Assembly: GCA_015075625.1 (NCBI GenBank)
Contig: JABTTZ010000002.1
Span: 930,001 to 994,000 of the forward strand
Direction of reading: 5' to 3'
Source of the DNA: Anaerolineales bacterium
GTDB lineage: Bacteria > Chloroflexota > Anaerolineae > Aggregatilineales > UBA2796
Length of the DNA stretch: 64,000 nucleotides
Under the pieces are notes generated by a model. It saw only the letters and a program-made list of their open reading frames with translations, was not told the origin of the DNA and made no database searches. A program made the position numbers and the translations under genes. Shown piece by piece: positions 1 through 64,000 of this stretch. Each line of letters starts with the position of its first letter. Within the stretch, counting starts at the first letter, position 1.

Positions 1-30
1 GAGATCGTCCAGCAGTTGCGTGGATTTCAT
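1..30 (-). CDS. 5' end of an unidentified gene cut by the window edge
   Basis: Reading the reverse strand, a GGGAGGG ribosome binding site lies about 7 nt before an ATG at position 30. It opens a frame beginning MKSTQLLDDL that is still open at the window edge. Only ten codons are visible, so no product can be named. It is transcribed away from the neighbouring Crp/Fnr gene in the same direction, with about 195 nt of AT-rich leader between them. The strong Shine-Dalgarno is the main support. Confidence 0.4.
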   Translation of the reverse strand, partial: MKSTQLLDDL

Positions 31-225
31 TTGATAGCCCTCCCGTTAGCGCTTAATGTGGGATGGTTTAGCTGCGAGGCATGTTTGTGTAATCCATGAA
101 ACTTAAAGCTCCCATCCATTTATGTCTTTAGCATAAAGTAACGGGAACGATGTGTATTTAAGCTGGCTTAAAAGGGAATATGCTGGGTGTCATTGATCAC
201 AGGAAAAACGTGACAAATAACACGA

Positions 226-894
226 TTAGAGCATGGCAATAGAGCGAAGGATGAGTTCGTTTACAATGACAATTCGGTGACGATCAAACTGGATTGCCCC
301 TGCCTCTTCTAGAGAATGCAGCATATTGCTGATCGTCTGGGGAGTGGTATTGATATGTGCCGCAATAGCAGTACGAGTGATACCAGGACCACTGAGCGAA
401 GGGTCTTCAGCCTGTTTCAGTAAAAAACGGGCGAGCCGAACAATGACCGAATACAACGCCAGATCTTCGATTTGCCCGACTAGAGACCGCACACGTCCTG
501 CCAGCAAGCTGATTACATTGAATGCAATCTGCGGATTTTGGATCAGGACATATTTTATGACTCCCGACGGCACCAACCATACAAAGGCTTTTGAACTCAA
601 GGCAGCAGCATTGGCGGGATTATCGCCTCCATCCAGCGCACTGATGTCGTTGAATGTCTTACCCGGTCCGCACAGATGCAGTATATGTTCTTCACCCATC
701 TGATTGAGCTTGAAAATTTTGATAGTTCCTTTTTCAACAATCCATAACCCTTCGGCGGGTTCGCCTTCTAGAAAGATCATTTCCCCGCCAGAAAAAGTCC
801 GCAACGCAGTCCTTTCCGCAATATACGTGAGTTCACTTTCAGCTATACCTTCAAAGTAGCTAATGGATTTAATGTGATTTTGAACTGTCGCCAT
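226..894 (-). CDS. Crp/Fnr family transcriptional regulator
   Basis: A 222-residue regulator of usual Crp/Fnr size. The first ~120 residues form a cyclic-nucleotide-binding-type jelly roll (IFLEGEPAEGLWIVEKG, then a PGKTFNDISALDGG segment). The C-terminal ~70 residues are a Crp-type helix-turn-helix (TRTAIAAHINTTPQTISNML). No N-terminal cysteine cluster for an FNR iron-sulfur centre is seen, so it resembles Dnr/Nnr or other cNMP-fold sensors more than classical FNR. The ligand is unknown. The start at 894 is chosen because AGAGGT lies about 12 nt upstream and the length fits the family. An ATG at 939 is possible; the longer in-frame extension to 1131 has no family support. It could be the factor that binds the FNR-type box before nirK at 56.3 kb, but that is inference. 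The surrounding DNA is more AT-rich than most of the window. Confidence 0.88.
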   Translation of the reverse strand: MATVQNHIKSISYFEGIAESELTYIAERTALRTFSGGEMIFLEGEPAEGLWIVEKGTIKIFKLNQMGEEHILHLCGPGKTFNDISALDGGDNPANAAALSSKAFVWLVPSGVIKYVLIQNPQIAFNVISLLAGRVRSLVGQIEDLALYSVIVRLARFLLKQAEDPSLSGPGITRTAIAAHINTTPQTISNMLHSLEEAGAIQFDRHRIVIVNELILRSIAML

Positions 895-1563
895 CGCAAG
901 GATACACACCTCTTGTGGTTCAAGAATTGGATTCTTCATATTTCTAGCAACCGAACACTGAACAAATGGACGAAGGAAAAGGGATTGAAGGCGGAGGAAA
1001 CTAGGATTAAGGTTAAATGACCAAACAAAACCGAACCGGAGTAGCCAATGTGAACAATCGCCATTCCCCACTTGTATAGTATCCTGCTTGAGCGAGTGCT
1101 GCCATTGGTAGGTCAGTGGTGTGGCAGCCATATGACGAATCTGATCGTGCTGATGATGGGTTTGTACCGAGGGCGAAGTGTGTATTGTCCCACAATAATG
1201 AACGACTCAGGCTGAGTGGTCACGATCTTCCTCATGATGTAGCCCTTTGTCCTCTTTCGTACTGCGCTCATGGGGAAATACCCAACACCCCCCGCGCTGT
1301 CAGTTTCTATAGCGTGGTCATGGCGTTCAGGTCTTTATCACCCTTCATGCTTACATTTTATGCCACCTGCTCAAGACAGAATGGGCAAGGGACGCCGCGC
1401 CGGAACTTTTGGCAGCAAGCGATGATCGAACCGGGACCGTATGCGGTGGGGGCGCTTTGCGCGTGGATCAGTGTCCCGCTGGCGTTCCTCGTCTACCTGA
1501 TCCGGACCTTGTTTTACATTGTGCCGCCAGCGGGAAAGACGGCGGAAGGGGAAGTGCCTACAG
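895..1563. other. Gene-poor stretch, possible truncated membrane ORF
   Basis: No confident gene. Bases 895-1400 are AT-rich with no coding signature. From about 1422 a short reading frame on the plus strand has high GC3 and encodes one hydrophobic helix (YAVGALCAWISVPLAFLVYL). It then runs straight into the 155-bp repeat at 1564. It may be the stump of a membrane-protein gene whose end was replaced by the repeat; this is weakly supported. Confidence 0.25.
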
Positions 1564-1723
1564 CATTTTTCAAGGAGATTGACCCCTTAGTGGTTGACAG
1601 CCCTGCTTATCACGATATACTTATCGATGGGCTAGGCGGTGGTGATCTAAGGGGTAAACGAGCGACGCCCGCCCTTCTTGTAAGAAGGCTGGTTGCAGCC
1701 CAACCAGTGAGGGTACTGTAATA
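1564..1723 (+). repeat. Dispersed repeat C, copy 1 (twin hairpin)
   Basis: About 155 bp nearly identical to 62551-62704, with a shorter relative at 37188-37250. The conserved 3' part holds two adjacent hairpins: CTTCTT-gt-AAGAAG, then CTGGTTG-cagcc-CAACCAG. This copy ends 14 nt before the stop codon of the convergent propeller gene, so in that direction it could form a terminator. It has no coding capacity of its own. Confidence 0.8.
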
Positions 1724-1736
1724 AGCGTTGAACAGC

Positions 1737-3077
1737 TTACTGGCTGAACACCCACCCCACCAACACGACATACTGCATGTCCCCAGCGACAATCTGCACC
1801 TGACTTGCTGCGCCGCTGTTCGCCTCAATGATCGTCAGGGAGCGCTGCTCCCAACAATATTGAGAGAGTTCGCGGTATGCCAACCAACCGCCATCGGGCG
1901 ACCAGCGCAAAAAATCGCAACCCGGCGCGTAGTTGCCTGTGGGCAAAATCCCCTTCCCCTGATCGTAAGTACCGACGCCCACCCATTCGCGGATCACTGC
2001 CCCTTCGGTACTGCTCTCGCGGGCGCGGAAGGCAACCACCCCCGTCGTCGGGTTTTGCGCCCATTCCAAGACAGCTACGGGGTTCGTCGTGGCGATCAAG
2101 GGGATTGAGCGTCCGCTGATGATTTCGTGGGCAGCCGTCCGGCTGGCGACGCGGGGCGGCTTTGGGGCGGGGTCGGCGTTGTAAACGCCCTCTAGGTAGC
2201 TGCCCACGAACAGTGTTCCCCGCTCAAACCAGTTCAGCGTGTTGCGGGTCACGGTGCGGACGGGAATGTCCCCGACGATGAGCGCTGCGCCATTTTTGCT
2301 CACTTGGCTTAGCCCCCCCGGTCCAACGACGAATACTTCACTAGGGGCGCTGTCGTCGCAAGGAGTAGCAAAGGCAAGCGCCGTGCCATCGGGCGACCAC
2401 GCCAAGCCGCATATCGGATCGACTTGGAAGGGGGACAAGACAGTCACTGGCGCGGTGTAGTCTTGCCGTCCGGTGGCAAGGGTGAAGATGGTCAGGCTGT
2501 ATTCCACCTGCCCATCGCCCCGCGTGCGGGCGGTGATCCCCGCCAAGCGTCGTCCATCAGGGGAAAAGCGTCCCTCCACAAGGCTGTTCATCGTCGGGAG
2601 AGGGGTTGCCTTCAGGTTGACGGCGTTGTAGAGCGCGCGGTAAAGGTTCGGTTTGCGGTTGAGGTAAGTGAAATTCATCCCATCGGGCGACCACGCCACT
2701 TCAGCGTAATCGGCAAGCGGGGTGGGGTTGGCAATCACCGTGTAGGTCGCCGTTTTAATATCCAAGAGCGCCAAGCCAAAAATCTGTGGGGCGCTGCCAA
2801 AACCGAGGACGGCGTAGCGTCCTGTTGGGGAGAGAAACGCCCTGACGAGGGGATAACCGTTCGGCGCATCGAGCAAAAAGCGCGGGGCTGGCACACCGGT
2901 GATCGGGTTGATCGTATAGAAGGTCAGACGCGATCCGCTGCCATCAATATAGGCGAACTCATACCCCTGATAGCCCGCTTGCCCGCGCACAATTCCCGCT
3001 GGTGCGGCGGGAACGGCGAGGATAAAACAAACGATGATTCCCACAAGGGCGCTGATGCGCCGTCGAAACCGGCTCAT
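1737..3077 (-). CDS. Secreted PD40 / TolB-like beta-propeller protein
   Basis: A 446-residue exported protein. Residues 1-28 form a signal peptide (MSRFRRR, then a hydrophobic core ending near PAAPAG). The mature part has repeated blades with the PD40/WD40-like signature: AWSPDG, RFSPDG, AWSPDG and RWSPDG. This predicts a periplasmic or cell-surface propeller like TolB's C-terminal domain, with a structural or binding role rather than catalysis. The start at 3077 follows GAGGAG at good spacing; the longer frame to 3146 would bury the signal peptide. The gene stands alone, divergent from the HAD phosphatase. The binding partner cannot be told from sequence. Confidence 0.8.
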   Translation of the reverse strand: MSRFRRRISALVGIIVCFILAVPAAPAGIVRGQAGYQGYEFAYIDGSGSRLTFYTINPITGVPAPRFLLDAPNGYPLVRAFLSPTGRYAVLGFGSAPQIFGLALLDIKTATYTVIANPTPLADYAEVAWSPDGMNFTYLNRKPNLYRALYNAVNLKATPLPTMNSLVEGRFSPDGRRLAGITARTRGDGQVEYSLTIFTLATGRQDYTAPVTVLSPFQVDPICGLAWSPDGTALAFATPCDDSAPSEVFVVGPGGLSQVSKNGAALIVGDIPVRTVTRNTLNWFERGTLFVGSYLEGVYNADPAPKPPRVASRTAAHEIISGRSIPLIATTNPVAVLEWAQNPTTGVVAFRARESSTEGAVIREWVGVGTYDQGKGILPTGNYAPGCDFLRWSPDGGWLAYRELSQYCWEQRSLTIIEANSGAASQVQIVAGDMQYVVLVGWVFSQ

Positions 3078-3263
3078 AACTCGCTCTCCTCTGTGCATTG
3101 CTTGGGCAACAGGCGGGTCATTTCCCGTCATTATGCCGGAGAGCATAACGAGTTTTGGGTAGGTTTGCGAGAGGCATTCCTACACGATCCAAACGCCCCC
3201 TTTAAGGAAAACCTTCACGGGTAAGGTGCGACAGCCACGCAGAAACCGTTATAATCTTCCTTC

Positions 3264-4097
3264 ATGAGCGACTACAACCATTCCACCCCAATTGACTTGA
3301 TTGCCGTTGATGTGGACGGCACACTGTTGAACACCCACCATGAAATCACCCCCCGCACGGAGAGCGCTCTTCAAGAGGCGATTCGACGTGGGATTAAGGT
3401 GGTCATTGCTACCGGACGCCCCCGCCTCACCACACTCCCTGTCTTGAACAAACTGCAATTGACGACGCCGGGTGTGTTTATGCAAGGCTTGAACATCTAC
3501 AACGCCGATGGCACGCTTCGCCACAACACCTACATGGCTGCCGAAATTGCCAAACACGCCATTGAGTTCATCGTCGCCTGTGATCTGACTGTCGTCCTCT
3601 ATAACGGGGATATGATTGCCACCCGTCGCCGTAACGCGCTGACGAACACGCTCCAAAGCTATGCCGAACATCCGCCCACCGAATGGGGCGATCAGTTGGT
3701 TGACTTGCCCGCTGCCCATCCGGTGAATAAGCTGATCATCATTGACGATCCGGCGCGGATTCCCGACATTCGGCGCGATCTGCTCGCCCATCTTGGCGAA
3801 GAACGCGCCTCGGTACTAACTTCACTTCCTCAGTTTTTGGAAGTCCTCCCTCGTGGGACATCGAAGGGGGCGGGGTTGGCATGGCTGTTGAAGGATATGG
3901 GTGTCTCGCCAGAGCGCGTCTTGGCAATTGGCGACGGCGAAAACGATATTGAGATGCTCGAACTCGCCGGGGTTGGCGTGGCAATGGCAAACGGGCATGA
4001 GCATTTGAAACGGGTTGCCAATTACATCACCCTGACGAACGATCAGGATGGCGTTGCTCACGCTATCAAAACGTTTATCTTTGGGCAGCATACCTAA
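3264..4097 (+). CDS. Cof-type HAD-IIB family hydrolase
   Basis: A 277-residue cytoplasmic phosphatase of the HAD superfamily, subfamily IIB (Cof/YidA-like). Motif I is VDVDGTLLN near residue 14, giving the nucleophilic and acid/base aspartates. Motif II is the Thr of VIATGRPR. Motif III Lys is probably in TSKGAGL, and motif IV is IGDGENDIEML near residue 220. The C2-type cap lies between motifs II and III. These enzymes dephosphorylate sugar phosphates, flavin or pyridoxal phosphate; the substrate cannot be assigned. The epimerase gene follows after 12 nt, so the two are probably one operon acting on sugar phosphates. Confidence 0.9.
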   Translation: MSDYNHSTPIDLIAVDVDGTLLNTHHEITPRTESALQEAIRRGIKVVIATGRPRLTTLPVLNKLQLTTPGVFMQGLNIYNADGTLRHNTYMAAEIAKHAIEFIVACDLTVVLYNGDMIATRRRNALTNTLQSYAEHPPTEWGDQLVDLPAAHPVNKLIIIDDPARIPDIRRDLLAHLGEERASVLTSLPQFLEVLPRGTSKGAGLAWLLKDMGVSPERVLAIGDGENDIEMLELAGVGVAMANGHEHLKRVANYITLTNDQDGVAHAIKTFIFGQHT

Positions 4098-4109
4098 AGG
4101 AGTCCTTTG

Positions 4110-5018
4110 ATGAAACTGGGATTTGTGACCGCGATTTTGCCCGACCTCTCCCTTGAGGAGGTTCTGAAATTTGCCGCTGAGACCGGCTACGATTGCGTCG
4201 AGGTGATGTGTTGGCCCCTCGGCAAGGCAGAGCGCCGTTACGCGGGGGTGACACACCTTGATGTGACGAACTTCACCGCCGCCGATGCTGCCCGCGTCAA
4301 TGCCCTGACGCAGCAGTATGGGGTGAGCATTTCCGGCTTGGGCTACTATCCCAACCCACTGACGCCCATCCTTGAGGAACGCACCGTCTACGTGGATCAC
4401 ATCAAGAAAGTGATTGCCGCCTCAAACCTGCTTGGCGTTGGGGTGATGAATACCTTCGTCGGGCGCGATCAGGTCAAGACGATTGACGACAATTTCCCCG
4501 TTTTTGAATCCGTCTGGCAGCCCATTTTGGAATTTGCCGAGAGTCAACAAGTGAAGGTGGGCATCGAAAATTGCCCGATGCTGTTTAGCAACGATGAATT
4601 CCCGGGCGGCAAGAACATGGCGATTTCGCCTGATGTGTGGCGGCGGATGTTTGCCCGTTTTCCGACGCCCTATTTCGGTTTGAATTTCGATCCCTCGCAC
4701 TTAGTGTGGCAGTTCATTGATTACGAGCGGGCGATCTATGAGTTTCATGGGCGGTTCGTCCATGCGCACGCCAAAGATTTGAAAGTCCGCTATGATGTGC
4801 TGTACGAGCGTGGGGTGACGGGTTTAGGGTGGTCAACGCCAAAGCTCCCGGGCTTGGGCGATGTTCATTGGGGAAAGTTCTTCTCGGCGCTCAGCGATGT
4901 GGGCTATAAGGGGGCGGTCTGTGTAGAGGTCGAAGATCGCGCCTATGAGGGGGCGCTGGCGGATCGTAAACGCTCCCTAACGCAGAGCAAGCGCTATTTG
5001 GAACAATTCATGCGGTGA
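4110..5018 (+). CDS. Sugar phosphate isomerase/epimerase (AP-endonuclease-2-like TIM barrel)
   Basis: A 302-residue xylose-isomerase-like TIM barrel. Visible metal-site signatures are [10 protein letters not shown] (strand 2), GIENCPML (Glu), [10 protein letters not shown] (Asp/His), VHAHAKDLK (His-x-His, Lys/Asp) and [11 protein letters not shown] (final Glu). This pattern is typical of proteins annotated as sugar phosphate isomerase/epimerase in inositol or rare-sugar catabolism; the exact sugar is unknown. The ATG at 4110 has AAAGGAG 7 nt upstream, better than the TTG just before it. It sits immediately downstream of the HAD phosphatase, probably co-transcribed. Confidence 0.88.
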
Positions 5019-5077
5019 GCGAAGGCGCGTTGAGGGGGTAAACCGGACATAGTGTACCACTAGGGAATTGAGCGGAT

Positions 5078-6478
5078 ATGCTGAATGCATTAGAGGTTAT
5101 TCAAACCGGAAATGCTGAACTGGAGCAGCGTTTTGCAGACAAGCTACGTGTGAATACACGTTTAAGTCGACAGCTTGTCAGTTTTCAGGCGAACAAAACC
5201 AAGCCAGCCTACCGTTGGTTCAAATACAAAGAGGGTTTCTCCGAAGCGCTCGTTCATTACCTCATCGAGACGTTGGGTATGGATCAAGGCAGACTCCTTG
5301 ATCCATTTGCCGGGATAGGAACGGCGCTCTTTACCGCAAGTGAATGCGGTTTGGAAAGTGTTGGTATAGAGCTGCTCCCGGTTGGGTGTGAAATTATTGA
5401 AGTTCGTCAGCAGATACAAGAGCGGCGGCATGAGCTGCGCGACGTTCTCGATCACTGGCGAACAGAAAAACCATGGTTGGGGCATCATCCGCATTGGTCG
5501 TTTCCACATCTTCGGATCACCTCAGGCGCATTCTCTTCTGAAACACAGCTTGCCTTAGAGCGGTATATGACAGCGGTGACGGGTGAGGAATCCATTGCTG
5601 CTCGGCTACTACGCTTTGCCGCACTATGTGTGCTGGAGGAAATCAGCTACACCCGCAAGGATGGTCAATGTCTTCGGTGGGATTACCGTTCTAATCGGCG
5701 GCAGGGAGCAAAACCTTTCAACAAAGGGAGGATTTACACCTTCGATGAGGCGATTCTAGTGAAGTTGGCTGAAATCAGCGACGACCTTCAACCGAGGCAA
5801 GGTATGTTGGATTTGTTCCCTGTCAGTCAACAATTGGGTCCCCTTGACGTTATTCAAGGCTCTTGTCTCGATGTTCTGCCGACCCTAAAAACTGCCTCAT
5901 TCGATGGATTAATCACCTCGCCGCCTTATGCCAATCGCTACGATTATACGCGCACCTATGCCCTTGAACTGGCGATGCTCGGTGTGGATGAAACGCGCCT
6001 TCGCGCTCTGCGTCAGGCGATGGTGTCCTGCACAGTAGAAAACAAAGACAAACGGGGATTGTCGCACGTTTTCACGACTGACCAGTACGCTGCGGCATCA
6101 TCAGCATTTACAGGGCAGCGGGAACTTCAGTCAATTTTGATCTATTTGGAGCAACAGAAAACAGCAAAGACACTTAATAATTCGGGTATTCCACGCATGG
6201 TGCGAAACTACTTCTTTGAGTTATCACTTGTGATTTTCGAGTGCGCCCGTTTGCTTAAGCCTGGTGCGACGTTTGTGATGGTCAACGATAACGTTCGTTA
6301 TGGCGGCGCGACCATCCCCGTTGATCTCATCCTCTCCGACTTTGGGGAACAGGCGGGCTTCACTGTGGAATCGATCTAGGTGCTGCCGACAGGAAAAGGT
6401 AACAGCAGCCAACAAATGGGTGCACATGGGCGGGAAGAACTGCGCAAGTGCATCTACATTTGGCGGCGTAAGGGATAG
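5078..6478 (+). pseudogene. DNA methyltransferase (SPPY type) interrupted by an amber codon
   Basis: Residues 1-433 encode an S-adenosylmethionine-dependent DNA methyltransferase of the N4-cytosine/N6-adenine group. The AdoMet motif DPFAGIGTALF is near residue 73 and the catalytic motif TSPPYANRYDY near residue 280. At 6377-6379 there is a TAG exactly where relatives read Ile-Trp-Val-Leu-Pro. The same frame then continues for 32 codons with conserved tail sequence (VLPTGKGNSSQQMG, then REELRKCIYIWRRKG) and ends at 6478, 2 nt before the next gene. The simplest reading is a TGG-to-TAG nonsense change that removes the last strand of the fold. Readthrough or a sequencing error are alternatives. 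It pairs with the nuclease gene downstream as a restriction-modification unit. GC content is lower than in the flanks, which suggests acquisition. Confidence 0.8.
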
Positions 6479-6480
6479 CC

Positions 6481-7023
6481 ATGTCCCCAAAGCCCAACAG
6501 AGCAAACAGTACCGCATGGACATTGGATCAGCTTGCCAAAAGTGCATTCTTCCGCCGCAAACTCCATGAATGGAAATTGCTAGAAGTGGCTGAAATGCTC
6601 AATCAAGTGCGGGGCGAAGACTTGGTTTGGACGGATTTGACTATTAGTGAACAGGCATGGAACAAGATCATTCATCGCGGCATCAAACCCGTGATTGTGT
6701 TTGCACATCCGCATGTCTTACAAACCGTCCCCGGTTCAGCGGGCTACTATCGCATGTTGGCAATGGTGCGTGCCAATAAGAATACAGAGCGCGGTATACA
6801 GTCTGTAGCAGCCCAATGTAAACGTTACACGGCGACAGTCGGCGTTGAGACTGCCCGCGAATTTTACGGATCACTTCAAGATAATGGCATTGATAAGGGG
6901 TATCTGGTTACCACCAGCAATTTCAGTTTGGAATGTCGAGCATACTGCCAGCGTCATAATATTATCTTGGTGAATGGCTTAGAAATTGCCAGAGACATTA
7001 AACGCTTTGGGCTTCGCCTCTAG
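6481..7023 (+). CDS. Restriction endonuclease with Mrr-like C-terminal half, probably inactive
   Basis: 180 residues. The C-terminal 85 residues match the Mrr-type nuclease core: QCKRYTATVGVETAREFYG, then GIDKGYLVTTSNFS and NIILVNGLEIARDI. The N-terminal ~95 residues (HRGIKPVIVFAHPHVL, SAGYYRML) look like the recognition part of a type II enzyme. In Mrr-type nucleases a GDGGID segment carrying the metal-binding Asp precedes QxKRY. Here that segment is absent and YYRML is joined to QCKRY by about 20 unrelated residues, so an internal deletion is likely. The gene starts 2 nt after the methylase tail, as in a type II operon. Target sequence unknown. Confidence 0.65.
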   Translation: MSPKPNRANSTAWTLDQLAKSAFFRRKLHEWKLLEVAEMLNQVRGEDLVWTDLTISEQAWNKIIHRGIKPVIVFAHPHVLQTVPGSAGYYRMLAMVRANKNTERGIQSVAAQCKRYTATVGVETAREFYGSLQDNGIDKGYLVTTSNFSLECRAYCQRHNIILVNGLEIARDIKRFGLRL

Positions 7024-7431
7024 CCTACCAACATTCATCACTGCCTGTTCTTATGCAAAGTGGGCAAACACCCTACAGGGCGTCTGCCATGGGGTGGGGA
7101 TAGAATTCTTTTGTGTGTCTATCCTCTCTTTTCGGTGAGCTTGTACTATACTTAGACCTCGCATTCGGCAAGGACTTCCGCGACACCATAAACAATCGGC
7201 GCATCATAAACCGGATATCGGTTCTAAGTGGTTCACCTTTGGGCTTATTCTAAGGTATTTTGGTTTGTCGTTTCAGCCAAAGTGTACGCTAGGTGCTGAT
7301 CAAAATGGCGTCAGTATGCAGAAAAAAGAGGTCAAGAAAGCATCAAGAGGCACGAGGTAGTTCCCTCCCACAATCCGTGCCGCCTGTGGTATGCTCATGG
7401 TGTCTTTCAACGATAAAGGAAAATCCGAGCG
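7024..7431. other. Intergenic region with one degraded GC repeat
   Basis: About 400 bp with no gene signature on either strand. Near 7068-7098 there is a short piece (CCCTACAGGGCGTCTGCCATG) related to the GC hairpin family found elsewhere in the window. The 3' end supplies the leader of the NAD(P)HX repair gene, with AAAGGA about 10 nt before its ATG. No riboswitch or RNA gene recognised. Confidence 0.4.
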
Positions 7432-8286
7432 ATGCAGCGCGTCCTGACCACCGCCGACATGCGTGACCTTGAAGCCGCCGCCGATCAACAGGGCGTCAGC
7501 TATGCTCAGATGATGGAGACCGCCGGCACCGCCATTGCCGGACGGGTGATGACCCTTTTGGAGGAGGTGTGGTATCTCGATCACCCTCGTGTTCTCATTT
7601 TGGTGGGGACGGGCAACAACGGCGGGGATGGGCTTGTCGCCGGGCGGCTGCTTGCCGAGCGGCTGAAGGCGGCAGAGCGCGAGGGGCAGATTGTCCTCGC
7701 CTTTTTGCGCATGGCGGAGACAGAGCGTGGCGATCTTGCCCTGCGGGCGAAAGCGGCGGGCTGTAGTTCCCTTGATGGAACGAATGGCGAGGCGCTGCGG
7801 GCGGCGGTGGCGGGCGCTGATGTGATCGTTGATGCACTGTTGGGGACGGGGACGCGCTTGCCTTTGCGCGGGGAGATTGTGCCGATGCTGCAAAATGTGC
7901 GGCACACGGTGGATGCGCTGCGGGCGGGGAAAGCCTCAGCGCTCCATGACGTGATATTGCCCCTTGAGGGGGACGACCTTTTGTCCACCCACCCCTACAT
8001 CATCGCGGTGGATGTCCCTTCGGGGATGGATGCCGATACGGGCGTGCTGGCGGAAACGCCGCTTGCCGCCGACGAGACGATCACCTTTGAAGCGGCAAAA
8101 CCGGGGCATTTTCTGTTTCCGGCGGCAGAGGTGGTTGGACACCTTGCCATTGCCTCGCTGAACCTCCCCCCAAACCTTCCAGAAGGAGCGTCCAGCGCAC
8201 CTTTGTGGCGAACGCCGCAGCCATGGGTGAAAAGCTGCCCAAACGTCCCCGCAGCGCCCATAAGGGGACGTTTGGCAAGGTCTTGA
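7432..8286 (+). CDS. nnr: NAD(P)H-hydrate epimerase domain (YjeF N-terminal), frameshifted from its dehydratase half
   Basis: The first ~240 residues are a YjeF_N Rossmann domain that interconverts R- and S-NAD(P)HX. Signatures are VLILVGTGNNGGDGLVAGRLL, VIVDALLGTG, and IAVDVPSGMDADTG for substrate and K+ binding. In most bacteria this is the N-terminal half of one bifunctional protein. Here the frame runs into about 40 unrelated residues after NLPPNLPEG, while the dehydratase half continues in the -1 frame from the same place. A run of six C at 8166-8171 is the likely slip point. It may be a one-base deletion, a sequencing error, or -1 frameshifting on C-CCC-CCA. First gene of an nnr-pgeF-yggS operon. 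Confidence 0.85.
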   Translation: MQRVLTTADMRDLEAAADQQGVSYAQMMETAGTAIAGRVMTLLEEVWYLDHPRVLILVGTGNNGGDGLVAGRLLAERLKAAEREGQIVLAFLRMAETERGDLALRAKAAGCSSLDGTNGEALRAAVAGADVIVDALLGTGTRLPLRGEIVPMLQNVRHTVDALRAGKASALHDVILPLEGDDLLSTHPYIIAVDVPSGMDADTGVLAETPLAADETITFEAAKPGHFLFPAAEVVGHLAIASLNLPPNLPEGASSAPLWRTPQPWVKSCPNVPAAPIRGRLARS

Positions 8287-9107
8287 TCATCGGCGGATCG
8301 GAAAATTACATCGGGGCGCCGGGGCTGGCGGCACTTGGCGCGTACAAAGTGGGGGCGGGGCTAGTGACCATTGCCGCGCCGCCCGCCGTTGTCAATGCGC
8401 TTGCCGCCCAGATGTTGGAGGTGACCTGGCTGCCGCTCCCCAACGCCAAAGAGGAGGGACGGACAATCAGCGATGCGGGGGCGAGCATTGCTTATACCAA
8501 CCTTCCTGATTACACGGCGGCGCTCATTGGTCCGGGGATGGGGCGTTCCTTCAACGCCTATGGCTTGTTCGAGACGATCTTCCAACACGCGGGGACGAAC
8601 ATTCCTCCGTTGGTCATTGATGCCGATGGCTTGAACATTCTGGCAACGCGGGATGAGTGGTGGTCGCTCCTGCCCCGTCGCACGATCCTCACCCCCCATC
8701 CGGGCGAGATGGCACGCTTGGCGGGGCTGGATACAGAGCAACATTCAGGGGTGGCGCTTGTGCAAGGGCGGCGGCTGGCGCTGGCGCGAGAGAAAGCGGC
8801 GCAGTGGGGTTGTGTGGTTGCCTTGAAAGGGGCATTCACCGTCGTCGCTGATCCCGATGGAGAGGCGGTGATCATCCCCTTTGCCGATGCCACACTCGCC
8901 CGCGCCGGAACGGGGGATGTTCTGGCGGGGGCAATCGTCGGGCTTTTGGCACAAGGGTTGTCCCCTTTCGAGGCAGCCTATGTGGGGGCGTATGTGCATG
9001 GCTATGCGGGCAGCCTCGCGGCGGAAATCACGCCTTCGGTGGGGGTTATGGCGCGGGATGTTGCTGAGCGGCTCAGCACCGCCATTGAGCGCCTAATGAG
9101 TCTCTGA
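8205..9107 (+). CDS. nnr: ADP-dependent NAD(P)H-hydrate dehydratase domain (carbohydrate-kinase-like half of Nnr)
   Basis: 300 residues of the YjeF C-terminal (carbohydrate-kinase-like) domain, which dehydrates S-NAD(P)HX using ADP. Signatures are HKGTFGKVLIIGGSENY near the start, IDADGLNIL, TPHPGEMARL, VALKGAFTVV and the catalytic loop ARAGTGDVLAGAI. Its reading frame is open well upstream of the GTG at 8205 (SVQRTFVANAAAMGEKLP), as expected for a continuation of the epimerase half, and no ribosome binding site is correctly placed. It is therefore best read as the second half of a frameshifted nnr gene rather than an independent gene. The stop lies 2 nt before the next start. Confidence 0.87.
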   Translation: MANAAAMGEKLPKRPRSAHKGTFGKVLIIGGSENYIGAPGLAALGAYKVGAGLVTIAAPPAVVNALAAQMLEVTWLPLPNAKEEGRTISDAGASIAYTNLPDYTAALIGPGMGRSFNAYGLFETIFQHAGTNIPPLVIDADGLNILATRDEWWSLLPRRTILTPHPGEMARLAGLDTEQHSGVALVQGRRLALAREKAAQWGCVVALKGAFTVVADPDGEAVIIPFADATLARAGTGDVLAGAIVGLLAQGLSPFEAAYVGAYVHGYAGSLAAEITPSVGVMARDVAERLSTAIERLMSL

Positions 9108-9109
9108 AC

Positions 9110-9907
9110 ATGCACCGAATCGCCCGCAACAGCACACCCATCTATTACGAATTTGACCTCTGGCATGGCGACTCCGCCCTTACGCATGGGGTCTTTACGC
9201 GCCTCGGCGGGAGCAGCCCCGCCCCTTTTGATTCGCTGAACGTGGGAGGGACGGTGGGCGATGATCCTGCCGCCCTGCGCGATAATCTGCGCCGCATTTA
9301 CGCTGCCCTGGATGTGGCGGGCGAGGCGGCATGTACGGTGTGGCAAGTTCACAGTGCCGATGTCGTTGTTGTTAGTGGGCGGGCGGCGGGGCGTCACTGG
9401 CTAGCACGTGCCGATGGGATGGTGACGAACATTCCTGCGCTGCCGCTGACGATGCGCTTTGCCGACTGCACACCAATCCTCTTTCAGGATCCTGTCCGCC
9501 GCGCCGTTGGGATTGCCCATGCCGGCTGGCGGGGGACGGTGGGGAAGGTGGCGACACGCACCCTTGAGGCAATGACCGCCGCCTATGGGACGAATCCGGC
9601 GGATGTTCGCGCCGCGATTGGACCGAGCATCGGGGTCGATCACTACGAGGTGGGCGCAGAGGTGGTGGCGGCTGTCGATGAGGCGTTCGGGACGACAGAT
9701 GGGGTGATTCAGAGGGACGCCGCCGGACGCACCTATTTTGACCTGTGGGCGGCAAACCGCCGTTTGCTGGTGGCGGCGGGCGTCCCCGACTGTCAGATTG
9801 AGACGGCGGGACTCTGCACGGCGACGCGCACGGATGAGTTTTATTCACACCGTGCCGAACGAGGCAAGACGGGGCGTTTCTGTGCGGTGATCGCTCTAGA
9901 GGGTTGA
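9110..9907 (+). CDS. pgeF: Polyphenol oxidase / purine nucleoside phosphorylase, YfiH (PgeF/LACC1) family
   Basis: A 265-residue member of the multicopper-oxidase-like YfiH family. Conserved segments are HGVFTRLGG, VWQVHSADVVVV (metal His), RFADCTPIL with the active-site Cys, GIAHAGWRGTVG (metal His) and IGPSIGVDHYEVG. Bacterial members correct peptidoglycan by removing misincorporated serine or act as purine nucleoside phosphorylase/adenosine deaminase; which applies here cannot be told. It starts 2 nt after nnr and overlaps the following yggS frame, the classical pgeF-yggS pairing. Confidence 0.9.
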   Translation: MHRIARNSTPIYYEFDLWHGDSALTHGVFTRLGGSSPAPFDSLNVGGTVGDDPAALRDNLRRIYAALDVAGEAACTVWQVHSADVVVVSGRAAGRHWLARADGMVTNIPALPLTMRFADCTPILFQDPVRRAVGIAHAGWRGTVGKVATRTLEAMTAAYGTNPADVRAAIGPSIGVDHYEVGAEVVAAVDEAFGTTDGVIQRDAAGRTYFDLWAANRRLLVAAGVPDCQIETAGLCTATRTDEFYSHRAERGKTGRFCAVIALEG

Positions 9908-9924
9908 TGAAGGGTAATCTGAGA

Positions 9925-10668
9925 ATGGCTTATGAGTTTATCCCCGAACGGGCTGCTACGCTGCGGGCGACGATGGCGGAAACCTGTCTGCGCGCTGGGC
10001 GCACCCCTGAGACGGTGCGGCTGATCGCTGTCAGCAAAACGCACCCGCCAGAGGCAGTCACAGCGGCGGCGGCGGCGGGGATCACGGCATTTGGCGAAAA
10101 CCGCGTTGAAGAAGCGGCGGGGAAAATTGCCACAGTAGAGGCGCTGACAGCGGCACGTCTTGAATGGCACATGGTTGGGCATGTCCAGAGCCGGAAGGCA
10201 GCCGATGTGATCGCTGCTGGTTTCCACACCGTCCATTCGGTTGATTCGGTCAAACTTGCCACGCGCTTGGGGCGTTTTGCCGCCGAACGTCCGCACCCCG
10301 CTGCGCAGCGCATCTTATTGGAGGTGAACCTGAGCGGTGAAGTCAGCAAAGATGGTTTCCCCGCACAAGGGTGGGAGAACGACGCCGATACGCGCCGCAC
10401 CCTGTGGGATGCCGTGAGGCAGATCGCCGCCTTAGCGGGCGTTCAGATTGGCGGGCTGATGACGATTGCCCCCATTGTTGAAGAAATGGAGGCGGCTCGT
10501 CCCGTCTTTGCCGCGCTGCGCCGCCTGCGTGATGCGCTCGCGGAGTCCTTCCCGGCGCTGGCACTGAGCGATCTGAGTATGGGAATGACCGACGATTATC
10601 CGGTTGCCATTGAAGAAGGGGCAACGCTCATCCGCATTGGGCGGGCGCTGTTTGGGGAGCGGGGGTGA
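9925..10668 (+). CDS. YggS/PLPBP family pyridoxal 5'-phosphate homeostasis protein
   Basis: 247 residues forming an alanine-racemase-like barrel without the second domain. The PLP lysine is in LIAVSKTHPPEAV (~35). Later signatures are AFGENRVEEA, WHMVGHVQSRKA, LLEVNLSGEVSKDGF, GGLMTIAP and LSMGMTDDYPVAIEEGATLIRIGRALFG. The protein binds PLP non-catalytically and balances B6 vitamers and amino acid pools. Two starts are possible: the ATG at 9907, overlapping the pgeF stop in TGATG, or the one used here with AAGGGT upstream. Last gene of the operon; it converges on the NACHT gene with a GC hairpin between the stops. Confidence 0.9.
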   Translation: MAYEFIPERAATLRATMAETCLRAGRTPETVRLIAVSKTHPPEAVTAAAAAGITAFGENRVEEAAGKIATVEALTAARLEWHMVGHVQSRKAADVIAAGFHTVHSVDSVKLATRLGRFAAERPHPAAQRILLEVNLSGEVSKDGFPAQGWENDADTRRTLWDAVRQIAALAGVQIGGLMTIAPIVEEMEAARPVFAALRRLRDALAESFPALALSDLSMGMTDDYPVAIEEGATLIRIGRALFGERG

Positions 10669-10692
10669 TGGGCTGATGTGGAAGGAAGGGAT

Positions 10693-10722
10693 GGGCGACT
10701 ACATGGGGTCGCCCCTACAGGG
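10693..10722. terminator. GC hairpin between convergent genes (repeat family E)
   Basis: GGGCGAC-8 nt-GTCGCCC followed by CCTACAGGG, lying between the yggS stop and the stop of the convergent NACHT gene. The same architecture with a different stem recurs at 15991, 41127, 43209, 45331 and 55161. It may act as a bidirectional terminator but has no U-tract, so termination is inferred only from position and structure. Confidence 0.5.
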
Positions 10723-10736
10723 TGGAGGGTGGGAGA

Positions 10737-13700
10737 TTACCCCTCGATGAGCGCCTGCAAACGGGCGGCAATCTGCGCCCGAAGGTCGGCTTCATCCGCG
10801 CCGGATTCGATCCGCGCCATCTGCGCCCGAAGGTCGTTCAGGCGCTCATCGGGATGGACGGGCTTGAGCGGGGGCGGGGGCGGTGGGAGGGGTGGAAGGT
10901 CAAACGGATTTTTCGGTTTTTGGGGGTCGGTAGGAGGCGTGGGTCGGCTTGCCTGCTTCGCCTTATACGCCGCTTGTGCCACTTCCCATGCCGCTAATTT
11001 TGCCGGATATTCGGCGCTCAACTGCCCGTAAGTCGCTTCCAGATTGGCAAGGTCTTTTTGAAGGCGGTCTAAGGTTGACCCATCAAGAACGGAGCGGAGG
11101 CGAGGATATAGCACCGAAAGCGGCATACCTTTCACGCCGCTGCCAAAGGTGGGATCGTAGCCCCGCAACTTCGTCAGCGCCGCACTAAAGGCAGCCTCGT
11201 CAAGGGGTGGGGAGGCAAGAATGCGCTCCAACGTCGCCACGAGTTCGGGAATGGTCTGGCGACGGAGAAGGTCGGCTTGCCGCCGTTGGGCTGCTGACTC
11301 TTCGGCACGGCGTTTTTGTTCTGCCTCGTAATCCGCTTGCAAGCGCTCAAAATCCGCCTCCATGCTAGCAATCTGTGCGAGAAGGGTCTCTCGCTCGGAA
11401 TCGAGTGCGGTTAATTTGCGTTCTGTCTCGGTGAGGTCTTTCTCCACCTTCGCATCGCGGGTGGGAGCTTTGGGAATTTTGATGCCTGCCGCCATCTGTG
11501 GTTTGAGCATTTCGCGGAGGGTGTTCGTCACGGGAAAATCGGCGCGATCATCGTCATATTGGAGCGCCTCAATCAGCCCACCGAGAAGGTCAGGGTCATA
11601 CCAACGGTTGCGGCGCAAGAGATCGGCAGCGGCAAGCGCCAATTTTGGGTCGCGGCGGAGTTTTCGCCCCAAGACTTTGATCAAGATGGGGCGGCTGGTG
11701 TCGTTCTCATAAAGCAGCCGGAAGGCGCTTTGGACTTGATTCATGAGGTCGTCATACTGCCCCAAGCCGTCTTTATCGGCGTAGGCATAGAGAAGGCGTT
11801 CGGTAATGTCCTCAATGATCCGCGCGGGGAGGGTTCCCATCTCCCCGATAGCCTTCACGATGAGCAAGGCGCTGCGGGGGAGGAGATCACGGAGGTTATC
11901 CGTATCGTCGGCTTGGAGCATCGCCTCTAGCAGTTTTTCCCGCGAGGCGGGACCCCAGCGGAGTTCATCGGTACTGACATAGCCAAGCGCCAAGAGGATC
12001 GGCTCTCGCCAGCGGGGATCGGGCAGCTTTTCGATGATCTGCGTCGCCGCCATCTCGTGGCGGCGATCCACCCGGACGAGGTGACGCCCGGCGAGGTATT
12101 CCTGAAAGGTGAGGTGGAGGAATCCGTAGAGGTCTTTCCCGCGCTCGGCAAGGAGTCCAGCATCTTCTTGAACGGTGGTCAGGAAGGTATCGACGTAATG
12201 CTGAAGGGCGAGATCGTCCTCATCTTTCTTGAAGATGGTTGCCAGTTCGGGGCGGATGATTTCGCGCAGTTTACCAGCGGTGATGTACCCCCGCGAGGTG
12301 GTTTCATGCATCCACGCGGCGACGGGGGCGAGGACATAAATAATCTGCTCTAGACTGAGCTTTTCGCCAAAGCGTTCGCCCGTCCCCAAACCGGTTTGCT
12401 TTTGCCGCCAGACATTGACCAAGATGTTGATGGCGCGGCGGTAAAGCTCGGCACGTTGGGCGGGAAGCTGCCCGCGATCATCTTCGAGGTAGACCAGCGC
12501 CAAAATCGTAATGAGAAGGGGATTCGTAGCAAGCTCGCGGATGCGCGGGCGGGCGGGGTTGAAAATCTGCGCCTTCAAGCCGCTTGCCTGCTGTTCCGCC
12601 AGCGCGTCAATTTCTTCAGCCGGAAGCCCGGGGTATTTCAAAGGCATTGCCGCGCCCATCCACAGATCGCAGAAGTGGCGGACGGCGTTCTCGCCCATCG
12701 GCTGGATAGTCACGTGCATGTAGCCACCGGTCAGGGGGGCGGCGTGGTAGCCGGCAATGCGGCTGGTGACGACGATCTGGTTGCCGCCGTGTTCGGCGGG
12801 TGGTAGTTCGGCAAGGCGGAGCGCCTCAAACGCTTTCATCTCTGGGGGGAGCAGACGTCCCCGCGCATTGATCTGGTCGCTGGTGAAGGACTCAATGGCG
12901 CGGATTACATCGTCGCGTTGTGTGCTTTCGGTGATCTCGTCCATCCCATCAAGCATGATCACTGCTTGCCCGCGCCCGATAAACTCGCGGATCATCCGGT
13001 TGATTTTCCGTTCGGGAAGGGGCGGCGCCTGCCAGCGGAAAAAGCCTTTATGTGCGCCGAGGAAGGATTCAATAGGTAGTCCACGCCCTTCTACCCGCGC
13101 CCGCGCCAGCGCCTCGGCATAATCGGCAACGCGCAGCAAGACGGGCAGACGCAGCACGCCCAAGCTGATCTGTGCTGTATCGTCGGGGGCTTTGTCGGGG
13201 TCGATCTGGTGGGCGGGGACAATCAAAGCCTCGTCGGGATTGGCGGCATCGCGCAAGCCAAGCGCCAGTTTTAACGCTAGCCAACGGGCAAGGGTTGTCT
13301 TTCCGCTGCCCGGATCACCAAGAATGACCAACCAGCGTTCACGCCGGAATGCCTCGCCCAAGGTGATCGGCTTTTCCGCATCGTCCACAGCGCGATCTCG
13401 CTCTTGGAGGGTGGGCATCGCCGGATTATCCGCCAATTCCCGATCTTGAAGTTCCTTCACCAGTAGTTCAATGGGGATGAACCCCTCCGAACGGGCGGCG
13501 AATTCCTCCAGTACCTCGCGCATGTCCTCGCGCTCGAAAATATCAGCGGTGAGGATGCTCTGGCTAGCGCGGTATTCAGCGGCGCTGGCGCGGTTGCCCT
13601 TGAGGGCGACAAAGACCTTTTCCAGGGGGATGGTGGGAGCGCTGCCACCCTCGCCCAAGCCGCGCAGTTCCAGCGAGGTGTGCTGCTCAATAGCCCAATT

Positions 13701-15422
13701 CAGGTAGGTTTGCACATCCTCGGCGGTGTAGGCGTCGTCTTGGGTGGAGGGGGCGGCAACCCGTGCGGCGGACATGGACGCGGCGGCGGGGGCGTCCTCG
13801 GTGTCGGGGGAACGGGGCATCATCTGTCGGCGGAGTTCCGCCCGCAGGTGTTTTTCGATCAGGATTTCAAAGTTGGGGAGATCGTTGTACTCGTTCAGAG
13901 AACGAACATACTGCCCGCCGGGCTGGAATTCCTCACGCAGGAAATCGTTGAGGTAGGTAAGCTGCTTCAGTTCGTCGCCAAATTTGAGCGGATCGTGAAG
14001 GGTCAATTCCGGCTGGCGCTTGGCACGGTAGACAAACAGGGCGGGCGGGTCGTCTGGGCGTTGGCGCGGGGCATCGCGGGCATCAAGGTATTCGCCCACC
14101 GTGCCGCTCTGAAAGACAGGTCCGTTTGGGCGGCGTTCGCTTTGGGGCAGTTCAGAGCCGATCCGCGACCAAAAAATGACGGTCACAATGTCGCACGCTT
14201 CTGGTTTGGGAAGGTTGCGGTCTATATTGCCCTGAACGGAGATCGTCGCTCGCTTGGCGCTTTCATCATCTTCCCATGCCACCGTCTCAAGGCTGAGCCG
14301 CCCGCGAAATTCGGGATCGTCGTTCAATTTGGTGGCAACGCGCTTGACGATCTCGCGCTCTGGTTTGACATCGTTTGGGGAGGAAATAAACAGCCGCTTG
14401 ATAACCGTTCCCGTTGTGGGCGGTGGGGCGTTCAGCCCCCGAATGCCCTCAAGGGTACGCCGTGCTGTCTCGCGCACACGCTCATCGGCGTCTTGGGAGA
14501 GCGCCGCCAATTCGCGCTCAGCCTCCTCCGCCAGCAGGGGGTTGGCGGTGCGATTTTCAAGAATGACATCTTCCAGTTCAACAATGACACGACGGCGTTC
14601 TTTGTAACTCTCATGACGAAGGCGTTTGCGAATATCCTCGGAGAGTTTGCGCGGGCGTGGGTTGCGGGCAATGAGCAGATCGCTTGTCCCCTCGCCAAAG
14701 CTGTAGCCGGGGGTCATGTTCAGGGCGGGGAAGGATTCCTTGATGCGGTGGTGGATGAAATCATAAAGTTCACGGGTATAGATGTTTGTATCGTCGTCGG
14801 TATCCGCCGCACCTTCTGCCAAGCCTTCGAGCAAAAAGCGGGAGAAAACAGAATAGGGTGAGGAATCGCCGGGCTGGTCGAATTCCCATGCCTGTTGGGT
14901 AGCGCCGCTGGCAGTCATAAAGACGCGCCCAAAGCCAATGTGATCAAGATTTTCGGTGAGGTCAAGTGCCGCATCACCCGCCGCCATTGCGCCGCTTTTC
15001 AGGGCTGCCCCACTGTGGCAGCAGTCCAAAATGACAACGATCCGTTTCGAGTTGCTGGCGCGAATTGCCTCTTTCAGTTCGGCGTCGGCAATTGCCGAAT
15101 CTTCGGGATACTCCGGTTCAGAATCGGTTACAGCGTAAAACAAGCGCCCCCCCGGTTTGAAACCATGCCCAGAGTAATAGAGCAGAAGGTAATCTTCGTA
15201 GGTTTTGTCTTTAAACAGATTGATAATCGCCCGCCGAACCTCTTTGTAGGGGCGGTTGATGAGCATCCGCACATCGCCTTCGGCAAAGCCACCAATCTCT
15301 GGGTCTTGCAAGAGCGCTGCCAGTTTTTCCACATTTTGGGCGGGCGTGCGCAAGGGGGGGAAGTGATCGGCATACTCAAAGGTGTGGCTGCCAATCAGAA
15401 GGGCATACTTGCGATAGTTCAT
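10737..15422 (-). CDS. Caspase (C14)-DUF4062-NACHT NTPase, predicted immune/conflict effector
   Basis: A 1561-residue multidomain protein. Residues 1-255 are a metacaspase-like peptidase with catalytic His86 (YYSGHG) and Cys135 (ILDCCHSG). Residues 255-330 are helical and HEAT-like. Residues 342-530 are a DUF4062/TIR-like segment (KRLFISSPNDVKPER; VIFWSRIG). Residues 570-680 are a NACHT-preceding helical part (YLNWAIEQH; LELRGLG). The NACHT STAND NTPase has Walker A LGDPGSGKTT near 702-710 and a Walker B-type AVIMLDGMDEI near 820-830. A helical winged/sensor region follows, then a long coiled coil with a proline stretch. It is predicted to oligomerise on ATP when triggered and release caspase proteolysis. 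It starts 40 nt after the small EACC1-like gene, with AGGAC upstream, so both are one operon. All catalytic residues are intact. The trigger and protease substrate are unknown. Confidence 0.85.
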   Translation of the reverse strand: MNYRKYALLIGSHTFEYADHFPPLRTPAQNVEKLAALLQDPEIGGFAEGDVRMLINRPYKEVRRAIINLFKDKTYEDYLLLYYSGHGFKPGGRLFYAVTDSEPEYPEDSAIADAELKEAIRASNSKRIVVILDCCHSGAALKSGAMAAGDAALDLTENLDHIGFGRVFMTASGATQQAWEFDQPGDSSPYSVFSRFLLEGLAEGAADTDDDTNIYTRELYDFIHHRIKESFPALNMTPGYSFGEGTSDLLIARNPRPRKLSEDIRKRLRHESYKERRRVIVELEDVILENRTANPLLAEEAERELAALSQDADERVRETARRTLEGIRGLNAPPPTTGTVIKRLFISSPNDVKPEREIVKRVATKLNDDPEFRGRLSLETVAWEDDESAKRATISVQGNIDRNLPKPEACDIVTVIFWSRIGSELPQSERRPNGPVFQSGTVGEYLDARDAPRQRPDDPPALFVYRAKRQPELTLHDPLKFGDELKQLTYLNDFLREEFQPGGQYVRSLNEYNDLPNFEILIEKHLRAELRRQMMPRSPDTEDAPAAASMSAARVAAPSTQDDAYTAEDVQTYLNWAIEQHTSLELRGLGEGGSAPTIPLEKVFVALKGNRASAAEYRASQSILTADIFEREDMREVLEEFAARSEGFIPIELLVKELQDRELADNPAMPTLQERDRAVDDAEKPITLGEAFRRERWLVILGDPGSGKTTLARWLALKLALGLRDAANPDEALIVPAHQIDPDKAPDDTAQISLGVLRLPVLLRVADYAEALARARVEGRGLPIESFLGAHKGFFRWQAPPLPERKINRMIREFIGRGQAVIMLDGMDEITESTQRDDVIRAIESFTSDQINARGRLLPPEMKAFEALRLAELPPAEHGGNQIVVTSRIAGYHAAPLTGGYMHVTIQPMGENAVRHFCDLWMGAAMPLKYPGLPAEEIDALAEQQASGLKAQIFNPARPRIRELATNPLLITILALVYLEDDRGQLPAQRAELYRRAINILVNVWRQKQTGLGTGERFGEKLSLEQIIYVLAPVAAWMHETTSRGYITAGKLREIIRPELATIFKKDEDDLALQHYVDTFLTTVQEDAGLLAERGKDLYGFLHLTFQEYLAGRHLVRVDRRHEMAATQIIEKLPDPRWREPILLALGYVSTDELRWGPASREKLLEAMLQADDTDNLRDLLPRSALLIVKAIGEMGTLPARIIEDITERLLYAYADKDGLGQYDDLMNQVQSAFRLLYENDTSRPILIKVLGRKLRRDPKLALAAADLLRRNRWYDPDLLGGLIEALQYDDDRADFPVTNTLREMLKPQMAAGIKIPKAPTRDAKVEKDLTETERKLTALDSERETLLAQIASMEADFERLQADYEAEQKRRAEESAAQRRQADLLRRQTIPELVATLERILASPPLDEAAFSAALTKLRGYDPTFGSGVKGMPLSVLYPRLRSVLDGSTLDRLQKDLANLEATYGQLSAEYPAKLAAWEVAQAAYKAKQASRPTPPTDPQKPKNPFDLPPLPPPPPPLKPVHPDERLNDLRAQMARIESGADEADLRAQIAARLQALIEG

Positions 15423-15462
15423 GCGGAAGTCCTATGTACTGGCAGACTCTGTGCTGGCAGAT

Positions 15463-15849
15463 TCATTTTCCCAATAACAGCTTGGCTAACTCTTGCGCGG
15501 CGGCTGGTGTGAAGGCATCGGGAATGGCGGCGGAAACGCCCTCCCCCCCTTGCTTGGTGAGGGTGATGGTGCTGCCTTTGACGCCGCCCTTCCACGCCGC
15601 CAGAACGCGGATCAGATCGGACACCTCGGCACTGGCAAGACGTACTGTCAGCGAACCAATGGCGCGCCCGCCATCGCCCATCGCCCCGATGGTGGGCGGC
15701 GCGGCACGCGTTTGTTCGGCACGGGCGCTGCGCAGCAGGCGGAGTTCTTCACTCAGGGAGTGAGTGAGTTCCTCTAGGCGCTCAGGGGCAACGTTTGGGA
15801 CGGAAAGGGTGATGAGCAAGGCAAGATCATCAGGCGTGGGGGGAGGCAT
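15463..15849 (-). CDS. Small EACC1-like partner protein of the caspase/NACHT system
   Basis: 128 residues with no signal peptide or membrane helix. An N-terminal helical half (LEELTHSLSEELRLLRSARAEQ) is followed by a linker, IGSLTVRLASAEVSDLIRVLAAWKGG, then strands (STITLTKQGG) and a final helix (TPAAAQELAKLLLG). This order and size match the effector-associated constant component EACC1. That family was described computationally next to caspase, trypsin-like and NACHT/STAND effectors in multicellular or complex bacteria. Here it is first in the operon, immediately before the caspase-NACHT gene. The ATG at 15849 has GGAG upstream. Its biochemical role is unproven; it may be a regulator or adaptor. 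Assignment by eye, without a profile search. Confidence 0.65.
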   Translation of the reverse strand: MPPPTPDDLALLITLSVPNVAPERLEELTHSLSEELRLLRSARAEQTRAAPPTIGAMGDGGRAIGSLTVRLASAEVSDLIRVLAAWKGGVKGSTITLTKQGGEGVSAAIPDAFTPAAAQELAKLLLGK

Positions 15850-15990
15850 CAATCAATACACTCCAATTGTCTAACGTATCTAGCGCTGGCAGGAATGGAG
15901 GACGATTGTATCGTTAGTGGCGGAGGTTAGGCAAGGCATGTGGTTTTTGGCTCTGGGGAGGGAGGGACGCAATGCCCACCTGCCGCATCC

Positions 15991-16016
15991 TTGTAGGGAC
16001 GCGCTACAGCGCGTCC
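15991..16016. repeat. GC hairpin, repeat family E
   Basis: TGTAGGGACG leading into the perfect stem GGACGCGC-TACA-GCGCGTCC. Same layout as 43209-43236 but with different stem bases, each side compensating the other. It is followed by CGCCTGATCTCACCGCGAAA and the GGCTTGTCCGA motif also seen at both ends of the composite element at 40833-41197. Confidence 0.6.
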
Positions 16017-16098
16017 GCCACCACGCCGCCTGATCTCACCGCGAAAAGGCTTGTCCGAGAACTAGTAGACCATCAAGAAGGTAACCATAGAAAGAGAC

Positions 16099-16227
16099 AG
16101 CCCTCATCCCCCCTACCCTCCTTCTCCCTGTGGGAGAAGGGGGCATCACGTCTTTGAGGGGGAAGCCCCCTCAATCTACCCCTTTCGATGAATACGCCGT
16201 AGAGAGGCTCGATTGCGTAAGTCCTAC
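16099..16227 (+). repeat. MITE-like repeat family A, copy 1
   Basis: Shares its body with 24476-24630 and, inverted, with 30648-30797. Common parts are CCCTCATCCCCC, a GAGAAGGGGG hairpin, a TGAGGGG...CCCCTCA hairpin, then CCCCTTTCGATGAATAC and the end GCGTAAGTCCTAC. The right end matches the terminal inverted repeat of copy 2; the left TIR appears lost. It directly abuts a copy of repeat B. No coding capacity. Confidence 0.75.
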
Positions 16228-16228
16228 C

Positions 16229-16317
16229 CCTATAATTCGGTGAAGGAGGTATCCATAGCCATTGTTCAATCCTTTTGGTGTTGTCTTGGATTGTACATTG
16301 ACGATACCTTCTTTTCC
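16229..16317 (-). repeat. Dispersed repeat B, copy 1
   Basis: Its reverse complement matches 40853-40941 over about 89 bp with few differences, including AAAGGATTGAACAATGGCTA and CACCGAATTATAGG. In both places the CCGAATTATAGG end touches a family A end, so A and B have travelled together or share a junction. Noncoding; it lies downstream of the hutU stop. Confidence 0.75.
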
Positions 16318-16363
16318 TTCCCAAACAAACCTTTTTGCGCCGGGAACGCTTTGCAGCCACTGC

Positions 16364-18010
16364 TTAGCCCAGCATCGGAATCTTGATCCCGTGCCGTTGT
16401 GCCGCGCTGATCGCCTCTGGATAACCGGCATCGGCGTGGCGGACGACGCCCATCCCGGGATCAGTCGTCAGAACGCGCTCCAAACGGCGAGCGGCGGCGT
16501 CTGTTCCGTCGGCAACGATCACCTGCCCGGCGTGCTGGCTGTATCCAATGCCCACCCCGCCGCCGTGATGGAAACTCACCCATGTTGCCCCGCCAACAGC
16601 ATTGATCAGCGCATTTAAGATTGCCCAATCAGAAATCGCGTCTGATCCATCGCGCATTGCCTCTGTCTCGCGGTTGGGGGATGCCACTGACCCCGAATCA
16701 AGGTGATCCCGTCCAATCACAATCGGGGCTTTCACCTCGCCCCGCCGGACAAGTTCATTAAACGCCAGTCCTGCCTTTGCCCGTTCGCCATAGCCAAGCC
16801 AACAAATGCGAGCGGGCAAGCCCTGAAAGGCAATTTTTTCCCCCGCCAGCGTCATCCAGCGACGAAGGTGTGCATCGTCAGGAAAAAGGCGCAGAATTTC
16901 CTGATCGGTGCGTTGAATATCTGCGGGGTCGCCAGAGAGCGCTACCCACCGAAAGGGACCCTTCCCTTCGCAAAACAAGGGGCGAACGTAAGCAGGGACA
17001 AAACCCGGATAGGCAAAAGCATTGGCAACGCCGGCGTCAAAGGCACGCTGCCGAAGGTTGTTCCCATAATCGAAAACAACCGCACCCGCCGACTGAAAAT
17101 CAAGCATACTTTGACATTGTGCCGCCATTGCCGCCGCGCTCCGGCGGGTGAAATCCTCAGGATCGGCTTCGCGCAGACGAGGGGCATCCTCTGGGGAGAC
17201 GCCTACGGGCAGATAGGCAAAGGGATCATGGGCGGGTGTTTGATCGGTGACGACATCAGGACGGACGCCAAGCGCATACAAGCGGGCATAGAGTTCCGCT
17301 GCGTTCCCTATCACGGCGATGGAGAGCGCTTCACCAGCGTTTTTTGCCGTCTCCACACGCACCATAGCATCTTCCAAATCGTCCGCGATCACATCGAGAT
17401 AGCGTGTTTGCAAGCGGCGTTCAGCGCGAGTGCGATCTACCTCCACACACAGGGCGACGCCGCCATTCATCGTCACCGCAAGGGGCTGCGCCCCACCCAT
17501 CCCCCCTAATCCAGCGGTGAGGACAACCCGCCGACTCAAATCACCCCACCCGTGCTGCTGCGCCAGTGAACCGAATGTCTCGTATGTGCCTTGCACAATG
17601 CCCTGTGAGCCAATGTAAATCCACGATCCGGCGGTCATCTGCCCATACATGATTAGCCCCTGCCGCTCTAGGGCGTCAAAATTTGCTTGAGTTGCCCAAT
17701 GGGGGACGAGGTTTGAGTTGGCAATCAGCACACGGGGGGCGTCGGGGTGGCTGCGAAAGACGACGACGGGTTTTCCCGACTGAATAAGAAGAGTCTCGTC
17801 ATCTTCGAGTTCGCGTAGGATACGAAGGATAGCCTCAAAGGATTCCCAATTCCGCGCTGCCCGTCCACGCCCACCATAAACGATTAAATCGTCAGGGGCT
17901 TCGGCAACGTCTGGATCAAGGTTGTTCATCAGCATCCGCAGCGCGGCTTCTTGCTGCCAGCCCTTGCACGTAATCTCTGTGCCACGTGGGGCGCGAATCA
18001 CTCTAGACAT
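16364..18010 (-). CDS. hutU: Urocanate hydratase
   Basis: A 548-residue urocanase, full family length. It adds water to urocanate to give 4-imidazolone-5-propanoate, the second step of histidine degradation, with tightly bound NAD+. Recognised segments are the N-terminal [64 protein letters not shown] with the Gly-rich turn, and the C-terminal [26 protein letters not shown] lies just before the ATG. No other hut genes are next to it; the remaining steps must be elsewhere or absent. Confidence 0.96.
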
Positions 18011-18030
18011 GGGGTATCTCCCTTAAAAAT

Positions 18031-20712
18031 TTAACGCGGATTCACTTCAAATACATAGGAGTAGACATGTTCCCCAGAGGGGCGGTAGTAGTTGGCGACA
18101 AAAGCGTTGTTCAAGACTTGGAGGACTTCCACACGCCCTTTGTCATTCTCCATACTATCGATTAGAGCATACTTTTTTGTCATTGAGTCAAATACAGATC
18201 GCTGTGAGGTGCCAATGTAGCCAACATCAGTGAAATACTGAATGTTTCCATTTGCCAAATAGCAAGGATTCACCCCCACACGGGCGAACGATCCATCCGG
18301 GCAGTAAAGTGTGCGGTAAAGCCCCGTCCCCGAACGAAACAGCGCATTCGATTCGCTGCCAATGGCATCCCAGACAATGTAGATGCGGTATGTCCCTGTC
18401 TGCCGTCCCCATTCGTCAGAAAGGTCAGCGGAATACCATTCCTTGCCAACGTTGTAGGCGCTTTTGTAGAAACCATTTAACGATTGGGGTTGAAGGATGC
18501 GCGGATCGTCTCCGTTCCACTGCCAACGCCAAAAGGAGTGTCCGCTCATCCAAGGATCAAAACTTGGACCAGCATACCGTGTATCAGCAGGATCGCGGAA
18601 ATCCCCGCGAAGGGGAAATGGTATATCGCCGGGATCAAGCTCAATCGTCATCAGGTCGCTGTTGATCAGGGAAAGTGGCAGTGGATAGGCATACCACATC
18701 CGACGCGGCGGAAAATTATTCATCAACAACAAGTCAATGTAGGGATACCAACGCCCTGTTGGACCCGCTTCCCACATGAAAAGAGGTGTGCCGGGCGGCT
18801 TGATCACCGTCCCATTCAAGCGTATTTCTACAGAGGGCAGATAATCGGCTGAGTCGGCGTCGATCAACAGCCAGGGAAAGCGGTGATCTTCAGGCTGAAC
18901 CCCGCGTACTTCCTGACGGATCGGCGTTTGGACAGTTGTTCCCCACAGCCGCCAGTCTTGATCTTGGATCATGCCGAGGACGAGGGCAAGCCAGATTCCT
19001 GCCAATACAAGGGCAGGGAAGAAGGATCGAAAGAACGGCGTGTGGGTTATCCACAACCGGAGAAAAAACACCGCCACACCCCCGCTGACACCCGCCCGCA
19101 GCAGACAGATCAGCAGGTGTGCCGTCTCCACGCGCAGGGGGGCGATTTGGAGGATAATGCCCAAGGGAAGTGACCATACGGCGAAAAAGATGACGCTCAC
19201 CCCCACACTGGAGAGGATGTCTCTCACCGTGCGACGCGAGAGGCTGTGGAGGAAGATTGCCGCCGCGGCCGCAACAAACGGCATAAAAATGTTGAAGCGG
19301 CGCGGCTCAACACTGATCACGCTGTAGGCAGCACAGAGAAACCCCCCGATCAGCACGAGCAAGAGGAGCGTTCGGCGGCGGATGCCCGGCAGCCCACTCC
19401 AGAAGGCACCCCCTAGAATCCCCGCATAAAGCAACAGTGTGTGCTGTCTATGTTGGTCAGTGACAGAGAGGATGAATGTCTGGAAAAAAGCCGTATCAGG
19501 GTAGCGCCAGTTGTTGAACAGGCTGAAATTGAACCAACGCAAAAAATCGACGGGGTTTTCGGCAAAGTCTCTTACCAATGATTCGGTGCGATTTTGTCGA
19601 GAGTTGATGAAATCGCTTGGCGCCCAAAAATCAACGAAGGAGCGCACTGTCGTCACTACCTCGTCGCCATGCGTTAAGGATACGCCTAAAAGCAAATAAT
19701 TGGCAATATCCCTGTCATCCATGATACGGCGGTTGATGATCGGATTTTGATAGAGCGCGATCAAGGCGAGGCATTGAAGGACAACGCAGACTATGACGAC
19801 AGCCGTATGAGAAAAACGCTTTTTTGCAGGGCGCAGGGTTAGGCTCAGCCCCAGCATCCCTAAGGAGATAAGCCACATCAGCGGGCGCGTGGTCAAGCTG
19901 CTGAATGCCAGCAAAAACGTACTCACTCCGCCAAGTACGGTAAAAGCGACAATTGCCCACCAGCGAGAGGCACGAAACGATAATGTGTACGCCCAAAGGG
20001 TGGCGATCAGGATGAAGCGGATGAAGGGCTGCTGGAGAAAAGGGAGTGTATTCACAATACCTGGCACATAAAATGCGGTGAACACCCCGGCGAGTGCCGC
20101 CACCCAATGGGGGAAGCGCAGCCGCAGCAGCATGTGAACAAGCAGCACCGTTCCCAAGCCCGCCAAAAGCATGTTGATATGTTCGGTTGTTTCCACTGTG
20201 TTGGGAAAAACCGTCAAGGCGACACCCATTAGGGCAGGCATCACCCCCATCTTGGATAGGGATAGGTAAAAAAAAATTCCCTCCGTGCCAATGGGTGCCT
20301 CCCCAGTGGGTTGGCAGTACGCAAAGGTCACACAGAGTGTATCCCGCGTTTGCTGTGCAAAGACCCAGAACGCCCACTGATCGCCCCACTTCCGTTGGGT
20401 CATGGTGGTTTGGCTGTAGAGCAGCGGCGCACCGGCGGCAAGGACGAAAATGACCCCAAATAGGCAGGGAAGAAGCAGCCGTCGCCCAATACCTCCCTGT
20501 CGGGTGAATTTTTTTGCGGGTGGCGTTTCTACAATTGTCGGATCCTCACCTGCTAGGGAAACAGGCTCAGGAAGTGGGGCGGGGGGCAGGGTTAGCAAGC
20601 GCCGTCCGCCGATAAAAACCACACTGAGCGCTGCTGTGATCAACACACCAAGAACAACTCGTGGATTTTTAGTAGAGGTATCTGATGTGGGATGATTCTG
20701 CGGTGGCGTCAT
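18031..20712 (-). CDS. Large polytopic membrane protein, possibly GT-C-like
   Basis: About 893 residues from the ATG at 20712; in-frame starts at 20748 and 20817 are also possible, none with a convincing ribosome binding site. A cytoplasmic N-terminus (~30 residues) is followed by many hydrophobic helices to about residue 630. The C-terminal ~250 residues are polar and probably extracytoplasmic (WKWQWNGDDP-like and DEWGRQTGTYRIYIVWDAIG segments). This layout resembles GT-C glycosyltransferases or mannosyltransferase-like membrane proteins, but no diagnostic catalytic motif was identified. It follows hutU by 20 nt on the same strand without an obvious functional link. Confidence 0.7.
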   Translation of the reverse strand: MTPPQNHPTSDTSTKNPRVVLGVLITAALSVVFIGGRRLLTLPPAPLPEPVSLAGEDPTIVETPPAKKFTRQGGIGRRLLLPCLFGVIFVLAAGAPLLYSQTTMTQRKWGDQWAFWVFAQQTRDTLCVTFAYCQPTGEAPIGTEGIFFYLSLSKMGVMPALMGVALTVFPNTVETTEHINMLLAGLGTVLLVHMLLRLRFPHWVAALAGVFTAFYVPGIVNTLPFLQQPFIRFILIATLWAYTLSFRASRWWAIVAFTVLGGVSTFLLAFSSLTTRPLMWLISLGMLGLSLTLRPAKKRFSHTAVVIVCVVLQCLALIALYQNPIINRRIMDDRDIANYLLLGVSLTHGDEVVTTVRSFVDFWAPSDFINSRQNRTESLVRDFAENPVDFLRWFNFSLFNNWRYPDTAFFQTFILSVTDQHRQHTLLLYAGILGGAFWSGLPGIRRRTLLLLVLIGGFLCAAYSVISVEPRRFNIFMPFVAAAAAIFLHSLSRRTVRDILSSVGVSVIFFAVWSLPLGIILQIAPLRVETAHLLICLLRAGVSGGVAVFFLRLWITHTPFFRSFFPALVLAGIWLALVLGMIQDQDWRLWGTTVQTPIRQEVRGVQPEDHRFPWLLIDADSADYLPSVEIRLNGTVIKPPGTPLFMWEAGPTGRWYPYIDLLLMNNFPPRRMWYAYPLPLSLINSDLMTIELDPGDIPFPLRGDFRDPADTRYAGPSFDPWMSGHSFWRWQWNGDDPRILQPQSLNGFYKSAYNVGKEWYSADLSDEWGRQTGTYRIYIVWDAIGSESNALFRSGTGLYRTLYCPDGSFARVGVNPCYLANGNIQYFTDVGYIGTSQRSVFDSMTKKYALIDSMENDKGRVEVLQVLNNAFVANYYRPSGEHVYSYVFEVNPR

Positions 20713-20853
20713 GGATCGTAAACGATGTGTCTGATAGCGTCGCCCCATGAGTATAGCAAATATTCCTCCAGAGACGTGTGCCTTGCTATAAAGTGGGTAC
20801 AATCGGACACCATTCATTTGGCATTGTCGTGTTCATTGGGGAATCATTGTTCT

Positions 20854-21621
20854 ATGGGAATTTTAACGCTTGCAACGGGCGATCCAGCCGCACTCAGGCT
20901 GCTGAAAGCCGCTCTCGCCGCCCGCTATGGTGTGCGCCCACTTGCTTTCGACGGACTCCGCCTTCTCTTAACAACGCAGCGGAGGCTTTGGGGGCTGCCC
21001 GTTTCTGTCTCTGTTGAAACGGCATTTCAGGGGGTGGATCATTGGCTGTGGATGGAGTCGGCACGTTTTTTGGGATTTCTACCCTTTGGCGGGCGAGCCG
21101 AATCATATGATGGCGCAGCCTGTTATGTGATGAGACGTGGGGTGGTAACCAGCAGCAGTGAGCCGCCCCTGATGGAAATCACCAGCCGCCGTTTATGGGC
21201 GCTGCGGGCGGTGCTGTTGACTCCCCTCAGCGAGGAAGGCATCACGCTCAAAAGCACCGGTGAGCGTGCCTTTCGTGCCTATTCTAGTCAATCCCCAGAA
21301 ACCGCTGTCACCGTCACGCTCAACGAAGATAACACCCTTCAACGGGTGGAGACGCCTCTCGTTTTTCCTACACAAGCAGAAGGGTCGGGAAGTGCTGTTT
21401 TAGGGACGCCACTCACCTACGTGATTCGTTTAGAAGGACCCTTGCAAACCTTGAGTAATGTCGTCTTACCAACCAATCTCGTCATTGGGTGGGGCAACCA
21501 ACCCGATGAAACCCACACCCGTTATACAATCGCAGCGATGGAGGCGAACCCCATCATCCCAGAGAATGCCTTTACCTTAGGGTCGCAGCTTGTCCCGCTC
21601 TCCGCCCCCAAAAGGCGGTAG
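20854..21621 (+). CDS. Conserved-looking hypothetical protein, about 255 aa
   Basis: Not recognised. The protein starts MGILTLATGDPAALRLLKAA, has no signal peptide or transmembrane helix, and has a beta-rich C-terminal half (VTVTLNEDNTLQRVETPL; YVIRLEGPLQTLSNVVLP). The ATG at 20854 has GGGGA upstream; the longer frame to 20725 overlaps the divergent gene's leader and is unlikely. Codon use matches the neighbours. Its C-terminal part resembles proteins that measure or carry hydrophobic ligands, but no function is proposed. Confidence 0.65.
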   Translation: MGILTLATGDPAALRLLKAALAARYGVRPLAFDGLRLLLTTQRRLWGLPVSVSVETAFQGVDHWLWMESARFLGFLPFGGRAESYDGAACYVMRRGVVTSSSEPPLMEITSRRLWALRAVLLTPLSEEGITLKSTGERAFRAYSSQSPETAVTVTLNEDNTLQRVETPLVFPTQAEGSGSAVLGTPLTYVIRLEGPLQTLSNVVLPTNLVIGWGNQPDETHTRYTIAAMEANPIIPENAFTLGSQLVPLSAPKRR

Positions 21622-21632
21622 TGCGATCACTG

Positions 21633-21650
21633 GGCATTCGCCCCTACAGC
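21633..21650. repeat. Short GC hairpin (family E, minimal)
   Basis: GGGCATTCGCCCCTACAG sits between two convergent genes, with the CCCCTACAG flank shared by the other family E hairpins. It overlaps the last codons of the glycosidase gene on the minus strand. Possible terminator. Confidence 0.35.
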
Positions 21651-23602
21651 GTCCGCCCACTCTCGATAATCAGGACATAGCCGGGAATAAGACCAACGTT
21701 TACGGTGGTTTCATGGGCAATGTCCATCCCCACATCGTTCTGGACGCCCCACAATCCGGGGACACGTTGAATTTCCCCCCGCAAGATCACTCGCCCGCCT
21801 TGCTGATGCCCCATATCGGTATTGGCGATCACGCTGAGGATGGGCTGTCCCGGGTAGTTTTTCTGGCGGCTAAAGACAAGAATTGCCGGATTTTCGCTCG
21901 CCCCAACCCGAATCGTCTTTGGGTCGGGATCGCTGAGCAGATCGACATAGCGCCGGCGAATATCCAACGCCTGACGGATAGAGCGGACGTAGTTTGTCGC
22001 CCGCGTCCAATCCATGCGGCGGGCGCTGAACAAGGGGAGTGTTTCCGGCGGGTAGGCGGCGGCGTATTCCGCCGAAAACCCCAATCCCGTGTTCATAGGA
22101 AACGTCTCGCCTAATTCAAAGCCGCTGAGGATGAACACAACACCGGGGAGCATCACCGAGAGCGCCAGCGTGTAATGGGCATAGGCAACCCCGCCAAAAC
22201 GGGCGAAACTGCGCGGTGTATTGTGATTTTCCGAGGCGGCAAAACACGCTACAGGGTATGCCGCTCGGCTAATTTCCTCCACATAATTGCGCACGCTGAA
22301 GCCTTCGTGCATCCCCAACAGCCAATAGCCCACAACGGCGTTATAGCCTTCGGCACGACTGGTGGCGCTTGGCGTGAAGTTCTCATCCCAAAAGGCAAAA
22401 TCGGGATTAATGCCCCGTGCCTCGGCAACAATCCGCTCCTTAAGCGGCATGGGCAGGGCGTGACCCATATCGATCAAAACGCCATCAATGCCGAATCGCC
22501 GTTGATAGTGGGGGATTACGCCGGCAATGGCATCCCACAGATCGTGGATGCGGTGATCGTGACCGTGTTCGTTGTTTGTCAGGCGGGTGTCGTACATGCG
22601 CAGCGTGTTATACGCCATGTAATTGAAATCAGGATGATCGTAGAGCCGTAGGTAGGTGACATCCGACCAAGGGGGTTGGCTGTCGTTGGGGGGGAAATCG
22701 GCAAATGCGCCGGGGATGCGCACCCGTGTGCCATCCTCCAAAACGCCAATCCAACGCCCCCCCTCTAAATAGACACGATCTGGGGCGGGGGAAGCGGTGT
22801 ACATCTCGCGATAGAGCGCGTCGGGGGCGGGGAGGTCATTGAAATCGCCCTGCCCTACCTTCCAATGAATGATCCCTAATGCCTCATTGGTAAAGCGGGG
22901 CTGTCCAAAGGTGCGCAGCATATCCGTGCGCCCCGTATGGGCAGTTCGATCCCGAATGTCGGCGCGAATCCAATAGAACCAGTGGGGGTGGTCGCGCACC
23001 CAATCTGAATCCTTCGAGGCGGTGCGGAGGACAAACTCCATGACGACACGCATCCCTAAGCGGTGTGCCGCCTCTACAAATGCCTCAAAAAGATCATCAG
23101 CGCTCATATCAAGGGCGGGATCGACCAGTTCGGGGTCGATCTCATAGGGGTTACGGATGGCGTAAGGCGAGCCGAGATTGCCCTTGCGTCCATCTTGCCC
23201 AATGGTTGTAATAGGCAAGAGATGAACGGTATTGAAGCCCATGTAGTTCAAAAAGGGTAGGATAGCGATGCACTTCAGAAGTGTCCCTGTCTCCCGCCAG
23301 CCGTCGGGGTTCACCCCTAGCTGCAACTGGTCATCGTCGTTGTGATCGAAGGCTGTTGTATAGCGCGGAAAAAGGTTGTAAACCAGCGCCCGCCGCGTCC
23401 ATTCCCCACCCCATCCCTCAAGGAGGGGGGTAGGTGGGTGGTCGAGGATCGCCTGAAGGCGCGATTGGTAAAATGTATAAGGATCAACCAACACGGCGTC
23501 TGTCGTCGTGAAATCAACCCACAAACCGGGAACATAGTAAGGGACATCAACCCGCCGCCGCATGACGGCAAGCTGATGAATGATGGTTTGAAGTTTGGAC
23601 AT
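21644..23602 (-). CDS. GH13 alpha-amylase family glycoside hydrolase
   Basis: 652 residues without a signal peptide, so probably cytoplasmic. N-terminal ~65 residues, then the (beta/alpha)8 barrel: MGFNTVHLLPIT (strand 3 region), GMRVVMEFVLR, FGIDGVLIDMGHALP with the nucleophile Asp near 378, and FAFWDENF with the acid/base Glu near 407. The third catalytic position reads ASENHNTPR, with Asn461 where many GH13 enzymes have Asp. The C-terminal ~100 residues look like the beta-sandwich domain C. Likely acts on maltodextrins, glycogen or trehalose-type sugars; subfamily undetermined. The Asn could be normal for this subfamily or alter catalysis. Confidence 0.8.
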   Translation of the reverse strand: MSKLQTIIHQLAVMRRRVDVPYYVPGLWVDFTTTDAVLVDPYTFYQSRLQAILDHPPTPLLEGWGGEWTRRALVYNLFPRYTTAFDHNDDDQLQLGVNPDGWRETGTLLKCIAILPFLNYMGFNTVHLLPITTIGQDGRKGNLGSPYAIRNPYEIDPELVDPALDMSADDLFEAFVEAAHRLGMRVVMEFVLRTASKDSDWVRDHPHWFYWIRADIRDRTAHTGRTDMLRTFGQPRFTNEALGIIHWKVGQGDFNDLPAPDALYREMYTASPAPDRVYLEGGRWIGVLEDGTRVRIPGAFADFPPNDSQPPWSDVTYLRLYDHPDFNYMAYNTLRMYDTRLTNNEHGHDHRIHDLWDAIAGVIPHYQRRFGIDGVLIDMGHALPMPLKERIVAEARGINPDFAFWDENFTPSATSRAEGYNAVVGYWLLGMHEGFSVRNYVEEISRAAYPVACFAASENHNTPRSFARFGGVAYAHYTLALSVMLPGVVFILSGFELGETFPMNTGLGFSAEYAAAYPPETLPLFSARRMDWTRATNYVRSIRQALDIRRRYVDLLSDPDPKTIRVGASENPAILVFSRQKNYPGQPILSVIANTDMGHQQGGRVILRGEIQRVPGLWGVQNDVGMDIAHETTVNVGLIPGYVLIIESGRTL

Positions 23603-23665
23603 TCAAGATCGCTTTGGATTCAACAAAGGGCAGAAAGGGACAACGCATCACGCCGCTAAAATACC

Positions 23666-24379
23666 CTAGAAGCGCAGCAGTCCCCGTAAGAGATCGAAGA
23701 ACACCCCAGGCGTGGGAGTGATCGTCGCGGCGGCAGGTTCGCGGATCAATTGGAGGATGCTCCCCCCCGCCACCAACACCGCCACGGCGACAGCGGCAAA
23801 ATAAAGGAAGGTGATGATGTTCAGCACCCACCCCACTGCAATGAAATAGCCGTCGCGCTGGAGGATGCCCGCCCCCAAGAGCAGTAACCCCCAACCGGGC
23901 AGAAAGTTCGAGAGCGGCAAAACGGGCAAAGGGAGAATCAACAACACCCCACCGGCAAACAACATCAACCCATTCAGGCGATTGACCGCCGACGAGCCAG
24001 ACAAACCCAAAAGGCGCGGGCGAATCAGCCCTTCAATGCGGTGGATCAATGCCGCGCCGCGCTTTAAGACAGGGATCAGTTGCTCCCGTTTTACCGCCCG
24101 TTTCATCAGAAAGGCGGGCAGCCAGGGGACGCGATTCAGGATAATCCCAACGCTGATCAGCATGATGATCGCCCCAAAGACGGTGCTGATGCCGGGGAGC
24201 GGGAGCGGCGTGAGGAAGGGAATCGTCAGAATCATGATGAACAGAATCAAGCCCTGTTCGCCAACAAGGGCGAGAAGCTGCCGAACGGTGATCTCCCCTT
24301 CGCCCTCGGAAACCTCTGTGGCAATCGATTCAAGCGTTGCCGAGAGGCTCATTTTTGTATCTTGGAATTGAACAGACAT
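23666..24379 (-). CDS. ExoD family membrane protein
   Basis: About 237 residues with the ExoD pattern: a cytoplasmic start (LESIATEVSEGEGEITVRQLLALVGEQG), then paired hydrophobic segments (LILFIMILTIPFLTPLPLPGISTVFG; LLILPLPVLPLSNFLPGWGLLLLGAGILQRDG; a final helix pair). Members are linked to exopolysaccharide synthesis and alkali tolerance in rhizobia; mechanism unknown. The start at 24379 is chosen over 24463 because the upstream stretch is not family-like. It lies 63 nt downstream of the GH13 gene on the same strand. Confidence 0.82.
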   Translation of the reverse strand: MSVQFQDTKMSLSATLESIATEVSEGEGEITVRQLLALVGEQGLILFIMILTIPFLTPLPLPGISTVFGAIIMLISVGIILNRVPWLPAFLMKRAVKREQLIPVLKRGAALIHRIEGLIRPRLLGLSGSSAVNRLNGLMLFAGGVLLILPLPVLPLSNFLPGWGLLLLGAGILQRDGYFIAVGWVLNIITFLYFAAVAVAVLVAGGSILQLIREPAAATITPTPGVFFDLLRGLLRF

Positions 24380-24475
24380 ACCCTGTACTTTCTGGTGATT
24401 GTTTCTTGTGGCGCGGGTGCGCAGGCAAACGGGGAAGAAGTATATCCCCTGATGCCCGTTCAAACAAACTAGATG

Positions 24476-24630
24476 TTACGCAGTTGCCCTCATCCCCCTG
24501 CGACCCGCCTTCGGCGTGTACCCGCTCTCCCACCGGGAGAAGGGGGAATCCATTTTTTGAGGGGTAAGCCCTCTCAAACGTCCCCTTTCGATGAATACAG
24601 GGTAAACACGTTCAACTGTGTAAGTCCTAC
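24476..24630 (+). repeat. MITE-like repeat family A, copy 2, with terminal inverted repeats
   Basis: Bounded by TTACGCAGTTG at 24476-24486 and CAACTGTGTAA at 24613-24623, 11-bp inverted repeats with one mismatch; the copy continues to GTCCTAC. The interior carries two GC hairpins and CCCCTTTCGATGAATAC, shared with copies at 16099 and 30648. No open reading frame: a nonautonomous element. Bases 24631-24827 behind it show no gene or regulatory site that I recognise. Confidence 0.78.
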
Positions 24631-24827
24631 AAACGCCAAAGACGAACAGCACTCATTGCGGGGAATAATCCCTATTCCTTTTCGTATACACCCTCCAGTG
24701 AGCATACCTATCAGGGGAGAAGAAGTTTGGGGTTCACGAACACTGCGGATTCAGGTAGGATAGCTCATCAAACTCCAGAGGCACATGAACCCAGTCAGCC
24801 TCATGCGCCGCAAATGCCTTAGCGAAA

Positions 24828-26264
24828 GTGAGTGTTGTCATGAATGGTCACGATCTCCTCACGCTTGGCTTTCCAGAGGGAAAGATTATTGGTCTGGCGC
24901 TGCGGGCGGTGAGCAAAGCAGCAGAGGACGGCACTCCTGAGATGGACATTCGGCGCACGCTAGAGGCACTCCTCAATGATCCCACGTCCTATGGTGATGA
25001 TCCCCTATATGGCGAGGTAGCCCGCTTGCTGATCGATTACATGACGCCCTCGGCACAACCCAACTTGCAAACCTATGCCCCCTACGCCATTTGGGGGAAA
25101 CAAGGGATCGATCCGGGGGCGATCACCCAGATGGAACGTGCTGTGCGCTTACCCATCTCGGTGCGGGGGGCGCTGATGCCCGATGCCCACGTAGGCTATG
25201 GATTGCCTGTCGGCGGTGTGCTGGCGACACACAATGCGGTGATTCCCTACGCAGTGGGCGTTGATATTGCCTGTCGAATGCGCCTGACGATTTTTGACAC
25301 GACACCCCATATCATGGAGCAGAAACGCGACAAATTTCGCAAACTGCTGGAGACCCTCACCTGTTTTGGAACGGGGCAGACATGGGACACACCGCGTCAC
25401 CACCCCGTGATGGACGATCCCGTATGGCGCGAACACTCCCTTATCGGGCGCTTTAAGGACACCGCCTGGAAGCAGCTTGGGACAAGCGGTTCGGGAAACC
25501 ATTTTGTGGAGTTTGGCAGCCTCTCGGTGAACGAACCGTTTGCCCTTCCCTCAGGGCAAGAACTCGCCACAGGGAAGTACCTTGCCCTGCTCAGCCATAG
25601 CGGAAGCCGCCGTTTGGGGTTCGAGATTGCCAACCATTACACCGAAATTGCCATGAACAAATGGGCGTCGCTGCCGAAGGATTACCAACACCTTGCATGG
25701 CTAGATTTAAACTCAGGCGCGGGAGAGGAATATTGGGTGGCGATGGAACTTGCCGGGCGCTATGCCAGCGCCAACCACGCGATCATCCATGAGCAGATTA
25801 TCGATGCCCTTCGGTTTGACGTGTTGGGGGGGGTTGAAAATCACCATAACTTTGCATGGAAGGAAATTATTGAAGGGCAGACGTTGATTGTCCACCGCAA
25901 AGGGGCAACACCCGCTGGTGAGGGCTTTCTCGGCGTGATTCCAGGGAGCATGATTGCCCCCGGCTATGTCGTGCGGGGGCGGGGGAAGGCAGAGTCGCTC
26001 TTTAGCGCGGCGCACGGAGCGGGGCGAAAAATGAGCCGTCGTGAGGCATTCGGGCGCTTTGATTGGGATGCCCTCAAGCGGAACTTGAAGCGGCAGAATG
26101 TCGAACTGCTTTCGGCGGGGTTGGATGAAGCCCCCGGCGCATACAAAGACATTGAACAGGTCATGGCGGCACAGGCAGATCTTGTAACAACGCTTGCCGA
26201 GTTCCAGCCGCGCATGGTCAAGATGGATGGTTCAACGGGGAAAAACTACGCCCCAGAAGATTAA
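24828..26264 (+). CDS. rtcB: RtcB family RNA-splicing ligase
   Basis: 478 residues. RtcB joins 2',3'-cyclic phosphate or 3'-phosphate to 5'-OH RNA ends using GTP and Mn2+ and serves in RNA repair or tRNA splicing. Metal and guanylate-site motifs are DAHVGYGLPVGGVLAT, VGVDIACRMRL (Cys ligand), TSGSGNHFVEFG, LSHSGSRRLG, ENHHNFAWKE (His ligands), VHRKGATPAGEG and HGAGRKMSRREA (nucleophilic His). The first ~80 residues are an extension beyond minimal RtcB. It may start at GTG 24828 or ATG 24840. The glycine-to-arginine change in DIACRM differs from the common DIGCGM. No rtcA or rtcR nearby. Confidence 0.88.
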   Translation: MSVVMNGHDLLTLGFPEGKIIGLALRAVSKAAEDGTPEMDIRRTLEALLNDPTSYGDDPLYGEVARLLIDYMTPSAQPNLQTYAPYAIWGKQGIDPGAITQMERAVRLPISVRGALMPDAHVGYGLPVGGVLATHNAVIPYAVGVDIACRMRLTIFDTTPHIMEQKRDKFRKLLETLTCFGTGQTWDTPRHHPVMDDPVWREHSLIGRFKDTAWKQLGTSGSGNHFVEFGSLSVNEPFALPSGQELATGKYLALLSHSGSRRLGFEIANHYTEIAMNKWASLPKDYQHLAWLDLNSGAGEEYWVAMELAGRYASANHAIIHEQIIDALRFDVLGGVENHHNFAWKEIIEGQTLIVHRKGATPAGEGFLGVIPGSMIAPGYVVRGRGKAESLFSAAHGAGRKMSRREAFGRFDWDALKRNLKRQNVELLSAGLDEAPGAYKDIEQVMAAQADLVTTLAEFQPRMVKMDGSTGKNYAPED

Positions 26265-26303
26265 TCCTTCGTTGCCGTGTAATTGGTTGGAGGGGGTGAG
26301 GAA

Positions 26304-27074
26304 TTACCCCCCCGAAAGCCCGCCATCGACACAGACCGCCTGCCCGGTGATGAACGATGCCGCCTCAGAGAGCAAAAAAATCCCCATCGCTGCCGCTTCG
26401 TCAGGCGTCCCAAGCCGTTGCATCGGGTTTGTGGGCGTACTTTCTGCCCCGTCTTCTTCAATCTCTGCCACACAGAGCGCATTCACTCTCACCTTCAGGG
26501 GCGCAAGCTCCCCCGCTGCCTGACGGGTGAGGGCAATCAGTCCGGCTTTGCTGGCGACATACGCCGCCTGATTGGGGCGTGTACGCGCTAACCCATAGAC
26601 GCTGGCAAGGTTTAAAATTGCCCCGCCGCCTTCTTCTGCCATCACCCGCCCGGCAAGCTGCATCCCATAAAAGGCGGCGGTCAGGTTGACCTCTAGGATA
26701 CGCCGCCAATCGTAATCGTCCAGTTTTAGAAACGAGGATGCCCGCAGCACACCTGCCGCGTTGACAAATAGATGAAGGTGCGTAAAGGAATCGCGCATCG
26801 TTTCGATAAATCCCGCCATTTGGAATTTATTTGATATATCTGCCGCCCAGGGGAGCGCCCGCCCGCCGGCGTTCGTGATCGTCTCGGCAAGGGCATCGGC
26901 GCGATCTGGATTAATGTCGTTGACGCCCACCGCCGCACCCGCTGCGGCAAGGCGGAGCGCCAGCGCTCGCCCCACCCCTTCCCCCGCTCCGGTAACGAGA
27001 GCAACCTTCCCTTTTAGGTCGAAGGTGACGCCCGAAAACCCCGATGAGTATTTTGTGTGTGCCAATTTTGTCAC
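26304..27074 (-). CDS. SDR family NAD(P)-dependent oxidoreductase
   Basis: 256 residues of a classical short-chain dehydrogenase. Cofactor site VTGAGEGVGRALA, NAAG at the end of strand 4, catalytic Ser in LNLASVYGL, YVASK with Tyr/Lys, and the C-terminal FITGQAVCVDGGLSGG, as in FabG-type enzymes. An Asp after strand 2 (VNDINPD) favours NAD(H). The first ~17 residues are extra compared with FabG. Substrate unknown; it stands alone and converges on rtcB. Confidence 0.9.
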   Translation of the reverse strand: MTKLAHTKYSSGFSGVTFDLKGKVALVTGAGEGVGRALALRLAAAGAAVGVNDINPDRADALAETITNAGGRALPWAADISNKFQMAGFIETMRDSFTHLHLFVNAAGVLRASSFLKLDDYDWRRILEVNLTAAFYGMQLAGRVMAEEGGGAILNLASVYGLARTRPNQAAYVASKAGLIALTRQAAGELAPLKVRVNALCVAEIEEDGAESTPTNPMQRLGTPDEAAAMGIFLLSEAASFITGQAVCVDGGLSGG

Positions 27075-27150
27075 AAACCTTGCCTTTTAATTGTTAGGAT
27101 TGGTAAACTAGTTATGAACTGTTTCCCACCTCGTCAGATTAGGATGTGTA

Positions 27151-27702
27151 ATGGTGTCGAAGATGACCTCAGCAAAAACGTCCCTTAAATGCCCTGACTG
27201 CGCACATGAAAATATGCCGGGGGCGTTAATCTGTGCGAAGTGTTTTGCTTTGCTGGTAAGCGGAGTCCCTGCCGAAACATCAACCTTTATTCGCACCGGA
27301 AAAACAAAAGACCTTCCCGCACAACCGCCCGGCATTGCCACAGGCTCGTTATCCGCGCCCCAGCATCCGAATGCTGTTTCTTTGTACATCGCCAATACAA
27401 GCACACCGCTTGTGTTGTATATCCCCGATCAGGTCGTCTTGGGGCGTTATACAGCAAACCAGAACTCATCCATGCCCCTTGCCGATCTGACGCCGTACAA
27501 AGCCTATGGCTATGGGGTCTCGCGCCAGCACGCCCTTTTAAAACGAACGGGGAAGGGCTTGTGTGTGGAAGATTTGGCAAGTGCGAACGGCACATTTTTG
27601 AATGGGACGCGCCTGCCTCCCAACGCGCCGACGCTCATCCATAAAGGGGATCGTCTGACATTGGGACAATTGGAGATGGAAATCTACCTTTCAGAGGGGT
27701 AA
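27151..27702 (+). CDS. Zinc-ribbon and FHA domain protein
   Basis: 183 residues. The N-terminal double CxxC zinc ribbon (KCPDCAHENMPGALICAKC, residues 13-31) is followed by a linker. A C-terminal forkhead-associated domain spans ~90-180, with LGRY, SRQHA, DLASANGTFLNG and LIHKGDRLTLG. FHA domains bind phosphothreonine, so this is probably a reader in Ser/Thr kinase signalling. No kinase is adjacent. ATGs at 27151 and 27163 are both possible starts. Confidence 0.88.
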   Translation: MVSKMTSAKTSLKCPDCAHENMPGALICAKCFALLVSGVPAETSTFIRTGKTKDLPAQPPGIATGSLSAPQHPNAVSLYIANTSTPLVLYIPDQVVLGRYTANQNSSMPLADLTPYKAYGYGVSRQHALLKRTGKGLCVEDLASANGTFLNGTRLPPNAPTLIHKGDRLTLGQLEMEIYLSEG

Positions 27703-27742
27703 TCCCCTTTGTGTTGTTCTTGGCGAATTGCCTTTACACACC

Positions 27743-30157
27743 TTAGCCGGGCGGCACAAGATTAACCACCGTCACCCCATCGCCGCCTTCTTTTTCTTCT
27801 CCCCGTGTGTATTTGCTCACCAGCGGATGGGCATGCAGTACGTCACGAATTGCCTTGCGGAGCGCCCCCGTCCCTTTCCCATGAATGATCCGCACAAAGG
27901 GCAAGCCCGCCATGTATGCGGCGTCAAGGTAGCCATCGACCTTCTCTAGGGCATCTTCCACCCGTGCTCCCCGTAGATCAAGCTCTAGTCCGGGGGACGC
28001 TCCGCGCTCGGAGCGGTTTTCCCGCGCCTTTTCTTTCCGTTCGCTCTCACCCCGCCGCTCTACTTCGTCCAGTTTTGCCCGCACGCGCAAGCGCCCTACT
28101 GCTACCTCAATGTCTGACGCCGTGACTTCCGTCACCTCGCCCTCTGCCTTCAGAGGCAGCACCCACACGCGCTCACCCAGACGGTACTTTGGCGCATCAT
28201 CTTCGGGAAGGCGCAGATCAAGCGTTTCTGGCGCGGGGAGAAGATCAATCGATGGTTTTAGGTTGAACGCCGATTCCTCCAAGCGTTTGATCGCCTCAAT
28301 CGGCTGAGCGGCGGTCTGCAACTTCTGGCGCATCCCGCGAATTTCCTTGCGCAGATCCTCCAATTCCCGATCCGCAATGCGGCGGGCAGTGGCAAGCGTA
28401 TCGCGCTGCTCGCGTTCCACCTCGTCTAGCCGCTGGCGCAGTTCGCGGACAAGCCCATCAGCTTTCTCTTGTTGGGCAACAGCCGCATTGCGGGCGTTGC
28501 GCGTTTCCTCACGGGTGCGTTGCAGTTCGTCCAGCAGATCGTCCGCAATCAGGTCTTCCGTCCCTACCATCGCCCGCGCCCGCTCAATAATTGCCTCTGG
28601 CAAGCCGATCCGTTTGGCAATGGCAAGGGCATTCGAGCGTCCCGGTATTCCAACAACGAGACGGTACGTTGGACGCAGCGTTTGAACATCAAATTCAACA
28701 GAGGCGTTGCGAACTCCCTTGTAGGATTGGCTGAAGATTTTCAGTTCGGGGTGATGCGTCGTCACCAGCGTCGTCACACCCCGTTCGAGGAGGTCAATCA
28801 GGATCGCCCGCGCCAACGCCGACCCTTCTGCTGGGTCTGTTCCCGCCCCCAGTTCGTCCAAGATTACCAGAGAACGCCGTGATGCCTCATTCAGAATATG
28901 GATAATATTCGTCATGTGCGAACTAAAGGTGGAGAGGGATTGCTCAATGCTTTGTTCGTCGCCAATATCGGCGTAAATGGCGTCAAAAACGGAGAGTTCC
29001 GCCCCGTCGTTGGCGGGGATGTGCAGCCCACATTGTGCCATAAGGATGAGCAGCCCCGTCGTTTTCAGGGCGACGGTCTTTCCGCCTGTGTTGGGTCCGG
29101 TAATCACCAGCGCATAGGTTTGGGGGTCAAGAGCGAGGTCAAGGGGGACGACAGTGCGGGGGTTCAAGAGTGGGTGTCGCGCCCCCTCAAGACGGATGGT
29201 GCCGCCCGGATGTTTATCGTCGTGGGTGATTTCGGTGATGTCGCGGAAGTCTACCAAACGGGGGGCGGTTGCTTTCAGGCTGAGCGCGTAGCGGGCTTTG
29301 GCGAAGATCATGTCGAGTTCTGCCAAGCCTTCAACGGTGGCGATGATGTACTCCACCTCCCCTGCCACAATCTCCGAAATATCCCGTAAAATCCGCCGAA
29401 TTTCGTCTTCCTCGGCAAGCTCTAGTTCGCGAACGGCGTTGTTTAATTCCACCGTTGCCAACGGCTCAATAAAGAGAGTTGCCCCGCTGGAGGAGCTATC
29501 ATGGACGATGCCGGGAATACGCCCCTTAAACTCCGCCCGCAAGGGGACGACATAACGCCCGTTGCGTTGGGTGACAAGCTGCTCTTGAAGGTATTTCGCA
29601 TTATTGGAATTCGTGATCAGGCTGTTCAGTTTCGCTTGGAGGCGTTCGGAGGCGATGCGCATGTCCCGACGAATCAGCGCCAGTTTGGGCGAGGCACTGT
29701 CATAGATGCTGCCGTTGTCATCAATGGCGCGGCTGATCTCACCCTGTAAGCCGGCGCATTCTTCCAAGCGTTCGGCAATGCCCCCCAACGCCGAAAATTG
29801 GTGGCGCAGCCGCCCTAGTGTCCGTTTTAGGGTCGTGGCGCGGCGGAGCGTCCCGCGAATGTCAAGGAGCATCTGCGGCTCAAGGACAATCCCGCGTGTG
29901 GCTTGAACGGCTGCCTCACGGACATCCCGCGCCCCGCCTAGCGTAATGTCCGATTTCGCTTCAAGGAGCGTGCGTGCCTCTGTTGTCTGCTGCTGCCAAT
30001 CACGCACCTCCCGAATATCCGCCGAGGGGCGCAAGGCGCGGATCAGTTCAGCGCCCGCAGAAAAGCTGCTATGGGCGGCGAGTTGGTCTAAGATTTTCGG
30101 CAGTTCCAAGACATGCGCCGATTTTTCGTCCATCATCAACCCTGTGACTGTCACCAC
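27743..30157 (-). CDS. mutS2: Endonuclease MutS2 with C-terminal Smr domain
   Basis: 804 residues. MutS-type core and lever helices are followed by the ATPase (Walker A ITGPNTGGKTVALKTTG near 345; Walker B VILDELGAGTDPAEGSALA). A coiled coil (~510-640), a KOW-like segment and the Smr nuclease (~725-804: LELDLRG; HGKGTGALRK) complete it. It lacks the mismatch-recognition domain of MutS1, as usual. MutS2 is known to suppress recombination in some bacteria and to split collided ribosomes in Bacillus. The GTG at 30157 has AAGGGT upstream; ATG at 30136 is an alternative. Confidence 0.95.
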   Translation of the reverse strand: MVTVTGLMMDEKSAHVLELPKILDQLAAHSSFSAGAELIRALRPSADIREVRDWQQQTTEARTLLEAKSDITLGGARDVREAAVQATRGIVLEPQMLLDIRGTLRRATTLKRTLGRLRHQFSALGGIAERLEECAGLQGEISRAIDDNGSIYDSASPKLALIRRDMRIASERLQAKLNSLITNSNNAKYLQEQLVTQRNGRYVVPLRAEFKGRIPGIVHDSSSSGATLFIEPLATVELNNAVRELELAEEDEIRRILRDISEIVAGEVEYIIATVEGLAELDMIFAKARYALSLKATAPRLVDFRDITEITHDDKHPGGTIRLEGARHPLLNPRTVVPLDLALDPQTYALVITGPNTGGKTVALKTTGLLILMAQCGLHIPANDGAELSVFDAIYADIGDEQSIEQSLSTFSSHMTNIIHILNEASRRSLVILDELGAGTDPAEGSALARAILIDLLERGVTTLVTTHHPELKIFSQSYKGVRNASVEFDVQTLRPTYRLVVGIPGRSNALAIAKRIGLPEAIIERARAMVGTEDLIADDLLDELQRTREETRNARNAAVAQQEKADGLVRELRQRLDEVEREQRDTLATARRIADRELEDLRKEIRGMRQKLQTAAQPIEAIKRLEESAFNLKPSIDLLPAPETLDLRLPEDDAPKYRLGERVWVLPLKAEGEVTEVTASDIEVAVGRLRVRAKLDEVERRGESERKEKARENRSERGASPGLELDLRGARVEDALEKVDGYLDAAYMAGLPFVRIIHGKGTGALRKAIRDVLHAHPLVSKYTRGEEKEGGDGVTVVNLVPPG

Positions 30158-30450
30158 GTTGACCCTTTGTGACCCCTAAAAACCTTTTCAGAATTCGCTC
30201 AGTATTCCAGAGGAACGAAGGCTTGGCAAGGGGGAATATCTTTTCACAAGACATTTTCATAAAAAGAGAGTGTAGCGCAGAGCGCGTAAAAGGGGACAGA
30301 TAGACTTGAAGGATACAGCAGCAGCCAGTCATATAGCTACCTATTAAGTTACATACAGACCATCCCCCCTACTTAGCCCTTTCCGCCCACTTAGCTCACC
30401 ATCCTGCCGCATCTGTACGCTGCTACCATGCCCACAGGTCATCTCCCATT

Positions 30451-30650
30451 CAAATGCTCTTTTTACCCACCTATGCCCCCTCGCTCAATCCCCTTGAAAA
30501 ACTCTGCGCCGGCTTCGCCAAACCGTGCTTCACCTGCATCGGTTAGCTGAGGCTTGGTCGGAACTCAAGCAGCGTCTCCTAGACTTTATGTCCCAAGTTC
30601 AAACCGGTTCGCCTGATCTGCTTCGTTATGTCGGTTTATTGCCTTACTAA
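30451..30650 (+). pseudogene. IS630-type transposase remnant (C-terminus, frameshifted)
   Basis: Conceptual translation gives LFLPTYAPSLNPLEKLC, the conserved region around the last catalytic acidic residue of IS630/Tc1-mariner DDE transposases. After one missing base at about 30506 the next frame gives RRLRQTVLHLHRLAEAW and ends RYVGLLPY at the TAA 30648-30650. The N-terminal three quarters are missing or unrecognisable upstream (30180-30450). It cannot be active. Confidence 0.72.
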
Positions 30651-30797
30651 CTCACCTTACGCAGTTGGGTTTGTTCACCCCGTATTCGTCGAAAGGGGCA
30701 GTTTGAGGGGGGCTTCCCCCTCAAAAAAGTGCATTCCCCTCTCCCGCCACGCGAGAGAGGGGGTTAGGGGGTGAGGGTCTGTGCGTAAGGTGAGTTA
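30648..30797 (-). mobile_element. MITE (repeat family A, copy 3) with 16-bp perfect inverted ends and TA duplication
   Basis: Ends are TAACTCACCTTACGCA at 30648-30663 and TGCGTAAGGTGAGTTA at 30782-30797, perfect inverse complements that include a TA on each side. TA duplication is the hallmark of IS630/Tc1-mariner insertion. The 120-bp interior is an inverted copy of the element at 24476 (GTATTCGTCGAAAGGGG and the GAGGGGG/CCCCCTC hairpin). It landed inside the stop codon of the IS630 remnant, recreating TAA. The flank beyond holds GCTTTAGCGGCGGG (30813-30826), a fragment of hairpin family D. The rest to 30955 shows nothing recognisable. Confidence 0.82.
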
Positions 30798-30955
30798 CTA
30801 ATTTGTTAAAGAGCTTTAGCGGCGGGATCATGCGTTATTCCGCGTTTTCCTTGTGTTGGTACTTAGTGGCATAGGGCGCACAATAACGATAAATCAGTGC
30901 GCCCCAACAATGCCCATGCACGCTGCCCCTCGCCTCTTGCAAGCGAGGGAGTAGG

Positions 30956-32146
30956 TTACTTGTCGTTCAGCGCCACAACGCCCGGAAGCGCCTGCCCTTC
31001 TAGCAGTTCCAAACTTGCCCCCCCGCCCGTTGAGATGTGCGTGAGCATGTCCTCTAACCCTGCCTGACTGACCGCCGCCGCCGAATCCCCCCCGCCGATG
31101 ATCGTCAGCGCCCCGCGTGGGGTCAGCCCCGCCAAGACTTGCGCAATACTGTTCGTCCCATGCGCAAAACTCGGCATCTCGAAAACGCCCATCGGTCCGT
31201 TCCAGACAATTGTCTTGGCATCGACAAGGATGGTGATGAATTTGGCGACAGACTTCGGTCCAATATCGAGGATTTGCCAGCCCTCTGGCACATCAGCGCT
31301 GGTGGGGGCGATTTTCGTCTGCGCGTCGTTTTTGAAGGCATCGGCGATCACCGCGTCTACGGGCAGAACGAGCTTTCCGCCAGCTTTGGCAAGCAGCCCC
31401 TTTGCCGTCTCCACTGCCTCTGCCTCAACGAGTGATTTTCCCATCGCCCGCCCTTGCGCAGCGAAAAAGGTGTTCGCCATCCCGCCCCCAATGAGGACGT
31501 GATCGGCTTTGCTCAGCAGCGCCTCGATCACCTTGATTTTGTCGGAAACCTTCGCCCCGCCGAGGATCGCCACAAGGGGGCGCTTCGGGTTTTCCAGCGC
31601 TGTTGCCAGATAATCTAGTTCCTTTTCCATCAGCAGACCGGCAACAGCGGGGAGCAGCTTCGCCACCGCCTCCGTAGAGCTATGCGCCCGATGCGCCGAC
31701 CCAAAGGCATCGTTCACAAAGATATCCCCATAACGGGCAAATTTCTTCGCCAACTCAGGATCATTTTTCGTTTCGCCGGGGAAAAAGCGGGTGTTCTCTA
31801 GCAGAATCACGCTGCCCTCGGCGGCATTATCCGCCTGCTTGTAGCTCGTTTCGGCAAAGGGGTCTTCAAGGAATACCACCGCTTGCTGAAGTAATTTCTG
31901 GAGCGCCTGCGCCACCGGACGCATGGAGAATTTTGGATCGGGGACGCCATCTTTCGGGCGTCCGAGGTGGCTCATCAGAACGACAGAACGGGGATTCTGC
32001 GCCAGGATTGCCTTCAGTGTCGGAAGGGCAGCGGTGATGCGCGTATCGTCGGTGATCTTCCCATCTTCCAGCGGGACGTTGAAATCAACCCGCACAAGGA
32101 CGCGCTTTCCACCGAGGGCAAGATCGCGAATTGTTTTTTTATTCAT
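30956..32146 (-). CDS. pgk: Phosphoglycerate kinase
   Basis: 396 residues, standard length. Catalyses 1,3-bisphosphoglycerate + ADP to 3-phosphoglycerate + ATP. N-domain motif [46 protein letters not shown]-domain [10 protein letters not shown], the nucleotide site NGPMGVFE and [12 protein letters not shown], then [15 protein letters not shown]. Located 118 nt downstream of gap on the same strand, the usual glycolytic gap-pgk operon. AAAGGT precedes the ATG. Confidence 0.97.
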
Positions 32147-32264
32147 AGGGTATGACCTTTCATCAGGGGTAGAGGGGCAAAACGACTCTCAAAACGCCAC
32201 CCCCTTTGCCGCACTAGGGGGAAAGGGGGTGGGAGGGTTGGGGCTGCGCTCTGCCTATCGCGGC

Positions 32265-33314
<1,050 letters not shown>

Positions 33315-33319
33315 TTAGG

Positions 33320-33454
33320 TTAGAACAATTGGTAGATGAATGGAGACATGGCGCTGCCGCTTGTCACGCCCAAAAGAAGAAGCCCAATGATGAGGAAAAC
33401 CGGCATAAACCCCGGAAAGAGCAAGAGCAATAAAAACAAAAGCCATGTTGCCAT
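33320..33454 (-). CDS. Possible small hydrophobic membrane peptide (44 aa)
   Basis: From ATG 33454, with AAGGATGG about 10 nt upstream, a 44-residue peptide starts MATWLLFLLLLLFPG and continues as one or two hydrophobic helices (MPVFLIIGLLLLGVTSG). The frame stays open upstream, but that part is charged and unlike any family. It lies just upstream of gap on the same strand. Real small membrane protein or chance; undecided. Confidence 0.35.
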   Translation of the reverse strand: MATWLLFLLLLLFPGFMPVFLIIGLLLLGVTSGSAMSPFIYQLF

Positions 33455-33705
33455 TGTGTACCATCCTTGTTTAACGGAAGCGAGTATACCACGACGCCAT
33501 TTAGAAGGGATGGCGATCTTACGCCCCTTTCCGTGACATTCCTCACCTGCGCCCTTAAACCTGCCGACACAGCGTGCCAGAATCAATGGGTTCGTTTTTT
33601 TGCCCAAAGACGGCAGAACGGCGGGATTAAGGGTATGCTTACCTCCACAGACAACGGTGTACCGCGTACCCTGCTATCCTAAAGTATCGTCACAGGTTCG
33701 CCACT

Positions 33706-34551
33706 ATGCACGGTTTTCCTTTTGCCCTTCTCGGTTTTGCCTTCGGCGTGCTGCTCAATGTGCTGGCGGATTATCTGGCGGCACGGCGACACTATCAGAC
33801 CGCCAAAAACAGCCCCTTCAGCACGCTGAAACCCACCCCGCCGCACCTCCGCCCCCGTTGGGATGACGGGCACACCGCCCCTCTCTATGCATGGTCGGAA
33901 GTTGTCGGCGCTCTGCGGGGGAAAACCCCCTTTCATCCCCCGCGCCATGTGCGTCGCCTTGCGGTGGAAGTGGGCATGGCGGCGCTCTGGTGGGGGCTGG
34001 CGGTGGGCTATGGTGAGCGCCCTTTCTTCCCTTTTTACCTCCTCTACAGCGCTGTTTTTGTCCTCTGCGTGGTCAGCGATATTGAACAGCGTTGGCTCTA
34101 TGACGAGGGGCTGATGGTGGGGGCGCTTGCGGCTGTGATCGAGGCGCTCTTTGTCCAGCGGCTGCCCTTTCAAGAGATGCTTGGGGGTGGAATTCTCGCC
34201 GCGTTGGTCGCCTATGCTGTCTATCTCGGCGGCATTCTCTTTGGGGTCGTCTTAGGGCGGCGCGGAAACGCCGTCGGGCGGACGATTTTCGGCTTTGGCG
34301 ATGTGAAACTGGCGGCGGTGGGCGGGCTGCTTTTAGGGACGAATGCCTTTGGCATGGCGCTTCTGCTGGCAGGGATAAGCGCTGGCATGGCGGCGCTGGC
34401 GGTGATCATCCGCCGCTGGTTGAGCAAACGAAAGGGGCGGCGCTTCAGCGCCATTCCCTATGCGCCCCATTTGGTGCTAGGCATTGCCCTCGTCTTGTAC
34501 ATGCCCGATCTCGCCCTAACCATCTTATGGACGATTGTTTCGCTGGTGTGA
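33706..34551 (+). CDS. Prepilin peptidase (A24 family)
   Basis: 281 residues, about eight hydrophobic segments. Both aspartates of the A24 type IV prepilin peptidases are present: CVVSDIEQRWLYD (~120) and FGFGDVKLAAVGGLLLG (~195). The N-terminal cytoplasmic loop contains LRPRWDD but not the CxxC pairs of the methyltransferase domain, so methylation of the cleaved prepilin is doubtful. It would process type IV pilin-like leader peptides at the membrane. No pilin or pilus assembly genes are next to it. Confidence 0.88.
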   Translation: MHGFPFALLGFAFGVLLNVLADYLAARRHYQTAKNSPFSTLKPTPPHLRPRWDDGHTAPLYAWSEVVGALRGKTPFHPPRHVRRLAVEVGMAALWWGLAVGYGERPFFPFYLLYSAVFVLCVVSDIEQRWLYDEGLMVGALAAVIEALFVQRLPFQEMLGGGILAALVAYAVYLGGILFGVVLGRRGNAVGRTIFGFGDVKLAAVGGLLLGTNAFGMALLLAGISAGMAALAVIIRRWLSKRKGRRFSAIPYAPHLVLGIALVLYMPDLALTILWTIVSLV

Positions 34552-34601
34552 GCGCAGCAAAGGCATAACACCCCGCTGACCATGAAAGGAATGAATGACT
34601 G

Positions 34602-35648
34602 ATGTCCCAAACAAGACCCCCCTCGGCGGCAGCCCCTCTGAAGGTGATACAGGTTGGTATTGGCAACATGGGAGATGTCTGGCTGCAAACAGTGCGGCAG
34701 TCAGCTAATGTGGTATTTTCAGGCTTTGTTGAGGTGAATTCGGCAATTGCTGAGCAGCAAGCCGCCCGCTATGACTTGGATCGATCCACCATCTTTGATT
34801 CACTGGACAAAGCGCTGGCAAACGTCGAGGCAGAGGCGATCATTGATGTTGCCCCGCCGCAGTTCCGCAAACCCATTGCCCTCACCGCCTTCGCCAAAGG
34901 GCTGCCCGTCTTGGCGGAAAAGCCCCTCGGCGAATCCTATGCGGATGCGTTGGCAATTGCCGAACAGTCCGCCGCCACAGGTCTGCTGCACCTCACTGCC
35001 CAGAACTACCGCTACAACGCCCAAGTTCAAACCATGAAACAGATTCTTGATTCTGGCGTGCTTGGGGCAATTGGCTTTATCACGGTGGATTATTACAAGG
35101 GTCCGCGTTTCGGCGGCTTTCGCGCTGAGATGCGCTACCCCTTGATCGTTGATATGGCGATCCACCACTTCGACATGATGCGTTACCTGATTGGCAAAGA
35201 GCCGCAGTCTGTCTATGGGCGCAGTTGGCGTCCGGCATGGGGCTGGAATCGCGGGGAGGATTCCGCCGCGCTCTCCTTTGCCTTTGCTGGCGGGGTGATC
35301 GTTTCCTACACCGGATCGTGGGCGTCCGAGGTGAAAACGACGCCATGGAACGGCAATTGGCGCATTGAGTGTGAACGGGGGGTACTCTCGCTAGAGGACG
35401 ACACCGTGTTCATTGCCATGCGTCCGACGGGGGAAGGTCAGGAAGGTCAGCCCGCTAGCGAAAGGAAAGAAATCCCCTTGTTGGTGCTGCCTTACAGCGG
35501 ACAGGGCTACCTTCTTCAGGAATTTTACGGGGCGATCCGGCATGGCAGCGCGGCGATCACCACTTGTCATGATAATGTGCGCTCATTGGCGATGGTGTTC
35601 CAGACGATTGCCTCCTTCGAGACCGGGCTGCCAGTGACCTTTTCGTGA
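34602..35648 (+). CDS. Gfo/Idh/MocA family oxidoreductase
   Basis: 348 residues. N-terminal Rossmann fold (VIQVGIGNMGDVWLQ), then IIDVAPPQFRKPIALTAF and AEKPLGES containing the usual Glu-Lys-Pro motif, followed by the GFO_IDH_MocA C-terminal alpha/beta domain with DMAIHHFDMMRYLIG. Such enzymes oxidise or reduce sugars, inositols or their aldehydes with NAD(P). Substrate not deducible. It follows prepilin peptidase by 50 nt with no functional tie. Confidence 0.9.
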   Translation: MSQTRPPSAAAPLKVIQVGIGNMGDVWLQTVRQSANVVFSGFVEVNSAIAEQQAARYDLDRSTIFDSLDKALANVEAEAIIDVAPPQFRKPIALTAFAKGLPVLAEKPLGESYADALAIAEQSAATGLLHLTAQNYRYNAQVQTMKQILDSGVLGAIGFITVDYYKGPRFGGFRAEMRYPLIVDMAIHHFDMMRYLIGKEPQSVYGRSWRPAWGWNRGEDSAALSFAFAGGVIVSYTGSWASEVKTTPWNGNWRIECERGVLSLEDDTVFIAMRPTGEGQEGQPASERKEIPLLVLPYSGQGYLLQEFYGAIRHGSAAITTCHDNVRSLAMVFQTIASFETGLPVTFS

Positions 35649-35684
35649 ATCATTGGGAGTCGAGCGGACACCCTCGCCACGCCT

Positions 35685-36590
35685 TTACGCCTTGCGCGAA
35701 CGGGTGACCAACCATGAAAGCAAGCGCTGTCGCTGGCGACGGCGGCGCACCCGCTTGAGCAGTTCAAACAACGAGGCACGTCCGCCATACCGTTTTTTCA
35801 GCGCCTCCTCTTGGCGCATCAGCCAGACGTAAAAATCGGTAGGGGTATACGAGGGAAACAAGGTGCTTATATCGGTTTCCCCCATCAGTTGAAGGATCGG
35901 TTCGTACTGCATGTCATACCACGCGGCAACGGCATCCTGATAAGGGATTTCAACCTCGTCAATGCATTCCAACGCCTCCTGATAGGCGGCGATCTGGCAA
36001 AGAATTTCGAGGTAGCCGCCCGCCCGTGTCAATTCAACCTGCGCATCGGGGCGAAGGCGATCAAGATGCGTCGTTTCGAGGAAATCACGCCGTTCCCCCG
36101 CCACCAAAAGGGCGTCTATGTCAGACATCTCTTGAAGTTCGTCGGAAGATACAGGCAGGGTATCTATATACTCCCACACATAGGCTTCGATTGTCTCCGC
36201 CTTAAAATGATGGGCGACGGAAATTCGGTGGTTGCCATCTTTCACAAAGTACCACTCGCCCACCTTGTAGAGTTCAACGGGCGGCGCTCCCCCCCGTGTG
36301 AACGCCAAATTCAAAGCGGCAACCTGAATCCAGCGATCTCGGTTGAAATCACGCATGGGAAGAAAAGCGCGGTTAAAATCATGGTAGCGTCCAAAACTGC
36401 CCACAATCTTGTTTAGGGGGATGATCTGCACGCCGCGATAGACAGAATTCCTCAGGTGAAGGCGATCCACAACCTCTTGGAAGTTTAACAGGGGGTGGGT
36501 GCGTCCGAGGGTGAAAAACCGCGACCAAAACGCCTTCCACCGGGCGCTTTTCCATGCGCTGACAGCTTCAGGTGGGTAGGTACTCGACAT
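35685..36590 (-). CDS. ParB-like nuclease-fold protein
   Basis: 301 residues. The central part has the ParB/Srx-like signature: IQVAALNLAF, VELYKVGEWYFVKDGNHRISVAHHF (the DGNHR motif), then IEAYVWEYIDTLP. N- and C-terminal helical parts are unassigned, and the C-terminus is very basic (RRRRQRQRLLSWLV). The DGNHR motif binds nucleotide (CTP) or forms a nuclease site in relatives, but no ParA partner is nearby and the fold is also used by stand-alone regulators. Function open. Confidence 0.7.
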   Translation of the reverse strand: MSSTYPPEAVSAWKSARWKAFWSRFFTLGRTHPLLNFQEVVDRLHLRNSVYRGVQIIPLNKIVGSFGRYHDFNRAFLPMRDFNRDRWIQVAALNLAFTRGGAPPVELYKVGEWYFVKDGNHRISVAHHFKAETIEAYVWEYIDTLPVSSDELQEMSDIDALLVAGERRDFLETTHLDRLRPDAQVELTRAGGYLEILCQIAAYQEALECIDEVEIPYQDAVAAWYDMQYEPILQLMGETDISTLFPSYTPTDFYVWLMRQEEALKKRYGGRASLFELLKRVRRRRQRQRLLSWLVTRSRKA

Positions 36591-36693
36591 CGTAGGGCGC
36601 TTCCTCTTGTAGACACCGAATTATACCGACAGGGTGAGATGTTAAGCAAGACGACCCACCCTTTAGAGAAACCCAAAAAGGCAGCTAGACACA

Positions 36694-37167
36694 ATGTTCA
36701 CCAACCTATCGAATACACCAGAAACGCCCCAAGCAGACGAGCAATCCGAACCCCCACCCCATCTCCGCCCACAAAACCGCTGGCGACGGCGCATCGGGCG
36801 GGTGGGCTGCGCCATCCTCTTGATCCCCTGGTTCGCCCTCATGCTGACCCCTTGCCTTGTTCTGACCTTGGCGTTCCAGCGCGAAATTACCCTGACCCAC
36901 AGCGATCTCCCCCACCACGCCTTCCGTGTGTGGCTGATCCAAGAGCGCGACGCGCAGGGGTTGGCGGTGGTCACCTCGCGGCGGGTGGAGATCACCACGC
37001 CGGAGCCGCTGGCGTGCGTGGTCTACGATGTACGGTTTTTCCTCTGGGGTGGAGACGCCGAAAAAGCGGGCGCAAAGCCTGTCCATAGCTGCGAGTGTTT
37101 CACTCGCAGCGAATCAACATGGCGTTCCCGTTTGACGGGTGAAACGGCGTGCCGCGCTGCCGAATAG
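36694..37167 (+). CDS. Hypothetical single-pass membrane protein
   Basis: 157 residues. A polar, proline-rich cytoplasmic start (PPPHLRPQNRWRRRIG) precedes one strong hydrophobic helix (CAILLIPWFALMLTPCLVLTLAF), then an exterior part with RVWLIQERDAQGLAVV and VVYDVRFFLW. The positive-inside rule supports this topology. Not recognised as a known family. It ends about 20 nt before a copy of repeat C; its last ~15 residues may derive from repeat-related sequence. Confidence 0.55.
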   Translation: MFTNLSNTPETPQADEQSEPPPHLRPQNRWRRRIGRVGCAILLIPWFALMLTPCLVLTLAFQREITLTHSDLPHHAFRVWLIQERDAQGLAVVTSRRVEITTPEPLACVVYDVRFFLWGGDAEKAGAKPVHSCECFTRSESTWRSRLTGETACRAAE

Positions 37168-37187
37168 GGACGTAAAGGGGGCATCGT

Positions 37188-37250
37188 GCGACGCCCGTCC
37201 TTCTTGTAAGAAGGCTGGTTGCAATCCAACCAGTGAAGGTACTGCAATAA
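37188..37250 (+). repeat. Dispersed repeat C, copy 3 (3' part only)
   Basis: Carries the conserved twin hairpins CTTCTTgtAAGAAG and CTGGTTG/CAACCAG and the ACTGCAATAA end, matching 1660-1723. The loop differs (CAATC against CAGCC), while the stems are kept. It lies between two co-directional genes, about 10 nt before the transporter start, so it may act as an attenuator or leader structure. Confidence 0.7.
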
Positions 37251-37260
37251 TTGTAAAATA

Positions 37261-38247
37261 GTGCGAATCCCTATTTCTCGCAATCGAAAAGGAATCACAG
37301 CGCCCGTGACCACGACAACGAAACTCGTCCTTCGTTCGCGCCGGACACAGACGGCAGCGGCGCTCGGCTTGCTGACCGTCGCCGCCATTTGGGGGTCTAC
37401 CTTCGTCGTCGTTAAGACGGCAACCTCGGCTTTTCCTGTCCTCGCCTTTCTGACCGTTCGCTTTGGAATCGCATCGTTGGCGCTGCTGCCGCTGGCGGTT
37501 GGGCGCGGGGCGCTCACCCGCCGCGAGGTGGCATGGGGCGTTGGGGCGGGCATCCTCTTTGCCGGGGGGTATGTCTTTCAGACCTTCGCCTTGCGCCTGA
37601 GCGATTCCGGGCGGGTGGGCTTCATCACCGGCTTGTATGTGATTCTCGTGCCGCTCTTGGCACTCCTGATTCACCGCTACCCACTGACGCGCCCGATCTT
37701 CTTCAGCGGCATCCTCGCGCTGCTAGGCATGGCAATCTTAGGGTACACACCGGGGAGCAACCTGCTTGGGGATGGGCTTGCCCTTGCCTGCGCTCTCAGC
37801 TTTGCCGGACAAATCCTCGTCGTGGAGCGCTTTCCGGTGGGGGTGATTGACACGCGGCGAAACGCCTTCTTTCAGGCGCTGACGGTGACCCTTGTGGCGA
37901 GTGGACTCATGCTCGCTTTGGTGGGGGGGAATAGCTGCGCCGAAGGGCTGTTTTGCGATCTGATCCGCCCCTTTGCCGAACCTTTCCCAACGCACCTGCC
38001 GCTGGACGTGTTGGCGGTTGCCGCCTACACGGGCGTTTTGGCAACGGCGCTGGCGTTGGGCGTCCAAGTCTGGGCGCAAAAATACCTTCCGCCCAGTGAA
38101 GCGGCGATCATTTTTGCCATGGAAGCGCCCTTTGCGGCGATTTTTGGGATACTCTTTTTGCGGGAGCGAATCACCCTTCCCGCCGTGATCGGCTGTGCGC
38201 TGATCTTCGCGGCGATGATCGTAGCGACGGCAAAAAAGAGGGCGTAG
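37261..38247 (+). CDS. EamA/DMT family transporter
   Basis: Up to 328 residues with ten predicted transmembrane helices in two EamA repeats: AAIWGSTFVVVKT (~45), VGFITGLYVILVPLLALLIHR, LLGMAILGYTPGSNLLGDG, and ATALALGVQVWAQKYLPPSEAAIIFAMEAPFAAIFGILFLRE at the end of repeat 2. Drug/metabolite exporters of this type move amino acids or small metabolites; substrate unknown. GTG 37261 and GTG 37306 are both candidate starts; neither has a clear ribosome binding site. Confidence 0.88.
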   Translation: MRIPISRNRKGITAPVTTTTKLVLRSRRTQTAAALGLLTVAAIWGSTFVVVKTATSAFPVLAFLTVRFGIASLALLPLAVGRGALTRREVAWGVGAGILFAGGYVFQTFALRLSDSGRVGFITGLYVILVPLLALLIHRYPLTRPIFFSGILALLGMAILGYTPGSNLLGDGLALACALSFAGQILVVERFPVGVIDTRRNAFFQALTVTLVASGLMLALVGGNSCAEGLFCDLIRPFAEPFPTHLPLDVLAVAAYTGVLATALALGVQVWAQKYLPPSEAAIIFAMEAPFAAIFGILFLRERITLPAVIGCALIFAAMIVATAKKRA

Positions 38248-38270
38248 GAACGCCGGCACTCCGACTCATC

Positions 38271-39698
38271 TCACAAATACTTCTCTACCGCCCATCCCCC
38301 CTCGCGGACGATGGGAATAGCGTCTGGGGAAATGCCCGGTCTAAAGGTCAGCGCGTTTTTGCCCATCGCCGCATCAAAGACATCACCCATGACATCCGCC
38401 AGCGCCACCGGAATCCCTAGCGCATTCGCCACATCCAACGGGGAATGATCGTCCAAGCTGATCCCATCGGGGTGATCGAACATGATCCGAGGGAGGATGG
38501 CGATCTCACCAAGCGTTCCCGCCGTTTTGCACGCCAGCAGGTGAGCAATCACATCTTTGCCCATCAGCAGACCGGCAACAGTGATGCCCTTTCCCAACCC
38601 GGTGTTGACAACGCCTTCTACCGTCACTGTCAGCCCGCTTGCCTCGCTTAGTTCGACAGCGGCGCGTTCCAGCGTGGGGGCAAAAAGCGTCCCCGTGACG
38701 AGCGTCAGACGGCGCACCAGCGGAGCAAAAGTGGGAAGTTCCTCCGCCCGCACCACCGCCCATTCATCCAAGAACTGGCGCACCATGCCTAAGCCGTTTT
38801 CGTGCAGAGCGAGATCATCATAGCTTGATAGGGGCGGTACATCCCGCCCGGCAACGAGATACCATTCGTCGGTGGGGTAGACGAACCCGACGCCTATCTT
38901 CGCCCGACAGCGCCTCTGCCAGCGCTCGCAGGTGGCGAGGATCGCCTCGGCATGGGCGGCTTCGTTGGTTGTTAAGCCGTAGCGGTGAAACTTTGTCAAG
39001 CCAACGGGGACAACGCTGATGCTGCGCACCGTCGGGTACAGGGCGAAAAGGTCGTTGAGGCTTTGCTCCATGTGCGCCCCATCGTTGACGCCGGGCATGA
39101 TCACAAGCTGCGTATGAATCTCAAAGCCGTGTTCCGCTAAACCCCGTAGTTGGGCGAGGATGTCGGGGGCGGTAGGGTTGCCCAGGCACTCCCGCCGGAG
39201 CGTCAGATCGGTGGCGTGGACGGAGACGTAGAGCGGGCTAAGGTGCTGTTCGATCAGGCGATCCCAATCGTGTGCGGAAAGATTCGTCAGCGTGACAAAA
39301 TGCCCAAAGAGGAACGAATAGCGGTAATCATCATCTTTGATGTAAAGCGTCCGGCGCATCTTCGGACCCATTTGGAGGACAAAACAGAACTCGCAGAGGT
39401 TGTTACAGCGACGAATGTCAATATCAAAGGTAGGGTGATCAAATTCCAGCCCTAAGGGTTGGTTGTAGGCACGCTCCCCCGAAAGGGTGTGCAGCACTTC
39501 CCCCCGCCGGATGGTCAGTTCTAGCCATTCCTCCGCGCCGTAATACTGGACATCGATCACATCCTCACAGGGGTGACCGTTCAGGCTAAGCAGTTCATCG
39601 CCGGGCAGGACGCCCAAAGCGGCGGCGGCACTCTCTGGGATCACCGCCCGTATTTTACCGACGGGCGAGGCGGGAGATTTCGCTTGGGGGGTGGGCAT
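38271..39698 (-). CDS. Radical SAM protein with PDZ-like N-terminus and DUF512
   Basis: 475 residues. The N-terminal PDZ-like segment (VIPESAAAALGVLPGDELLSLNG) is followed by a radical SAM core with RRCNNLCEFCFV, the CxxxCxFC iron-sulfur motif (~95). DUF512 fills the C-terminal half (VGFVYPTDEWYLVAG; VTGTLFAPTLE; GKGITVAGLLMGKD; LPRIMFDHPDGISLDDHS). Such proteins are widespread in Firmicutes and Chloroflexota and are annotated as putative FeS-containing oxidoreductases; the reaction is not known. The ATG is preceded by the leader of the lipoprotein gene on the same strand. Confidence 0.92.
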   Translation of the reverse strand: MPTPQAKSPASPVGKIRAVIPESAAAALGVLPGDELLSLNGHPCEDVIDVQYYGAEEWLELTIRRGEVLHTLSGERAYNQPLGLEFDHPTFDIDIRRCNNLCEFCFVLQMGPKMRRTLYIKDDDYRYSFLFGHFVTLTNLSAHDWDRLIEQHLSPLYVSVHATDLTLRRECLGNPTAPDILAQLRGLAEHGFEIHTQLVIMPGVNDGAHMEQSLNDLFALYPTVRSISVVPVGLTKFHRYGLTTNEAAHAEAILATCERWQRRCRAKIGVGFVYPTDEWYLVAGRDVPPLSSYDDLALHENGLGMVRQFLDEWAVVRAEELPTFAPLVRRLTLVTGTLFAPTLERAAVELSEASGLTVTVEGVVNTGLGKGITVAGLLMGKDVIAHLLACKTAGTLGEIAILPRIMFDHPDGISLDDHSPLDVANALGIPVALADVMGDVFDAAMGKNALTFRPGISPDAIPIVREGGWAVEKYL

Positions 39699-39728
39699 AA
39701 GCGTTCGCGCTGTCTCTTTCCTAAATGG

Positions 39729-40529
39729 CTAGGGCGTTGCCGCTGGCGAGGGCGTCTCAGCGGATACGGGTGTTTCAACGGCGGGGGCATCAATGACGAT
39801 GGCGGGGTCGTCGTAATCGAAAAACTCCATTGTCCACATGGTTGGTTCGGGGTATTGGTCAGTGACCGTTTCCGGTTGGATAAGTACCATCCGTTCGACC
39901 CGTTCAGTATCGACGCGAATGTAGATTGTCGCTATCGCGTCGCCCGTCCCCCGAATCAAGCCCGCCGTCACCGCCATAATCTCCGAGACGCTGGCAATCC
40001 CGCTCACTTTGTAGACCTGTACGCCAAAAAGGTCTTCCACGCCCTCTAGTTTCACCTCACGAAGGGAATTCAGCGCCCGTTTGATGCCATCCTCGCCGCG
40101 AATCAACTTATCGGCATTGAACCCGGGGGAGAAATCTTGGCGCAGCCAACGGTTGCCGGTCAGGACGATATGCTTGAAATACTGCTCGTCACCGATTGCC
40201 ACAATGTCAATCTGCCCCGGTATGCCGCTGACTGCTGCGCTGACCTTTGCCCCCACTTTGTCAGGGGCGGTGTACCCGCCATCGGCAGAGACGAAGGAGA
40301 TCAGTTTGGCATCGTCAATGAAGCCCGGTGCGCCGCTCAGTTGCAGCTTAAAATGGAGCGAGGCGACGCCCTGAATATCCATGGCGGCTTTATCCAAAAG
40401 GGTACGGGCGGTGGGTGCGACGGTGGGCGTGGCGGCGCTCCCCCCGCCGCCACAGGCAGTCAGCGCAAGAATCAAGCACAGGGCGATGATAAGCCGGCGG
40501 GAGGATTGGGAAAACGATGGAACATACAT
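39729..40529 (-). CDS. LppX/LprAFG-like lipoprotein
   Basis: 266 residues. The signal peptide ends in a lipobox (LILALTAC, Cys26), then a Gly/Ser/Thr/Pro linker. The body has the LppX_LprAFG layout: LLDKAAMDIQGVASLHFKLQLSG, VSAAVSGIPGQIDIVAIGDEQYFKH and DTERVERMVL. In actinobacteria these surface lipoproteins carry lipids or glycolipids between membrane and envelope. A Thr/Pro-rich C-terminal tail closes it. It precedes the radical SAM gene by 30 nt. Confidence 0.85.
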   Translation of the reverse strand: MYVPSFSQSSRRLIIALCLILALTACGGGGSAATPTVAPTARTLLDKAAMDIQGVASLHFKLQLSGAPGFIDDAKLISFVSADGGYTAPDKVGAKVSAAVSGIPGQIDIVAIGDEQYFKHIVLTGNRWLRQDFSPGFNADKLIRGEDGIKRALNSLREVKLEGVEDLFGVQVYKVSGIASVSEIMAVTAGLIRGTGDAIATIYIRVDTERVERMVLIQPETVTDQYPEPTMWTMEFFDYDDPAIVIDAPAVETPVSAETPSPAATP

Positions 40530-40649
40530 AGAGAGAATGACTCGCTAAGGTGGAATGGATGCACAACCTAGTATTACTTGCATAGCCATTATCGCATAAA
40601 ACAGATAAGGGTGTAGTCCTTCCCCCATGGTGTGGCGCGTTGAGTGTCG

Positions 40650-40691
40650 CCTGATCTCAGCCCCGTCCTTTAGGGCGGGGCTGAGATCAGG
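40650..40691. repeat. Long perfect GC hairpin (family D)
   Basis: A 16-bp perfect stem, CCTGATCTCAGCCCCG pairing with CGGGGCTGAGATCAGG, around TCCTTTAGGG. The CTTTAG loop and the GCTGAGATCAGGG arm recur at 43244-43275, and CCTGATCTCA also at 16029. Hairpins of this CCCCGTCCTTTAGGGCGGGG type are typical of the ends of IS200/IS605 elements, so this may be a nonautonomous end fragment. Position between lipoprotein gene and repeat patch. Confidence 0.6.
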
Positions 40692-40852
40692 GAAAGACGA
40701 AACCCATCGAGTGCGGCACGGGGGTTTGACATGCGCTCCCCCCCATAGGGACAACCCCTGGGGCGTCCGTTTACGCCCGCCGCACCCGCCCACACGACGG
40801 TAAACCATCGGGCTAGGATTAACCACCCCGCCCTAAAAGGCTTGTCCGATAA

Positions 40853-40941
40853 GGAAAAGAAGGTATTGCCGATGGACAATCCAAGCCAACGACGAAAGGA
40901 TTGAACAATGGCTATGGCTACCTTCTTCACCGAATTATAGG
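40853..40941 (+). repeat. Dispersed repeat B, copy 2
   Basis: About 89 bp matching the reverse strand of 16229-16317, from GGAAAAGAAGGTAT to CACCGAATTATAGG. It contains a tiny reading frame beginning ATGGCTATGGCTACC that stops after nine codons; the same ATGGCTATG is kept in copy 1. It is followed by a family A end, as in copy 1. Confidence 0.75.
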
Positions 40942-41057
40942 TGTAGAGGTTATGCCGTTGCCTTCATCCCCCTCGCCCGCAGCATTTCTCCCCCTTTCCC
41001 CGTACACAGGGAAGGGGGAGAGTGTCCCTCTTTTTGTTTACGAGGTGGGGATTAGGG

Positions 41058-41110
41058 TTTTCAAGCCCCGAAGGAGTGGTTACTCCTAGCCCGCTGCTTT
41101 AGCGGCGGGC
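41058..41110 (+). repeat. Twin-hairpin repeat D, copy 1
   Basis: TTTTCAAGCCCCGAAGGAGTGG leads into a GGAGTGGTTACTCC hairpin and then the strong CCCGCTGCTTTAGCGGCGGG hairpin. The same arrangement is found at 61147-61198; the GC hairpin alone is at 43244-43263 and half of it at 30813. Intergenic, noncoding. Confidence 0.65.
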
Positions 41111-41126
41111 GCTCACGGGCGGCGAT

Positions 41127-41150
41127 GGGCGCAATGCCTTGCGCCCCTAC
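41127..41150. repeat. GC hairpin, repeat family E
   Basis: GGGCGCAA-tgcc-TTGCGCCC followed by CCTACGGG. Stem bases differ from the other family members but pairing is complete. Bases 41198-41321 behind it form the leader of the secreted protein gene, with AGGAGG just before its ATG. Confidence 0.5.
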
Positions 41151-41321
41151 GGGAATTACACTGTCAACAGAACCTAGTTCTCGGACAAGCTTTTTAGCCC
41201 CCGTGTCTGAACCGCACCCTCTTCTTTGTTAGTCCCGTATTGGTGAGGATGCGTTAGACTTGGCGCATAGCTCAGGAAAGACCCCCAACGCACTCATGTT
41301 GGGAGGAACTCAGGAGGATGC

Positions 41322-42413
41322 ATGAGAACGATCATGGTCGCCCCTTCAGTCCGGCGGTTTCAGCAGCGCATGGGGCGCTCGCTGATGCTGCTCCTTATTA
41401 TCGTCATGATGGTCATACTGCCTCTGTTTATGAGCGACACACCAGGCAATGCGCAAGGCAGCCCACAGCCCGATCCCACGCTGCCGCCGACCTTCGGGAC
41501 GCTGACACTTTATGGGGCGGGTGCGGAAGGGCTTGATCCCTTTTTCGTCAGCGTCTATGCCGGCGGGACGATCAATGTGAATGGCTTGGGCGAGAACTGC
41601 GATGGCTTTGTCTACCCACGCCCCACCTATGTGGTCGATTGGGTTCCGGGTACATCCGTCCACCTGCGGATGTTCATGTACAGCGATGGTAATCCCTTTC
41701 TGATGGTCTACACACCGGGCGGGGAATACATCTGCCAAGATGACGTGAATCCGCTCGTCCTTGATCCGCTGATCGATTTTGCAAATCCCCCCGCCGGACG
41801 GTATGTAATCTGGGTGGGGCTGTATGATCAACAGCAGGCGTTTCCGGGGTTACTGGTGCTTACCGAGACAGATTTGAACCCCGCCACCTTCGATTTTAAG
41901 GCACTCATCCGCCGTGAGCCGAACCCCGCCGCCGCCCCGGTTGATCGGCTGCCGAGGGAAACGCTGCTCAGCGGCGAAAAGGGCGTTTGGGGCGATGGTG
42001 AACTGAGCGCCGAAACCCCCCGCTACAGCGTCGAGAATGTTGAGGGCGGCGGTGATGTATATTACTTCAATCTCGATCTGAACAACCGCTTCTGCACAGG
42101 ATTTGGAGCAGCAGCCCCGGCAATCACCTTCAGCTACAAAGGCACAGGCGAGACACCGCTCCGTGTCTTTTTTGAGGGCGACCTTGACGGCACGTTGATC
42201 GTCATTGCCGAAGATGGGCGCGTCCTCTGTAACGATGATGCCGAGAGTCGGCGCAATTACAACCCGATGGTGACGATTCCCTTTCCCAAAGAAGGGCGCT
42301 ATGCAATCTTCATCGGCAGCTACGATCCGGTGCTGCGGGTGACGGGCAGGCTGACAGCACAAATTGGCACAGAGACAGGTCCCGCTGTTCTTGCCCCAGC
42401 AGAGCCAGACTAA
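41322..42413 (+). CDS. Secreted protein with duplicated prepeptidase-like (PPC) beta domain
   Basis: 363 residues. Signal peptide of ~45 residues (hydrophobic core LMLLLIIVMMVILPLFM, ending GNAQG). Two related domains follow: residues ~60-170 (VYAGGTINVNGLGENCDGFVYP, then CQDDVNP and GRYVIWVGLYD) and ~230-345 (CTGFGAAAPAITFSYKG, then VLCNDDAESRR and GRYAIFIGSYD). The repeated C..C-DD, PxIxF and GRYxI(W/F)xGxY pattern resembles bacterial prepeptidase C-terminal domains of secreted enzymes, here without an enzyme. AGGAGG precedes the ATG. Transcribed with the LysM gene 12 nt downstream. Confidence 0.75.
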   Translation: MRTIMVAPSVRRFQQRMGRSLMLLLIIVMMVILPLFMSDTPGNAQGSPQPDPTLPPTFGTLTLYGAGAEGLDPFFVSVYAGGTINVNGLGENCDGFVYPRPTYVVDWVPGTSVHLRMFMYSDGNPFLMVYTPGGEYICQDDVNPLVLDPLIDFANPPAGRYVIWVGLYDQQQAFPGLLVLTETDLNPATFDFKALIRREPNPAAAPVDRLPRETLLSGEKGVWGDGELSAETPRYSVENVEGGGDVYYFNLDLNNRFCTGFGAAAPAITFSYKGTGETPLRVFFEGDLDGTLIVIAEDGRVLCNDDAESRRNYNPMVTIPFPKEGRYAIFIGSYDPVLRVTGRLTAQIGTETGPAVLAPAEPD

Positions 42414-42425
42414 GGAGGTCAGCAG

Positions 42426-43199
42426 ATGAAACGCTCGTTTTTCATTGGGCTGGTGGCTGTGTGGGTGCTTGTGTTCACCCTGTTTGCCCACCCCCTTTCA
42501 ATTGTTCAGGGGCAGACGCCTACCTATGGGACGTACATTGTCCAATCAGGGGAAACCCTTTATTCGATTGCCCTCAAATTTTGCACCACATGGTGGGAGT
42601 TGCAGCGGATCAACACGATGCTTGATCCGAATGCCGTTAGACCGGGGCTGATCATCATCGTCCCCTTGAACCTTTGCGGGGCAACGCCAACGCCGCGTCC
42701 ACCCGACCCCAACCCGAATCCCAGCCCGAACCCGAACACAGGCATCTATGATCGCGGGGCGCAAAAATACGCCAATGGGACACTGGTGGGGAATGTCTAC
42801 ACTGTCCTCTGGGGGGATACACAGGGGGGGATTGCCCGCCGCTTTGGGATCACCCTTGCCCAATTGCAACAGGCGAACGGGATCACTCAGGGCATTCCGA
42901 TCAAGCCGGGCAATCGCTTGATCATCCCCGGCATGGGAGGTGGGGCTGGTACACCGACACCAACACCTGTTATCGGCTGTGAGATCGCCGCGCTGCAACT
43001 GATCTATGCTTACGTACAGCCGAATTTCTCGGCGCAAATCTTCACCCCAATTGTGAGCGGGGCAAAAATTCGCCCCCTGACGCGACAGGGGAACTGGTTC
43101 GCCTTCTCTAAAGCGATCTACCAGACGGGCAGCACCGATCTGCTGTGGATTTATACCGCGCCCGGGTTGGTCACGTTTGCCGGAAATTGCAATTTCTAA
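42426..43199 (+). CDS. Secreted protein with two LysM domains
   Basis: 257 residues. Signal peptide (MKRSFFIGLVAVWVLVFTLFA), LysM 1 at ~38-84 (YIVQSGETLYSIALKFCTTWWELQRIN), a PNPNPSPNPN linker, LysM 2 at ~122-170 (YTVLWGDTQGGIARRFGITLAQLQQAN, then IKPGNRLIIPG). A C-terminal SH3-like segment follows (KIRPLTRQGNWFAF). LysM binds peptidoglycan or chitin, so the protein is probably held in the wall. AAGGAGGTC 7 nt before the ATG. It pairs with the preceding PPC-like protein, suggesting one cell-surface function. Confidence 0.88.
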   Translation: MKRSFFIGLVAVWVLVFTLFAHPLSIVQGQTPTYGTYIVQSGETLYSIALKFCTTWWELQRINTMLDPNAVRPGLIIIVPLNLCGATPTPRPPDPNPNPSPNPNTGIYDRGAQKYANGTLVGNVYTVLWGDTQGGIARRFGITLAQLQQANGITQGIPIKPGNRLIIPGMGGGAGTPTPTPVIGCEIAALQLIYAYVQPNFSAQIFTPIVSGAKIRPLTRQGNWFAFSKAIYQTGSTDLLWIYTAPGLVTFAGNCNF

Positions 43200-43208
43200 C
43201 GTCCGCAT

Positions 43209-43263
43209 CCCTGTAGGGACGCCCCGTAGGGCGTCCGCCATGCCCCGCCGCTAAAGCAGCGGG
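43209..43263. terminator. Tandem GC hairpins after the LysM gene (families E and D)
   Basis: First hairpin GGACGCCC-CGTA-GGGCGTCC (43217-43236, after CTGTAG), then CCCGCCGCTAAAGCAGCGGG (43244-43263) running into GCTGAGATCAGGG. They fill the gap between the convergent LysM and DUF3365 genes and end 7 nt before the latter's stop. Probable bidirectional terminator made of repeats. Confidence 0.6.
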
Positions 43264-43269
43264 CTGAGA

Positions 43270-44355
43270 TCAGGGAAGGATGGTCGGTTTCAGCGTCCCT
43301 TTCGTCGTTTTGTCTACATGGCGGCGACGAAGGCTGGTGGCACGGCTTTGCAAGTCTTTGAAAAACTCGCTGTCGGTCACTTCCTGCACCTGTTTCGCCT
43401 TTTTGATCTCGTCAATCTCAATATTCAGTTCCATCACGCGCTGTTTCAACTGCTTCTCGCGGCTGACGACATCTTGCGCCATGCGGCGAAACAGCTTTGC
43501 CAGTTTGCCCAGTTCGTCTTGCCGTTTGGCGATGGAGGCAAGGTCAGCCGTTTGCAACTGCTCTCCGGTGAGCGTATCCGCGCCGAGTTTGGCGGCGATG
43601 TTCCCCAAGACGCCCACCGGCTGGATCACATAGCGCCGCAGTAGAAAATTAAAGACCAAAATGGCGGCAAGGAACGCTCCGGCAAAAATGACAATCACCC
43701 CCACGAATGATTGGAAGGCGGCGGCGTAGACCTCGCCCGCCGGGACGTAGATCATTTGCGCGGCGATGATCTCGTTCAACTGCCAACCAAAGCCGTTTTG
43801 ATCGCCATAGCTGCGGATCAGACTGGATGGAGCAGCCGCTGGTGTGCTGTGACAAACAAGGCAGCTTTCCGCCGAGACGCGCAGGGGGCGGGCGATGTAG
43901 AAAAGCTGGTCGCCTTCGATGGGACGGAAGCCGGAAAGCTGGCGAAGGTCAGCCTCCGTGCGGAAGCGCTCAACAATCCCTCGTTCAAAGTCATCGACCA
44001 AATCGAGGGGGTTCGTCGGATTCAGGGTTGCCTCTTTGTAGAGGTAGGCACGGTAATCCTCGTCGCTGCGCACTTTCTCAAACACTGTGCGGGCAGAAAA
44101 GGCAGGGACGGTCTCGGCAATGAATGTTTCGCTGGATTCAAGGGTGCTTCTGAGTAGAGGCTGAATGTGCTGGCTGGTGTAGCTCCGAATGGCGCTCATC
44201 GTCTCCATCAGAAGAAGGCTGTTGGAGGTGACATCGCGCTCGGCTTTGGCGTTCAGCGTCCGCCACAAGACGATTCCGCCAGCAGCGATCCCAACCAGAA
44301 AGACAACGGAGAGAAATAAGGTGAATTTGTGTCCTAAGGCAAGGCGTGCAAACAT
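43270..44355 (-). CDS. Membrane sensor with DUF3365 (Tll0287-like) c-heme domain and HAMP
   Basis: 361 residues. TM helix 1 (~10-32), then an extracytoplasmic DUF3365/Tll0287-like domain containing ESCLVCHSTPA (CxxCH, Cys165, Cys168, His169) for covalent haem. TM helix 2 (~215-240) leads to HAMP (RRYVIQPVGVLGNIAAKLG) and a coiled coil with a basic tail. No kinase or cyclase output domain is attached, so it must signal through a partner. The preceding GAF gene stops at 44356-44358, directly abutting this ATG (TAAATG), with GGGAGG as ribosome binding site. Translational coupling is therefore likely. Predicted redox or gas sensor. Confidence 0.85.
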   Translation of the reverse strand: MFARLALGHKFTLFLSVVFLVGIAAGGIVLWRTLNAKAERDVTSNSLLLMETMSAIRSYTSQHIQPLLRSTLESSETFIAETVPAFSARTVFEKVRSDEDYRAYLYKEATLNPTNPLDLVDDFERGIVERFRTEADLRQLSGFRPIEGDQLFYIARPLRVSAESCLVCHSTPAAAPSSLIRSYGDQNGFGWQLNEIIAAQMIYVPAGEVYAAAFQSFVGVIVIFAGAFLAAILVFNFLLRRYVIQPVGVLGNIAAKLGADTLTGEQLQTADLASIAKRQDELGKLAKLFRRMAQDVVSREKQLKQRVMELNIEIDEIKKAKQVQEVTDSEFFKDLQSRATSLRRRHVDKTTKGTLKPTILP

Positions 44356-45222
44356 TTACCCTCCCCGTTGTTCTTTCGCCAGTGCTGATGCCAACTGGGC
44401 GCAGATCAGTTCTAACATAACGATGCTCTCTTGCTTGATGCTCCCCGCTTCGGGGCGGAAGGCGATCAGGACGCCAAAACGGAGGGTCGTCCCGACGGGG
44501 ATTGCCACTGCCGCCCCAAAGCGCCCCCGATCAATGAGGAAATGGCTAGGGCTATCCCCCGTGTTAATGATCTTGGGCTGACCGCTGCGTACCACCGACC
44601 CCAAAATATTCTCGTAATCGGTGCGGATGGGCATCATGCTGCTGATTTGCTGATCGCCTTCTTGGGCGGCAAGGGAGAGGGCGGGCGGATCGCCTGGGGT
44701 GATTGTGTAAAAAACAACGTAATCATAGCCCATGTCGCGGACAGCGGAGACGGCGGCTTGTTGTTTCCCTACGCTTTTGTTCGCCTTGCGCAATGCCTTA
44801 GCAAAGTCGCGGATGGGCGGCAGCGAATCGGCGCGGAGCGTGGCAAGGCTGCGTTCTTCCGCCATCCGTTTGATCTTTTTGATCAGTTCATCGTCTTTGA
44901 AGGGCGTCGTCGTCACATCGTCGGCGCGTCCGGGGGTGCCAAAATCAGCTTCCTCATCGACCAACAAAATGAGCAGGCGCGGGTGGGTGCTGCGCAGTTG
45001 CTTGATCCATTCATAAACATCGGTGTTGGGAATATTGTTATCAACGACGAACACATCAAGCGCTTTCTCACGGTCTGCCAATGCCGTTCGCGCTGCCTCT
45101 GCCGAGGTAACGATGGTCGTGCGGAATTTCGGCTCTTTGGCAAGCGTCTCACGGAATTTCACCAGCGAGGGCAAACGCACCGTCGCTAAGATGTGAATCG
45201 GCATGGAAGATGAATCGCTCAT
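44356..45222 (-). CDS. Receiver-like and GAF domain protein
   Basis: About 288 residues from ATG 45222; an in-frame extension to 45369 is not family-like. The N-terminal ~115 residues resemble a CheY fold (ILATVRLPSLV, VFVVDNNIPN, LLILLVDEEAD, TPFKDDELIKKIKRM), where the phospho-accepting position is in VVDNN. A GAF domain follows (~140-285: GYDYVVFYTI; GRFGAAVAIPVGTTLRFGVLIAF). No catalytic output domain. Upstream of and coupled to the DUF3365 haem sensor. Confidence 0.8.
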   Translation of the reverse strand: MSDSSSMPIHILATVRLPSLVKFRETLAKEPKFRTTIVTSAEAARTALADREKALDVFVVDNNIPNTDVYEWIKQLRSTHPRLLILLVDEEADFGTPGRADDVTTTPFKDDELIKKIKRMAEERSLATLRADSLPPIRDFAKALRKANKSVGKQQAAVSAVRDMGYDYVVFYTITPGDPPALSLAAQEGDQQISSMMPIRTDYENILGSVVRSGQPKIINTGDSPSHFLIDRGRFGAAVAIPVGTTLRFGVLIAFRPEAGSIKQESIVMLELICAQLASALAKEQRGG

Positions 45223-45330
45223 GGTCTTAGGCGTTATCCCAATAAGATGGTCGCAGAGGCAATTGTACGCCGATCCGAGAGGTTGGGCAAAACAGAGGCG
45301 AGGAAGGGTCTTGTTTTGAGGTGGGCGGTG

Positions 45331-45350
45331 GGGGCGCATGGATGCGCCCC
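45331..45350. repeat. GC hairpin, repeat family E
   Basis: Perfect 9-bp stem with 2-nt loop, GGGGCGCAT-GG-ATGCGCCCC, in the gap between the nrnA stop and the GAF gene's leader. Both flanking genes run in the same direction, so here it may end the nrnA-independent transcript or act as a leader hairpin. Confidence 0.5.
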
Positions 45351-45396
45351 TGGTTATCCTGACCAACACCTTATCCGCACGGGGTGAAGGTCACGC

Positions 45397-46410
45397 TTAA
45401 GAGTGGGGTATCTCGCCCTTGGCGGCTGCCTTCAACATGGGAATGACGAGCGCCTCTACCTCCTCCAGCGTACCGCTGACCTGCGCCCCTGCCGCTAGGG
45501 TATGCCCACCCCCGCCTAAGGACAGCGCCACCGCCGATGCCGCATAACCGGGTTTCGCCCGCAAGCTAATATCGCACACCCCATTCTTTTCCTCGGTGAT
45601 CACACAGGCGAAACAGGCATCTTCCGCTTGCAAAAGGACACTCGCCAGCGCCCCATCGCTCCCATTCGCGCCCGTCTCCAGATCAATAGCACGGGGGATT
45701 GTCGTCCAGATGACGCCATCTTCCACCCGCATACGGGGGAGGACTTTCCCCCACAAGAGAATGACCGCCGTTGGGAGGCGATTCACCGTCTGCTGGACGG
45801 TTTTGGAAAGACTCGCGCCGTGCCTCATCAACTGCTGTGCTTTTTCGAGCGTCGTAGGGGTGGTACTGTTGGTACGGAAACAGAGCGTATCGGTGACTAA
45901 CCCACACAACAAGCACTCCGCCGCTGGAAGGGAAACCGTCCAGCCGGCGAAGGCAGCCCAATCCATGACGATTTCCGTTGCAGAGGCAGCCACCGAATGC
46001 ACTAAATTCGCCTCAGCAAAGAGGGTGTTTGTTTTGTGGTGATCGAGGTTGATCCAGGGCTTTTGCCATCCCCGTGCGGCAATGCCCACTTGCCCAATGC
46101 GCCGTTCGTCCGAGCAATCGGTGACGATCACCAGATCAACCTCGTCTTTGCTAACCCCATGCAGCGTGGGAAGGATGCTCTCTGTGCCGGGGAGGAAACT
46201 CAAGCCGCGTGGCGTCCCGCCATCCACGGCAATCGTCACTTGTTTACCTAGTCCCTCCAAGAGAAACGCCAACCCCCGCGCCGATCCAATGGCGTCGCCA
46301 TCGGGGTTGATGTGGGTCAGAATAAGTATCCGCCCTGCCTCTTGAACAAGGGCGGTGGCACGTTCCCAATCCAATTGAATTAAGGATTGAACTACAGTGA
46401 GATCAGGCAT
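45397..46410 (-). CDS. nrnA: DHH-DHHA1 phosphoesterase (NrnA-type nanoRNase/pAp phosphatase)
   Basis: 337 residues. DHH motifs: ILILTHINPDGDAIGSA (I), VIVTDCSDERR (II), INLDHHKTNTLFA (III, the DHH), then the DHHA1 domain with GYAASAVALSLGGGGHTLAAGAQV. Degrades short RNA oligonucleotides and may dephosphorylate pAp. Starts within the last codons of rbfA (8-nt overlap), so translation is coupled. The rbfA-nrnA order is common in Firmicutes-like operons. Confidence 0.92.
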   Translation of the reverse strand: MPDLTVVQSLIQLDWERATALVQEAGRILILTHINPDGDAIGSARGLAFLLEGLGKQVTIAVDGGTPRGLSFLPGTESILPTLHGVSKDEVDLVIVTDCSDERRIGQVGIAARGWQKPWINLDHHKTNTLFAEANLVHSVAASATEIVMDWAAFAGWTVSLPAAECLLCGLVTDTLCFRTNSTTPTTLEKAQQLMRHGASLSKTVQQTVNRLPTAVILLWGKVLPRMRVEDGVIWTTIPRAIDLETGANGSDGALASVLLQAEDACFACVITEEKNGVCDISLRAKPGYAASAVALSLGGGGHTLAAGAQVSGTLEEVEALVIPMLKAAAKGEIPHS

Positions 46411-46819
46411 TGTCAGAGTCGGTATCCTTTTCCGCGTCAGCCTCAGTTGTCATTGGCGAGTCTTCCGGCGGGGCGGGCGGAATCTCCAACTGGTCTAACA
46501 CCCGCTCAATCTCCGCCGCCCGTTCAAGGCTTTCATCCCACACAAAACGCAGTTCAGGCGTCCGCCGAAGGTGAACTGCCTTCCCCACCTCCCGCCGTAG
46601 AAAGCCGTTGGCGCGGCGCAACCCGGCGAGAACGTCCTCGCGGCTGTCCTCATCACCGAGGGCGTTCACAAAAACTGTCGCGTACTCCAGTTCGCGGTCA
46701 AGGCGCACCTCGGTAACAGTAATGCCCTGAATGGCGGGGTCTTGCACCTCCATGAGCAGCAGGGTACTGAGGATTTCGCGGATGCGCTCTGCCATGCGTT
46801 CTTGTTTTAAGGTCGTCAT
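46403..46819 (-). CDS. rbfA: Ribosome-binding factor A
   Basis: 138 residues with the RbfA KH-like fold: RMAERIREILSTLLLMEVQDPAIQGITVTEVRLDRELEYATVFV split over residues 8-50, and LRRTPELRFVWDESLERAAEIERVLDQL near the end. Helps maturation of the 16S rRNA 5' end in the 30S subunit. An acidic C-terminal tail (~25 residues) is extra. Located 8 nt after xseA, overlapping nrnA. Confidence 0.95.
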   Translation of the reverse strand: MTTLKQERMAERIREILSTLLLMEVQDPAIQGITVTEVRLDRELEYATVFVNALGDEDSREDVLAGLRRANGFLRREVGKAVHLRRTPELRFVWDESLERAAEIERVLDQLEIPPAPPEDSPMTTEADAEKDTDSDNA

Positions 46820-46826
46820 GTTTCGT

Positions 46827-48050
46827 TTATACCTTTCCCTCGTGCTTCGCCGCCTCTACCGTTGCTGTCAGATGCCCATCACTCAGGTGAAGGGTAATCT
46901 GTGTCCCCGGTGGGGCGTCCTCAACGCGGCTGATCCGTCGCCCCTCGCGCAGGACGACAGCATAACCGCGTTTCAATAAATTATCGGGGTTTGCCAATTC
47001 CAACGCACGGCGTTCTTGCCCCAACTGGGTGCGCCGCCCCTCAAGGGCAGCCCGCATCGCCTTTGCCAACCTCGTCACGGCGTCATCCACGCGCTGACGG
47101 TGCGTGCGAATCGCGCCAGTGGGGGAGAGCAGCCGCAAGAGCCGCGTCGCCTCGCCCAAGCGTTCCTCGCGTTCGCTGAGCGTCCCTTCGACAAGCGCCC
47201 GCACCCGCGCCCGCCCCGCATCGAGCGATGCCCGCAGCACTGCCACATCGGGCGTGCTGAGTTCCGCCGCTGCCGAGGGTGTAGGCGCGTAGCGATCCGC
47301 CGTGCCATCGACCAACGTGCGGTCAATCTCATGCCCAACACCCGTCACAACAGGAGCGCGGGTTGTTCGCAGCAGACGGGCAAGCGCCTCGTTGTTGAAA
47401 CACCACAAATCTTCCATGCTGCCGCCGCCGCGCACGAGCAAGATCACATCGACGCCCGCCCCATCCACACGGCGGATCGCCTCCATGATCTGCGGGGGGG
47501 CACTCTCCCCTTGCACCACCGTCGGGCTGAGGATGACCTCGCCCAACGGGTAGCGGCGGCGGAGGATGTTCAGCACATCTTGGAGCGCCGCGCCGGTGGG
47601 CGAGGTGACGATCCCAATCCGGCGTGGTAGGACAGGTATGGGGCGTTTGGTCTCTGGGGCGAAAAGCCCTTCCGTCTCCAATTTGTTCCAGAGCGCGACG
47701 AACTGCGTATGGAGGTCGCCCGCCGCTTCTAGCGGCTGAAAGCGATCACAGTAGAGTTGATACTGTCCTTGCGGTTCGTAAATGCTAATCCGCCCGTGCG
47801 CCCGTACCATATCGCCGTGTTTGGGGAGCGTCCCTTGTTTGGCGGCATCGCCCCTAAACATGACGCCGGCAAGCTGGCTGGAGTCATCCTTCAGCGTGAA
47901 ATAGACATGCCCAGAACTATGCTTTTTAAAATTGGAAAGTTCGCCTTCGACCCAGATATTTTTCAAAGCAGGGACGGACTCAAACAGGCGCTTGAGGTAG
48001 GCGCTGAGAAGGGATACCGTATAAACGTCGTCGTCGTGCGAAGTGTCCAT
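46827..48050 (-). CDS. xseA: Exodeoxyribonuclease VII large subunit
   Basis: About 407 residues. The N-terminal OB-fold (SLLSAYLKRLFESVPALKNIWVEGELSNFK split over the first 45 residues; HVYFTLKD) is followed by the catalytic domain with IGIVTSPTGAALQDVL, RGGGSMEDLWCFNNEALAR, TGVGHEIDRTLVDGTADRYAPTPSAAAEL. The C-terminal coiled coil is shorter than in Gram-negative enzymes, ending with NPDNLLKRGYAVV. The xseB small subunit is not adjacent. First gene of xseA-rbfA-nrnA; the start used is ATG 48050. Confidence 0.95.
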   Translation of the reverse strand: MDTSHDDDVYTVSLLSAYLKRLFESVPALKNIWVEGELSNFKKHSSGHVYFTLKDDSSQLAGVMFRGDAAKQGTLPKHGDMVRAHGRISIYEPQGQYQLYCDRFQPLEAAGDLHTQFVALWNKLETEGLFAPETKRPIPVLPRRIGIVTSPTGAALQDVLNILRRRYPLGEVILSPTVVQGESAPPQIMEAIRRVDGAGVDVILLVRGGGSMEDLWCFNNEALARLLRTTRAPVVTGVGHEIDRTLVDGTADRYAPTPSAAAELSTPDVAVLRASLDAGRARVRALVEGTLSEREERLGEATRLLRLLSPTGAIRTHRQRVDDAVTRLAKAMRAALEGRRTQLGQERRALELANPDNLLKRGYAVVLREGRRISRVEDAPPGTQITLHLSDGHLTATVEAAKHEGKV

Positions 48051-48143
48051 ACGGACGATTATATCATCTCGGCACAAATACAGATGTTCGGATATACTGG
48101 AACGTTACTCATTGACTGTTAAAGGGCAAGAAAGGACTCGCCC

Positions 48144-49514
48144 ATGCCCCCCAAAAGCCCCGCCAATCGAGGGAAACCACCCGTCTATGACGATGATTTG
48201 TTCTCCCATGCTGAGGACACGCCGAAACGCCCGCGTGTGCCGCTGGCGGATCGGATGCGCCCGAAAACCTTTGCCGAGTACGTTGGGCAGGGGCATATCA
48301 TTGGCGAGGGTCGCTTGCTGCGGCGGGCGATTGAGGCGGATCAACTGACCTCGATCATTCTGTGGGGGGCGCCGGGGACGGGCAAGACGACGATTGCCAA
48401 CATCATTGCCCACGAGACAAAAGCGACTTATGTAACGCTGAACGCCGTTTTGGACGGTATCAAGGAACTGCGGGATGTTGTAGAAGCAGCCGGGCGCCGT
48501 CCGCGCAACCAGCGAACGCTGTTGTTCATTGATGAGATTCACCGCTGGAACAAGGCGCAGCAGGATTCGCTGCTGCCCCATATTGAGGCGGGGACGATCA
48601 CCCTTGTGGGGGCGACGACGGAAAACCCGTTCTATTCCCTTGTCAATCCGCTGATCAGCCGTTCGCGGGTGTTCAAATTAGAGCCGCTCAGCAGCGCCGA
48701 CCTTCAGGCGGTGTTGGCGCGGGCGATCCGCGATCCTGAAAAGGGCTTTGGCGGTTTGCGCTTGGAGGTTCAGCCGGACGCGCTTGCCCACTGGGTGGAT
48801 GTGGCGCACGGTGACGCCCGCAGCGCCCTGAACGCCCTTGAACTTGCCGTCCTCACCACGCCGCCCGACGCCGAGGGGGTGATCCACATTGATCAGGCGA
48901 TTGCCGCCGAGAGCATCCAGCGGCGGGTCGTCCGCTATGATCGCGATCAGGATGAACATTACGACACGATCAGCGCCTTCATCAAATCCTTGCGCGGCTC
49001 TGACCCCGATGCGGCGCTCTACTGGCTGGCAAAGATGCTTCATGCGGGCGAAGACCCGCGCTTCCTCTTTCGGCGGATGCTGATTCTATGCAGCGAGGAC
49101 ATTGGTTTGGCAGACCCCAACGCCATTGTCGTGGTGAATTCCCTTGCCGAGGCGTTCGAGCGGGTGGGGATGCCGGAAGGGAATTATTTCCTTGCCCACG
49201 CCTGTTTGTACTGCGCCACCGCGCCGAAAAGCAACACGACAGGGGCGATCTTCAAGGCGTTGGCGCACATGGAGCAGGTTGGCTCAGCGCCCGTGCCGTC
49301 CCATCTCCGTGATTCAACGAGTAGCGCGGCACAAGCACGCCACGCGGGGCAGACGAGTCCCGCCGCCGCCTACAAGTCCCCCCACGATTACGAAGGAGCA
49401 TGGGTGGCACAGCGTTATCTCCCAGAGGGGATGGCGGCGCCGGAATGGTATGTACCCAAAACGGAAGGCTATGAGGCGCAGCTTGCCGAACGGCTGAAAA
49501 AGCGCGGCGGGTGA
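48144..49514 (+). CDS. rarA: Replication-associated recombination protein A
   Basis: 456 residues of the RarA/MgsA/WRNIP1 AAA+ family, which acts at stalled replication forks. RPKTFAEYVGQGHIIGEG, Walker A WGAPGTGKTTIANII (~75), Walker B LLFIDEIHRWNKAQQD, sensor GATTENPFYSLVNPLISRSRVF. The C-terminal clamp-loader-like tetramerisation part contains SIQRRVVRYDRDQDEHYDTISAFIKSLRGSDPDAALYWLA (in two pieces around residues 255-295) and YKSPHDYEG. Divergent from xseA; the shared 93-nt gap must hold both promoters. Confidence 0.95.
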   Translation: MPPKSPANRGKPPVYDDDLFSHAEDTPKRPRVPLADRMRPKTFAEYVGQGHIIGEGRLLRRAIEADQLTSIILWGAPGTGKTTIANIIAHETKATYVTLNAVLDGIKELRDVVEAAGRRPRNQRTLLFIDEIHRWNKAQQDSLLPHIEAGTITLVGATTENPFYSLVNPLISRSRVFKLEPLSSADLQAVLARAIRDPEKGFGGLRLEVQPDALAHWVDVAHGDARSALNALELAVLTTPPDAEGVIHIDQAIAAESIQRRVVRYDRDQDEHYDTISAFIKSLRGSDPDAALYWLAKMLHAGEDPRFLFRRMLILCSEDIGLADPNAIVVVNSLAEAFERVGMPEGNYFLAHACLYCATAPKSNTTGAIFKALAHMEQVGSAPVPSHLRDSTSSAAQARHAGQTSPAAAYKSPHDYEGAWVAQRYLPEGMAAPEWYVPKTEGYEAQLAERLKKRGG

Positions 49515-49537
49515 GGGACGGTGTGCCGGACGAACCT

Positions 49538-50227
49538 CTACCCTTCGCGGGGAATCTCTCCGACAATGGGCAGCCCAAGCGCAGTTTCCGCTTCCCGCCG
49601 TCCGCGCAAACGCGGGTCGAGGTACTCGGCAAGGAAGGCTAAGCCCACCCCCGCCACAAAGCCGATCAGGACGCGCAAGAAGGGGGCAAGGCGGGCGGTC
49701 AGCGGCGTGGCAACGGGGACGACGATCACCGCATCAAGGGGGATGATTTGCGTCTCGGCAGCAGCCAGTTGAGGGAAGTACGCGCTCGCTTTTGTTTGCA
49801 GGGCGCGGATCGCCGCCGCCATGATCGTTTCCAGCGCTTTGGCGTCCGTCCACGTCAAGTAAACGCCCATGATGCTGCGCACAGCGTCGGAGGCAATAGC
49901 CCCCCGAATGGCGTCCGCCTCAATGAGCATTCCCCCCGTCGCCAGAATAGCACACACCTCACGGGCGAAGGAATCCGTCTTGACCCACGCCGCAAGGTTG
50001 ATCACGGCGTATTCGGACGCCAGCCAGGGGATGTAACTTTGATCTTCAAAGGTTGCCCCCCGCTGTGGGGGCTGGCTGGCGCTGAAACGTACCCCCACCG
50101 TGTAGGAGGCAGCCGGACGCAGCGCAGCGGGCAAAGCCGGCAGCGCCAACAGGAAGGCAATCAGGGTGGGGAGGGCGATCAGCCACCACCAGCGCCGAAC
50201 AACACGCCATAGGGAGAGCAGTTCCAT
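49538..50227 (-). CDS. Wzz/YveK-like chain length determinant protein
   Basis: 229 residues. Two transmembrane helices frame a periplasmic domain: WWWLIALPTLIAFLLALPA (~13-31) and FLRVLIGFVAGVGLAFLAEY (~190-208). The protein ends in ETALGLPIVGEIPREG, as in Wzz/KpsE-type polysaccharide copolymerases, without the fused tyrosine kinase. Likely sets polysaccharide chain length or partners a separate kinase. It follows the large histidine kinase on the same strand (56 nt); a functional link is unclear. Confidence 0.82.
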   Translation of the reverse strand: MELLSLWRVVRRWWWLIALPTLIAFLLALPALPAALRPAASYTVGVRFSASQPPQRGATFEDQSYIPWLASEYAVINLAAWVKTDSFAREVCAILATGGMLIEADAIRGAIASDAVRSIMGVYLTWTDAKALETIMAAAIRALQTKASAYFPQLAAAETQIIPLDAVIVVPVATPLTARLAPFLRVLIGFVAGVGLAFLAEYLDPRLRGRREAETALGLPIVGEIPREG

Positions 50228-50283
50228 CTAGGGTGCGGCGTCCTTCCCGCAAAGAATCACGCAGGGTAAGCCGGTGAGCAAGC

Positions 50284-53200
50284 TTATGCCCCTACCTTTT
50301 CATCTTCGGTTGCCAGTGGGATGGTAATATTGAAGGTTGTCCCGCTGCTGATCTCGCTCTCCACCCAGATTTTGCCGCCTTGCGCTTCGACCAAGCCGCG
50401 TGTCAGCGACATGCCCAAACCTGTCCCTTGCTGTTTGCGGGCTTCGGGGTTCTCGCTGCGCCAATAGGGGGTAAAGAGTTTCTTTAAATCTTCAGCGCTC
50501 ATGCCGATGCCCGTATCGTTCACTCTACAGTGGACAACCATTGGGGCGCCATCGGTATCCCAGATGTTTTCGGTGGGGGCTGCCGTCAGAGTGACCGTGC
50601 CACCCTTCGGGGTGTACTTGTTCGCATTGCTGACGAGGTTGATCATGACCTGAATCAAGCGGTTGAAATCGCCCCGCACTTTGGGCAGATCTTCAGGGAT
50701 ATTCAAGACGAGCTTTTGTTCCTTATCGGCAAAGGCACGCTGCTGCGGGCGAATGGACTCAAGGACAACCTCGTTGAAGTCCACCGCTTCAATCTTCATC
50801 GCCAATGCGCCGCGCTCTTGGGCGGCAAAATCGCGCAGGTCGCTGACAAGCTGCTGAACGCGCACAGTGTTGCGGCTGATCGTCGTCAGGAAGTCTTGTT
50901 GGCGTTCATTCAGCGTCCCAAAGCGCCCGCTGAGCAGGAACTCGGCAAAGCCCTTGATCGAGGTCATCGGGTTGTTCAACTCGTGGGCGACAATGCGCAT
51001 GAACTCGATACGTTTCTCGTTCGCCTCGCCCAGTTGGGCAAAGAGTTGGGCGTTCGTGATCGCCGTATTCGCGTGTTCTGCCAAGGCTTGAATGTGTTCG
51101 GCGGTCATCAGGTTGAAGCTATCGGGGATGGTGCTTTCCAGCAGCAGGGCTCCGGTGATCGTCTCGCCCGCGATGAGCGGGACGCAAAGCTGCACCTTGC
51201 CACCGGGCAAGACGGGTGGGTAGGGGTTGGGGCGTCCGCCTTCCTCTTGCGCCAGCGTTAATTGCCCATTTTCATAGGTTGCCCCTAAGACGCCAAAATG
51301 AATGGGGAAGGAATCACCGGTTTTTAGCACATCATCAGGGTAGCCAGCGCTGCCGACGATCACAAAGCGCCGCCCATCGTCACTGATCAGCGCCAACGCC
51401 CCGGCGTCGGCGTCGCTCTCACGAATGGCGTTGTCAACGGTGAGTTCCACCACCCGCTGAAGATCAAGAGAGCGGTTCAACTCTTGGTCAATCCGCTGCA
51501 TATTGTAAAGCTGTTTGACCCGCTCGCTTAGGGCGTCGTCCGTCTGGCGGTAGATGTTGGCGTTTTCCACAACAATTGCCGCTTGGCTGGCAAAGGTTGT
51601 CAGCAAACTGACATCATCATCGGTGAAGTTTGTCCGATCCTCCTTGTTGATCACCTCCAAGACGCCGATCACTTTGTTCCGTGCGCTAAGCGGCACGGCA
51701 AGGATCGAATCGGTGTTGAACTGCCCTGTCCCCTCTTTTGACACCTCGCCAAACCAGCGCGGATCGTTCGTGGCGTTGCCAACAATCATGTGCCGTCCGG
51801 TCATGACCACCGTGCCAGCAATGCCGCTTCCGGCGGGAATACGTTTGTTCACAAGCCGTTCGCCGCTGCCGCCAAAGGCGTGCCGAAAGACGAGTTCGTT
51901 GGTTGCCTCGTCAAGGGTCAGCAGACTGCTGGCTTGGCTGTTTAGAAGCTTTGCCGCCGATTCGGTGATGCGCTGCAACAGGGAGTCAATGTCATCAAAG
52001 AGCGTGGCAAGCCCCGAACTAATCTCGTTGAGCGATTTCATTCGCTCTGCCAATGCCGTCGTCTCGGCGTAGAGGCGCGTTTTGTAGATGGAGGTTGCCG
52101 CCAAATCTGCCAACGACCATAAGATGCGCGTTTGTTCTTCGGTATAGCTCACCGCTGGATCGGTGCTGGCAATGGCAATGCAACCAAGCGTTTCCCCTTC
52201 GGCAGCGTTCAGCGGAATACCAAGCCATGCCCGCACATTGGGGTTTTCAATGCGGTTGGCGCTGTCTCGCCGCTGCATTTCGCGTAGGTAGTTTTCTGTG
52301 CGGAAAGGTTGTTTGGAGCGAATGACCTCGCTGATTAGGTCGCGCCCCATCGACCACCGCTCGCCTTCCCGTTCGGGCAGCCGCTCCTCGCCCTCTTGGT
52401 AGAAAACGTACTCCACTTCCTCGGTGCGCGGCTTGCGCAAGGCAATGTAGAAGTTCGGCGCGGGGACGATTTTATCAACCTGCGTATAGACAAACTCTAG
52501 CAGAGTATCAAAATCCATCGTGATGTTGAGCGCCTGCGACACTTGCACCAGGACTTCCAATTCGCGCTCGTTTCGCTGTGATTCAATGATGACCTGAGCG
52601 CGTTCAAATGCCGCCGCCGAAAGGTCGGCAAGGCTTTCAAGGAAACGTACTTCCTCGTGGGTATAGTCGCCCTCATCTTGGCGGGGTCCGAGGGCGATGA
52701 ACCCCGTCAACCGGCTGCCGCTGCGCAAGCGGGCGATGAGATGCGTATTGAGGACGCCCAACCGAGAGCTGTCCCCGCTCAGTTCTGCCGGAGAAATCGC
52801 CTGCCGTTCAAGGTCAATAACCGTTGTCGTCGCGTTCAACAGCCGCGCCAAACCGCCATCCGTCTTAAAACGAACTTGGGTAGGCGATTTTCTCTCCCCA
52901 CCTTCAGAAACAGACTCATACTCCCCAGAAAGCGGGTTGCGTAGGTAGATAAACATGTAGGCAGGCTGGAGCGCGTACTTAATCTCCATACGCAGCAGGT
53001 TAACAACCTCCTCCTCGCGGATGGTTGCCGATAGCACGCGAGAGATCGATTCCAATTGGGTGTCAAAATTACGGCGCTGCTTAAGGAAAGTTTGCTGTAC
53101 AAAGCGTTCCAAGCGCAGGCGCAACGGCATGAACAAGATGGCGATCACGAACAAGGTGATGGCGATCAGGATGGGATTATTTGGGCGGAGGACGCCCGCC

Positions 53201-54450
53201 GTCAACAAGAACGCCGCCCCTGTGATCAGCGTATAGCCAATCACCAGCATGATCCCCAACGCGCCGACGATGACCCCCTCGCTGATCAACCGTTCGGTGT
53301 TCACCGGACGGCGCAAAACGAGGGCATAAACCATCGCGCCGAGGAAGGCGAGAATAGGTGGTAGCAAAAAGATTGAGGAAAAACTAATCCCTTGAATTCC
53401 CGTCACCACCTCAATGAGATTCGTCACCCACCAGATAGGAAGGGGCGTTAGCGCCAGCAAAATCCCAATGAGGACTATCGTCGCCTGTTCGCGCACCACA
53501 GAGGATGTTGAGCGCCGCCGCTTGTAGATCATGCTCCAGGCGAGGAAGCCGCCCCCAGTAAGAAAGAATACGGGAACAAACAGCGAGGCAGTATTGGCGT
53601 TGATCAGATACAGCCCAGCATAGATGGCGACGAAGATGAAGGGGATGAAGAAAACAGGCGTCCCAAATTCGGGGCGGCGGCGGATGAGGGCAAAGGAATA
53701 GGGAAAGTGGACACCAAATTGAATGGACAAACCAGAGGCAATGCACAAGACAATCGGCAGCAGGTCATTATAGCGGTAGGTGGTCGTGATCTCGAAGCGT
53801 CCAGCAAAGATAATGGCGGCAAGGGCGCAGATGGCAATCACGATCCGTCCGGCGGTTTCTTGGCGATAATACAAAAAGGTGTAGAGTGCCAAAGCAAGGG
53901 CAGCGACGGCAACAACAATGCCCATGAGCAAATAGCCTAGCAGATCGCTAAAAGGAATCTGTGTCAGGCGTACCTCAAAGGTGCAGCGCCCGCCACCTTC
54001 GGGCAACGCGGTGCAGCCCGCCATCCCCGCTGTAAAGCGATTGGCTGGACGGAGGACTTCCACCGGAAGCACCGTATCAAAGGGTTGCTGGGCAAGCACC
54101 GTCATAATCTGCTGCCCACGCCCCTCACCGCTGATCGCCGTTGTGCCAACGCGCACAATCTGATCCTCGGCATGTAAGCCCGCCCCTTGCCCCGCCCACT
54201 GCCCGCCAACAAGGGGGCGTGCGCCGTAGATCGTCCCATCGGCATAGAAAAACACGCCAAGAAAGGGCTGTCCATACCAACGCAGACCAAGCAGCAGGCA
54301 GTTTATGGTGATCAGAATACCGAGGAAAATCAACCCGGTGGAAAGTGCCATCCGCGCTTGGTATAAGAGCCGGGACTCGCCGCGCCCCCGGCGCAATACG
54401 CTTACATCGCTTGTTCCGCTTGCCACACCCATGACGCCATCCAATTCCAT
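50284..54450 (-). CDS. Membrane-bound multi-GAF sensor histidine kinase
   Basis: 1388 residues. TM helix (~35-58), an extracytoplasmic PDZ-like segment (~70-165, LHAEDQIVRVGTTAISGEG), then about nine further TM helices to ~440. Four GAF domains follow, approximately 470-615, 625-785, 800-950 and 975-1130. HisKA has phospho-acceptor His in RIVAHELNNPMTSIKGF (~1150), and HATPase_c has N-box VSNANKYTPKG and G-boxes DTGIGMS and GTGLGMSL. No response regulator is adjacent. The combination of a multi-TM sensor with four GAFs suggests integration of several cytosolic and envelope signals. The start overlaps no other gene; a perfect terminator lies upstream. Confidence 0.9.
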   Translation of the reverse strand: MELDGVMGVASGTSDVSVLRRGRGESRLLYQARMALSTGLIFLGILITINCLLLGLRWYGQPFLGVFFYADGTIYGARPLVGGQWAGQGAGLHAEDQIVRVGTTAISGEGRGQQIMTVLAQQPFDTVLPVEVLRPANRFTAGMAGCTALPEGGGRCTFEVRLTQIPFSDLLGYLLMGIVVAVAALALALYTFLYYRQETAGRIVIAICALAAIIFAGRFEITTTYRYNDLLPIVLCIASGLSIQFGVHFPYSFALIRRRPEFGTPVFFIPFIFVAIYAGLYLINANTASLFVPVFFLTGGGFLAWSMIYKRRRSTSSVVREQATIVLIGILLALTPLPIWWVTNLIEVVTGIQGISFSSIFLLPPILAFLGAMVYALVLRRPVNTERLISEGVIVGALGIMLVIGYTLITGAAFLLTAGVLRPNNPILIAITLFVIAILFMPLRLRLERFVQQTFLKQRRNFDTQLESISRVLSATIREEEVVNLLRMEIKYALQPAYMFIYLRNPLSGEYESVSEGGERKSPTQVRFKTDGGLARLLNATTTVIDLERQAISPAELSGDSSRLGVLNTHLIARLRSGSRLTGFIALGPRQDEGDYTHEEVRFLESLADLSAAAFERAQVIIESQRNERELEVLVQVSQALNITMDFDTLLEFVYTQVDKIVPAPNFYIALRKPRTEEVEYVFYQEGEERLPEREGERWSMGRDLISEVIRSKQPFRTENYLREMQRRDSANRIENPNVRAWLGIPLNAAEGETLGCIAIASTDPAVSYTEEQTRILWSLADLAATSIYKTRLYAETTALAERMKSLNEISSGLATLFDDIDSLLQRITESAAKLLNSQASSLLTLDEATNELVFRHAFGGSGERLVNKRIPAGSGIAGTVVMTGRHMIVGNATNDPRWFGEVSKEGTGQFNTDSILAVPLSARNKVIGVLEVINKEDRTNFTDDDVSLLTTFASQAAIVVENANIYRQTDDALSERVKQLYNMQRIDQELNRSLDLQRVVELTVDNAIRESDADAGALALISDDGRRFVIVGSAGYPDDVLKTGDSFPIHFGVLGATYENGQLTLAQEEGGRPNPYPPVLPGGKVQLCVPLIAGETITGALLLESTIPDSFNLMTAEHIQALAEHANTAITNAQLFAQLGEANEKRIEFMRIVAHELNNPMTSIKGFAEFLLSGRFGTLNERQQDFLTTISRNTVRVQQLVSDLRDFAAQERGALAMKIEAVDFNEVVLESIRPQQRAFADKEQKLVLNIPEDLPKVRGDFNRLIQVMINLVSNANKYTPKGGTVTLTAAPTENIWDTDGAPMVVHCRVNDTGIGMSAEDLKKLFTPYWRSENPEARKQQGTGLGMSLTRGLVEAQGGKIWVESEISSGTTFNITIPLATEDEKVGA

Positions 54451-54504
54451 CTGATCATGAACGGATCGTGAACGGATACACTCTAAGCACCCTAATAGTA
54501 CCGC

Positions 54505-54544
54505 GAAATGAAAAAGCCGACCATATGGTCGGCTTTTTCATTTC
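54505..54544. terminator. Perfect 40-bp palindromic terminator
   Basis: GAAATGAAAAAGCCGACCAT followed by its exact reverse complement. On either strand it gives an A-tract, a GGTCGGC/GCCGACC stem and a T-tract, the textbook intrinsic terminator. It ends the small secreted protein gene (minus strand) and insulates the histidine kinase promoter from it. Confidence 0.9.
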
Positions 54545-54579
54545 CTTGCTATGAGACACCAAACGGTATCGCCGCAGGA

Positions 54580-54966
54580 TTAGTCTTGGGTGTCTTTCTT
54601 GTAGCGCTCGGTGATGGTCACTTCATTGACCTTCACATAGTACTTGTTGGCAATGAATGCCACGATCACCGTCTTAGGATCGCTGTCACTCAGGCTGGCA
54701 TCGCAGATAAGGAACTTTTGCTTGTCCTTGCTGCTGGTGTTGTTGATGGAGAGCGCATCGCCCGCATCAAGAGCAGAAGTGCGATAGAGCGTGGCAAAAG
54801 CGGTGAAGAACCGTGCCTGATAGGACGACGAACCGGAACAGGCTTGCTCGGCAGAGGTGGCATATTGGGCATCAACGGGCGATGCGCCAAACATAGGCAG
54901 CACCAACGCTGCCATCATTGCTACAGCAACCAACGCCAGCGCAAACATCGAGGTACGCTTGGACAT
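54580..54966 (-). CDS. Small secreted protein of unknown function
   Basis: 128 residues from ATG 54966 with AAAGGA 9 nt upstream. A signal peptide (MSKRTSMFALALVAVAMMAALVLPMFG, in two pieces, cleavage near SPVDAQ) precedes a ~90-residue mature part with two cysteines (QACSGSSS; LICDAS). The mature part has no recognised motif. Ends in YKKDTQD and is followed by a perfect terminator. Its promoter region (54967-55165) is AT-rich with TTTTAATAAAGATA-like tracts; it does not contain an FNR-type box. Confidence 0.7.
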   Translation of the reverse strand: MSKRTSMFALALVAVAMMAALVLPMFGASPVDAQYATSAEQACSGSSSYQARFFTAFATLYRTSALDAGDALSINNTSSKDKQKFLICDASLSDSDPKTVIVAFIANKYYVKVNEVTITERYKKDTQD

Positions 54967-55165
54967 GAGGCAAATCCTTTCTGACAAATCACTACCTGCC
55001 CATTGTAGCGGAAATTTTTCATTTTGTGCAAGTCGTGGGGATTCTCTTTACAAGATTTTAATAAAGATACTTTTGTTGATCTGCATCTATTTATAGCGCA
55101 CAAATTACATCAGCGATCTAAACAAGGGGGAGAGGTTTTTCTCGCCCGCTCCGCCCTTTTCATAG

Positions 55166-55191
55166 GGGCGACCACACGAGGGGGGTCGCCC
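55166..55191. repeat. GC hairpin, repeat family E
   Basis: GGGCGACC-10 nt-GGTCGCCC preceded by CATAGG, 24 nt after the nirK stop. Inverse orientation relative to 10693-10722 with the same GGGCGAC/GTCGCCC stem. Likely terminator of nirK. Confidence 0.55.
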
Positions 55192-55215
55192 ATCCTTTCA
55201 CATCTCCGCCTGATC

Positions 55216-56232
55216 CTAATGGGATGCGCCCCCAACGGCTGGCGGGTTGCCCACTTTGATCACGCCCAATGCTCCTAGCCCGGTGTAGGCGAAACTGTGG
55301 GTCACAAAGGGGTACAATCCTTCGTCGGGGATGCGCATTTCCACCGTGTAGCCACCGCCCGGGGGAATGGTCACAGTCTGCATCCCCACCTGTTTGTTTG
55401 CCGGATTGCCATCGGCGTAAGCCGCCTCAAACAGCGTCCCGATCACATGGAAGGCGCTCCAGTGGGAGGGACCACAGTTGCAGACATGGATGCGAATCAA
55501 CTCGCCCGGATCGGCAGCCAGCGGGGCATCCACATACTGGTTGGCATAACCGTTGAACACGACGTAATCCGGCGTGGCGGCGCTCATCTTGCCGAAATCG
55601 CCGCGCTGGACGCCCTGTTCGTCGGCTTCACCGAGGTAATATTCGTGCTGCACAAGGACATATTCGCGGGCGGGTTCTGCCCACCCATTTTTTGGCTGGA
55701 CGATGATCGCCCCGTGCATCCCATTCCCTAAATGCATCAAGACGGGCGGCGTCCCGCAGTGGTACATATAGACGCCCGGATAGGGCGGCGTCCAGGTAAA
55801 GGATGCTTGCTCGCCCGCTGGCACGGATTGATAGTATTTGTCCCAGGGGAGCAGCGCGGCATGAAAATCGATGCTGTGCGCCATGGCGCCGGAGTCGTTG
55901 ATCAAGGTGAAGGCGACTTCCTCACCCTCTTTGACATGCAAGTGCGGTCCGGGGCTGCTGCTTTCATACGTCCACAGTTCGGTCAGCACACCGGGGGCGA
56001 TCTCTTTAATGACATGGGGGGTATGGAGGGTGATGCTGCTATTCACTGCCGGTAGATCGGCGCTCATCGTGTTCAGCGGGTGGTCCCCCTGGGCGCGGAC
56101 GAGTGTCTTGGGGGTGGTAAGTGACGTCAGAGGGGAGCGAATCAGTTGGGACGCGCCGGTCACCGCCGCTGCACCCACCAACGCCGCGCCTTTCAAAAAA
56201 CGGCGGCGGCTTGGATTCGTGAGGTTCGTCAT
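55216..56232 (-). CDS. nirK: Copper-containing nitrite reductase (NirK-type, NO-forming)
   Basis: 338 residues with a twin-arginine signal (SRRRFLKGAALVGAAAV) and two cupredoxin domains. Type 1 copper ligands are His119, Cys159 (MYHCG), His167 and Met172 (LMHLGNGMHG). Type 2 ligands are His124 (AHSIDFHAA), His158 and His312 (FVTHSF). The catalytic Asp122 and His262 (SAFHVIG) are present, so it should reduce nitrite to NO outside the membrane. Length is near the classical two-domain enzymes. Related multicopper proteins exist, but the complete T1/T2/Asp/His set favours NirK. AAAGGA precedes the ATG and a perfect FNR-type site lies 76 nt upstream. Not in an operon with other denitrification genes. 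Confidence 0.88.
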   Translation of the reverse strand: MTNLTNPSRRRFLKGAALVGAAAVTGASQLIRSPLTSLTTPKTLVRAQGDHPLNTMSADLPAVNSSITLHTPHVIKEIAPGVLTELWTYESSSPGPHLHVKEGEEVAFTLINDSGAMAHSIDFHAALLPWDKYYQSVPAGEQASFTWTPPYPGVYMYHCGTPPVLMHLGNGMHGAIIVQPKNGWAEPAREYVLVQHEYYLGEADEQGVQRGDFGKMSAATPDYVVFNGYANQYVDAPLAADPGELIRIHVCNCGPSHWSAFHVIGTLFEAAYADGNPANKQVGMQTVTIPPGGGYTVEMRIPDEGLYPFVTHSFAYTGLGALGVIKVGNPPAVGGASH

Positions 56233-56243
56233 GGCTTAAATCC

Positions 56244-56273
56244 TTTTGTGTCTCTACACGTTTTGTGTCTCTA
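56244..56273. repeat. Tandem 13-bp direct repeats in the nirK leader
   Basis: TTTTGTGTCTCTA occurs at 56244-56256 and 56261-56273, spaced by 17 bp, directly upstream of and touching the nirK ribosome binding site. On the coding strand it reads TAGAGACACAAAA twice. Could be a binding site for a second regulator or a leader element; no family recognised. Confidence 0.45.
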
Positions 56274-56307
56274 GACATTTAGGATACCAGAAACCCTCCG
56301 CCATGTC

Positions 56308-56323
56308 TTTGATATGGATCAAA
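56308..56323. promoter_or_regulatory. FNR/DNR-type operator upstream of nirK
   Basis: TTTGATATGGATCAAA matches the FNR/CRP-type consensus TTGAT-N4-ATCAA with perfect half-sites, 76 bp before the nirK start. This is a typical position for activation by an Fnr/Dnr/Nnr protein, for example the regulator at 226-894. The site overlaps neither neighbouring gene (the YbdK gene ends at 56362). Confidence 0.75.
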
Positions 56324-56361
56324 GAGCGATCCCCCTACATCTCCAAATTCTCTATGAGAGG

Positions 56362-57522
56362 TCACTCGGCAGGGTCGGGGATAGTCTCCGTCACCAAACG
56401 ATCCACGACGAGTTTGAGCGCTTCTTCATTTGTGCAGCCATCGTCCAACGCCTGATAGTACGTGGCAAGCTGGCGATCTGCGCTGGTGCCGTTTTGCAAA
56501 ATTGTCCGCACATACGCCACCTCGCTGCGCGTGCCGAGGTCATCGACGACATCATCGACAAGTTCGAGGATTTCCTCCCACAACTGCGGCACAGGAACAG
56601 CTTCTTCCTTGCCAAAATCGACCAACTCCCCCTCTATGCCATAGCGCGACGCCCGCCACTTGTTCTCTTTGATAAACTCGGTGCGGTAAAGCCGCCACGA
56701 TTGGTTTCCCCCCCGTAGTTTGAGCAGCTTCGCCGTGATCGCTTGGACGACGGCGGCGATGCAGATCGATTCCTCCACCGTTGTGCAAACATCGGCGGCG
56801 CGAATTTCCAGCGTCCCAAAACGTGGCGAGGGGCGGACATCCCACCAAATGCGGGAGGGGTCTTTCAAGCCCCCCTTCGAGAGTGAGCCGACCTTCGCAA
56901 AGACATCGACCATGTGATCGTATTCATGATAACTGGTAAAAATGGGCGGAATACCGGTGCGGGGGAGATTTTCAAAGATCACGCAGCGGTAGCTTTTCAG
57001 CCCGGTGTTGCGCCCATGCCAAAAGGGAGAACTGGTGGAAAGGGCGAGGATGTGGGGCAAGAAATAGCGCAGTTGATTCATAATATCGATGGTTAGCTCG
57101 CGGGAGGCATCGTCTGTGCCAAAGCCCAGATGGATGTGCATCCCAAAGATGAGCAAACGCCGCCCCACATATTGAAGGTCGTTCATCAGGTCTTGGTAGC
57201 GCTCGGCTTGGGTGATGTTCTGCCCGTGTACTTCGGAAAAGGGGTGCGTGGCGGCGGCGGCGATGCGCTTCCCATACTGGCTGGCAATCTCGTTCACCGT
57301 CCGCCGCAGCCGGATAAGTTCCCCCTGTGCCTCGGCAACATCACGGCAGACCCGTGTCCCAATCTCAATTTGAGATTGCATGAACTCTGCCTTCAGTTGG
57401 TCACCAATGAGTTCCCGCCCCTTCTCCAACATCTCCGTGACAGACGAGGAGAGTGCCCGCGTTTGGGCGTCTACGATCATGTATTCTTCTTCAATGCCAA
57501 TTGTTAAGGGGGGCTGTACCAT
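56362..57522 (-). CDS. Carboxylate-amine ligase, YbdK / glutamate-cysteine ligase 2 family
   Basis: 386 residues of the GCS2 family. LTIGIEEEYMIVD at the N-terminus, AEFMQSQIEIGTRVCRD, FGMHIHLGFG and PRFGTLEIRAADVCTTVEE mark the ATP-grasp-like glutamine-synthetase fold. YbdK proteins have weak glutamate-cysteine ligase activity; the natural substrate is uncertain. GAGGAGG precedes the ATG. Same strand as nirK, ending 130 nt before it; not clearly one operon. Confidence 0.88.
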   Translation of the reverse strand: MVQPPLTIGIEEEYMIVDAQTRALSSSVTEMLEKGRELIGDQLKAEFMQSQIEIGTRVCRDVAEAQGELIRLRRTVNEIASQYGKRIAAAATHPFSEVHGQNITQAERYQDLMNDLQYVGRRLLIFGMHIHLGFGTDDASRELTIDIMNQLRYFLPHILALSTSSPFWHGRNTGLKSYRCVIFENLPRTGIPPIFTSYHEYDHMVDVFAKVGSLSKGGLKDPSRIWWDVRPSPRFGTLEIRAADVCTTVEESICIAAVVQAITAKLLKLRGGNQSWRLYRTEFIKENKWRASRYGIEGELVDFGKEEAVPVPQLWEEILELVDDVVDDLGTRSEVAYVRTILQNGTSADRQLATYYQALDDGCTNEEALKLVVDRLVTETIPDPAE

Positions 57523-57567
57523 CTGTGCGCCTCCTCGAAGGTCGTTTCTAGCCTGCTACTACAAGGC

Positions 57568-58260
57568 TTAGGGTGTCTCTTGCCAGCTTGGGTCGTGTTG
57601 GGCGAGGGTGTCCAGCAGGGTGGCGAAATCCTCGCGGTGGAGTTCATAGCCCATCATCCAGCGTTCATCCTCAGCGCGGAGCAGGCGGCGTTGTTTGGTC
57701 GCCTCGCGGAGCGGGACATCGCCTTTTTCGAGGACAGAACGGAGGATGAGTTGGACAAAATTGGCGTAACGGGGGGCATCTGCTTCTTTAGAGGGGGCAA
57801 AGGTGAACAGCGTCAGTTGGGTGTCATCTTGGGCAATCTGACAGCCCAACATGATCCAGTTGCGGGGGACACGCGCCGATCCACGTTTCACCGTGAAACG
57901 CCATGCCAGAAGATTCACACGGCGGTGGAGCGCAATACGCAAATCGCCCCCTGCGCCCTTGCGCTTATCGCTAAAGCGCAGTTCATCCACATCTAGAGTG
58001 ACCGCCCGTCCGCTGCGCCACACCCGTTTCAACAGGCGATCCGCCACCGTTGCCACGCCCACCGCCGCAAACGCGGCAAGGATCATGGCAAAACAGTTCA
58101 GCGACCCGCCTTCAACAGAGGTGGTGAATGCCGAAGAAAAGGCAATGAACAGTAAGATGAACGCCCCTACCAGCACCAGCGGAATAACAATCCGAATCCC
58201 GATGTGTTCGGCATCAATATGAAAGAGGTGAGGCAGGGCTTGGCTTGGTGCGTGATCCAT
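57568..58260 (-). CDS. Hypothetical membrane protein with two N-terminal helices
   Basis: 230 residues. Two hydrophobic helices (~23-43 and ~55-75) with a short loop lead to a cytoplasmic domain: VTLDVDELRFSDKRKG, LLAWRFTVKRG, then RYANFVQLILRSVLEKGD. This layout resembles small membrane proteins with a PH-like domain, but no family is certain. It precedes the YbdK gene by 45 nt on the same strand. Confidence 0.6.
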   Translation of the reverse strand: MDHAPSQALPHLFHIDAEHIGIRIVIPLVLVGAFILLFIAFSSAFTTSVEGGSLNCFAMILAAFAAVGVATVADRLLKRVWRSGRAVTLDVDELRFSDKRKGAGGDLRIALHRRVNLLAWRFTVKRGSARVPRNWIMLGCQIAQDDTQLTLFTFAPSKEADAPRYANFVQLILRSVLEKGDVPLREATKQRRLLRAEDERWMMGYELHREDFATLLDTLAQHDPSWQETP

Positions 58261-58436
58261 ACGTTGATAAGCGTTTCGTTCTCAAGCGACGTTACCGAAA
58301 AGTGTAGCGAATCCACCCACTTTAGGCGAACAAAGGTAGATGGTACGCCATTACTCTCATCCCCACCCGCGCTCAGCCTTCCCATGCATTTCCCATCTCA
58401 GGCTATCATTGAGGGGGATCACCATCAGCAAAGCGA

Positions 58437-61031
58437 GTGAGCGAATTCTCCATGACAGCACCGATTACCGTACAAGGGCTAACCGAGAGCGAAGTTCTCG
58501 CCCGACGCGAGCGTGGGCAAGGCAACAACGTTGAGTTAAAGACGGGGCGTTCCTATGCCCAAATTTTCCGCCAGAATACTTTCACCTTCATCAACAATAT
58601 TCTCTTTTTTATCGGTGCTGTGCTGGTTTCGTTGGGGCGCTTCACCGATGCCGTCGTCAGCGTCGGCTTGATTGTTGTCAATATTTCCATCGGGGTCTAT
58701 CAAGAATCGCGGGCGAAACGGCAACTTGACCAGATTGCCCTGCTTACCCGCCCCCAAATCACCGTGATCCGCGATGGGGCAGAAAAGACGGTAGACCCCT
58801 CCGAACTCGTTGTTGGCGATCTGATCGTCCTACGGGCGGGCGATCAGATCGTTGTCGATGGCACCCTTGTTGGCGAGGGCAAGATTGATGTTGATGAGTC
58901 CCTTCTGACGGGCGAATCTGACCTTGTGGGGAAACGCGCAGGCGATGCCGTGATGTCGGGGAGTTTCGTCGTGAATGGCAGCGCCCAGTTCGAGGCGCAG
59001 AAGGTCGGCGCAGAAAGTTACGCCTACAAAATTGCCACCAGCGCCCGCACCTTTAAAATCCAAAAGACGCCGCTCCAAAAGGATGTCGATTTTTTCGTCC
59101 GCTTGCTCATGGCGATGGCGGCGTTTATCGGCTTTTTGCTATTCGTCTCCGCCATACTCTACCAAGTCCCCCTAGTGCGCAGCGTCCAGATGGCGGCGGT
59201 CACGGCGGGCATTATCCCCAACGGGCTGTTTTTGATGATCATCGTCGCCTATGCGCTTGGCATTTTGCGCATCGTCGGGCGGGGGGCGCTTGTGCAGCAA
59301 ACAAATTCGGTAGAATCGCTGAGCAACGTGAATATCCTGTGTATGGATAAAACAGGGACGCTCACCGCGAACAAAATTCATTACGCCTCGGTTGAACCGC
59401 TTAACGGCGATAAAGAGTCACTGCTGGCGATCCTCGGTGCTTTTGCCCACAGCGCCACCGCTAACAACAAAACGGGTGAGGCAGTCGCCGCCGCGCTCAG
59501 CGGGGCAGCCTTGTCGCTGCGGGAGGAAGTCCCCTTTTCCTCTGCGCTCAAGTGGAGCGCGATGATCTTTCAGGGGGAGTCAGCCGATCATCCGCATCTG
59601 AAGGGCGCATATTTCCTCGGCGCGTGGGAAATGCTCCGTCCGGCGATGATCCACCTCGGTGAGGAGGCACTCAAGGCAACTGAGGCAAAAATCGCCGCTT
59701 ATTCGGGGGAGGGTTTGCGGGTGGTCACTTTTGCCCATGCGCCAGAGGCGATAACTCTCCTCGATCAGAAGGGGTTGCCTGCCCTGCCCCCACGCCTAAC
59801 ACCTCTTGGAATCGTCACCTTTACCGATGAACTTCGCCCACACCTTCAGGAAACGCTCAAGGGCTTTGCCGCTGCGGGCGTGCGCCTGAAGATCATCAGC
59901 GGGGATAACCCCGAAACGGTGGCGGCGCTGGCAAAACAGGCGGGGCTTCCCGGTGATCTGAAGGCGATCAGCGGGACGGACTTGGCGGCGATGGATGATG
60001 TTGCCTTTGACACTGCCGCCGAGGAAAACACCGTCTTTGGGCGGATCACGCCGCAGCAGAAAGAGCGCCTTGTGGGGTCGCTTTTGAGCCGCAAGCACTA
60101 TGTCGCCATGATCGGGGACGGCGTGAACGATGTCCTTTCGCTGAAAAAGGCAAATTTGGGAATCGCTATGCAAAGCGGGAGCGCCGCCACGCGGGGCGTT
60201 GCCGATATTGTCTTGCTGAACGATTCCTTTCAGGCGCTTCCGCCCGCACTTTTGGAGGGTCAGCGCATCGTCAGCGGGATGTACGATGTGCTGCGCTTGT
60301 TCCTCTCGCGGGCGGGGTTTGTCAGCTTGCTGATCCTCGCTTGTGCTGTGGTGGGGGCGGGTTTTCCCTACATTCCGACCCATGTCTCGTTGTTGACACT
60401 GCTCACTGTTGGCATCCCGACCTTTTTCCTTGCGGCGTGGGCGCGTCCCGAAGTGCCGAAAATCCGCCTGACGAAAGCGGTGGCGCTGTTCGTCATCCCC
60501 TCGGCAGTCACCGTTTCACTCTTTGGCTTGATCGTCTACCTTGTCTTTTACCTCGGCGTCTATCAGGGGCAGTTGAATTTTGACCTCCGCCCGACGGATA
60601 CGGCAACCTTCCAACGCTATGTGAGCGCCGCTCCGCAGCTTTCCGCGAATGAAGAAGTCCCCCTTGAAAAAGCGGGGTTCGTCGCCCGCACCGCCCTAAC
60701 CACCTTCACCATCCTCACCGGACTGCTGCTGCTGATCTTCGTTGAGCCGCCGATTCCCTTTTTCGTGGGGGGGGATACGCTCAGCCCAGATAAGCGCCCA
60801 ACGATCCTCGCCGCGATTATGGCGCTGAGCTACGGGGTGATCGCCACCCTTGAACCGACGCGCCGTTTCTTTGAGTTGATCGTCTTGCCGCCCGCGCACT
60901 ACCTTTTAATTGGGGGAATCGTCCTGATTTGGGTGATCATCCAGCGGTGGGTGTGGCGCTGGCATATCTTTGAGCGGTTCTTCGGCTTGCCCATTGAGAA
61001 CATGGGGGAAGAGGGGGGGCGACGAATGTGA
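58437..61031 (+). CDS. Cation-transporting P-type ATPase (CtpE-like)
   Basis: 864 residues. Actuator motif LTGES (~160), phosphorylation motif CMDKTGTLT with Asp ~304, ATP-binding domain, hinge MIGDGVNDVLSLKKANLGIAM, and about ten transmembrane helices, six of them C-terminal. TM4 reads AGIIPNGLFLMIIVAYA. This resembles the mycobacterial CtpE calcium-ATPase group rather than the heavy-metal (CPC) or SERCA pumps, and there is no N-terminal metal-binding domain. Ion therefore Ca2+ or another cation, inferred. Starts at GTG 58437 or ATG 58452; neither has a strong ribosome binding site. Confidence 0.88.
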   Translation: MSEFSMTAPITVQGLTESEVLARRERGQGNNVELKTGRSYAQIFRQNTFTFINNILFFIGAVLVSLGRFTDAVVSVGLIVVNISIGVYQESRAKRQLDQIALLTRPQITVIRDGAEKTVDPSELVVGDLIVLRAGDQIVVDGTLVGEGKIDVDESLLTGESDLVGKRAGDAVMSGSFVVNGSAQFEAQKVGAESYAYKIATSARTFKIQKTPLQKDVDFFVRLLMAMAAFIGFLLFVSAILYQVPLVRSVQMAAVTAGIIPNGLFLMIIVAYALGILRIVGRGALVQQTNSVESLSNVNILCMDKTGTLTANKIHYASVEPLNGDKESLLAILGAFAHSATANNKTGEAVAAALSGAALSLREEVPFSSALKWSAMIFQGESADHPHLKGAYFLGAWEMLRPAMIHLGEEALKATEAKIAAYSGEGLRVVTFAHAPEAITLLDQKGLPALPPRLTPLGIVTFTDELRPHLQETLKGFAAAGVRLKIISGDNPETVAALAKQAGLPGDLKAISGTDLAAMDDVAFDTAAEENTVFGRITPQQKERLVGSLLSRKHYVAMIGDGVNDVLSLKKANLGIAMQSGSAATRGVADIVLLNDSFQALPPALLEGQRIVSGMYDVLRLFLSRAGFVSLLILACAVVGAGFPYIPTHVSLLTLLTVGIPTFFLAAWARPEVPKIRLTKAVALFVIPSAVTVSLFGLIVYLVFYLGVYQGQLNFDLRPTDTATFQRYVSAAPQLSANEEVPLEKAGFVARTALTTFTILTGLLLLIFVEPPIPFFVGGDTLSPDKRPTILAAIMALSYGVIATLEPTRRFFELIVLPPAHYLLIGGIVLIWVIIQRWVWRWHIFERFFGLPIENMGEEGGRRM

Positions 61032-61146
61032 GCGAACGCCCCCAGGGGGCGTCACTACGGGTGGGGGTGCGGGGGTAAAGTCCACGCGCTAGGCATGATC
61101 ACCCTGTTGGGGCTTAAAGAAGGGTGCGCGATGCACCGTGTTGCCT

Positions 61147-61198
61147 TTCAAGCCTCGTAGGGGTGGCTGGGTTCAGCCCGCTGCTTTAGCGGCGGGCG
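61147..61198 (+). repeat. Twin-hairpin repeat D, copy 2
   Basis: TTTCAAGCCTCGTAGGGGTGG, then GGTTCAGCCCGCTGCTTTAG and the rest of the CCCGCTGCTTTAGCGGCGGG hairpin (61177-61196). Homologous to 41058-41110. It separates the convergent ATPase and murA genes; bases 61032-61146 in front hold only another GC-rich inverted pair (CGCCCCCAGGGGGCG). Confidence 0.6.
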
Positions 61199-61223
61199 AC
61201 GGCGCGGGGTCGGGGCGTCCCTA

Positions 61224-62516
61224 CTACCCCCGCTCATCCTGAACGCGCTCAATAACTGCCCCTAAGCGGGTCAGTTTTGCCTCAATATGCTCGTAGCCGC
61301 GATCAATATGCTCCACATTACCAATCGTCGTCACCCCCCGCGCACAGAGTGCCGCTAAGAGCAAAGTGATCCCCGCCCGAATATCGGGACTGCTGATCGT
61401 CAGCCCGCCGCGAAGGGCGGTAGGTCCTTGCACAAGCGCCCGATGTGGATCGCACAGGACGATCCGCGCCCCCATGCTGACGAGACGATCCGTGAAATAG
61501 AGCCGCCCATCGTACATCCATTCGTGGAATAACACCGCGCCGGCAGATTGGGTGGCAATCAGCAGCATGACGCTGAGCAAATCGGAGGGGAAGGCGGGCC
61601 ACGGCTGTGCTTTGATCGTGGGGATGCGGTTGCCCAAATCAGGGAGAATCGCCAGTGGCTGCCCCCGCCGGATGAGGACATCCTCCCCTTCAACAAGGAG
61701 ATTGACGCCTAAACGCCGCAGGACGAGATCAATCATCGTTAGGTGCTGCGGGTCGGCGCGTTTGATGCGCACCTCACCGCCCGTCACCGCCGCCGCGCCG
61801 ATGTAGCTGCCCACCTCAAGGTAATCTGCCCCAACGCGAAATTCGCAGCCACCCAGTTTTTCCACACCCTGAATGGTGATCCGGTTTGAGCCGATCCCGT
61901 CGATCTGCCCGCCCATCTTGACGATCATCCGGCAGAGGTCTTGAACGTGTGGTTCGCAGGCGGCGTTGTGGATCACGCTTGTCCCCCGTGCCAGCGCCGC
62001 CGCCATGATCGCGTTTTCGGTGGCGGTGACGCTTGCCTCGTCAAGGACAATTTCCGCCCCGCGCAGACCATCGGCGTTCATGCTAAAGCCGCTGCCTGCG
62101 TCAATGGACGCGCCAAGTTTTTGGAGGGCAATGACATGTGTATCCAAGCGCCGCCGCCCGATCATATCCCCACCGGGCGGGGCAAGTTCCACCGCCCCCA
62201 AACGCCCCAAAAGTGCGCCGGCAAGGACGATAGACGCCCGCATTTTCGCCGCAAGCGCCGGATTCACTTTGTGGGTGTGTAGGTTGTGGGCGTGGATCAG
62301 CAGTCGGCGTTCGCCCGTCCAATCGGCGGCTGCCCCTAACCCGCGCAGAATATCGAGCATGACGCGCACATCACCAATGGCGGGGACGTTGGTCAACGTC
62401 ATCGGCTCATCGGTCAGCAGACATGCTGCCATCAGCTTGAGGACGGCGTTTTTGTTCCCGCCCACCTCAACCTCGCCGTTCAGGGGGTGTCCCCCCTCTA
62501 TGATGAATTGTGCCAT
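61224..62516 (-). CDS. murA: UDP-N-acetylglucosamine 1-carboxyvinyltransferase with Asp at the fosfomycin site
   Basis: 430 residues, full length. Transfers enolpyruvate from PEP to UDP-GlcNAc, the first committed step of peptidoglycan synthesis. Two EPSP-like inverse alpha/beta domains; GGNKNAVLKLMAA holds the catalytic Lys22. The loop that normally reads PGGCxIG is APPGGDMIG, so the fosfomycin-reactive Cys115 (E. coli number) is replaced by Asp117. The same change in Mycobacterium and Chlamydia MurA leaves the enzyme active but resistant to fosfomycin. It ends 34 nt from the upstream repeat C copy. Single gene. Confidence 0.94.
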   Translation of the reverse strand: MAQFIIEGGHPLNGEVEVGGNKNAVLKLMAACLLTDEPMTLTNVPAIGDVRVMLDILRGLGAAADWTGERRLLIHAHNLHTHKVNPALAAKMRASIVLAGALLGRLGAVELAPPGGDMIGRRRLDTHVIALQKLGASIDAGSGFSMNADGLRGAEIVLDEASVTATENAIMAAALARGTSVIHNAACEPHVQDLCRMIVKMGGQIDGIGSNRITIQGVEKLGGCEFRVGADYLEVGSYIGAAAVTGGEVRIKRADPQHLTMIDLVLRRLGVNLLVEGEDVLIRRGQPLAILPDLGNRIPTIKAQPWPAFPSDLLSVMLLIATQSAGAVLFHEWMYDGRLYFTDRLVSMGARIVLCDPHRALVQGPTALRGGLTISSPDIRAGITLLLAALCARGVTTIGNVEHIDRGYEHIEAKLTRLGAVIERVQDERG

Positions 62517-62550
62517 GTTCTGCTGCTTGTACGCTCCGTCTTGTCTACAC

Positions 62551-62704
62551 CATTTTTCAAGGAGATTGCCCCTTAGTGGTTGGCAGCCCCGCTTATCACG
62601 ATATACTTACCGATGGGCTAGGCGGTGGTGATCTAAAGGGTAAACGAACGACGCCCGCCCTTCTTGTAAGAAGGCTGGTTGCAGCCCAACCAGTGAGGGT
62701 ACTG
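62551..62704 (+). repeat. Dispersed repeat C, copy 2
   Basis: Near-identical to 1564-1718 (about eight substitutions and one 1-bp gap by eye), including CATTTTTCAAGGAGATTG at the start and the twin hairpins CTTCTTgtAAGAAG and CTGGTTG/CAACCAG at the end. It lies between the transaldolase stop and the murA start, on the leader side of murA. Noncoding. Confidence 0.82.
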
Positions 62705-62786
62705 CATGTGAAAAAGAACCCTGCCGCTTCCCCCCACCCCAACAAGGTTGATCAGCTTCCGCCCCGCGCCGCCGTGTAAGGACGTG

Positions 62787-63455
62787 CTAGGCGTTCTCCC
62801 CTTGCGCCAACAGGGGGGCAACTTTTGCCCAGTCATCGAGGAACATCTTCAGCCCAATCTCGGTGAGCGGGTGATCCATCATCTGTCGCAAGATGCTGAG
62901 CGGCATGGTCACAATCTGCGAGCCGACCAATAAGCACTCTTGAACTTGCCGAACGGTGCGGATGCTGGCAGAGACAACCTCGGTGTTCCACCCGTAATTC
63001 TTGAAAATCTGGACACAATCGCGCACCAACTGCATCCCATCTTGGCTGATCACGTCCAAGCGGTTGATGAAGGGCGAGACGTAATGCGCCCCCGCCGCCG
63101 CCGCCATATATGCCTGATTGGAGGTAAAAATCAGCGTCGCGTTGATCGTGGCAAACGTTTTGACGACCTTCATCGCCTTCAGCCCCTCAATAATTGTGGG
63201 GATTTTGACGACGACGTGCGGCGACCAGCGGGCGATCTGTTCCGCCTCGCGTACCATCCCTTCCCAATCCGTGCTGACCACTTCGGCGCTCACCGGTCCC
63301 TCTACAAGATCGATGATCCGCAGAATATGATCCCGAAAATTGGTGACACCTGCGTTGGCAATGTGGGTGGGGTTTGTTGTCACCCCGCGCACCACCCCCC
63401 ACGATACGCCTTCTCGAATCTCGTCTAAGTTTGCCGTATCCAGCCACACCTTCAT
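62787..63455 (-). CDS. Transaldolase / fructose-6-phosphate aldolase family protein
   Basis: 222 residues from ATG 63455 with AAAGGA 8 nt upstream; the longer frame to 63506 has no family support. The short TalC/FSA-type barrel: MKVWLDTANLDEIREG, GVTTNPTHIANAG, VSAEVVSTDWEGMVREA, the Schiff-base Lys in VVVKIPTIIEGLKA (~83), and FINRLDVISQDGMQLV. Either transaldolase of the pentose phosphate pathway or fructose-6-phosphate aldolase; size fits both. It starts 17 nt after the larA stop on the same strand. Confidence 0.92.
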   Translation of the reverse strand: MKVWLDTANLDEIREGVSWGVVRGVTTNPTHIANAGVTNFRDHILRIIDLVEGPVSAEVVSTDWEGMVREAEQIARWSPHVVVKIPTIIEGLKAMKVVKTFATINATLIFTSNQAYMAAAAGAHYVSPFINRLDVISQDGMQLVRDCVQIFKNYGWNTEVVSASIRTVRQVQECLLVGSQIVTMPLSILRQMMDHPLTEIGLKMFLDDWAKVAPLLAQGENA

Positions 63456-63471
63456 GATCATTGTCCTTTGC

Positions 63472-64000
63472 TTATTTTTGTACGGTTGGAATCGTTGCAT
63501 TGGCATAGGGAATCACTGCGATCCGCTTGCCACAATCGGGGTACACCCGCCGCAGCGCCTCGCGAAGGGTGAGTGTACTCTCCATTAAGTAAAAATCTGG
63601 ATCGGGCAGATCGGTGATCCAAATGACCCGCCGGTTCAGGCTGTCACGGGCAATCTGGTACGCCTTGTGTGGTCCGACACGGTAGCCTTGCGCGGTGAAG
63701 GTGGCGATCACCCGTTCATGGGTGCGGTCTTGGGGGGCAAGCGCGGCAAGGAATGCCTCGTACTTTTTGCTCCCCGACCCCTCTGTACAGGCGGCGGCGA
63801 GGATCACCGCCCCCCCCTCGCGGCTGACCTTCACAGCATGACCAAGCGCCTTCTGCGCCTGATAGATGTTCAGGTCTTTGGGATGCCCGCCCGGGCTGGC
63901 AATGACAATATCAAAGGGCGCGGAGACGGGAAGTTCGTAGACCTGCCGGACGAGGGGAATCGCCATGCGCATGACGCGATCCGGCGTCCCGCAAAAGACC
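63472..64000 (-). CDS. larA: Nickel-dependent lactate racemase LarA, C-terminal part (partial)
   Basis: About 176 C-terminal residues; the frame is still open at the window edge (VFCGTPDRVMRMAIPLV). Match to the C-terminal domain of LarA: DIVIASPGGHPKDLNIYQAQKAL, GAVILAAACTEGSGS and GPHKAYQIARD. LarA interconverts D- and L-lactate using the nickel-pincer NPN cofactor, whose lysine sits in the missing N-terminal half. Many Chloroflexota relatives act on other 2-hydroxy acids, so the substrate is unsure. Followed by the transaldolase gene. Confidence 0.85.
   Translation of the reverse strand, partial: VFCGTPDRVMRMAIPLVRQVYELPVSAPFDIVIASPGGHPKDLNIYQAQKALGHAVKVSREGGAVILAAACTEGSGSKKYEAFLAALAPQDRTHERVIATFTAQGYRVGPHKAYQIARDSLNRRVIWITDLPDPDFYLMESTLTLREALRRVYPDCGKRIAVIPYANATIPTVQK

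What the first reader, a model, noticed from the sequence alone, without database searches (positions are those of the whole stretch)
56232..56323. nirK behind a perfect FNR-type box with a Crp/Fnr gene in the same window
TTTGATATGGATCAAA lies 76 bp before nirK. The only Crp/Fnr protein in the window (226-894) lacks an iron-sulfur cysteine cluster and is therefore a candidate NO/redox Dnr/Nnr-type regulator. A Chloroflexota NirK under such control would fit denitrification in low-oxygen habitats.
Basis: partly seen in the sequence, partly recalled or inferred. Interest (0 to 1): 0.5.

Follow-up and report, generated by a model that had tools for sequence, protein, structure and literature searches.

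The report
Two nitrite reductases, separate regulatory boxes
A bacterium of the Chloroflexota carries two copper nitrite reductase genes, each behind its own Crp/Fnr-type DNA switch; the switch noticed here is real and conserved, but it most likely answers to a different regulator than the one encoded in the same window, whose own switch is spelled differently.

Summary
The box TTTGATATGGATCAAA (56308-56323) is real and lies 75 nt before nirK (55216-56232, minus). In all four nirK orthologues of its family a TTGATN4ATCAA box stands exactly 21 nt before a TAnnnT -10 element (class II geometry). The regulator assignment is not supported. The window's Crp/Fnr protein has Q..S-N where TTGA readers have E..S-R. 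Its orthologues are absent from the three nearest genomes that keep nirK and box, and lie upstream of a second nirK type in 39 of 48 loci. Its own predicted box, TTTAAGCCAGCTTAAA, is in the window at 157-172, before a cupin-nirK2 operon. The better candidate reader of the nirK box is an E..S-R Crp/Fnr protein encoded 239 kb away; its orthologue is nirK's neighbour in three of four genomes. Across 69 orthologues of the window protein, helix residues track one base of the box: E/R with TTGA, Q/N or Q/V with TTAA, Q/T or Q/S with TTCA (42 of 42 loci with a strict TTNA box; 27 without). This rests on about two base switches on the tree. Covariation of this general kind in Crp/Fnr proteins was published in 2005. 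No binding, expression or signal was measured.

The parts
55216..56232 (-). nirK1, 338-aa Tat-type two-domain copper nitrite reductase
56308..56323 (-). FNR/DNR-type box, TTTGATCCATATCAAA read on the minus strand
   Evidence: conserved in 4 of 4 same-family orthologues
56281..56286 (-). predicted -10 element TATCCT, 21 nt after the box; predicted start about 56274
   Evidence: start position inferred
226..1131 (-). Crp/Fnr protein with helix PQTISN; regulator predicted for nirK2, not nirK1 (translation may start at 894)
157..172 (-). predicted box of the window Crp/Fnr protein, TTTAAGCCAGCTTAAA, before the cupin-nirK2 operon
130..135 (-). predicted -10 element TATGCT of the cupin-nirK2 operon, 21 nt after the box
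1..30 (-). start of the cupin gene; nirK2 (510 aa) follows outside the window at G000:C2:927915-929447
56362..57522 (-). upstream neighbour, YbdK-type carboxylate-amine ligase (context only)

Best explanation
nirK1 is transcribed from a class II activator promoter. A Crp/Fnr dimer sits on TTTGATN4ATCAAA centred about 41.5 bp before the start and helps RNA polymerase at a -10 element 21 nt beyond the box. The dimer is most likely the E..S-R protein encoded 239 kb away (G000:C2:1225579-1226340), which lacks a cysteine cluster and acts like DNR; nitrite-derived NO is the likeliest signal. The window's Crp/Fnr protein runs a separate channel: its Q..S-N helix reads TTTAAGN4CTTAAA and drives the adjacent cupin-nirK2 operon. 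nosZ has a third, TGTGAC-type box next to two R-E-x-x-x-R Crp genes. Seen in sequence: boxes, spacing, linkage, helix residues, covariation. Inferred: binding, activation, signal.
For: nirK1 box plus TAnnnT at 21 nt in 4 of 4 same-family orthologues with three different upstream genes. E..S-R regulator gene adjacent to nirK1 in 3 of 4; it is the only one of five Crp/Fnr proteins of the genome with non-R at 180 plus E181 and R185 (rule for 180/181 from PMC1274295 passages). 6 zero-mismatch hits of box-N21-TAnnnT in four genomes: three nirK1, nrfHA, DUF1858, radical SAM/B12. In family f4 box (TGTGAC) and neighbour regulator (REVVYR) are exchanged together. Window protein linked to the other nirK type in 39 of 48 loci and to nirK1 in 0 of 8. 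TTNA sites agree with helix residues in 42 of 42 loci and 8 of 8 relaxed downstream sites.
Against: In this genome the E..S-R gene is not next to nirK1. Its best PDB matches are Crp/Fnr proteins 4byy/4cyd (84 bits); DNR (3dkw) gives only 46 bits, so DNR orthology is not shown. G078 has nirK1 without an exact box (weak TGTGACAAATTTCACT before TATACT); the G024 box is followed by CATCCT, not TAnnnT. The regulator occurs in 10 of 11 family genomes, also where no nirK1 was found, so it has other targets. Helix-box agreement reflects about two base changes on the tree and only one independent pair per test. 4 of 8 one-mismatch hits have no clear target.
Confidence: 0.78

Rival explanations
1. One reading: the window Crp/Fnr protein binds the nirK1 box and controls nirK1.
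For: Same window (55 kb apart), Crp/Fnr family, no Fe-S cysteines; linked to a nirK elsewhere.
Against: Helix Q..S-N, not E..S-R; orthologue absent from G141, G142, G143, which keep nirK1 and box; 0 of 8 nirK1 loci linked; orthologues with the same helix go with TTAA sites, and the TTAA site in this genome lies before nirK2.
Confidence: 0.06
2. The box is read by another protein, for example one of the R-E-x-x-x-R Crp proteins or a regulator outside the Crp/Fnr family.
For: L015, L016 and L017 are present; L336 of the cNMP-binding hits was not read.
Against: R180-type helices go with TGTGA sites (PMC1274295), and nosZ and the L015 gene have such sites here; no R180-type gene was seen beside a TTGAT-box nirK1.
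Confidence: 0.13
3. The box is a chance palindrome without function.
For: 13 exact 14-mers in the genome, 10 in ORFs: the motif alone is not rare.
Against: 4 of 4 family orthologues keep it at the same distance from a -10 element; per genome 41-65 of 3000 shuffled upstream regions hold any such palindrome; the pattern recurs before nrfHA, DUF1858 and DUF2249 genes.
Confidence: 0.03

Closest known systems
DNR regulon of Pseudomonas and beta-proteobacteria (Rodionov et al. 2005, PMC1274295; passages read)
   Same: CTTGATN4ATCAAG-type box before nirK and other denitrification genes, read by a Crp/Fnr protein without the FNR cysteine motif
   Different: Chloroflexota; the regulator is not shown to be a DNR orthologue (DNR is a weak PDB match); nosZ is on another box; a second nirK is on a third box
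Helix-box covariation in the CRP/FNR family (same paper)
   Same: Recognition-helix residues covary with bases of the half-site; HcpR2 (Pro181) has GTAAC, also with A in place of G
   Different: There R180-G3 and E181-A6 were correlated; here 181 and 185 change together within one orthologue family and the G of TTGA becomes C or A
Solved copper nitrite reductases 3wia/3wi9 (nirK1) and 6tfd, 2dv6 (nirK2)
   Same: nirK1 and nirK2 of this genome match them over most of their length; the N-terminal cupredoxin fusion of nirK2 is a known architecture
   Different: nirK1 is below NCBIfam's NirK cut-off

Membership tests
FNR/DNR-type class II promoter | TTGATN4ATCAA palindrome | tested here: met
FNR/DNR-type class II promoter | -10 element at fixed distance that puts the box at about -41.5 | tested here: met
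   21 nt to TAnnnT in 4 of 4; the -41.5 rule is recalled and no transcript start was mapped
FNR/DNR-type class II promoter | conserved before orthologous genes | tested here: met
   4 of 4 same-family nirK1; 3 of 4 other orthologues have TGTGAC boxes and 1 none exact
DNR regulator (the E..S-R protein, C2:1225579) | no FNR-type cysteine cluster | tested here: met
   no Cys among the invariant columns of four orthologues
DNR regulator (the E..S-R protein, C2:1225579) | orthology to Pseudomonas DNR | tested here: inconclusive
   3dkw 46 bits against 84 bits for 4byy; no tree with reference proteins was built
DNR regulator (the E..S-R protein, C2:1225579) | NO/haem-dependent activation of denitrification genes | not testable with these tools
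   needs biochemistry
Window protein as a reader of TTGA boxes | E181 and R185 in the recognition helix | tested here: not met
   Q and N
Iron-sulfur FNR (window protein) | cysteine cluster | tested here: not met
   1 Cys after residue 79
NirK (nirK1) | type 1 and type 2 copper ligands and active-site Asp and His | tested here: met
   H119, D122, H124, H158, C159, H167, M172, H262, H312 invariant in 7 of 7; roles recalled
NirK (nirK1) | NCBIfam TIGR02376 curated cut-off | tested here: not met
   164.6 vs 296.3 bits; ligands and PDB matches (207 bits) outweigh this

The most novel reading that the evidence does not exclude
Within one family of Crp/Fnr regulators tied to a nirK type of Chloroflexota, the operator has been re-spelled twice in evolution: E181/R185 with TTGA, Q/T or Q/S with TTCA, Q/N or Q/V with TTAA. 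This gives a base-by-residue code for the G of the FNR half-site and lets one cell keep two nitrite reductases and nosZ on mutually insulated Crp/Fnr channels.
Probability: 0.62. Interest if true: 0.62.

Novelty: new variant of a known kind. Interest (0 to 1): 0.5.

Why it matters
It corrects which regulator most likely controls which nitrite reductase in a group of Chloroflexota known here from metagenome assemblies. It also offers a small natural series of operator changes (G, C, A at one base) paired with residue changes, which can be tested directly in vitro. If it holds, Crp/Fnr targets in metagenomes could be predicted from a few helix residues, and natural pairs could serve as insulated promoters.

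Tried and rejected

Distant nirK orthologues: 79 of the 80 fetched loci were scanned (L087, cut at the contig edge, left out). Of the six closest, three have TTGAT boxes, two TGTGAC boxes and one (L067) none exact. Of the 73 others, L081 has TGTGATTTTTATCATA before TACTAT; the remaining core matches lack a -10 element at the right distance. A recurring [GC]CTGATCG..ATCAAC 111-159 nt upstream in Rhodanobacter and similar records was rejected as a box: 21 of 21 checked copies lie in open frames of 600 aa or more, mostly reading L-I-V/A-I-N.

Controls: the reversed-pattern control holds TAG and is a poor control; I used shuffles and base composition. Hits with 2 mismatches were not counted (58 hits in all against 12 for the reversed pattern, many of them repeats in G142).

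I first took nirK2 for the chimera of PMC8756737 and wrote so in the notebook; that paper concerns NirS (abstract, section list and found passages seen), so this was dropped; nirK2 matches 6tfd and 2dv6.

Independent-pairs tests: one pair each, so no phylogenetic significance can be claimed. L343-L350 (37-39% identical relatives) gave no helix with my expression and were left out. Rows dropped: 18 weak rows (31-39% identity); three fragment orthologues (G063:C673, G039:C201, G086:C375) not fetched; L314, a repeat of L255. The 48 'nirK2-type' loci are all other NirK hits (29-37% identity to nirK1); only the one of this genome was checked for the cupredoxin fusion.

Literature: searches for FNR or FixK2 contact residues gave nothing usable; the roles of E209/S212/R213 in FNR are recalled. 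Novelty rests, in an open-access library only.

Full report
What is there. The box TTTGATATGGATCAAA lies at 56308-56323, 75 nt before the ATG (56232) of a minus-strand nirK. nirK1 is a two-domain copper nitrite reductase with a Tat signal: the best solved relatives are 3wia/3wi9 (207 bits), and the copper-ligand and active-site residues are invariant among seven orthologues (roles recalled). It scores 164.6 bits against a curated cut-off of 296.3 in NCBIfam. The Crp/Fnr gene at 226-1131 minus has cNMP_binding and HTH_Crp_2 domains.

Is the box more than chance? The exact 14-mer occurs 13 times in the genome: 10 in ORFs, 2 as a tandem pair at the 5' end of an FAD-oxidoreductase gene, 1 before nirK1. 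Alone that is weak. Conservation is strong. nirK1 orthologues at 67% identity or more occur in 8 of 154 genomes of the order, this one included. In the four of the same family (G000, G141, G142, G143) a TTGATN4ATCAA box precedes nirK1 and is followed after exactly 21 nt by TATCCT, TATGCT, TATGCT and TAAGCT respectively, with three different genes upstream. This is the geometry of a class II activator site centred at -41.5 (recalled). In the three orthologues of family f4 (G024, G026, G028) the box is TGTGACTTGGGTCACA at the same distance from CATCCT, TATTCT and TATCCT. G078 has no exact box; a weak TGTGACAAATTTCACT stands before TATACT. The full pattern TTTGATN4ATCAAA-N21-TAnnnT has 6 zero-mismatch hits in the four family genomes: three nirK1, nrfHA, a DUF1858 gene and a radical SAM/B12 gene. 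Of 8 one-mismatch hits, one is nirK1 of G141, two lead DUF2249 genes (G143, G142), one lies before a DUF1858 gene divergent from the regulator (G142), and four have no clear target. Base composition of the window predicts about 0.01 zero-mismatch hits.

Which regulator? The genome has five Crp/Fnr proteins with HTH_Crp_2 over the cut-off. Six other cNMP-binding hits did not score over the cut-off in the HTH search; I read five of them, not L336. The helices at CRP positions 180-185 are: window protein PQTISN; C2:1225579 LESVSR; L015 REVVYR; L016 REVLGR; L017 REVVTR. CRP contacts DNA with R180, E181 and R185 (PMC1274295 passages; PMC10127613 passage), and Ser or Pro instead of Arg at 180 goes with FNR-like TTGA sites. 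Only C2:1225579 thus has the make-up expected of a TTGAT reader. Its orthologue is the gene next to nirK1 in G142 and G143 (upstream, same strand) and in G141 (convergent), with the helix GTTLE[ST][VI]SRTL kept. It is found in 10 of 11 family genomes, so it is a family-wide regulator with other targets too. In f4 genomes G024 and G028 the neighbours of nirK1 are two Crp genes, the nearer of L015 type, and the box is TGTGAC: regulator and box differ together. In G026 the contig ends before this can be seen.

The window protein belongs elsewhere. Its gene is followed by a cupin gene and, about 0.8 kb downstream and outside the window, by a second nirK of 510 aa with an N-terminal cupredoxin domain, close to 6tfd and 2dv6 (506 and 494 bits). 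Among the 48 other NirK hits of the order (29-37% identical to nirK1, here called nirK2-type), 39 have an orthologue of the window protein within 5 kb upstream on the same strand; of 8 nirK1 loci none has (18 weak rows left out). By genome, 40 of 42 genomes with nirK2-type genes and 14 of 112 without carry it (not corrected for relatedness). G141, G142 and G143, which have nirK1 and the box, lack it at E <= 1e-30.

A spelling change in the box. I scanned 320 nt after the stop of each orthologue for any 16-mer with arms at least 5/6 palindromic, a 4-nt spacer, and TAnnnT 20-22 nt further on, without naming a sequence. Of 69 loci (60 of 63 order-level orthologues plus 9 from the class), 43 have such a site: 42 are of TTNA type and 1 (L295) is not; 26 have none. 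Shuffled regions give any such site in 3.5 loci and TTNA sites in 0.02 loci on average. All 42 agree with one rule: E..S-R with TTGA (19 of 19), Q..S-N or Q..S-V with TTAA (13 of 13), Q..S-T or Q..S-S with TTCA (10 of 10); 0 of 100,000 label permutations did as well. With relaxed criteria 8 of the remaining 27 loci show a downstream site, all of the expected kind, and 19 show none (two of these had under 60 nt to scan). The nine class-level loci were examined after the rule was noted: four had strict sites and one a relaxed site, all as predicted; four had none. In the window genome the rule predicts TTAA: TTTAAGCCAGCTTAAA is at window 157-172 with TATGCT at 130-135, the only zero-mismatch hit of box-N21-TAnnnT in the genome. 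nosZ has TGTGACTTGAGTCACA with CATGAT at 21 nt, and the L015 gene beside it CGTGATTTAAGTCACA with TACCCT.

Limits. On a quick tree of the 69 proteins, built without the helix columns, the base changes only twice and the residue at 185 six times. The agreement is thus close to two events, and permutations overstate it. 181 and 185 change together, so their shares cannot be told apart. No binding, expression or signal was measured; NO as signal is inferred from the genes controlled. The E..S-R protein matches DNR (3dkw) at only 46 bits against 84 for 4byy, so 'DNR-like' describes the box and the gene set, not proven ancestry.

Known and new. DNR with CTTGATN4ATCAAG before denitrification genes, and covariation of helix and box in Crp/Fnr proteins at positions 180 and 181, were published in 2005 (PMC1274295, passages read); HcpR2 sites there (GTAAC) also have A where TTGAC has G, with Pro at 181. 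I did not see the Q/T-TTCA or Q/N,V-TTAA pairings, nor this Chloroflexota arrangement, in the listings or in the passages read. The box before nirK1 is a new member of a known kind; the re-spelled sites of the nirK2-linked regulators are a new variant of a known kind.

Noticed in passing
L022:6645-10312 (G000:C1, outside the window): nosZ is preceded by two tandem Crp/Fnr genes (REVVYR and REVVTR helices) and TGTGAC-type boxes, one before nosZ and one before the nearer Crp gene, both with the 21-nt spacing.
   Followed up: partly
G000:C2:401338 and 401408 (L006, L007): Tandem TTGATGTTCATCAA sites 70 bp apart at the 5' end of an FAD-oxidoreductase gene with a Cys-rich tail; they look like ArsR-type operators rather than FNR boxes (my reading).
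   Followed up: no
L055:11254-13898 (G000:C2, outside the window): Downstream of nirK2 lie two short COX1-like membrane proteins, a second cupin and a 368-aa membrane protein without a Pfam hit; similar genes stand behind TTGAT-box promoters in G142 and G143.
   Followed up: partly
L067 / G078 upstream of nirK1: No exact FNR or CRP box, but an inverted TTGTCACA-N6-TGTGACAA just upstream.
   Followed up: no
L278, L280, L296, L297, L307: Some E..S-R orthologues of the window protein have two TTGA palindromes about 19 nt apart before the downstream gene; by the strict scan it is the second that has the -10 element at the right distance in L278, L280, L296 and L297.
   Followed up: no
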